Virus record (IMG/VR): IMGVR_UViG_3300033388_001796
Span: 1 to 26,834 of that record
Source of the DNA: a virus
Reading direction: 5' to 3' (one strand)
DNA: 26,834 bases
The notes beneath the pieces are model-generated. The model worked only from the letters and a program-made list of their open reading frames with translations. It was not told the DNA's origin and did not search any database. The translations under genes and the position numbers were made by a program. This document shows, one piece after another, positions 1 to 26,834 of the stretch (the stretch's first letter is position 1; each line of letters begins with the position of its first letter).

Positions 1-1431
1 GCTGTAAAGGTAGACCTAAGTCTTCTCGCTTCTGACTTATATTATTATGAGCAATGGCTGCACCATAGATAAGAGAGATACCATCAACAGCTTCTTCAAA
101 GGTAATAGTACCTTCTGGATTGTTCACTCTCTTAACTGCTTGAAACGCCATCTCAACTACTTTCTCTGTATCTATATCAACAGAGTCTTCAGTAATAAGA
201 GGAGCTAACACATTAGTAACAAGAGGCAGCTCTTTAGTAGACTCCATACTTACAAGAATAGCTAGAGGTGCAGCCTTATTAGGATTAGTTTCATCTCCTG
301 TTTTAATCTCAGCTTCGAACTCTTCAAAGTCTGCCTTAACTTGTGAGTTAACTAAGTTAGGATAGTTCTCAGCAGTAAGTTTAAAGCCACCAGTTTGTGG
401 ATCAGTAGAGGCAGCTTGTACAGTGTTAATGGAATCAGATAAAGAGATTAAAGCTTTATTAGATTTATCAGTAAACTTAGTAGGATCACTAAGAGTGATA
501 GCAGAAGCAGTTTGGAACGGAGTAGGAGATACAGCACCAACACCTACTTCATACTCAGAGTTAACTCTATCTCTTTGAGTGCCACCTAACTTATGAGACG
601 TAAGAATCTCTTGTCTCTGCTTCTCTATAAGAGCAGGTTCAGCCCCCTCATATATAGGCACACCTATCTTTCTTCTACCTGCAAGAGTACCTGCAACTAA
701 AGTATTATTAAAGTCCTCATCTTTCTCAAGAGCCTTTCTTCTTAGATCTCTTTCTATCTTCTGGGCTTCTTCACTTCTAGCCATTAGACCTAACTTATAT
801 TTATCTACTTGTGCTGACATCTGCTTATCAGAGAGGTTCATCATAATAGATAGCTTCTCTGCATTAGCTTCCTCAGCACTTAGCTTAAACTGTGCAGCCT
901 TAACAGTAGCTTGCTGAGCTAGAAGGTTTTGCTGTGCAGAGATAGTAGCTTTATTCATAGTCACAGCAGTATTAGTAATAGCTATATCAGCATTATTAGC
1001 TAAGGCAGTTATACTACTAATAGCTGTATCATACATAGCTACTGTAGCAGAGGCTACTGATTCTTCTTCACCTAAAGCTCCAATAGTGAACTTATTAGTA
1101 AGCCATTGTAAAGGGTCTTCAGAGAAGTCAACATCTACATTCTCTCTGATAGCTTCTTGCTTAGCTAACTGGTCATCAACAGCTTTACGTCTACCTTCTG
1201 CTAGCTTAACAAGTCTATCAGCACCACCAGCAGCCTCAAATACTTCTGCTGTATCTAACTGCGCCTCTAACTCAGCATTCTGTCTAGTCAGATCTATTAC
1301 CTGTTTGTTGCCTGCTGCATTAATAACTACATTAGCAGCCTCTTTGCTTATATCACCTTTAGCTTGCTGTGACTTGATGGCCTCTGCAGATATAACTGCT
1401 GCCTGCTGTACACCTCTGTAACTCCTTCCTC
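1..1431 (-). CDS. Large coiled-coil virion protein, main body (partial, off left edge)
   Basis: The reading frame is open for about 477 codons from just after a TGA at 1430-1432 to the left edge, so the 3' end is missing. It has no usable start: the first in-frame ATG is at 1036, well inside continuous coding-quality sequence. The protein is rich in Ala, Gln, Glu and Lys with long heptad-like stretches, for example the part near 1220-1290 that reads NAELEAQLDTAEVFEAA. That is typical of internal or ejection virion proteins. Its natural N-terminus is almost certainly the 68-aa ORF at 1348-1554, joined by a -1 frame change. As last visible gene of the leftward late operon it is probably structural. 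No enzymatic motif is seen in the visible part. Function as an ejection protein is inference only. Confidence 0.7.
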
Positions 1432-1554
1432 AGGTACATCAGTCTGTACTGGCGTAGTCTGAGGTGGAGTATTAGCCTTATTAATCCTCTCAACTTGTGC
1501 TAAGATTGGATTAATAGGAGTCTCATCAGAAGCTTTAGGTTGTATGTCTGCCAT
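1348..1554 (-). CDS. N-terminal segment of the frameshifted coiled-coil virion protein
   Basis: This frame starts at an ATG (1554) 18 nt after the Gly/Ser-rich gene and gives a Pro/Thr/Gln-rich, low-complexity N-terminus (MADIQPKASDETPINPILAQ...). After about residue 47 its composition turns odd (SRQQLYLQRPSSHSKLKVI) and it stops at 1348. In the same stretch the neighbouring -1 frame becomes open and continues for more than 470 codons with smooth Ala/Gln-rich sequence. So this is best read as the start of one long gene split by a single-base change between about 1351 and 1429, not as a 68-aa protein. Whether the change is natural, programmed or a sequencing error cannot be decided here. Confidence 0.6.
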   Translation of the reverse strand: MADIQPKASDETPINPILAQVERINKANTPPQTTPVQTDVPEEGVTEVYSRQQLYLQRPSSHSKLKVI

Positions 1555-1572
1555 GGTAGTAAGTCTCCTAGA

Positions 1573-2067
1573 CTAGAATAAACCAAAAGAAAGCTTAGAT
1601 ATAAGTCCTGGAGACTCAGCGGATGACTTAGTAGTAGACTCTTGCTCAGCTTCTTTCGTGCCAGCCTGAGTTCTTGTCTTAGTAGCGGTTACTTTAGCAA
1701 TCTCGCCAGCAATCTTAGCTAGTAGATCTTCAGTGCCTCCTTTAGCAGCAGAGCTATCAAAGACGCCAGCACCCGCTTCTGCACCAAAGATATCAGCTAA
1801 GCCACCAGTACCCTGTAAGATATCATTTATCATCTTAAGAATACCAGCCTCATCTACCTCTATAGCTTCTGTTGTAGTTATATCAGAAGTTTCAAGGCTA
1901 GTCCCTGAACCTGAGCCTGATTGCTCTGAACTAGTCCCAAATAAGCCAGCGCTTAGATCCCCGAAAGTAGAGCTAAAACCAAGATCAATGCCAAAGCCAC
2001 TGTCTTCGCCAGCTGCATTAAGACTAACGCCTAGTGTTAAGCCTAAACCTATGCCAAATCTTTTCAT
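1573..2067 (-). CDS. Gly/Ser/Thr-rich hypothetical virion protein (164 aa)
   Basis: I do not recognise the family. The first 20 residues (MKRFGIGLGLTLGVSLNAAG) carry two basic residues and a weakly hydrophobic stretch, but there is no convincing signal peptide. The middle is Gly/Ser/Thr-rich (for example SSEQSGSGSGTSLETSD, around 47-62) followed by Ala/Gly-rich segments that could form amphipathic helices, and a Lys/Thr/Ser-rich tail. It lies between the 58-aa gene and the large coiled-coil gene, all reading leftward with short gaps. Small Ala/Gly-rich proteins in this late position are often minor internal virion or ejection proteins, but that role is inferred from position and composition only. 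Confidence 0.6.
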   Translation of the reverse strand: MKRFGIGLGLTLGVSLNAAGEDSGFGIDLGFSSTFGDLSAGLFGTSSEQSGSGSGTSLETSDITTTEAIEVDEAGILKMINDILQGTGGLADIFGAEAGAGVFDSSAAKGGTEDLLAKIAGEIAKVTATKTRTQAGTKEAEQESTTKSSAESPGLISKLSFGLF

Positions 2068-2096
2068 AATCTTATCCTCTTACTAAGCTGTATATG

Positions 2097-2273
2097 TTAA
2101 GGAGGTGGAGCAGTACCAGTAGCAATCCTGATACGCTCAACCTCATTTTGTAGTATTTGTATCGCATTATGAATCTGCTGTAATGCGTTAAGTAAATCTT
2201 CTTGGCTACCATCACCTAAGTCAGGTGTTAAGGGTAAGCCTGTATCTAATAAACTATCAACTACCTCACCCAT
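2097..2273 (-). CDS. Small hypothetical protein (58 aa)
   Basis: An ATG at 2273 preceded by a strong AGGAG (in AGCAGGAGTTAAAACTT, 8-10 nt spacing) opens a 58-codon frame ending in TAA at 2097. It fills the otherwise empty space between the 541-aa gene and the Gly/Ser-rich gene. The protein begins MGEVVDSLLDTGLPLTPDLG. Its middle (about residues 24-47, LLNALQQIHNAIQILQNEVERI) is a clean heptad pattern, so a short coiled coil is likely. It ends in TAPPP. The role is unknown; a small oligomeric structural or assembly protein would fit its place in the late operon. Confidence 0.65.
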   Translation of the reverse strand: MGEVVDSLLDTGLPLTPDLGDGSQEDLLNALQQIHNAIQILQNEVERIRIATGTAPPP

Positions 2274-2291
2274 AAGTTTTAACTCCTGCTC

Positions 2292-3917
2292 TTATCTTCT
2301 GCCATTAATAGTGAATAAAAGCTCAAGACTGTTAAGTATAAACTTACCTATGAATGCAAGAGAGTGATTCTTACCTGAGCTTCTAAGAGCAAACTCTCTA
2401 TAACCTACGCCTGAAGTCTCAGTAGCAGACACATTTGAAGAGATATTTCTACCATCTAAAGACGGCATATCTATAAACTCAAAGTCGTCAGCAACGACTA
2501 CATTCTCACAAGTTACTTTCTGGAGAGTTATAAGCCTATCTCTTACATATTGATATTTACCTAAGATAAGAACACCAGTACGAGTAGTATCTATAGGGTT
2601 AAAAGAGACTACTGAGACCTTACCTGTTTTATCCATAAAGGCTATAGACTCCTTAGCAAGCTCTCTTTGATCAGTACCAGCTACTACCCTAAAGTTAGAC
2701 TCAAAGGCATCCACATGAGTAAACCTAATCTTACCTACCTTGTTCAATTGAATATCGTACACTAGAGCGTGAGTGAATTCAACTAAGCCATAAGATATAA
2801 CCAGATAACGAGAGGCTATATAAGCTATCTTCTTCATCATCTCTTCATTAGCTCCAACTTCTTGGAGACTAAAAGTCTTAGTAGTTTCATTAAAGTCCTC
2901 TAGTAACTTTCCTGTTATAAAGTCAGTAACCTCAGGATATATAACAGTAGCCTTCTTACTGTTAACTAACTGTAAGCCACTAGTGCCTCCAAACATAAAG
3001 TGACCATAGGAGTCTGGCTCAGAAGCTATAAGTCCAGGTACATAGGGATTAACTACAGAAGCTATATTATTTGTGTTAGAAGTACCTAAACCTTTAGATC
3101 CTTCAACAGGTACAAACTTAAAAGGGAAAGCCTTATTTCCTGTATAAATAGCAGCTACTACATTATGTAGACAGTAAACTAAGAAGCCTGTGGAGTTAGG
3201 CACACAAGCTAATACATGACCTTTAGCTCCTTCCACAGTAGCTGTACCCGCGCCAGTAATTGCTGAAGGTGTTAGATCTAATGGGTCTAATAAAGAAGAC
3301 CAAGCAATAGCAGATGTCTTGTTATTTAGTTCCGCCCCCCAAGCTATAAGATAACCAAAAGCTCCAGTTATACCTAAAATAAAATGTATAGGAGAGCCAG
3401 TGAAGGCTTTAGCTATTAGTCCATGGGTTTGAGAGTAACAATAAGGGCTACTTAAGCCCAGTAGCATGTAACTCTCTCCAGCTGTGTTAGCTACTGTAAC
3501 ATGAAACTCAGTTACAGCGTTAAGAGGAGTAACTACTTTAGTCCATGTAGTATCAGTCTCCTCAAGTAGGTATATGGAAGCAAAAGGAGGCGCTAGATAC
3601 GCTACTAAATGAGGGCTATCTGGCTTAAATGTAGTGCCTGCTGCATTAGTAGCCTCGTTAAGCAGAGGTATGGCTTTAATTAATTTAGTGGTAGCATCAC
3701 CACCAGTAGGAGCCTCTATTATGTCCTTAAAACCTACACTTTGTAGGCCTCTACTAGTAGGCATAACATTGTGCATGTATAGAATCTCAGGCTCATTAGC
3801 ATCTTCGCCTGTCCCTGCTTCTTTACTGTTAGGCACAAGCACAGATCTACCTAACTCTGAGCTAAGTAAGGGACTAGCAGTTTTTTTGAGGTTTATTCTA
3901 TGAGTAAATTGTGCCAT
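2292..3917 (-). CDS. Large beta-rich virion protein (541 aa), possible tail hub/stabilisation protein
   Basis: The protein has no membrane segment and no catalytic motif. It is built of repeated beta-prone segments with aromatic and Gly turns throughout, and its N-terminus (MAQFTHRINLKKTASPLLSS... then YMHNVMPTSRGLQSVGF near 47-63) resembles propeller-like virion proteins that cap or stabilise the portal-tail junction in podophages (P22 gp10-type). That comparison is from memory and tentative. The start at 3917 follows an AGGTGG motif that doubles as the last codons of the o-spanin gene (8 nt gap). It is followed by the 58-aa gene. A virion role is likely from size and position; the exact part is unsure. 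Confidence 0.7.
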   Translation of the reverse strand: MAQFTHRINLKKTASPLLSSELGRSVLVPNSKEAGTGEDANEPEILYMHNVMPTSRGLQSVGFKDIIEAPTGGDATTKLIKAIPLLNEATNAAGTTFKPDSPHLVAYLAPPFASIYLLEETDTTWTKVVTPLNAVTEFHVTVANTAGESYMLLGLSSPYCYSQTHGLIAKAFTGSPIHFILGITGAFGYLIAWGAELNNKTSAIAWSSLLDPLDLTPSAITGAGTATVEGAKGHVLACVPNSTGFLVYCLHNVVAAIYTGNKAFPFKFVPVEGSKGLGTSNTNNIASVVNPYVPGLIASEPDSYGHFMFGGTSGLQLVNSKKATVIYPEVTDFITGKLLEDFNETTKTFSLQEVGANEEMMKKIAYIASRYLVISYGLVEFTHALVYDIQLNKVGKIRFTHVDAFESNFRVVAGTDQRELAKESIAFMDKTGKVSVVSFNPIDTTRTGVLILGKYQYVRDRLITLQKVTCENVVVADDFEFIDMPSLDGRNISSNVSATETSGVGYREFALRSSGKNHSLAFIGKFILNSLELLFTINGRR

Positions 3918-3925
3918 AAGTTATA

Positions 3926-4144
3926 CTACCACCTAGTGCCATTACGAATCTGATTCATATCTTTATTAGTTTTCTCTGAATGAAGGAAGTTAGTCTCATG
4001 TATAATCCATAACTCCTTAAAAGAAGCTGTTGGCTCTGCATGTATAAATCTAGTGTCTTCAGTAATGTTAGAGCTCCTCATCTCTGCTACTGTTCCGCAA
4101 GCTGTTAACAAAGTTAGGGTTAGAATAACTAAGACAGTCCTCAT
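3926..4144 (-). CDS. Rz1-like o-spanin lipoprotein
   Basis: From the ATG at 4144 the protein begins MRTVLVILTLTLLTAC: a short basic start, a hydrophobic run and a lipobox (LTAC) with Cys16 as the expected lipidation site after signal peptidase II cleavage. The mature part is about 57 residues, without further membrane segments, as expected for an outer-membrane o-spanin. Its 5' end overlaps the i-spanin gene in another frame, the classic Rz/Rz1 arrangement. The ATG at 4144 has AAAGG 7 nt upstream; an in-frame ATG at 4162 (six more residues) also has a GAGG and is a possible start. The product would link to the i-spanin across the periplasm to fuse the two membranes at lysis. Confidence 0.75.
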   Translation of the reverse strand: MRTVLVILTLTLLTACGTVAEMRSSNITEDTRFIHAEPTASFKELWIIHETNFLHSEKTNKDMNQIRNGTRW

Positions 4145-4406
4145 TAGTAAACCTTTTATCATTATTAGTAGCCTCTATATTACCATCAAGTCTGTCTAAG
4201 TCAATGTGGAGTTCCTTTAGATTGGTATCCCCTACTTCCATATCTTCTACAATCTGAGAAGCTTCTCCTCTAAGAGCGTAGTTTATATGGGCTAGCCACC
4301 CTGTTACATTTCCTACAAGAAACATACATATGAATAAGATGCCTACAATAGAAGGAGGAAGACGGCCATCCTTATCTGCATCTAAGAATTCGAAATTAAG
4401 ACTCAT
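4068..4406 (-). CDS. Rz-like i-spanin (112 aa)
   Basis: Starting at the ATG of 4406, which overlaps the holin stop (ATGAGTCTTAA), the protein has one membrane segment at about residues 18-38 (PSIVGILFICMFLVGNVTGWL). The rest is hydrophilic with many acidic and Asn residues and would face the periplasm. Order and overlaps (holin, this gene, then an embedded lipoprotein gene) match an i-spanin. A longer in-frame start at 4493 lies inside the holin and is unlikely. The N-terminus carries DADKDGRL, which looks like the first part of an EF-hand calcium loop, unusual for a spanin. The function is inferred from topology and neighbours. Confidence 0.65.
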   Translation of the reverse strand: MSLNFEFLDADKDGRLPPSIVGILFICMFLVGNVTGWLAHINYALRGEASQIVEDMEVGDTNLKELHIDLDRLDGNIEATNNDKRFTNEDCLSYSNPNFVNSLRNSSRDEEL

Positions 4407-4629
4407 ACTCTTTACTCCTTGCATTAGCATAATTATAGGCACCGGCAGCCACAGAGTTAACTCCACCCATAGTAAGAAGTACAGTAGGTACAAGTTCTAC
4501 GAAAACAGCAGAACCTAAGTAGCCTGCATAGATAAGAATACCTATACAGACTGAATCTGTCCAGAAAAGAATAGCTTTAGTTATACGCCACTTACGAGAG
4601 CGGAACTTATTAGTAGTATTATTACTCAT
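4396..4629 (-). CDS. Putative holin (77 aa, two TM segments)
   Basis: This small membrane protein has a basic N-terminus (KFRSRKWRITK, 8-18) and two hydrophobic segments, about residues 19-36 and 40-63, followed by a short charged tail (ARSKEYES). Size, topology and position fit a class II-type holin that permeabilises the inner membrane at the end of infection: directly upstream of Rz/Rz1-like genes and in the same operon as an endolysin. Asp25 lies inside the first hydrophobic segment. The stop overlaps the start of the i-spanin by a few bases, suggesting translational coupling. No sequence family is assigned, so the call rests on topology and context. Confidence 0.65.
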   Translation of the reverse strand: MSNNTTNKFRSRKWRITKAILFWTDSVCIGILIYAGYLGSAVFVELVPTVLLTMGGVNSVAAGAYNYANARSKEYES

Positions 4630-4642
4630 GTTACTTCCTAGT

Positions 4643-5473
4643 TTAAGTTATTACGTCAGGAGCAAGTTCTCTATGCCCTTGAACTTTCATGTTCCAGAAG
4701 ATTAAGCCTGTTATATTATCTTGTACATCGACTATAAACTGATCACCTTTATCACCATCTAGTCTCATTACGGCACCTGTTCTTGTCTTAAAGGCTCCAT
4801 TAGCAGCAGTACCATGAGTACCCTGCCCACCAGATCTAGCATGAAAGCTTACTGCCCCTGTATCTACATCAATCTCTCCACTTGTTTTCCAGTTAGTAAG
4901 TGTTCCAGAGTTGCCGCCTATTTTAACTCTAAGAATAACACCGTTAGTTAGAGCAGCTATATTACCAAATAATCCAAAGTCTCCAGCTGAACTATGACCC
5001 ATAGCAAGAGTAAGATTAGTTATATGCCATACCTCTCCAGGAGGAGGGCCAGCAGAGTACTCTTGTGGGTCAGCTAATGTACCTACTTGACCAGCAGCTG
5101 CTAGATCAATAATAACTTTAGTAATAACATCTCCTATAGAGTGAGCCTTATCTAAACGTCTGTCTAATTCGAGAGTTCCAGGAGCTCCAGGAGTAACAGC
5201 TACAATTGTAGGGTGCGTAGTCTCCATAGTAGTAGTATTTATATCTATAGCAGTACCTACAGTAAAGCCCGTAGTATCAGCTACTTCTATCTGATAGTCA
5301 CCTGCATTACTATCAGTAGAGACAGTAGTTGTTACAGCAGTATGCTGATGCACATAAGCATTAACAGCATTGTTATGAATGTCAGAGCCATGAACAGCTA
5401 GAGCCTTATTATGAATATCAACCCCTGCTATCCTTATAGCATTATCATAATGTGCGTATAGAAAATTAGACAT
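4643..5473 (-). CDS. Hypothetical virion/spike-type protein (276 aa)
   Basis: I do not recognise a named family. The N-terminus (MSNFLYAHYDNAIRIAGVDIHNKALAVHGSD) is followed by a segment of the type 'AGDYQIEVADTTGFTVGTAIDI' (about 58-79), which resembles short beta-rich modules found in phage tail and spike proteins. The C-terminal half is a Gly/Thr/Asn-rich beta domain without membrane segments. It lies between the holin and the membrane protein at 5476-5799, inside the lysis cassette, with a good AAGAGGG ribosome site before 5473. A surface-exposed virion protein such as a spike or receptor-binding component is plausible but inferred. Confidence 0.6.
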   Translation of the reverse strand: MSNFLYAHYDNAIRIAGVDIHNKALAVHGSDIHNNAVNAYVHQHTAVTTTVSTDSNAGDYQIEVADTTGFTVGTAIDINTTTMETTHPTIVAVTPGAPGTLELDRRLDKAHSIGDVITKVIIDLAAAGQVGTLADPQEYSAGPPPGEVWHITNLTLAMGHSSAGDFGLFGNIAALTNGVILRVKIGGNSGTLTNWKTSGEIDVDTGAVSFHARSGGQGTHGTAANGAFKTRTGAVMRLDGDKGDQFIVDVQDNITGLIFWNMKVQGHRELAPDVIT

Positions 5474-5475
5474 AA

Positions 5476-5799
5476 TTAATAGTCCCTCTTACTGTGATAG
5501 TCTTTAATGTGAGTATTCTGTTTCTTATGTAAGATACGAATCTCGTCTATAAAATCCTTCTTTAAGCCCTTAAACTCTTCCTTAATTATAGCTCTCATAG
5601 ACTTCTCTGCCTCTATCCTACACTCTAGTAACTCTGCATGAGATACAGGAGTTTCAATAAGTACAGCCTTAGCTATCTCTGCCTGTTTTCCTTTACCTAA
5701 GTACTTTAGGGAGGCTAACAGTATTAGTGTTACTCCTGTTACTACAGCAGCTATATTCTCTAGCATCATACTAAGTAGCGTATGCTCAGGAGTGGACAT
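5476..5799 (-). CDS. Membrane-anchored coiled-coil protein (107 aa) of the lysis region
   Basis: The protein has one strong membrane segment at about residues 13-33 (NIAAVVTGVTLILLASLKYLG). After it comes a long, highly charged helix (KGKQAEIAK... to the C-terminus, with many Lys/Glu) that is likely a coiled coil. The ATG at 5799 is preferred because AGGAA lies 8 nt upstream; an in-frame ATG at 5814 lacks a good ribosome site. It follows the endolysin by 23 nt. Topology is like an i-spanin or a lysis regulator, so it could be a second spanin-like or antiholin-like protein. A better spanin candidate exists at 4068-4406, so the role stays open. Confidence 0.6.
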   Translation of the reverse strand: MSTPEHTLLSMMLENIAAVVTGVTLILLASLKYLGKGKQAEIAKAVLIETPVSHAELLECRIEAEKSMRAIIKEEFKGLKKDFIDEIRILHKKQNTHIKDYHSKRDY

Positions 5800-5822
5800 A
5801 GAACGGTTCCTCATAATTATGG

Positions 5823-6320
5823 CTATGGTTTAAATATACGGATAGGTTTATTAGGAGCTCTATATCCAAAGACTACATGCAGCCAGTCGTTACCAAGCTT
5901 ACCTCTACTGCTTCTTGTAGCCTCTGGGTCTTCTATAGCCACTATCATATTAAACCTCTTAGGTTTAGTTAGTATCAGGCGAGCTACGTCTGCTGTATCC
6001 ATAGATTTAAACTTAAGATCAGTAGCCTTCCAAAACATATGACCAGAGAAGAGGGCAAAAGACTGAGAACCTAAACTACGAGGAGTTCTAAGTCCTGACT
6101 CTTCATAAGAGCCTCCTCTATGCCAGTTATTAATAGTAACTGACTCAGCCACATGATCTCTTATGAGTTGTGTACCTTCTATCATGGCTGGATTTGTAAG
6201 CTGTAAGCCCTGTAATACATGAGCAGGACTATTAGCTTGCTCCATCCACCAAGGAGATATAAACTCTTGGATATAGAAGTTAGAGGAGGAAGATAGTTTG
6301 AGTAGTTTAGTCCTTGTCAT
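5823..6320 (-). CDS. Endolysin, peptidase M15-like (165 aa)
   Basis: From the ATG at 6320 the protein shows the zinc-site pattern of the M15 (D-Ala-D-Ala carboxypeptidase / L-Ala-D-Glu endopeptidase) family: FSGHMFWKATD with His94 and Asp101, and DWLHVVF with His148. It also has upstream features common in these phage enzymes: ANSPAHVLQGLQLTNP near 29-44 and a NNWHRGGSYEESGLR stretch near 64-78. It would cut peptide cross-links in the host cell wall at the end of infection. There is no signal peptide, so export would depend on the holin at 4396-4629. The start codon overlaps the end of the 83-aa gene (6307-6558). A longer in-frame start at 6419 lies inside that gene and is rejected. Confidence 0.8.
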   Translation of the reverse strand: MTRTKLLKLSSSSNFYIQEFISPWWMEQANSPAHVLQGLQLTNPAMIEGTQLIRDHVAESVTINNWHRGGSYEESGLRTPRSLGSQSFALFSGHMFWKATDLKFKSMDTADVARLILTKPKRFNMIVAIEDPEATRSSRGKLGNDWLHVVFGYRAPNKPIRIFKP

Positions 6321-6558
6321 TAGGTAGTTGCCACTCTGGAGTGTAAAAGAATTGAAATAGCTCTTCGCGATTAGTCGAATCATAGCGCTTAATGATGCAC
6401 TTATGCTTAAGTACTTCACTATGATTTACCTTGATAAGCTCCTGAGTATCAGCGACATTAGATGTTTTAGATAGTAAACCACCTTCATGCAAAGACTCTG
6501 CCTCAACTAAGAAGTCGGGATAATCATTAACTGATTTATCAACTAGGTATATATTCAT
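6307..6558 (-). CDS. Hypothetical protein (83 aa) upstream of endolysin
   Basis: This is a small acidic soluble protein (MNIYLVDKSVNDYPDFLVEA...) without membrane segments or known motifs. Its start overlaps the stop of the lectin-like gene by 4 nt (ATGA), and its end overlaps the endolysin start by 14 nt, so the three genes are translationally coupled. The body has a mixed alpha/beta pattern (EVLKHKCIIKRYDST, about 49-63). Short proteins placed between a tail fibre gene and lysis genes can be tail-fibre chaperones or virion accessory factors, but nothing in the sequence proves this. Confidence 0.65.
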   Translation of the reverse strand: MNIYLVDKSVNDYPDFLVEAESLHEGGLLSKTSNVADTQELIKVNHSEVLKHKCIIKRYDSTNREELFQFFYTPEWQLPNDKD

Positions 6559-7283
6559 GATGCTGGCCTCGATAATGCGCCTGTAACAGTTAAGCCGCCA
6601 TTACCAGACTTATTACTTTCAAAAGTTGTGTAATCACCACGTAAGAATAAGTCAGGAGGGGTGCCAGTTGGAGTAGAGCCATCAGAACCCATGTCAACTA
6701 CAGCACCTGATGAGGTAAAGAACTTCCTTCTATTTGCTTCAACACTAAAGTCTAAGTATTCGGACAGGTTTTGATATACGAAACTGACATCTGCATTAAG
6801 TCTACCGACACCAAGATTGTCAGTACCAACTTTATGCGCACCTGTTGCATACTCAATAGTATCATCAGTATGCACTATTGAGGTCGTAGACGGCGCATCA
6901 TCTACATAGCATTGAAATACACCAGCCATGTCCCAACTCATCAAAATATCATAGTAGCCATCTACTATGATATCTATAGTAGAAGATCCTATTAGAATAA
7001 ACGAGCCAGCTGAATTCTTGCCAACTGCACTTATCTTATTTGATGCTGATCTTTCAATAATAAGACGGTCTAACCTAGTTGATAACACTGTCTGAGCTAC
7101 ACCATCTCCGCCATTCATTCTTATGCGCAGCGCAACTATACCTACCTTTCCATCAACCAAGCCAGTATAGTCTGATGCGTAGCTAAGATAGTCATTAGTG
7201 CCATCAAAGGTAGCGCCTAAGATTCCTGCTATTCCGGGAGTGTTTTTGCTATAAACTGTAGCACCTATAGTGTTAGTTATCAT
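6555..7283 (-). CDS. Concanavalin/LamG-like virion protein (242 aa)
   Basis: The sequence has the look of a jelly-roll lectin fold of the LamG/concanavalin type. 'GATFDGTNDYLSYASDYTG' (about 23-41) is the usual first strand, where a hypothetical shape is drawn with FDGxNDYL. 'GYYDILMSWDMAGVFQCYVDD' (about 108-128) matches the strand pair with a W and a short turn, followed by a GxGRLNADVSFVYQNLSEYLDFS segment. A C-terminal region carries a STPTGTPPDLFLRGDYTTF motif, common at the end of phage lectin-like fibre proteins. It likely binds carbohydrate on the host surface or decorates the virion. The gene is in the tail/fibre block next to the spike-base-like gene. Confidence 0.65.
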   Translation of the reverse strand: MITNTIGATVYSKNTPGIAGILGATFDGTNDYLSYASDYTGLVDGKVGIVALRIRMNGGDGVAQTVLSTRLDRLIIERSASNKISAVGKNSAGSFILIGSSTIDIIVDGYYDILMSWDMAGVFQCYVDDAPSTTSIVHTDDTIEYATGAHKVGTDNLGVGRLNADVSFVYQNLSEYLDFSVEANRRKFFTSSGAVVDMGSDGSTPTGTPPDLFLRGDYTTFESNKSGNGGLTVTGALSRPAS

Positions 7284-7289
7284 AAGGTA

Positions 7290-7520
7290 TTACCATTGTA
7301 ACCAGACTATATCACCAGCAGTGGTAGCTGCATTAACTCTGTTACCTGCTACAGGTAAGATAGTTCCAGCTATTACACCTACAAATACTACAGCAGTACC
7401 ATCAGGTAAGTCTATAGATACATCACCTAAACTGCCTACATAGAGAGCATTAAAGGTTAGGTCTGTATCATCATGAGGTACTACAGCGCCAGCAAATGTG
7501 GCAGAAGCAAATACGTGCAT
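7290..7520 (-). CDS. Spike-base-like small virion protein (76 aa)
   Basis: The whole protein matches, from memory, a module frequent in phage genomes and in the RCAP_Rcc01079-type spike base family: a 'VVPHDDTDLTF' start, 'ALYVGSLGDVSIDLPDGT', then 'VVFVGVIAGTILPVAGNRVNA' and a Trp/aromatic end (DIVWLQW). The compact beta fold of about 75 residues is often used as a small trimeric or decorating virion part. It sits between the lectin-like and fibre-like genes. The start at 7520 has AGAGGA just upstream (spacing about 8). The precise location in the virion is not determinable here. Confidence 0.65.
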   Translation of the reverse strand: MHVFASATFAGAVVPHDDTDLTFNALYVGSLGDVSIDLPDGTAVVFVGVIAGTILPVAGNRVNAATTAGDIVWLQW

Positions 7521-7588
7521 TTTTATATCCTCTTAAAAGGGTTAAAATAAGTTAAAGTTTAATGTGATAACTGTACTAGTAGAGTATA

Positions 7589-8494
7589 CTAGAAGTCTGC
7601 AGCTGCTGTCCAGTGAGAGAAGTCAACTATCCCAGCACCCAAATTAATAAACATATTACCGCCATAGTCACCAAAGTTATCAAATGAAGGAGTAATGGTA
7701 CCACCAGCTGCAATGTAACCAGTCATTGTTGGTGTGCTTAACTTTCTAGTTTTGAATTGAATATTATGAGATATATCGGCAGCCCCTGCTCCTAAGTTAA
7801 CTAAGCGTACTCTACCAGTTGTCTGTCCTATTGCTGGTGCCGTGTCTGACTGGAAGGACTTTTCATAGTATCTCTGACATAGAGACAGCTCTACACTTAT
7901 AGCTTTAGAGGTAAAATCAGTAGCTATACTGCCTTCTTCTAACTTAGCTTGAGCTACTTTAAAATAACTTGTATTTACCATAGCTCCTGTAGAAGCCTCT
8001 ACAGTTAAAGAGCCAGCATCAGTAGGTACCGTAAAAGTATGAGTTATAAGAGACCACTCACTAGTTACAGCTTTAGCTTGTACATCGACAGTATCTCCTG
8101 AGAATAAAATAGAATCATCTGGTACAGCACTATAACGAATACGAGAGTTAAATTCAGTTACTCCAGAAGCCTTAACTTTATAGCTAAGAGTAGCTAACTG
8201 CCCTCGAAGATGCTTAAAGTTAGCTAACTCAATCTGTTGACCTACTTGAATGAAAGCTACTGTGTCAGTAATATTAATAGCTAGACTATTAAGAGACTTA
8301 GTATCCGGTACGTCTGTATCTAAGTCCTTAGTACCTAACCCTCCATCTATCTCCACCTTCCATCTATCAGCAGTATACTCAGAGCCTCCAGAGAAGCTAG
8401 TACCTCTCTGCCAGACATCAAAGTTACCGTTAATAAGTGCATTATTACCTACACTATCTACTTCATTAGGGTTCCATACATTAGCTTCATTCAT
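7589..8494 (-). CDS. Tail fibre / receptor-binding protein with carbohydrate-binding-type domain (301 aa)
   Basis: The N-terminus has the hallmark of phage tail-fibre carbohydrate-binding modules: NALINGNFDVWQRGTSF followed by YTADRW (residues 18-45). The matching C-terminal end of this jelly-roll domain is also present: FKVAQAKLEEGSIATDF (178-194) followed by SLCQRYYEKSF (204-214). The final 80 residues (beta-rich, TPTMTGYIAAGG...) are typical of a distal fibre tip. It likely binds surface sugars during adsorption. It follows the adaptor-like gene by 2 nt and precedes the spike-base-like gene by 68 nt. Confidence 0.8.
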   Translation of the reverse strand: MNEANVWNPNEVDSVGNNALINGNFDVWQRGTSFSGGSEYTADRWKVEIDGGLGTKDLDTDVPDTKSLNSLAINITDTVAFIQVGQQIELANFKHLRGQLATLSYKVKASGVTEFNSRIRYSAVPDDSILFSGDTVDVQAKAVTSEWSLITHTFTVPTDAGSLTVEASTGAMVNTSYFKVAQAKLEEGSIATDFTSKAISVELSLCQRYYEKSFQSDTAPAIGQTTGRVRLVNLGAGAADISHNIQFKTRKLSTPTMTGYIAAGGTITPSFDNFGDYGGNMFINLGAGIVDFSHWTAAADF

Positions 8495-8496
8495 TA

Positions 8497-9090
8497 TTAA
8501 TAGCCTATGTCAGTTACTGCATTAATCTTAAGTTCTGCATACTGCTCTGCTACTAACGACTTCTGGAAGTTAGACTCTGCCTGCATAGCAATAGTGCCTA
8601 GTACGTATCTTGCTGCTTCATGTACTATAGCGTAAGGATATAAGTCAGCCACCCAAGAGGAGTAACTACCCTCTGTTACTATAGGGTTAACATAAGCCCC
8701 TAATAGAACAGTTTCAAACTCTGTGGATGAACGTAGCTCTAAAACTCTACCTGCTACATAGGCTACATCTGTCCTAGTACGACCCCATCTATCTAGTATC
8801 TCTTCTGGAGTTAGTACAGTAAAGAACTGAGCAGGCTCTGAGGCAACTGCATCATATACTCGTAAGTACTTAAGAGCCCTGTAATTAGGTATTATACTTA
8901 TATAGTCTAAAGACTTAGTAAACTCTAAACCACCTGCAAGGATGTAAGAGTTCTCATAAATATCTTTAGAGTAAAAATCTGTTTGGTGAGCTTTTAGGGT
9001 AGCAGCTTTCACAGCAGACTTAGTCATATCTACTAAGTCCTCTCTGCCTGTTATACTGTATACTTCAGCTAGAAGTTCTGTAAAAGTCAT
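8497..9090 (-). CDS. Head-tail adaptor-like protein (197 aa)
   Basis: The protein is all-alpha rich with a central beta region: TFTELLAEVYSITGREDLVDMTKSAVKAATLKAHQTDFY at the start, then EPAQFFTVLTPEEILDRWG (84-102) and a C-terminal 'YPYAIVHEAARYVLGTI' (about 151-167) helix. This pattern is seen in phage adaptor/connector proteins of the gp4/gp11 or tail-tubular-A type that attach under the portal. It lies directly between head genes and the first fibre gene, the usual spot. The stop is only 2 nt from the fibre start, so they are probably co-translated. Identification rests on pattern and order, not on a diagnostic motif. Confidence 0.6.
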   Translation of the reverse strand: MTFTELLAEVYSITGREDLVDMTKSAVKAATLKAHQTDFYSKDIYENSYILAGGLEFTKSLDYISIIPNYRALKYLRVYDAVASEPAQFFTVLTPEEILDRWGRTRTDVAYVAGRVLELRSSTEFETVLLGAYVNPIVTEGSYSSWVADLYPYAIVHEAARYVLGTIAMQAESNFQKSLVAEQYAELKINAVTDIGY

Positions 9091-9130
9091 GGCTACCCTA
9101 TGCTCTTGTTAATTAAGTTAATAAAAGATC

Positions 9131-9688
9131 TTATGCTTGATCAGCTAAACCAGCTGTATCTGCTGTAGAGCCTGGAACTAACTTCTGTGTCTCAGAAGAG
9201 GACTCTGATAAAGTACCAGCTGCAACGTTCTTATCTAGTAATGCTTGATCTGCTAAGTACTCTTTAATATGCTGCTTCTTAAGAGCCTTCATAGGATCTA
9301 AATCATCAGCTGTCATCTGTTCCTTGCCAGGGATTACTGAGATGCGACTATTACCTAAGGATATCTCTTCCTGTAGGTATTGAATCTCTTCTGGTACAGC
9401 AGTAACATACTTACCTAGTACGAAAGCAATGTTACGACCACCTTTAGTAATCATGCGACAAGACTCTAGGGTAGAGTAGAATACGTTGTATAACTTCTCT
9501 TGAATTGGGGCTGCTCCTAAAGGCTCAAGCTTAGCTTCGATCTTTAGGTCAGGTGTAGGTGCTGCTTCTTTCTTAGCAACAACTTCTTTATTAATAGAAG
9601 CTTCCGTAGAAGTCTCTGCTTTATTCTGGCTAGCTGTAATAGCTGCCATACGTTCTTTTAAATTTAGGTTCTGATTAGACTCGGGCAT
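9131..9688 (-). CDS. Conserved-looking head-region protein of unknown function (185 aa)
   Basis: The first 60 residues are low complexity and charged (Lys/Glu/Ala/Thr, NKAETSTEASINKEVVAKKEAAPT). Then comes a folded middle (about residues 64-125, including LYNVFYSTLESCRMITKGG and AVPEEIQYLQEEI) and a disordered Ser/Thr-rich tail. It is the first gene after the MCP terminator at 9721-9758 and precedes the adaptor-like gene. The folded centre looks like the small neck or internal virion proteins that often follow the MCP in podophages. I assign no name. Confidence 0.6.
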   Translation of the reverse strand: MPESNQNLNLKERMAAITASQNKAETSTEASINKEVVAKKEAAPTPDLKIEAKLEPLGAAPIQEKLYNVFYSTLESCRMITKGGRNIAFVLGKYVTAVPEEIQYLQEEISLGNSRISVIPGKEQMTADDLDPMKALKKQHIKEYLADQALLDKNVAAGTLSESSSETQKLVPGSTADTAGLADQA

Positions 9689-9720
9689 GCTAGTTCTCTC
9701 TTGTTAGGTATTAGATTTAG

Positions 9721-9758
9721 TTAAAAATAGGGGTCAGTATCATTACCAACCCCTATTT
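9721..9758 (-). terminator. Rho-independent terminator downstream of the major capsid gene
   Basis: Read on the minus strand, a 10-bp perfect stem (AAATAGGGGT at 9758-9749, pairing with ACCCCTATTT at 9734-9725) encloses a 14-nt loop. Its 3' arm ends in a run of five T (9727-9723). It lies 25 nt after the MCP stop and would stop or reduce read-through from the abundant capsid message into the tail genes. Confidence 0.75.
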
Positions 9759-9783
9759 AATAGTTACTTACTTAACCTACTTA

Positions 9784-11007
9784 CTAGCCTACAGCTGCTG
9801 CAGTTAGGTCATAGACTACTGAGTTAGCAGGTGGGTTCTTAATAACAGTAGTACATTCAGTAGTAAGAGTACCACCAACTGCATCAATACCATTATCTTG
9901 AGCCTGATTACCTGACATGTTAAACTCTTTATTCTGAGTCTTACGATCGCCTAGGTAGGCAAGACGGAAGGTAGCTAAGTCAACTGCTACTGCCATCTTA
10001 GCCCAAGAGGCGTTACTGTTAAACAAAGGATGCTCAACGATACGTAACTTACCACGAGACAGAGTAAGAGTACTAAACTGCAAACCGAAGTTAGTCTCAC
10101 CATCTTGTAGCTGATAGTTACCATTAGTACGACCAATGTTATTAATAACTAACTTGGCTGCACCACCTACAAACAAGACACGTTCGTTAGCACCTTTAGG
10201 ATCTGTAGTTTGGTTAAACATAGGATCAAAGAAGCCTTCTAACTGTGTGAAGTTAGTAGTTGCACCAGCTGTAAAGATATTAGCAGCGGCATAACTAGAA
10301 GGGTAGTAAGTCAAGTTACCAGTGATATTAATCAAACCGTCCATAGTACGGAAAGGCTGACCATTACGAGTAGACTGAAACTTCTGACCAAAGAAGATAG
10401 CCTTCTCAATATCTGCTGCATGAAACGCTGCTGCATCTTGCTTAGACTCAGCTACGTTAGTTTCACCTGCAATAACTTGTGTAGCACGAGCTGATTCAGA
10501 GATAGCCCAAGTGTTACGGAAAGTTTGTGTAAGGTTAGTTATACGTACTGGAATAACATTCTGAGCATTAGGACGCAAAGAAGATTCTTCGAACGCATTA
10601 CCAACTTGGTGAAGATCAATAGCAGTATCAATAGCTGCTGCTGCTACAGTACCAACACCACGAGTTACTTTAATCTGAGTAGCATTAAGAACTGAGTCTA
10701 CAATGACATTCTCAAAAGTAGTAGCTACACGCATAATCATTCCAGGAAGAATGTTAATAGTAGTATCTACAGTGAAGGTATTAATAACACCATCTGCGAT
10801 AGCACCATCAAGTTTCATCTCTGGAAATAACATGGTCTTAGTAAAGAAGCCATGCTCATGCTGTACTGCTGTTTCTGTTGGTAACATAGAAGTTAGACCA
10901 AACAAGGGAGCTGAGCCGTTAGGCATCAACCGTGTAATCATTCCAGCAAAGGACTTCTTAGCTAAGTCCTGTGTGAAATTACTAGTATTAAATAGTCCTG
11001 CGGACAT
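9784..11007 (-). CDS. Major capsid protein (SU10-type, DUF5309-like; 407 aa)
   Basis: The segment 151-225 has the strong signature of the SU10 major capsid family: VIPVRITNLTQTFRNTWAISESARATQVIAGETNVAESKQDAAAFHAADIEKAIFFGQK, followed by NGQPFRTMDGL. The N-terminal part (MSAGLFNTSN... PNGSAPLFGLTSMLP) and size of 407 aa fit this group, and the position after portal and scaffold is canonical. It would form the HK97-type icosahedral shell. The start at 11007 follows a strong AGGAG with about 9 nt spacing, consistent with heavy expression, and a terminator follows at 9721-9758. This is one of the most certain calls in the window. Confidence 0.88.
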   Translation of the reverse strand: MSAGLFNTSNFTQDLAKKSFAGMITRLMPNGSAPLFGLTSMLPTETAVQHEHGFFTKTMLFPEMKLDGAIADGVINTFTVDTTINILPGMIMRVATTFENVIVDSVLNATQIKVTRGVGTVAAAAIDTAIDLHQVGNAFEESSLRPNAQNVIPVRITNLTQTFRNTWAISESARATQVIAGETNVAESKQDAAAFHAADIEKAIFFGQKFQSTRNGQPFRTMDGLINITGNLTYYPSSYAAANIFTAGATTNFTQLEGFFDPMFNQTTDPKGANERVLFVGGAAKLVINNIGRTNGNYQLQDGETNFGLQFSTLTLSRGKLRIVEHPLFNSNASWAKMAVAVDLATFRLAYLGDRKTQNKEFNMSGNQAQDNGIDAVGGTLTTECTTVIKNPPANSVVYDLTAAAVG

Positions 11008-11048
11008 AGTAAGATCTCCTGATTAAATTAATAAGGTAAGGTTAAGAC

Positions 11049-11384
11049 TTAGTACAAGTCGAAGGTTTCAGCACCATCTGTATCATCAGTCATAACAAGA
11101 GTGAAGATATTAGTGGATTGTGGAGGGGTTGATAGAGTGTTATTAGCACCTACCGCAGTAGTATCAGCACCAACAGCGAGTACTACATCAAATGCACCTA
11201 CTTGGGAGTTCTTAACTATGAAACTCATAGAGTCTCCAGTATTCATATCAGGTGCAGCTGCTGCAATAAGAGCAGATGTAGGCAAGGTATAAGTAACATC
11301 AGAGGTAAGAGTAACATCTTGGAACAAGTTACCACCAGATAACTGAGCAACTGTTACAGTTTCATCTGTCTCAGCACCAAACAA
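11049..11384 (-). CDS. Small head/decoration-type protein with an anomalous start (111 aa)
   Basis: The frame contains a compact beta-rich protein (SDVTYTLPTSALIAAAAPDMNTGDSMSFIVKNSQVGAFDVVLAVG...) ending 41 nt before the MCP start, where decoration proteins are often encoded. No ATG exists in frame. The listed start is a TTG at 11384, but its nearest AGGAG is 21 nt upstream. The codon sitting at the ideal 6-nt spacing (11399-11397) is AAG, which would give five extra residues (a start followed by FEPYL) before the TTG-encoded residue. Either a single-base substitution or loss of one T from ATG would explain it. The protein is likely a small head protein; decoration function is inferred from position and fold type. 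Confidence 0.65.
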   Translation of the reverse strand: MFGAETDETVTVAQLSGGNLFQDVTLTSDVTYTLPTSALIAAAAPDMNTGDSMSFIVKNSQVGAFDVVLAVGADTTAVGANNTLSTPPQSTNIFTLVMTDDTDGAETFDLY

Positions 11385-11401
11385 GTAAGGTTCAAACTTA
11401 T

Positions 11402-11417
11402 TTATCTCCTATAAGAT
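11402..11417 (-). promoter_or_regulatory. Hairpin-presented ribosome-binding leader
   Basis: On the minus strand the 16-nt leader ATCTTATAGGAGATAA precedes the small head protein gene. With the extra T upstream, TTATCT and AGATAA form a 6-bp stem whose loop (TATAGG) presents most of the Shine-Dalgarno sequence. The identical 16 nt precede the 247-aa gene on the other strand (25265-25280), where an ATG follows at the normal place. Confidence 0.55.
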
Positions 11418-11465
11418 AAATAGATTAAATAAAAAGTAATAAATAAGGTAACTAGGTATAAGGTA

Positions 11466-12218
11466 CTACCAGTTACTAAAATCTTCTGAGTCTTTAACAG
11501 CATTAGCTGTAGCTACTTCTGCAGGATTCAATGTCTCGGACATAGCCTTAACAAAGTCTTGCGCCATAACTGTTAGTTCGGAGGTAGTTGCTTGGGGAAA
11601 TTTAGTCTGAAGCTGAGATTTAACTGCGTCTATCACAGGAGCTACAGCTGGATTAGAAAAGACAGGATTTTGCTCTTGTAGGGAGTTGTTAACTGATTGC
11701 TCTTTAACAAGAGAAGGAAGCTTAGCCATCATAGCTTCCATTAGTTTAGTGGAGTTTTGCTCCATCATCTTATTAGCTACAACGGTAGACTGCATCATTG
11801 CTTGTTGACCTACAATGTTTATAGCCTCTACCATTGCTGTTTGTGCATCATCACCGCCAGCTTGTATTCTTGCTTGTATCTCAGGAGTGATAGCTCCTGT
11901 TAAAACTGCCTTACCCATAACTTCTTGTAACTTAGCTGGGTCTAATACCTCAGGCTTATATTCTGCTGGTGCGTTCTCATTAGGCTTAGTGTCCCATAAG
12001 TCCTTAAATGGGTCAAGAGGGGTCTTAGCTTCATTAACATTATCTGGTACTACGCCATTAGCGTCAGTTCCAGGTGTCTGTACAGTGTTAGTATCAGGTT
12101 GCTGATTCTCTAACTTAGCAGCAGGAGGTTGATTAGGAGTAGCAGGTGGTTGCTGTTGGTTGTTATCAGGGGTAGCGGCTGGTGCAGGTGCTGCTTTAAA
12201 TATATCAAACATACTCAT
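11466..12218 (-). CDS. Head scaffolding protein (250 aa)
   Basis: The N-terminal 65 residues are Pro/Gln/Ala/Thr-rich and surely disordered (DNNQQQPPATPNQPPAAK...). The rest is predicted helical with Met/Gln/Glu-rich coiled-coil stretches (for example TAMVEAINIVGQQAMMQSTVVANKMM near 130-155) and ends in a short DSEDFSNW tail. This composition, together with its position between portal and capsid genes, is the usual profile of a phage scaffold. It lacks Cys and any protease motif, so it is not an obvious scaffold-protease fusion. Start 12218 lies 18 nt after the 92-aa gene. Confidence 0.72.
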   Translation of the reverse strand: MSMFDIFKAAPAPAATPDNNQQQPPATPNQPPAAKLENQQPDTNTVQTPGTDANGVVPDNVNEAKTPLDPFKDLWDTKPNENAPAEYKPEVLDPAKLQEVMGKAVLTGAITPEIQARIQAGGDDAQTAMVEAINIVGQQAMMQSTVVANKMMEQNSTKLMEAMMAKLPSLVKEQSVNNSLQEQNPVFSNPAVAPVIDAVKSQLQTKFPQATTSELTVMAQDFVKAMSETLNPAEVATANAVKDSEDFSNW

Positions 12219-12236
12219 TAGTTATATCCTCGTTAG

Positions 12237-12515
12237 TTATACGTTAGGTTGGGGTTGGTTTCGTGCTTCTTCTGATACTTTAGAGGTATCAATAAGATAT
12301 TGTAAAAGATCTATCTTAGCCTTAAGACTTGCATCTTCTTGTAAGAATACATCTTTATGCTCTGGGTCGTACTCTAGATTAAGTTTTTGTTCTGCATAAG
12401 CTGCTAGATGATTCTGTAAGACTTGTATCTGTGTCACATTATAGATACAACCTTCCAGTTCTTCTTGGTCGGTTAACTCATACGAGGTAAAGCTATTAGT
12501 TAGTGGTGTTGACAT
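12237..12515 (-). CDS. Hypothetical head-region protein (92 aa)
   Basis: A small acidic, Gln/Leu-rich, mostly helical protein (MSTPLTNSFTSYELTDQEELEGCIYNVTQIQVLQNHLAAYAEQK...). It sits in a 10-nt gap after the portal stop and before the scaffold. No motif is recognised. Small helical proteins at this place are often portal or scaffold accessory factors, or have no known role; no function is assigned. Confidence 0.7.
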   Translation of the reverse strand: MSTPLTNSFTSYELTDQEELEGCIYNVTQIQVLQNHLAAYAEQKLNLEYDPEHKDVFLQEDASLKAKIDLLQYLIDTSKVSEEARNQPQPNV

Positions 12516-12524
12516 TATCAGTCT

Positions 12525-14567
12525 CTACTGTGGTTGTTGATTAGATGGGATATTAGATTGTGGTTGATCAGGACTCTGACTTACTTCATCAGAGCCAGAA
12601 GCCTTAGATGGGTCATAGCCAAAGTCCTGAGGTTTAGGTTGTGGTGGAATAGTTTTAAGATCACCTCCTTTTTCTGCAACCATTACTGCTACTTGTTGCC
12701 ACTGACCTACAGCTTGTTCATAAGCCATTTGCTCAGGACTCTTCTCGAACTCAGATAATCTAGCTCCTTGTGTCTTCATAAGATAAGAGAACATAGGTGC
12801 TAAGTTATAGCCTGCTCCTATCTCTGGAGAGGTTCCTATAACCTGCAGAGCACCTAACATAGCCTCTCCATTTATAATCTTGTCAGCAGGAACTAACCCG
12901 TCAGCTATCTTAAACTCTAGGACAGCGTTACGTAACTTAACTGGGTCAATATCTACAGCATCTTCTTTATCTCTGCTATAGATAGAACCTGCTCCTTGGA
13001 ACTGTAAGATATTAAGCTTAAAGATAAGTTTCATAGGTACAAAGATCTGAGCTTCATATAAGATAGAAACCATTTGATCTCTACCATTAGCGTTACCCAT
13101 AGTATCTTCAAACTCTTTACGAGTCTTATTACCTTTAACAAACTGTCCTTGTTTAGTAGGATTCTGGCCATTAGTTATATTAGCCATAGCAACTAAGTCT
13201 CTTATCTGTGCTACATCTATTGCTCCTTGATCTTCTCTATAAGGAAACTGATATACTGCATCAGAGATCTTCTTACCATAAGCAGCAGGTCTTACTGGTA
13301 TCTTAGCAGAAGGGTTCTCAGAGTTAATGTGTGCAGATAGTACACGAGATGGATCATATAAAGTTCTATCTGAAATAGCTCTTCTACGAGAAGCCATAAT
13401 AGACTTCATAAAACTAGAAGCTACTTCTTGGAAAGGTTTAGCATTAGTAGCTAAAGACTTAGACTGATAACCTAAGCCATCTTCATTAGGTTCAGCAATA
13501 AGAATAGGAATCCAACCATGAGCATTAGTTTGACGCTCTGCATGGATAATAACTTGATGGTTGATAATAATAAGTTTCCAGATCTGAGGAGTATTAGCAC
13601 CTGGAACTTGTAGACCAAACTCAGAAGGTAAGATCTTACAATATAGTACAGTTTTCTCATAAGAGTTCTTATAAGCAATAGCTTTGTTATTGCCAGTAGA
13701 GCCTCTCTTACCTACTTCTGCCCAAGATAACCAGTTCATGTCACCTTCGTAGTTATCTTCTATAGTAACCTCAGGATTAATTCCTGGAACATAATAGTTT
13801 TCTGCAGTCTCTCCTGTAGAGGTTCCTGGTATAGCTTGTGAGGTAGACTCGAAAGCTTTAGTTACATTCATAGTGAGAGTATCAGCCATCTCTGCTATTA
13901 ACTGTTTAAGCTCTATACGAGATAAGAACTCAGTATAGCCTGCAAACTCTCCCTTCTTATAGACTTCTGAGGGTAAGACTCTTGGATCCACAAATGTATT
14001 ATAAGGGTCTAGTCTCTTAACAGTGTTACCAGCCCATATAACCTGATTAGGCTTACCTTCTGTAGGAGAGAACGCTACATCAGTAGTCACATCTACAGTA
14101 GACTCTCTATCCCACGAGATTTCCATAGGTGCAAAGTTATACTTAGCGCCATCTCTAAAGAACATCATTAACTCTCTAGTCCATCCACCATGTACAGCAT
14201 TCTCGTCTATAACAGTTTCCATCTGTACAGCTTCATCAATAAACTTAGCGTTAGATACTACTGCAAAGAGAGGTACACCAGTAAGAAAGACTGAAGACTG
14301 ATAAGTAACAGCTGCTTCTACCTGAGGCATAACTACTGGTACTGTTATATCTTGTGTAGGAGTAGGGTTACCAGCAGCATTTTGTAACTTAGCCTGTGTT
14401 TGATGATCCGTCTTATCATTCTCTCTCTGATAAGCTCTATCTATACCTTCAAATCTAGCACGCTGTGAGGACTTTACATCATTAACTGTAAGTAAAGTCT
14501 CTTTATAGTACTGTATAAAGGCCTCATGAGAGTTCTTACTTAGTACAAATGGGGTAGCATTAGCCAT
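12525..14567 (-). CDS. Portal protein (680 aa)
   Basis: The length, the position directly after terL and the domain layout fit a podophage portal: an N-terminal helical wing (SKNSHEAFIQYYKETLLTVNDVKSSQRARFEGIDRAYQ), a segment with 'TVPVVMPQVEAAVTYQSSVFLTGVPLF' (about 74-101), and a central beta region including RLDPYNTFVDPRVLPSE (about 185-201), where portals carry a P-N-x-F-x-D-P-like element. The C-terminal part has helices and an acidic/Gln-Pro-rich tail (PQPKPQDFGYDP... SNQQPQ). It would form the dodecameric vertex for DNA entry and exit. Start 14567 follows an AGGAT ribosome site, and the stop is 9 nt before the next start. Confidence 0.8.
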   Translation of the reverse strand: MANATPFVLSKNSHEAFIQYYKETLLTVNDVKSSQRARFEGIDRAYQRENDKTDHQTQAKLQNAAGNPTPTQDITVPVVMPQVEAAVTYQSSVFLTGVPLFAVVSNAKFIDEAVQMETVIDENAVHGGWTRELMMFFRDGAKYNFAPMEISWDRESTVDVTTDVAFSPTEGKPNQVIWAGNTVKRLDPYNTFVDPRVLPSEVYKKGEFAGYTEFLSRIELKQLIAEMADTLTMNVTKAFESTSQAIPGTSTGETAENYYVPGINPEVTIEDNYEGDMNWLSWAEVGKRGSTGNNKAIAYKNSYEKTVLYCKILPSEFGLQVPGANTPQIWKLIIINHQVIIHAERQTNAHGWIPILIAEPNEDGLGYQSKSLATNAKPFQEVASSFMKSIMASRRRAISDRTLYDPSRVLSAHINSENPSAKIPVRPAAYGKKISDAVYQFPYREDQGAIDVAQIRDLVAMANITNGQNPTKQGQFVKGNKTRKEFEDTMGNANGRDQMVSILYEAQIFVPMKLIFKLNILQFQGAGSIYSRDKEDAVDIDPVKLRNAVLEFKIADGLVPADKIINGEAMLGALQVIGTSPEIGAGYNLAPMFSYLMKTQGARLSEFEKSPEQMAYEQAVGQWQQVAVMVAEKGGDLKTIPPQPKPQDFGYDPSKASGSDEVSQSPDQPQSNIPSNQQPQ

Positions 14568-14595
14568 TAGTTAGGATCCTGTTAGATATAATGGG

Positions 14596-16197
14596 TTAAA
14601 ATGGGGAGTTAAACTCAGGAACATCAATAGCATCAAACTCCTGAGACTCTATTAAATTATTAGCTACTATATACTCCACAAACTCCTCCATTACTTTATT
14701 AGCATAAGTAAGAAGATCTAAGACACCATCAGTATTATCTCTTCTTAGAGGGTTAAAGGATATAATCTGTGCAAAACTAGCAGCCTTAGCCGCCTCTTCT
14801 ATAAATACTTCTCCCTTAGCAAGAGACTTAAACATCTCTAGAATACGGGAGTTCTTAGATCTAGTACCTGAATAGATAGGTACAGCTTCTATACCTTCTA
14901 TCTGTAACTGCTGACATATAAAATCAAACCAATATAGTAAGGAGTATTGGTAAGCATTAGCTTCTACAGCTATAAGTCTACAGTTCTTAGTGAGTGCGTA
15001 GTTAAGAGCTGTACGTATGGTGTCTCCAGGAGATAATCTATCTTCTACTAGCTCCATTAAAACTGGGTAGCCATTATGTACTTCAAAGTAACCTACTGAT
15101 ACTTCATCTGCTCCTAACTTGTCTGTAGCAGGATCTATTATGATGAAGTTACCGCCTGGAATATCTCCCTCACTATAAGGAGAGTCAGGGAGTTTGGATA
15201 AATCTACTAGATTGTTTTGACTAGCATTCTCATCATTAAGTACCTCTGAGTAGAAGATCTCAGGCTTACCCATAGAGAGATCATTCTCAAACTCATTCAT
15301 TAACTGGGCTATAGGCTGCAAGTCTTCCCATAAAGAAGTACCATCAGCTAGTATGCCACCAGCTATAAACTTAGTCCACTTATTATTAGATTTAAGCTTT
15401 CTTAGTATCGAATGTTTTGTAGGGTACATATTAGCTACAAATAAGAACATACAGCCATGAGGAGACTTAGCCTTCATAGCTGTACCTATCATCCAATCTT
15501 CTAGCTTATTAGATTGTACCTCTGAGTCAGCACATTCTCGTGACTGTATATCCTCAAAGATCATTACATCAGGACGTTCGTTCTTTATATTTAAGCCACG
15601 TAAGGAAGTCTCAGCACCAATAGCAGCTATAGTAATGTTTCTACCTCTAAAGCCAAACTTCTTAACAGCTTGTGTATCCTTCTCGATACCTAAGCGCCAG
15701 TCACCAAAGACTTTCTTTATGTTTGGTTCTTCTAACATATCTATCACGTCAGATAGAATGTTCTCTGCAAGTGATGCCTTAGCAGATATAATTAATATAA
15801 ACTTCTTATTAGTGAAGAGTAAGCAGTACACTATAAATAGCTTAACTAGTGTAGTCTTACCAAAGCCACGAGGTAAGCCTAATGCAAGCTGGGGAAAGAT
15901 TCTCTTCTTATGAGCAAAACCTAAGAGCCAAGTCCATACAGATATAAATACAGCAGGGAAGTTAAACTTAAAGACTAAAGGCATTACTAGTGCAGATAAG
16001 AAGTTAAGGTCTAACTTAGCAGCCATCTGCACATCTTCTGCACTAACTCCTATATCTATTACATCTAACTCCTCAGAAGTCTCCGTAGTATCTATAGGAG
16101 TAGTTTGTAAGGTAGGAGGTAACTGTCCTGAGTCTGGGCTATCTTCTCCTGTTAGCTTACCTAAGAGAGTATCAGGAGGTAGGTCATCTATACCCAT
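14596..16197 (-). CDS. terL: Terminase large subunit (533 aa)
   Basis: Both domains are visible. ATPase: Walker A GLPRGFGKT (107-115, Lys114), a Walker B VMIFED (211-216) and a coupling region FLFVANMYPT (251-260). Nuclease (RNase H-like): FIIIDPA with Asp355, LIAVEAN with Glu412, and NTDGVLDLL with Asp490/Asp494. The full length is normal for the family. It pumps DNA through the portal and cuts concatemers, with the small subunit at 16376-16936. The start (16197) lacks a clear Shine-Dalgarno but lies 1 nt after the stop of the 54-aa gene, so translation is probably coupled. An 11-bp tandem repeat spans this junction. Confidence 0.92.
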   Translation of the reverse strand: MGIDDLPPDTLLGKLTGEDSPDSGQLPPTLQTTPIDTTETSEELDVIDIGVSAEDVQMAAKLDLNFLSALVMPLVFKFNFPAVFISVWTWLLGFAHKKRIFPQLALGLPRGFGKTTLVKLFIVYCLLFTNKKFILIISAKASLAENILSDVIDMLEEPNIKKVFGDWRLGIEKDTQAVKKFGFRGRNITIAAIGAETSLRGLNIKNERPDVMIFEDIQSRECADSEVQSNKLEDWMIGTAMKAKSPHGCMFLFVANMYPTKHSILRKLKSNNKWTKFIAGGILADGTSLWEDLQPIAQLMNEFENDLSMGKPEIFYSEVLNDENASQNNLVDLSKLPDSPYSEGDIPGGNFIIIDPATDKLGADEVSVGYFEVHNGYPVLMELVEDRLSPGDTIRTALNYALTKNCRLIAVEANAYQYSLLYWFDFICQQLQIEGIEAVPIYSGTRSKNSRILEMFKSLAKGEVFIEEAAKAASFAQIISFNPLRRDNTDGVLDLLTYANKVMEEFVEYIVANNLIESQEFDAIDVPEFNSPF

Positions 16198-16211
16198 ACT
16201 ATACCCATACT
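16190..16211. repeat. 11-bp perfect tandem repeat at the terL start
   Basis: ATACCCATACT occurs twice head to tail (16190-16200 and 16201-16211). On the coding strand this duplicates AGTATGGGTAT, so two ATGs 11 nt apart occur, only the left one (16197) in the TerL frame. The repeat also carries the stop of the 54-aa gene. Confidence 0.9.
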
Positions 16212-16363
16212 ACTTTCTTAACTACTATGGCAGTATCCTTAGTGGTAGGGCTTGGAGTACTTACTTTATTCATAAGGTTAAGTAAAGCAGTTCTTGCGTT
16301 AGATACATCCTTAGCTGTATGTAGGTTATCTTCTAGTACAGTCTTAGGTTTAAGTTGTGTCAT
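16199..16363 (-). CDS. Small hypothetical protein between terminase genes (54 aa)
   Basis: An ATG at 16363 has a very strong AGGAGG ribosome site and opens a 54-codon frame ending at 16199, one base before the TerL start region. The product (MTQLKPKTVLEDNLHTAKDV... VVKKVVWV) is basic, with a probable helix in the middle (residues 15-33). No family is recognised. It fills the space between the two terminase genes and its stop is placed to couple translation into terL. It may be a packaging accessory or simply a coupling cistron. Confidence 0.65.
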   Translation of the reverse strand: MTQLKPKTVLEDNLHTAKDVSNARTALLNLMNKVSTPSPTTKDTAIVVKKVVWV

Positions 16364-16375
16364 AATAACCTCCTC

Positions 16376-16936
16376 CTACAGTAGTGCTGCTAACTCTGGG
16401 TTATCTAAATCTGGCTCTGATAACTCCATTACCTCTTCTACCTGAGCCTCTATTGGTGTGGGTACTTCCACAGTCTTAAGTAAGTCACCAGATTGAATAG
16501 TACGTAAGTCCTGATCACCAGTCTTAATAACTTGGTTATGAATATTAGTAGTAAAGTTCTGTACAATCTGAGCAGGTAGAGTAAGCTGTACTATATTCTG
16601 CTGATTAACAATGTTTTCTAAGGAATCCGTACCGCGCCTTTTTGCACCATTAACTACTTGTAAAGCTTTCATTATATCTAGAGGTCTTATCAGTAAGGCA
16701 GCATTAGACTTAAGCCTGGCAAGTAATGTGTCCTCTAACTCATCATAGTTCCTGTCTCTCTGAGAGTGCTTAGATAAGGCTTCAAACTTAAGCTCTGTTA
16801 CCTGCTGTGCAAAGCTTTCATCAGATAGAAGTTGTGATATATAAGAAGGTGATACTCCTAAGGCTGAAGCAACTGCTTCTTGTGGTACACCTGAGCCAAG
16901 TAAGGACAGGGCTTTATCTTCTGTTAAATTACTCAT
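16376..16936 (-). CDS. terS: Terminase small subunit-like protein (186 aa)
   Basis: The N-terminal helix-turn-helix is clear (SGVPQEAVASALGVSPSYISQLLSDE, residues 15-40), as in terminase small subunits that recognise packaging sites. Next come helical segments (EDTLLARLKSNAALLIRPLDIMKALQVVNGAKRRG, 67-101) suited to oligomerisation, then a beta and Gln-rich stretch and an acidic C-terminus. Position immediately upstream of the 54-aa gene and terL supports the call. It could alternatively be a transcriptional regulator sitting at the head of the late operon. The start (16936) has an AGGAGG about 8-10 nt upstream. Confidence 0.72.
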   Translation of the reverse strand: MSNLTEDKALSLLGSGVPQEAVASALGVSPSYISQLLSDESFAQQVTELKFEALSKHSQRDRNYDELEDTLLARLKSNAALLIRPLDIMKALQVVNGAKRRGTDSLENIVNQQNIVQLTLPAQIVQNFTTNIHNQVIKTGDQDLRTIQSGDLLKTVEVPTPIEAQVEEVMELSEPDLDNPELAALL

Positions 16937-16973
16937 AATAAGCCCCTCCTATCTCTATTGAATGTATGGGTAC

Positions 16974-16979
16974 ATTATA
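16974..16979 (-). promoter_or_regulatory. Possible -10 box of the late (leftward) promoter
   Basis: On the minus strand TATAAT occurs 37 nt before the terS start, which would put the transcript start near 16967. No good -35 box is found at 17 nt, so a phage-encoded activator or RNA polymerase would be needed. Tentative. Confidence 0.35.
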
Positions 16980-17225
16980 TACTATATATAAGGAGTAGGA
17001 GATAAAAAAGGGTGCGGGGACTCATATATTTTCTTACCAGTCTAGTTAGTAGGAGTCTGGAGCTAACTACTTATATATGGGAGTCTTAGATAAGGGTATC
17101 TGAATTAGTTTAGGAATTTATAGCATGTTCTTTAGGATATACACAACTCTAAAGCTAAAAAGGGTTCCCACCCCCATGCTAATAATAATAAGTCTTATTC
17201 GTATTAGTATTATCCCCAGTAGGTA

Positions 17226-17301
17226 GGTGGTAGTATGTAGATAGTATGTTAGTAGTTGATGATGGTTACTGGTAGCAGACATAGGTGGTGGTAGTATGTA
17301 G
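17226..17301. repeat. 15-bp direct repeat in the divergent region
   Basis: GGTGGTAGTATGTAG occurs at 17226-17240 and again at 17287-17301 (61-bp spacing) in a strand-biased, C-poor segment. Possible regulator-binding sites; no known motif matched. Confidence 0.75.
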
Positions 17302-17419
17302 GGTGATATAACAGACAGACGGTATGATATATAGTTGATAGTGATAGATATATGCAGGAAATAGGAGTAAGATAGAGACATAGAAACAAGACACACCCAT
17401 AGGGTAAGGAGTAATAGAT

Positions 17420-17536
17420 ATGAATACATATACTAAGTGGTCACGTAGACTTGATGGGGTGCTAGTAGTTATAGCCATAGCAGTACTAGCCTCTATGGTG
17501 GTAGCCACTGCCTACCTAAATAGGTGGAGACCATAG
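17420..17536 (+). CDS. Small membrane peptide (38 aa)
   Basis: An ATG at 17420 with AAGGAG just upstream (spacing 8) opens a frame of 38 codons. The product has a basic N-terminus (MNTYTKWSRRLDG), a single hydrophobic segment (VLVVIAIAVLASMVVATAYL, 14-33) and a basic end (NRWRP). It would be a type II single-pass inner-membrane peptide. It ends 3 nt before the next start. Such early membrane peptides of phages often act on the host envelope or on superinfection, but function is unproven. Confidence 0.6.
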   Translation: MNTYTKWSRRLDGVLVVIAIAVLASMVVATAYLNRWRP

Positions 17537-17539
17537 ACC

Positions 17540-17761
17540 ATGAAACTAGTATTTAAAGTAATAGCAGGCAGTGGTGGTATGGTATGCGGTGGGCTGATAG
17601 TAGACACCCTGCTACATACTCATACATTCTATCAAGCAGGTGATGGAGGCACTATTAACACTAAATGTAGTGTCATTGGCTTTAAAAACAGATCATACCA
17701 TGACACACCTATAGATAGAGTAGTGAGATATAAAGGGCTAAGATTAGAACGTATGATGTAG
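17540..17761 (+). CDS. Hypothetical small protein (73 aa)
   Basis: The frame starts 3 nt after the stop of the 38-aa peptide, so the two are probably cotranslated. Residues 1-25 (MKLVFKVIAGSGGMVCGGLIVDTLL) are moderately hydrophobic. The rest is basic and polar (FKNRSYHDTPIDRVVRYKGLRLERMM). It may be membrane-associated. Two Cys (16 and 43) do not form a known motif. No family recognised. Confidence 0.55.
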   Translation: MKLVFKVIAGSGGMVCGGLIVDTLLHTHTFYQAGDGGTINTKCSVIGFKNRSYHDTPIDRVVRYKGLRLERMM

Positions 17762-17882
17762 ACAGACAGTAGATCTCAACCTGTTAGGTATTAGTAGCTT
17801 ACATATTACTAGTATCTAGCTGGATGAGTATTTTACTTATCAATAAACTAACCTAGTTAATTAAACATAAAGGTATAATATT

Positions 17883-18614
17883 ATGAACAATACAGATAAT
17901 ACAGATAATAACTCAATCTCTCATGTGTCTATTACTGAGCGTGGTTTAGATGCAGACGGTAACTTACAATTCCTATCTTATGACGCTAAAGCACCGTTAG
18001 TTGAGTCTGGTAAAAGAACTATTAAACTAATGTATAAAGTTAATACTAAGACAGGAAAAGCAGCTGGAATTAATAGCTGTCTCTTAGTTAGCCCAGTTAC
18101 TAAAGATGAGCTTACTGATGATGTACTAAAGTCTCTTACTCCACATATTATTAACATGATAGAAGCAGAACAAGATAAGATAGCTAAAACTGCTCATGTT
18201 TCGGGTGTCACAAGTCTGGAAGTTGACGCTCTTAGTATTAAGTCTGTTATTAGTAGTCTAGAAACAGTAGCTCAAAGTACAAGAATGAATAAGGAAGTTA
18301 TAACTAGTTGGTTCACTGATAATCTTGCTGATACATTAACAGTTCTATTTGCTGATAAGTTGGGAGTATCAGAAACGCCGACTGAAAATGATACTGCTAA
18401 CATAAATAGATTCTTAGATGTTTATAAGACTAAGTTTAACGGTTTAGCCTCTAATCTTGTTAGTTATCAGAAGGAAGAAGCAGAGAAGTTATTAGAAGCA
18501 GTAGAGAAGTGTGAGATTAACAAAGACTCTGATTTAGTATCAGGTAAGATCATAGAAAAGCTTACTAAAATGGCTAATCCAATGAGTAGCACAGAACTTA
18601 TGGATTTGTTATAA
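17883..18614 (+). CDS. Unrecognised 243-aa protein, own transcription unit
   Basis: The start at 17883 is preceded by an AAAGGTATAAT leader, and a strong rho-independent terminator follows at 18646-18683. The N-terminus is Asn/Asp-rich (NNTDNTDNNS) and disordered, then comes a beta region (VSITERGLDADGNLQFLSYDAK, RTIKLMYKVNT, residues 15-54) and helical segments. The C-terminus is a charged helix followed by MSSTELMDLL. Layout and size resemble the 247-aa protein at 25284-26027: disordered N-terminus, mixed core, then a KF-x-60 residues-E-L-L end. Both could be structural relatives, for instance DNA- or protein-binding factors made in quantity. No family is assigned. Confidence 0.8.
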   Translation: MNNTDNTDNNSISHVSITERGLDADGNLQFLSYDAKAPLVESGKRTIKLMYKVNTKTGKAAGINSCLLVSPVTKDELTDDVLKSLTPHIINMIEAEQDKIAKTAHVSGVTSLEVDALSIKSVISSLETVAQSTRMNKEVITSWFTDNLADTLTVLFADKLGVSETPTENDTANINRFLDVYKTKFNGLASNLVSYQKEEAEKLLEAVEKCEINKDSDLVSGKIIEKLTKMANPMSSTELMDLL

Positions 18615-18645
18615 GATCAGTTACTAATTAGTTCATAACCCTTTA

Positions 18646-18683
18646 AACCTGCTTAGTAGTTTATGCTATTAAGTGGGTTTTTT
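18646..18683 (+). terminator. Rho-independent terminator after the 243-aa gene
   Basis: AACCTGCTTA (18646-18655) pairs fully, with two G-U wobbles, with TAAGTGGGTT (18670-18679) around a 14-nt loop, followed directly by six T (18678-18683). It isolates the 243-aa gene from the repeat-rich region. Confidence 0.85.
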
Positions 18684-18733
18684 ATCGTCCCCATTATTAG
18701 TTTACTTTATGTCTATTAGTTCTATTATCTATC

Positions 18734-18763
18734 TCTTATAGTTTCTTATGTCTTATAGTTTCT
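18734..18763. repeat. 13-bp direct repeat
   Basis: TCTTATAGTTTCT occurs twice with a 17-bp period (18734-18746 and 18751-18763) in a pyrimidine-rich strand just before the octamer array. Confidence 0.85.
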
Positions 18764-18779
18764 ATTACTAACTACTAAA

Positions 18780-18847
18780 TTGTCTGTTTGTCGGTTTGTC
18801 CATCTCGACAAAATGCCAAAATGCCAAAATGCCAAAATGCCAAATGC
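18780..18847. repeat. In-phase octamer array, block 1
   Basis: Cut every 8 bp from 18780 the DNA reads TTGTCTGT, TTGTCGGT, TTGTCCAT, CTCGACAA, then four perfect AATGCCAA units (18812-18843). The first three share TTGTC; the fourth carries its inverse, GACAA. Same octamer types recur in block 2 (19152-19183). Confidence 0.9.
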
Positions 18848-19013
18848 GTTTTATGGGTCTATTTGTGTGCCTATATTTCTCCCTTCTCTCTTACTAACTT
18901 CTTATGTATTGTATGTATTAGTTTCTATCCTTATGTATTTATCTCTAGTTGTATGTATGTTTTATATCTCTCTAAAAATAACACACCCTCTAAATATAGG
19001 CATAGAGAGACAC

Positions 19014-19037
19014 ATAAGTCTATAAGTCTATAAGTCT
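19014..19037. repeat. Tandem octamer ATAAGTCT x3
   Basis: Three perfect copies of ATAAGTCT lie head to tail at 19014-19037 between the two octamer blocks. Period is again 8 bp but the unit is unrelated. Confidence 0.9.
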
Positions 19038-19112
19038 ATATACATAGATAGCTAGTTATATCTATAGGGTATAGCTAGCTAAGTAACTAGTACGGTATAT
19101 AGTAGATAGTGC

Positions 19113-19141
19113 TTGACATATTATGGCATGTATGAGACTAT
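19113..19141 (+). promoter_or_regulatory. Possible promoter of the rightward helicase operon
   Basis: A perfect -35 TTGACA (19113-19118) is followed after 17 bp by GACTAT (19136-19141), a poor -10. If used, the transcript would begin near 19148, just before octamer block 2, which would then lie in an operator-like position. Weak evidence. Confidence 0.4.
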
Positions 19142-19151
19142 ACACAGGCTA

Positions 19152-19183
19152 TTGGCATTTTGTCAGTTTGTCGGGCGCGACAA
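19152..19183. repeat. In-phase octamer block 2 (inverted relative of block 1)
   Basis: Cut every 8 bp the DNA reads TTGGCATT (the inverse of AATGCCAA), TTGTCAGT, TTGTCGGG and CGCGACAA. Within it TTGTCG (19168-19173) and CGACAA (19178-19183) form a 6-bp hairpin with a 4-nt loop. It carries the same module types as block 1. Confidence 0.88.
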
Positions 19184-19305
19184 TTTCAGGATGTAGTTAT
19201 TAGATTTATTAGTGTATAACTACCTAACCACCCCAAGCCCATACTACCCAAGACTACTAACTAGTAGAGTCTTATAACTATAACAACCTAAGTAGGTAAT
19301 ATAAT

Positions 19306-19767
19306 ATGAGTATGAATACACCACCACCAGCGCCACCTAACTCTATACCTATCTCTAAGTATAGACCATCTCTAACAGCTAGTCAGATAAGACACATATT
19401 ATGTCTAGCTAAGTTAGATATGTCACAGGAGTCTATAAGTATTATTAAGACACTGGCACCTTTTGAAGCTAAGATAGCTAATAATGCTATAGACCCTAGT
19501 TTCACTACCACACCTAACCTGTCAGTAGAAGACTCATTAGGTATGGATAGCCCATTATCTCCCCACACTTCTGATAACCCTAGAGACAAGGTTACGTATA
19601 ATCTATCTTGTTATCTTAGATATAAAAATATAACAGATACAGTGGGGGCTACTTATGTAACTATGAGCTTATCTGAGATACAAGCAGCTAAGGAACATAT
19701 GTATGTTAATGATCTTATGAGTGAGACAGAAGAAGCTGAGTATGAAGCTAATACAGGAGGTATGTAG
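19306..19767 (+). CDS. Hypothetical protein (153 aa), first gene of the helicase operon
   Basis: The N-terminus is Pro-rich and disordered (MSMNTPPPAPPNSIPISKYRPS), then come helices (TASQIRHILCLAKLDMSQESISIIKTLAPFEAKI, 24-57), a Ser/Pro-rich linker and a beta segment (RDKVTYNLSCYLRYKNITDTVGATYVTMSLSE). The end is acidic (ETEEAEYEANTGGM). No known motif. It is the first gene after the non-coding repeat region and precedes the next start by 2 nt. The TASQIRHILCLAKLDMS stretch looks helix-turn-helix-like, so DNA binding is conceivable but unproven. Confidence 0.7.
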   Translation: MSMNTPPPAPPNSIPISKYRPSLTASQIRHILCLAKLDMSQESISIIKTLAPFEAKIANNAIDPSFTTTPNLSVEDSLGMDSPLSPHTSDNPRDKVTYNLSCYLRYKNITDTVGATYVTMSLSEIQAAKEHMYVNDLMSETEEAEYEANTGGM

Positions 19768-19769
19768 TA

Positions 19770-20066
19770 ATGGCTAAGCTTACAAAAATTAAATCAGTTA
19801 AGGAAGGCGTAGACTACATAGCATCTAAGGCTACTATTGAGCTAGCTGAACAGTTATGTGAGTATACAAAGGCTATAGACCATTTAAATAAGAGACTTAC
19901 TTTATTTAAGAACGCTAAGACAGAAGGTCTAGCCAGAGAGTTAGCTCTTAAAGTACAGCTTAGACGACTGGCAGCATTAGTAGGTGAGTATCAGGTAGAT
20001 GTATTAGAAGCTACTGTACCTAACAAAGCACTAAGTGATCTATTAAAAGAGGTAGATAAGTTATGA
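19770..20066 (+). CDS. Hypothetical helical protein (98 aa)
   Basis: Nearly all-helical and Lys/Glu/Leu-rich, with clear heptads (AIDHLNKRLTLFKNAKTEGLARELALKVQLRRLAALVGEYQ, 35-75). It is likely a coiled-coil dimer. Its stop overlaps the next start (ATGA, 20063-20066), so the two are coupled. No motif indicates a function. Confidence 0.68.
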   Translation: MAKLTKIKSVKEGVDYIASKATIELAEQLCEYTKAIDHLNKRLTLFKNAKTEGLARELALKVQLRRLAALVGEYQVDVLEATVPNKALSDLLKEVDKL

Positions 20067-20323
20067 AAGTTTATTTTAAACTAAGTAAGAAGAAGTTTGC
20101 ATCTAGTACTATATATAATCTTACACCTAATAAATTATATAACTGCACTAAACTACCTAACTTTCACTGGCTATATAGTATAAAGAAGGATAGAGGCTGG
20201 GAGTGTATATTATTTATAGATAAGAACAAGCCCTGTGGACACCTAAACAACCTAACCCACTGGACTAAATACCGTCCTAAGTCTAATAAAACTAACCGTA
20301 CTAACCAACCTAAGAAGGTATAA
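20063..20323 (+). CDS. Small basic hypothetical protein (86 aa)
   Basis: Strongly basic, with aromatic and Cys/Trp residues in a compact core (LTPNKLYNCTKLPNFHWLYSIKKDRGWECILFIDKN, 20-55) that looks like a small SH3-like barrel ('Y..T..k.y.v' pattern). A Lys/Arg/Asn-rich tail follows. Nucleic-acid binding is possible. Starts by a 4-nt overlap with the previous gene. Confidence 0.65.
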   Translation: MKVYFKLSKKKFASSTIYNLTPNKLYNCTKLPNFHWLYSIKKDRGWECILFIDKNKPCGHLNNLTHWTKYRPKSNKTNRTNQPKKV

Positions 20324-20328
20324 ATAAC

Positions 20329-20598
20329 ATGTCTGATACTAATAATAAACCTACTCATATAACCCATAACCTATATGATCAGTCTAAGCACTTTAAACAC
20401 TCTCTTACTGTAGATGGTGAGGAAGGTCTAAGAGTATCTTATACTGACATAGCAAGGAATGGTAGCTACTGTGCTGTTACACCTTACTATGTTGACTACT
20501 TTCCAGAAGTATTTAAGATAGAAAGTATGGCGGGTAAAGCTACTAGATCGACTGTTCAAACAGGTAGCTCTATTAGACCTACTACTATAAACATATAA
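20329..20598 (+). CDS. Hypothetical protein (89 aa)
   Basis: Polar protein starting after an AAGGTATAA leader that overlaps the previous stop. A central beta-type section (HSLTVDGEEGLRVSYTDIARNGSYCAVTPYYVDYFPEVFKIE, 24-65) is the only ordered-looking part. No family recognised and no catalytic motif. It lies within the early rightward operon. Confidence 0.62.
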   Translation: MSDTNNKPTHITHNLYDQSKHFKHSLTVDGEEGLRVSYTDIARNGSYCAVTPYYVDYFPEVFKIESMAGKATRSTVQTGSSIRPTTINI

Positions 20599-20655
20599 GT
20601 AATACCAGTAACACCAGTAACAACTAACCTAAGTAACTAATAAAGGTATAATAAG

Positions 20656-20850
20656 ATGAATAAAGATATAATAGCCCTTGTAACCCTTAGACTTAATAGT
20701 CTATATAAAGGCAGTAAGCTGCCCTCTTATAAAAGACGTAAACAGTCTAAAGACAGACTAGCTAGACAACTAGGGTACACTAGACATGATGGTGTAGCCA
20801 GAGAGTACTGTCTAGCTAACTGGGAGGTAGCTATCAAATGGCTAAAATAA
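20656..20850 (+). CDS. Small basic hypothetical protein (64 aa)
   Basis: Basic protein (about 16 Lys/Arg in 64 residues) with a helix-rich core (KQSKDRLARQLGYTRHDGVAREYCLANWEVAIKWLK) that could bind DNA or RNA. It has the same AAAGGTATAAT leader as the 243-aa gene. Its last 13 nt overlap the start of the next gene. No motif assigned. Confidence 0.6.
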   Translation: MNKDIIALVTLRLNSLYKGSKLPSYKRRKQSKDRLARQLGYTRHDGVAREYCLANWEVAIKWLK

Positions 20851-21833
20851 TATGTGGTGTATCTGATATACCTATTACCATCCCTCATGTTCCTATGACT
20901 CTCTCAAGACGTGAGTACTCCCATCCTATCTTCTATCTACCCCAGAAGAAACTATTAGGACTATACACAACCTATACTAAGGGACAACTAACAGACATAG
21001 ACTCTTACCTACTCTTTCTCGCTCTTCTTAAGTCTACTGACTCTGTTGAGTTTGTAGTACCAGCTAGAATAACAGAGTCTACACCTAATATAATAGCAGC
21101 TAATATAGGTCAGTTAGTTAAGACTATCTGGGCTACTAATGCTATATACCATCCACACTTTAAACAACCTAAGTTCTTTATAAGACAAGATACAGCTAAC
21201 CTAGATAATATAAAGATATGGATAGCGGCATGGAATAATAATATAAGTGACTTTATGAAAGGTATAAACAGAGAGTCTTTTATTCGACAGCTTAAAACAG
21301 TAGAAGATAAACTATCTAAGCTTATCTTCTCTCCTGAGGCAGGTAAGACTAAGTTAGCTAGTGCTGTAGCTGAATGGGCAGATAAGGCAGCTTGCTTTCC
21401 TATAGCTACTAAAGACTCTTGGAAGCTTATTATTCGTAAGTGTTATAACTTAGAAGCTATGTTCTCTACACCTAAGAAAGACTTAGTAGCTGTTAAAGAG
21501 TACTGTGAGGAGAACTTAGAAGCAGGTTCTATACACTACCATACTCTTATGAAGACTCTAAGAACAGGTATCTCTAATCATAATGACTTCTTAGGTATAG
21601 GCTCTCTTAACTCTACCTCATCAGAGTCTTATACGCTTCTAACTACTGATAATACAATAGAAGAAGCAGCAACCTTATCTCTTATAGCTAAGGCTCCAGA
21701 TAAAGAACCAGTAGTAAGTGATTATCCAAATAAACTTGCATTCTTAAGAGCTAAGTTAGCTTATAGAGAGGCAGTTAAGTTTAATTTGGCTAAGGTAGCT
21801 AACACAAACGCTTCTGTTATGGAGGACTTATAA
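20838..21833 (+). CDS. Hypothetical protein of the helicase operon (331 aa)
   Basis: A soluble, mostly helical protein with no motif I recognise. The first part (PHVPMTLSRREYSHPIFYLPQKKLLGLYTTY) is basic and aromatic. A middle helix-rich region contains 'DKLSKLIFSPEAGKTKLASAVAEWADKAACFP', where PEAGKT resembles a Walker A only by chance (no GxxxxGK spacing). The C-terminal part has Ala/Leu-rich helices. It sits four genes upstream of the helicase, with overlapping junctions on both sides (13 nt in, 1 nt out), so it is probably part of the same complex or pathway. Candidates such as replication loader or primase-associated factor are guesses. Confidence 0.7.
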   Translation: MAKIICGVSDIPITIPHVPMTLSRREYSHPIFYLPQKKLLGLYTTYTKGQLTDIDSYLLFLALLKSTDSVEFVVPARITESTPNIIAANIGQLVKTIWATNAIYHPHFKQPKFFIRQDTANLDNIKIWIAAWNNNISDFMKGINRESFIRQLKTVEDKLSKLIFSPEAGKTKLASAVAEWADKAACFPIATKDSWKLIIRKCYNLEAMFSTPKKDLVAVKEYCEENLEAGSIHYHTLMKTLRTGISNHNDFLGIGSLNSTSSESYTLLTTDNTIEEAATLSLIAKAPDKEPVVSDYPNKLAFLRAKLAYREAVKFNLAKVANTNASVMEDL

Positions 21834-22159
21834 TGTCACCTTTAGACTCAATAACAGCTTATAAGACGTATGGTGTAACTCCTTCTACCTTACGCTTCTC
21901 TATGTATAATATCTTTTACTTCCCAGAAGATTATAAAGATTGTTTATACCACTATCAGGCAACAAAGATAGCTACAAAAGATTTCTTAGATACTATGATG
22001 TCTGGTATGTATGGAAACTATCAAGTAATATACCATAAGACAGACCCAACTAAGCTACTTAGAAGGCAAGAACATACAACTGTTAAACTATCTTTTAGAG
22101 TAGCAGACCCTGTATTTAATATACCACCAACGGTACTAGTTATGGAGGTAACATCATGA
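21833..22159 (+). CDS. Hypothetical protein (108 aa)
   Basis: Starts within TAATG at the end of the 331-aa gene and overlaps the next start by 4 nt. The content is aromatic-rich (YNIFYFPEDYKDCLYHYQATK, 25-45) with a beta-rich C-terminal half (YQVIYHK, TVKLSFRVADPVF). It looks like a small folded domain, but no family is recognised. Operon position suggests a DNA-metabolism accessory role. Confidence 0.65.
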   Translation: MSPLDSITAYKTYGVTPSTLRFSMYNIFYFPEDYKDCLYHYQATKIATKDFLDTMMSGMYGNYQVIYHKTDPTKLLRRQEHTTVKLSFRVADPVFNIPPTVLVMEVTS

Positions 22160-22542
22160 GTAAAGAATCAGCTCAGACTACTAGAGATAAGAAGTATAAG
22201 TGCTACGCTATGATGGAAGGTATAGCTCTAAGGTTAGGTCTAGACCCTGCTGACTATAAAACTATGGAACACTTAAATAAAGATATACACAACGCAATAT
22301 TTAACCTAGTAATAAAGAGTAACCAACTAATGGCTAACACCACACCAATAATAGAGCACGATAGACTCACTCTTTTAGATGATAACCTAGCAGTAGCTTT
22401 AGCTATAGATGATGGAGCCTGTGAAGGTTATCCTGTTAGAGTGTCTATAAACTTAGAGAGGTTATTAGCCTATATAAGAGAAGAAGACCCTGCCTTATAT
22501 ATGAAAGGCGTAACAACTGATATGCTACGGGACTATACATAA
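22156..22542 (+). CDS. Hypothetical protein (128 aa) directly upstream of the helicase
   Basis: Acidic, helical protein (MSKESAQTTRDKKYKCYAMMEGIALRLGLDPADYKTMEHLNK...). The stretch YKTMEHLNKDIHNAIFNLVIKSNQLMA (34-60) forms a long helix. Stop and helicase start share the TAATG at 22540-22544, indicating strict co-translation with it. A helicase partner is a reasonable inference; no motif proves it. Confidence 0.66.
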   Translation: MSKESAQTTRDKKYKCYAMMEGIALRLGLDPADYKTMEHLNKDIHNAIFNLVIKSNQLMANTTPIIEHDRLTLLDDNLAVALAIDDGACEGYPVRVSINLERLLAYIREEDPALYMKGVTTDMLRDYT

Positions 22543-24497
22543 TGAACTCACTTAAAATGGCTAAGATACTAGCCGCAGCTAGAGCTAAGAAGGCTATAGA
22601 TATATCTGAGAGGTATCGCACTGATACACCAGCACCAAGCCCTACCAACTCTCCCTCTCCTTATGATTCTGCTAAAGCTAGTACTAGTAGTCAAAGAGAT
22701 AAGGTACATATATCAGCTAGAGGTAAGGTAATAGATATACCAGACTCTCTTAAACCAGACCCTAATAAGGTAGCAGGTGTAACAGGCTCAAGACTAGCAG
22801 AACTAAGAGATAAGCTGGCAGGTAGAAGTAAAGAAAACCCAGCTACTATTAAGGATTGGGGCGAGTTAGCTAAGGCTGAGGAAACTAAACTACATGAGGT
22901 AGACTTAGCAGAGATAGAAGCCAGAGTAGCAGCTAGTAACGAACATATAGATAAGGAAGGTAATGCTATTACCTATAACACCCTCCAGAACGAGTTTGTC
23001 TCTCTTGCCTCATCTGGTAATTCTTGTGTTCTTATTGGTGCTGCTGGTACTGGTAAGACTACCTGTATGCAAGGTGCCTTATCTTCTCTTATTCAGACTG
23101 GTAAGATACCTGTTCTTAAGTCAGAAGGTCATCACTTCCTTACTGATGGAACTCCAGGCTGTGTTATCATAGCTTATACTAGACGCGCTACTAATAACAT
23201 AAGACGTGTCTTACCTGAAGACCTTAAAAAGAATGCTATTACAGCCCATAAGTTACTCGAATACAAGCCAGAGTTCTTTGAAGTCTTAGATGAAGAAGGT
23301 AACACTAAGAAGACTATGAGGTTCTTAGCCTCTCGTAATGAAGCTAACCCTTTACCTGCCTCTATACATACTATAGTAGTAGAAGAGTCTTCTATGTTAT
23401 CCTTAGAACTCTTTCAAGAGATTAACTTAGCCTTAGCTCATAAGGTACAGTGGATCTTCTTAGGTGACATTAATCAGTTACCTCCAGTCTTTGGCTCTGC
23501 TGTCTTAGGTTTTAGATTACTAGACCTACCAGTAGTAGAGCTTAAAGAAGTATATAGACAGGCTCTTGAGTCTCCTATTATAAGACTAGCTCATAGAATA
23601 CTATCAGGCCGTCCTATCCCTGTAGCTGAGTTTCCTGAGTGGAAGTTTAAAGGACAGTTAACTCTCCATCCGTGGAAGAAGAAGATAAGCGCAGATGATG
23701 CCACTAGAACCTTAGCCGAGTTCTTTAAGGCTGCTTATGATAATGATATATATAATGTAGATGAGGATGTTATCCTTATACCTTATAACAAAGCTTGTGG
23801 TACTATAGAGTTTAATAAACATATAGCTAACCATATAGCCAGAGTCCATCAAAGAACTACCTATGAAGTAGTAGCAGGATTTAATAAGCATTACTTCTCT
23901 GTAGGTGATAAGGTTCTCTATGATAAGGAGGATGCTGAGATAACTGAGATTAATGTACATGCGGGCTATACAGGAGCTAAGTTTCAAACAGAGTCTAAGA
24001 ACTTAGATTACTGGGGACATAATCCTAAAGCAGTAGAAGAGTATCATGCTAGTAAAGATAAGCTAACTACTGAAGCTGATACGGATTCTGATATAGACTT
24101 CTTACTAGAAGCTTGTGAGGCTACAGAAGATAGGGTAAGACAGGCCAGTCATGTTATAACCTTGCGTCTAACAGATACAGGTGACTTTATAACTATTGAA
24201 AATGCGGCTGATGTTAATAACCTCTTACATGCTTACGCTCTTACAGTACATAAGTCACAAGGCTCTGAGTGGAGGAAAGTATATCTAGCTCTCCATCAGT
24301 CTCATGCTACTATGTTACAGAGAGAGTTATTATATACAGCTGTAACTCGTGCTAGGGAAGAGTTATATGTTATCTGTGAGCCTGAGACTTTTGTTAAAGG
24401 TATAGACAGGCAGCGTATTAAAGGTAACACTCTTGCTGAGAAGGCTGAGTTCTTTAAGGGTAAGTTAGATAGTAAACTACAAGATATGGGAGATTAG
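22542..24497 (+). CDS. SF1B DNA helicase, RecD/Dda-like (651 aa)
   Basis: All core SF1 motifs are present: Walker A GAAGTGKTT (167-175), motif Ia AYTRRATNNI (211-220), motif II VVEESSM (279-285), motif III GDINQLPPV (308-316), EVYRQ (336-340), motif V TVHKSQGSEW (568-577) and motif VI YTAVTRAREELYV (598-610). These define an SF1B 5'-3' helicase like RecD2, Dda or Pif1. Motif II has Glu281-Glu282 where DE is usual, a mild change. The first 150 residues are a disordered Ser/Pro/Lys region plus a helical part and carry no motif, unlike a RecD2 N-domain. Its role is replication or recombination; the phage-encoded neighbours may be its loaders. Confidence 0.88.
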   Translation: MNSLKMAKILAAARAKKAIDISERYRTDTPAPSPTNSPSPYDSAKASTSSQRDKVHISARGKVIDIPDSLKPDPNKVAGVTGSRLAELRDKLAGRSKENPATIKDWGELAKAEETKLHEVDLAEIEARVAASNEHIDKEGNAITYNTLQNEFVSLASSGNSCVLIGAAGTGKTTCMQGALSSLIQTGKIPVLKSEGHHFLTDGTPGCVIIAYTRRATNNIRRVLPEDLKKNAITAHKLLEYKPEFFEVLDEEGNTKKTMRFLASRNEANPLPASIHTIVVEESSMLSLELFQEINLALAHKVQWIFLGDINQLPPVFGSAVLGFRLLDLPVVELKEVYRQALESPIIRLAHRILSGRPIPVAEFPEWKFKGQLTLHPWKKKISADDATRTLAEFFKAAYDNDIYNVDEDVILIPYNKACGTIEFNKHIANHIARVHQRTTYEVVAGFNKHYFSVGDKVLYDKEDAEITEINVHAGYTGAKFQTESKNLDYWGHNPKAVEEYHASKDKLTTEADTDSDIDFLLEACEATEDRVRQASHVITLRLTDTGDFITIENAADVNNLLHAYALTVHKSQGSEWRKVYLALHQSHATMLQRELLYTAVTRAREELYVICEPETFVKGIDRQRIKGNTLAEKAEFFKGKLDSKLQDMGD

Positions 24498-24499
24498 AT

Positions 24500-24877
24500 A
24501 TGACTGATAAAGATAGATATAAACTTAAAGACTATATGACTAAAGACTGTATAGGTTGTACTGTTAGAGAGACTTGCAAAGCACGTTGTAGTCATATTAA
24601 ACTGCTAATAAGACGAGGACGGTTAAAGCCTAAACAAGCTAAGAAACAACGACCACCCCAATCTTACTTACAAAGACTAGCGGGCAAGAAGAACTGGTTA
24701 CAAGGTTTTACATGTAAAAGAGTGGTTATACCCCATAGTAACTTACACCATTCAAATGCAACTATAAACGCTATATGTAGAGCTAATATAGCACTAGCTA
24801 CTGCTAGAGATTGTATAGAACAAGACTACCAGAGAGCTAAGTCAGACTATCTATCTAAACAGAAAGAGGATAAGTAA
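24500..24877 (+). CDS. Cys-rich, basic, zinc-finger-like protein (125 aa)
   Basis: Near the N-terminus (residues 16-32) lies DCIGCTVRETCKARCSH, with four Cys and a His in the arrangement C-x2-C-x5-C-x3-C-x-H, a probable zinc site. The middle is strongly basic (RRGRLKPKQAKKQRPPQSYLQRLAGKKNW), suited to nucleic acid binding. The C-terminal part is helical with two more Cys. It starts 3 nt after the helicase stop. The arrangement resembles small transcription or replication regulators, but no exact family is known to me. Confidence 0.68.
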   Translation: MTDKDRYKLKDYMTKDCIGCTVRETCKARCSHIKLLIRRGRLKPKQAKKQRPPQSYLQRLAGKKNWLQGFTCKRVVIPHSNLHHSNATINAICRANIALATARDCIEQDYQRAKSDYLSKQKEDK

Positions 24878-24878
24878 T

Positions 24879-25175
24879 ATGTCAGATACAATAGATAAGA
24901 TAATAGCTGAGTACACAGCCTTACAGCTAAAGGTAAAGGGAGCAGAAGAGTTATTACGTAGAACAGAAAACTATTGTGCTCAGAAGTTAAAAGCGCAAGA
25001 AGCTAGGTATGAAAAGCTTCGTCCTCATTGGGCTAAAGGTTATAGTTCAGACTCAGTAGCAGCTCAGTCTAAGTTAAATGCTATGTTAGAGTTATGGGAT
25101 CTATTAGAGGCTGCTAACCAAACACAAGCAGTAGCTAAGTTAAAGGAGCTTATTAAGAAGAAAGAAAGTTCTTGA
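24879..25175 (+). CDS. Small coiled-coil protein (98 aa)
   Basis: Almost entirely helical (TALQLKVKGAEELLRRTENYCAQKLKAQEARYEKLRPHWAK, 13-53, then a second helix 60-95), with heptad spacing and a Lys-rich end. Its stop (TGA) overlaps the -35 box of the promoter that drives the next gene, so this is the last gene of the helicase operon. Function is unknown; probably a dimeric accessory factor. Confidence 0.68.
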   Translation: MSDTIDKIIAEYTALQLKVKGAEELLRRTENYCAQKLKAQEARYEKLRPHWAKGYSSDSVAAQSKLNAMLELWDLLEAANQTQAVAKLKELIKKKESS

Positions 25176-25199
25176 CAATAACCTCATTCAATGTATAAT
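25172..25199 (+). promoter_or_regulatory. Consensus sigma70 promoter of the 247-aa gene
   Basis: Perfect TTGACA (25172-25177) and perfect TATAAT (25194-25199) with a 16-bp spacer. A leader of about 75-80 nt runs to the ATG at 25284. The promoter overlaps the end of the 98-aa gene. This is the best-matching host-type promoter in the window, indicating strong transcription by host RNA polymerase. Confidence 0.85.
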
Positions 25200-25264
25200 A
25201 TGTTCATAGTTTAAATTAGTTCTAACCAAAAACTAATATGTATTAAATCTAACATTCAACTAAT

Positions 25265-25280
25265 ATCTTATAGGAGATAA
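25265..25280 (+). promoter_or_regulatory. Hairpin-presented ribosome-binding leader of the 247-aa gene
   Basis: ATCTTATAGGAGATAA precedes ATG with normal spacing. TATCT and AGATA form a short stem whose loop presents most of the AGGAG. It is identical over 16 nt to the leader of the small head protein gene on the other strand (11402-11417). Confidence 0.55.
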
Positions 25281-25283
25281 CTA

Positions 25284-26027
25284 ATGAATGATGTAACTGA
25301 AAACCCAGTAGAAGAAGTAGAAGACGTAGAAGCTAATGACCCACGTGATACTTCCACCTCAGAAGCTACACCAGCACCTACCCAAGAAGAACTTGCTGGT
25401 ATTTGTGCAGATATTAAAGCTAACTATAACTCTCAAGTTAATGTTAAGCCTGTTGTCTTCCGCTTTAAGACATCTAAAGATGCTGATGGTGTAGAACTTA
25501 AACGTGACGCTCTTGAGCTTCCTATTCCTTATCCTTCTGTACAGGGTATCGTAGATATCTTAGAAGCTGGTGGTAAAGACTTAGAACTTCTGCAAGATGC
25601 GGTAGATTCTATCATCACAGCTCAAGCACGTATTATGATCACTGACGATCATGGTATTAATGCAGTTAACTTAGATACTTCTAAGTTGTCTTGGTCTGCT
25701 ATTGCTAACATGCCTAAAGCAGAACGCTCTGGTGGTGGTATTGCTAAGGAAGTTTGGGAAGACTTTGCTAACGACTACATTAAGACTATGCCAGAAGTTA
25801 CAGGTAAGGGTGTTGAACCTATTACTCGTGCGGCTAAGATCTTGCAAGGTAAGTTTGCATCTGTTAAGACTAACGTAGAAGTTATTAACTTCTTGCTTAC
25901 ACAGATTGCCTTGTATGTAGAGAACTCTAAGCGTGTTGATGAGTTCACATCTTGTGTAGAGTTCTTAGTTGATAAAGCTGATAAGCTTGTTAACACTACA
26001 CCTGAAGAACTGTTAGCTAACCTGTAG
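25284..26027 (+). CDS. Unrecognised, probably abundant acidic protein (247 aa)
   Basis: The gene is a one-gene unit between a perfect sigma70 promoter and a terminator, with a strong ribosome site. Its codon use (more GGT, CGT and GTT) is unlike the operon genes and typical of high expression. The product has an acidic disordered N-terminus (ENPVEEVEDVEANDPRDTS), a mixed core (VKPVVFRFKTSKDADGVELKRD, residues 53-74, then a helical region) and a C-terminal helix pair ending PEELLANL. The 243-aa protein has a similar layout. A ssDNA-binding or core virion/host-takeover factor is possible, but no motif confirms this. Confidence 0.8.
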   Translation: MNDVTENPVEEVEDVEANDPRDTSTSEATPAPTQEELAGICADIKANYNSQVNVKPVVFRFKTSKDADGVELKRDALELPIPYPSVQGIVDILEAGGKDLELLQDAVDSIITAQARIMITDDHGINAVNLDTSKLSWSAIANMPKAERSGGGIAKEVWEDFANDYIKTMPEVTGKGVEPITRAAKILQGKFASVKTNVEVINFLLTQIALYVENSKRVDEFTSCVEFLVDKADKLVNTTPEELLANL

Positions 26028-26052
26028 TATCTATAGGTAGTTGACTTATAGA

Positions 26053-26082
26053 AGGGTCTTACTGTTATGGTGAGACTCTTTT
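26053..26082 (+). terminator. Rho-independent terminator after the 247-aa gene
   Basis: AGGGTCTTAC (26053-26062) pairs, with two G-U wobbles, with GTGAGACTCT (26070-26079) around a 7-nt loop and is followed by four T. It ends the transcript from the promoter at 25172. Confidence 0.8.
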
Positions 26083-26120
26083 AGTAAGTTAGTTAATATA
26101 AATAGTACTAACGACAGAAA

Positions 26121-26198
26121 GTTTGATGGGTAGTTGGGATAAACCGTGTGAAGGCCTACCGCGCCCTTAACTCTCAAAGCTGAGGCTGCTCATCAAAC
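26121..26198 (+). ncRNA. Candidate structured RNA (78 nt), possible pseudoknot
   Basis: GTTTGATG (26121-26128) and CATCAAAC (26191-26198) form a perfect closing stem. Inside are GGTAG (26129-26133) with CTACC (26156-26160), and a CTCA/TGAG hairpin with an AAGC loop (26173-26184). GGG/CCC plus CGTG/CGCG pairings (26136-26138, 26145-26148 with 26160-26166) would cross the GGTAG stem and make a pseudoknot. It does not form a tRNA cloverleaf (no D, anticodon or T arm). It lies just after a terminator. Confidence 0.5.
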
Positions 26199-26210
26199 GC
26201 ATTAATCACC

Positions 26211-26292
26211 TAGCAGCTATAGTACAACTCTTAGGAGGAGCTATAGGATTTTGTAACTAAATCTCCTGACTGCTACAGGAGTATGAATTTAG
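26211..26292 (+). promoter_or_regulatory. Candidate structural switch upstream of the secreted protein gene
   Basis: CTCCTG (26263-26268) can pair with CAGGAG (26276-26281), extended by CTAAAT/ATTTAG (26257-26262, 26287-26292). Alternatively CTCCT (26263-26267) can pair with AGGAG (26233-26237) nested within TAGCAG (26211-26216) and CTGCTA (26270-26275). The two states exclude each other. The AGGAG at 26277-26281 would be sequestered in the first. An 8-nt direct repeat AGCTATAG (26215-26222, 26239-26246) lies inside. Fits a riboswitch-like leader; ligand unknown. Confidence 0.45.
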
Positions 26293-26344
26293 GTCTAGTT
26301 AAGCTACCTAGTATAAAAGCTTAGCACAAGTAAGAGGTACTTAT

Positions 26345-26647
26345 ATGTTTAAGCATTGGATCTATTCGCTTATCTGTATGGTAGCTTTAGCTTTCTCCTT
26401 TAATGTATCTGCTGTATCTCCACTAGTTACTGCTAGTTTTGATACTCCTGCGTTTACATTATCAGAGGCAGTCGGACTTCCGAGTAAGACTGTAGCTATC
26501 ACTACTAACCAAGTACAAGTAACTGCTGTTGCTTATACTCCACCTGACGCTAAGACTCGTAGCTATTCTGCTACTGTTAATAGCTTACATATCATGATCA
26601 CTGCCAAGATGCCCGAACGTGGCTATACAAAAGTTATCTTCAGTTAA
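26345..26647 (+). CDS. Secreted or periplasmic hypothetical protein (100 aa)
   Basis: A clear Sec signal peptide: MFKHWIYSLICMVALAFSFNVSA, with likely cleavage after Ala23 (VSA/VSP). The mature part is about 77 residues, beta-rich and Thr/Val-rich (VAITTNQVQVTAVAYTPPDAKTRSYSATVNSLHIMITAKM), with no Cys and no membrane anchor. The start has AGAGG 7 nt upstream. It follows a possible structural switch (26211-26292) and is followed by a weak terminator. Host-envelope interference or a virion surface part is possible, not shown. Codon use is host-like, as in the neighbouring 247-aa gene. Confidence 0.75.
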   Translation: MFKHWIYSLICMVALAFSFNVSAVSPLVTASFDTPAFTLSEAVGLPSKTVAITTNQVQVTAVAYTPPDAKTRSYSATVNSLHIMITAKMPERGYTKVIFS

Positions 26648-26668
26648 CCTAAGCTAAGGCAGCAGCCG

Positions 26669-26687
26669 ATCACAAGGATGTGATTTT
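26669..26687 (+). terminator. Weak rho-independent terminator
   Basis: ATCACA (26669-26674) and TGTGAT (26679-26684) form a 6-bp stem with an AGGA loop followed by TTT (26685-26687). Short, but placed 22 nt after the secreted protein gene. Confidence 0.5.
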
Positions 26688-26767
26688 ATATACAAGTATT
26701 ATCTAAGTGATAGTATTTATATATAAGATAAACTAACACTAACAACCAATAAGAATCTAAGAGGTCA

Positions 26768-26834
26768 ATGAGACAGTACCAGCCAATATGGGAAGCGATT
26801 AAGAAGAATAATACAGCCTCCCTAGTTGCGCCCT
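26768..26834 (+). CDS. Partial CDS at right edge (22+ aa)
   Basis: An ATG at 26768 with AGAGG just upstream (about 4 nt) opens a frame that runs to the edge without a stop: MRQYQPIWEAIKKNNTASLVAP. The amphipathic start looks like many small early phage proteins, but 22 residues are too few to name it. It follows a 120-nt gap that holds the weak terminator. Confidence 0.5.
   Translation, partial: MRQYQPIWEAIKKNNTASLVAP

Follow-up and report, generated by a model that had tools for sequence, protein, structure and literature searches.

Two facing arrays of in-register octamers form a two-armed site on the putative early promoter of a phage and its relatives, and this site is real and conserved. 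It was found in an IMG/VR phage fragment of 26,834 bp (the whole stretch is hereafter called the window), whose large terminase is ~30% identical to TerL of Fredfastierviridae such as PaMx41. The late genes (terS, terL, portal, and capsid) are arranged leftward and the early genes rightward (Table 1). From the sequence we consider the chances about even that both blocks are one regulatory element, comprising an operator at the rightward early promoter and an inverted auxiliary array upstream of it.

Block 1 contains three TTGTCNNN, one CTCGACAA, and four AATGCCAA units, running TTGTCTGT TTGTCGGT TTGTCCAT CTCGACAA followed by AATGCCAA four times, and block 2 reads TTGGCATT TTGTCAGT TTGTCGGG CGCGACAA. 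The first-pass annotation had located these octamers correctly, except that it extended block 1 to position 18847, whereas its eight octamers end at 18843. The modules, their common phase, and the inversion that it described also hold, but what it saw as three types of module, ordered oppositely in the two blocks, is better stated as a single word, TTGKCNNN, which accounts for all twelve octamers in one or the other orientation and in register. TTGKC covers both TTGTCNNN and TTGGCATT, as variants of a single octamer; the equivalence of the two words is supported by the nearest relative, L002, in which a TATGCCAA unit occupies the array position held by CGCGACAA in the window. The arrays had been judged hard to explain by chance, and the data agree: when two inverted arrays at pitch 8, each with three or more units, were sought agnostically, the window scored 44, and no such pair was found in 60 shuffles of the whole window under a first-order dinucleotide model.

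Table 1. Features of the window around the two octamer arrays
Feature	Position	Strand	Remarks
TerL, large terminase subunit	14596..16197	-	query used for finding relatives
TerS, small terminase subunit, N-terminal helix-turn-helix (HTH)	16376..16936	-	weak HTH_3 match and weak PHROG terminase match
g17883, 243 aa, family not known	17883..18614	+	homolog immediately left of block 1 in 31/34 array loci
Terminator-like hairpin, between g17883 (17883-18614) and block 1	18645..18680	+	
Block 1	18780..18843	.	eight in-register octamers, FFFRRRRR (direct reading)
Inner segment, 308 bp	18844..19151	.	left half pyrimidine-rich, right half purine-rich
-35 box TTGACA, inferred rightward early promoter	19113..19118	+	exact TTGACA here in 19/34 loci, TTGAC-like in most
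-10 box GACTAT, extended -10 TG (19133-19134), spacer 17	19136..19141	+	position common with relatives
Block 2	19152..19183	.	four in-register octamers, FFFR (direct reading); just 3' of inferred -10
First conserved gene of the rightward early operon, 153 aa	19306..19767	+	downstream of block 2; synteny with relatives

Relatives were collected with TerL (59 loci) and TerS (80 loci) searches, the contigs of the two sets being partly shared. In L002 (TerL 82%) both blocks lie at the same place as in the window, block 2 reading TTGGCATT TTGTCAGT TTGTCGGC TATGCCAA, and most relatives have two facing arrays with an exact 8-bp pitch, ~300 bp apart, at that same place. A strict array test on 49 distinct loci was positive in 31 at pitch 8, no other pitch tried (6, 7, and 9–12) gave more than 7 positives, and none of the 46 control regions, taken from stretches beyond terS, was positive. 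Several array definitions were tried and the strict one carries the weight. As some of the 31 positives are simple repeats (e.g., L223, L224, and L248) and four loci (L057, L053, L230, and L252) are positive by a looser test only, "about 30" is a fair count. The first-pass annotation had proposed looking for the octamer arrays in related phages; some 30 relatives carry arrays of this layout, and the absence from all close relatives that would have told against the site did not occur.

The layout is kept while the word diverges. Array words across the phages include TTGKC, TGGCA, AGGCA, (A/C)GTCT, AGTCAA, TGTCAA, GGGATA, CAGGAT, and TTGGTT, and pitches other than 8 were seen in L038 (7), L222 (9), and Jamesmcgillvirus (~10). 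In the region upstream in L209, a long pitch-9 tandem array of TGATAGTTG type outscores the octamers. The 8-bp pitch had been taken to favor proteins arrayed at a spacing of their own, a view borne out by the pitch being retained and the sequence not. The arrays look like binding sites, quick to evolve, of a protein by which the phage exerts control; that the words diverge within a constant layout suggests that the specificity of the binder may change in step with its sites, much as phage immunity regions do. The contig of L002 was independently among the matches listed when viral contigs were scanned for the raw TTGTC-N3 pattern, a scan too unselective to serve as evidence. DNA searches against isolates gave distant helicase matches only. 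Repeats of CAAGGT/ACCTTG, likewise inverted, lie in this intergenic region of the isolates PaMx41, PaP2, 119X, 20Aug470, FBPa48, and Neko.

Block 2 coincides with a predicted promoter. In the window, TTGACA, a spacer of 17, and the extended -10 TGAGACTAT are followed closely by block 2. The -10 is weak, and a generic promoter scan, which did not list this promoter, was not above chance for the window alone. Across loci, strong promoter-like matches on the + strand of the inner zone numbered 18, where ~9 would be expected per strand for the region as a whole, and strong rightward sites cluster beside block 2. When the loci were aligned on block 2, a TTGAC-like -35 with a 15–19 bp spacer was found at most 45 bp from the block in 32/34 array loci, giving a sigma-70 type promoter at or over block 2 by consensus match; this count used relaxed criteria set after the first hits had been seen and is therefore descriptive. 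The comparison of exact hexamers is the cleaner statistic: TTGACA is present at block 2 in 19 of the 34 loci and in none of them at the mirror site, in the middle of the spacer, or in the right flank. Block 1 is without a promoter of its own. The 153-aa product of the first early gene had no match in a Pfam search. In L209, two small cysteine-rich proteins with CNNC-type repeats are encoded 3' of the early promoter, 499–1131 bp to the right of the block 1 start.

The segment between the arrays measures 307 ± 55 bp over 35 loci. Its left half is pyrimidine-rich in 34/35 and its right half purine-rich in 23/35, a mirror-like composition outside what an operator explains. C or G tracts are found near the arrays in many of the loci (the window and 34 related ones).

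The earlier proposals for the site were an iteron-type origin, a looping operator, and a recombinase site. The looping operator fits best, because block 2 lies on a conserved sigma-70-like promoter and block 1 is inverted ~300 bp upstream; the origin is less supported and the recombinase site unlikely. Block 2 would provide direct 8-bp sites on the sigma-70 promoter driving the rightward early operon, placed, depending on the phage, within the -35/-10 spacer or from the -10/start region onward, and block 1 would be the inverted partner array, in a role that is conjectural. A phage-encoded protein may bind the arrays cooperatively; bridging of the two protein-coated arrays would then form a loop, and the loop could repress or time the early promoter. 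Episomal persistence and superinfection resistance have been reported for Shea, an isolate of the related genus Jamesmcgillvirus (PMC13348215), and a repressor would explain both. Against an operator, no classical repressor of the ribbon-helix-helix (RHH) or HTH kind was recognized: Pfam matches to HTH or RHH families numbered zero among the 36 proteins scanned (26 of the nearest relative and 10 of the window), a search that a very divergent RHH protein could escape.

Seven protein families are present in all 12 genomes compared, namely a large virion protein, DNA polymerase A, portal, TerL, a DUF3987 protein, a PD-(D/E)XK nuclease, and TerS. TerS is the sole core protein with an HTH_3-like match, which is weak and under the curated cut-off, and we infer that it is the leading candidate for binding the octamers. 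A terminase subunit acting as an early-gene repressor would be unusual. The partial Mantel correlation of the word with TerS given TerL is 0.32, and a TerS recognition-helix window ranks 23rd of 1178 by partial correlation, with many windows of g17883 and of the TerS C-terminus ahead of it. In the TerL tree, the sister pairs L055/L020, L230/L246, and L053/L261 differ both in the word and in the second helix residue of TerS. The AGGCA word pairs with a helix Ala in two non-sister TerL lineages, and AGTC words are found alongside Val, Thr, or Pro. Exceptions are Pro with AGTC-type words in L040, L057, and L221 and Ala with TGGCA in L240. As this covariation is confounded by phylogeny and linkage, the indication that the recognition helix tracks the word is suggestive only. 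Covariation of whole proteins with the word, assessed on 10 genomes, failed to set any protein apart from the others.

The strong correlation of g17883 with the word is likely to reflect linkage. We rejected g17883 as a universal binder, given that the near-complete genomes G003 and G016 keep the arrays without it, a finding that we count in favor of the operator. Its AF2 model had no match in the PDB. It and g25284 (window positions 25284–26027) are possible distant paralogs: the g17883 profile has the protein of the g25284 region as the next-best match in G002 and proteins of similar size in G022, G003, and G018, at E values of 0.16–0.75 only.

With TerS as the leading candidate, a role in packaging becomes possible, and a packaging site is the main rival of the operator, one that we regard as doubtful. 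Here TerS would sit on both inverted arrays and terminase would cut between them, leaving the early promoter just inside the genome end. The presence in all 12 genomes of a TerS with an HTH_3-like HTH fits such a site, as does its apparent covariation with the word, weakened as this is by the exceptions above. The linear records of PaMx41, PaP2, and 119X start within ~1 base of each other, between the arrays, but these starts may copy the PaP2 convention, and 20Aug470 was deposited as circular and the FBPa48 record starts elsewhere. Rough inspection of contig ends revealed no evident pile-up between the blocks. Shea virion DNA is reported to be terminally redundant (PMC13348215) and the pac site of SPP1 spans promoters (PMC4737164); on the other hand, the site is mirror-symmetric while packaging is directional, and in known TerS rings the neighboring HTHs are about one DNA turn apart (PMC4737164), a spacing that fits the 10-bp pitch of Jamesmcgillvirus and not 8 bp. 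The two functions might also be combined, TerS binding the arrays, shutting the early promoter, and marking the start of packaging, with word and recognition helix coevolving. We think this rather improbable; if true, TerS alone would link genome packaging to the close of early transcription.

A bidirectional replication origin, which we rate as improbable, would make the arrays iterons for an initiator on either side of an unwinding region, in the manner of archaeal ORB origins. The mirror layout, the switch from pyrimidine to purine, and the C/G tracts beside the arrays would suit an origin, and so would the DUF3987 protein, which is found in 12/12 genomes and was modeled (L181 5359–6663, genome G001) as an MCM-like AAA+ helicase with Foldseek matches to MCM (best E 5e-8). 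Its C-terminus is winged-helix-like (helix-helix-helix-strand-strand) in this model of modest confidence (pLDDT 63), so that it might perhaps be an initiator-helicase, but the gene is distant from the arrays. The inner segment is not enriched in A+T (0.62 versus 0.60 and 0.64 in the flanks), and an origin does not predict a promoter conserved at block 2 and lacking at block 1. GC skew, suggested earlier as a check, gave a mixed outcome: for 5 of the 10 genomes the global minimum is no more than ~3.3 kb away from the arrays, and the pattern is inconsistent between genomes. As a sub-case of the operator, the arrays could be bound by an unrecognized small repressor of MetJ/omega/CopG (RHH) type unrelated to TerS, which we find improbable to much the same or a slightly greater degree. 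The boxes bound by MetJ are 8 bp long and in tandem, and the heptads bound by omega are 7 bp long and may be direct or inverted. The array pitch of 8 in most loci, and of 7 in L038, agrees with such a protein; the absence of RHH families from the 36 scanned proteins, and of RHH_1 from the 16 genomes searched, does not. Finally, the arms of attP sites resemble inverted arms of short repeats, and the arrays could be the arm-type repeats of an integrase attachment site. We consider this very improbable: no core site was seen, and an isolated member of the family is reported to be non-integrating (PMC13348215). We dismissed integrase attachment, and hold a recombinase site unlikely, because no tyrosine integrase (PF00589, covering the tyrosine family only) was found in 20 related genomes with the locus.

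The combination of a fixed architecture with a phage-specific word provides a natural series of protein–DNA specificity switches. The arrays are a concrete candidate control site for a phage group that has received little study and that has among its isolated kin a reported pseudolysogen in which no lysogeny genes are predicted. They also offer a direct test of the small terminase as a transcription regulator.

Among known systems, tandem or inverted boxes at a 7–8 bp pitch on a promoter, as present here, are those of RHH-repressor operator arrays. Like the met boxes of MetJ and the heptads of omega, our octamers are short boxes of less than a helical turn, in register on a promoter, in direct and inverted copies; they differ in forming two inverted arrays ~300 bp apart, with a word that varies between relatives and no RHH protein found in 16 genomes. 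Promoter-proximal and distal sites for one inferred protein recall lambda OL/OR and lac O1/O2/O3, although here the sites are octamer arrays of 3–8 units and both binder and loop are putative. The pac sites of P1 and SPP1 are similar in having sets of repeats to either side of a putative genome end, promoter overlap (SPP1), and terminase genes nearby, whereas the present site has mirror symmetry, an 8-bp pitch, and cleavage that is at most putative. Archaeal ORB origins with G-strings (PMC4010727) likewise have inverted repeats around a segment, G/C tracts, and diversity of the word between replicons, in contrast to the short octamers in tight register, the lack of AT enrichment, and the promoter on one arm seen here. 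The Fredfastierviridae PaMx41, PaP2, and 119X, which are Pseudomonas phages, have a homologous TerL (30%), a similar gene order, and, in the matching intergenic region, inverted CAAGGT...ACCTTG repeats separated by 312 bp; their repeat pitch is ~10 bp and less regular, compared with 8 in our arrays.
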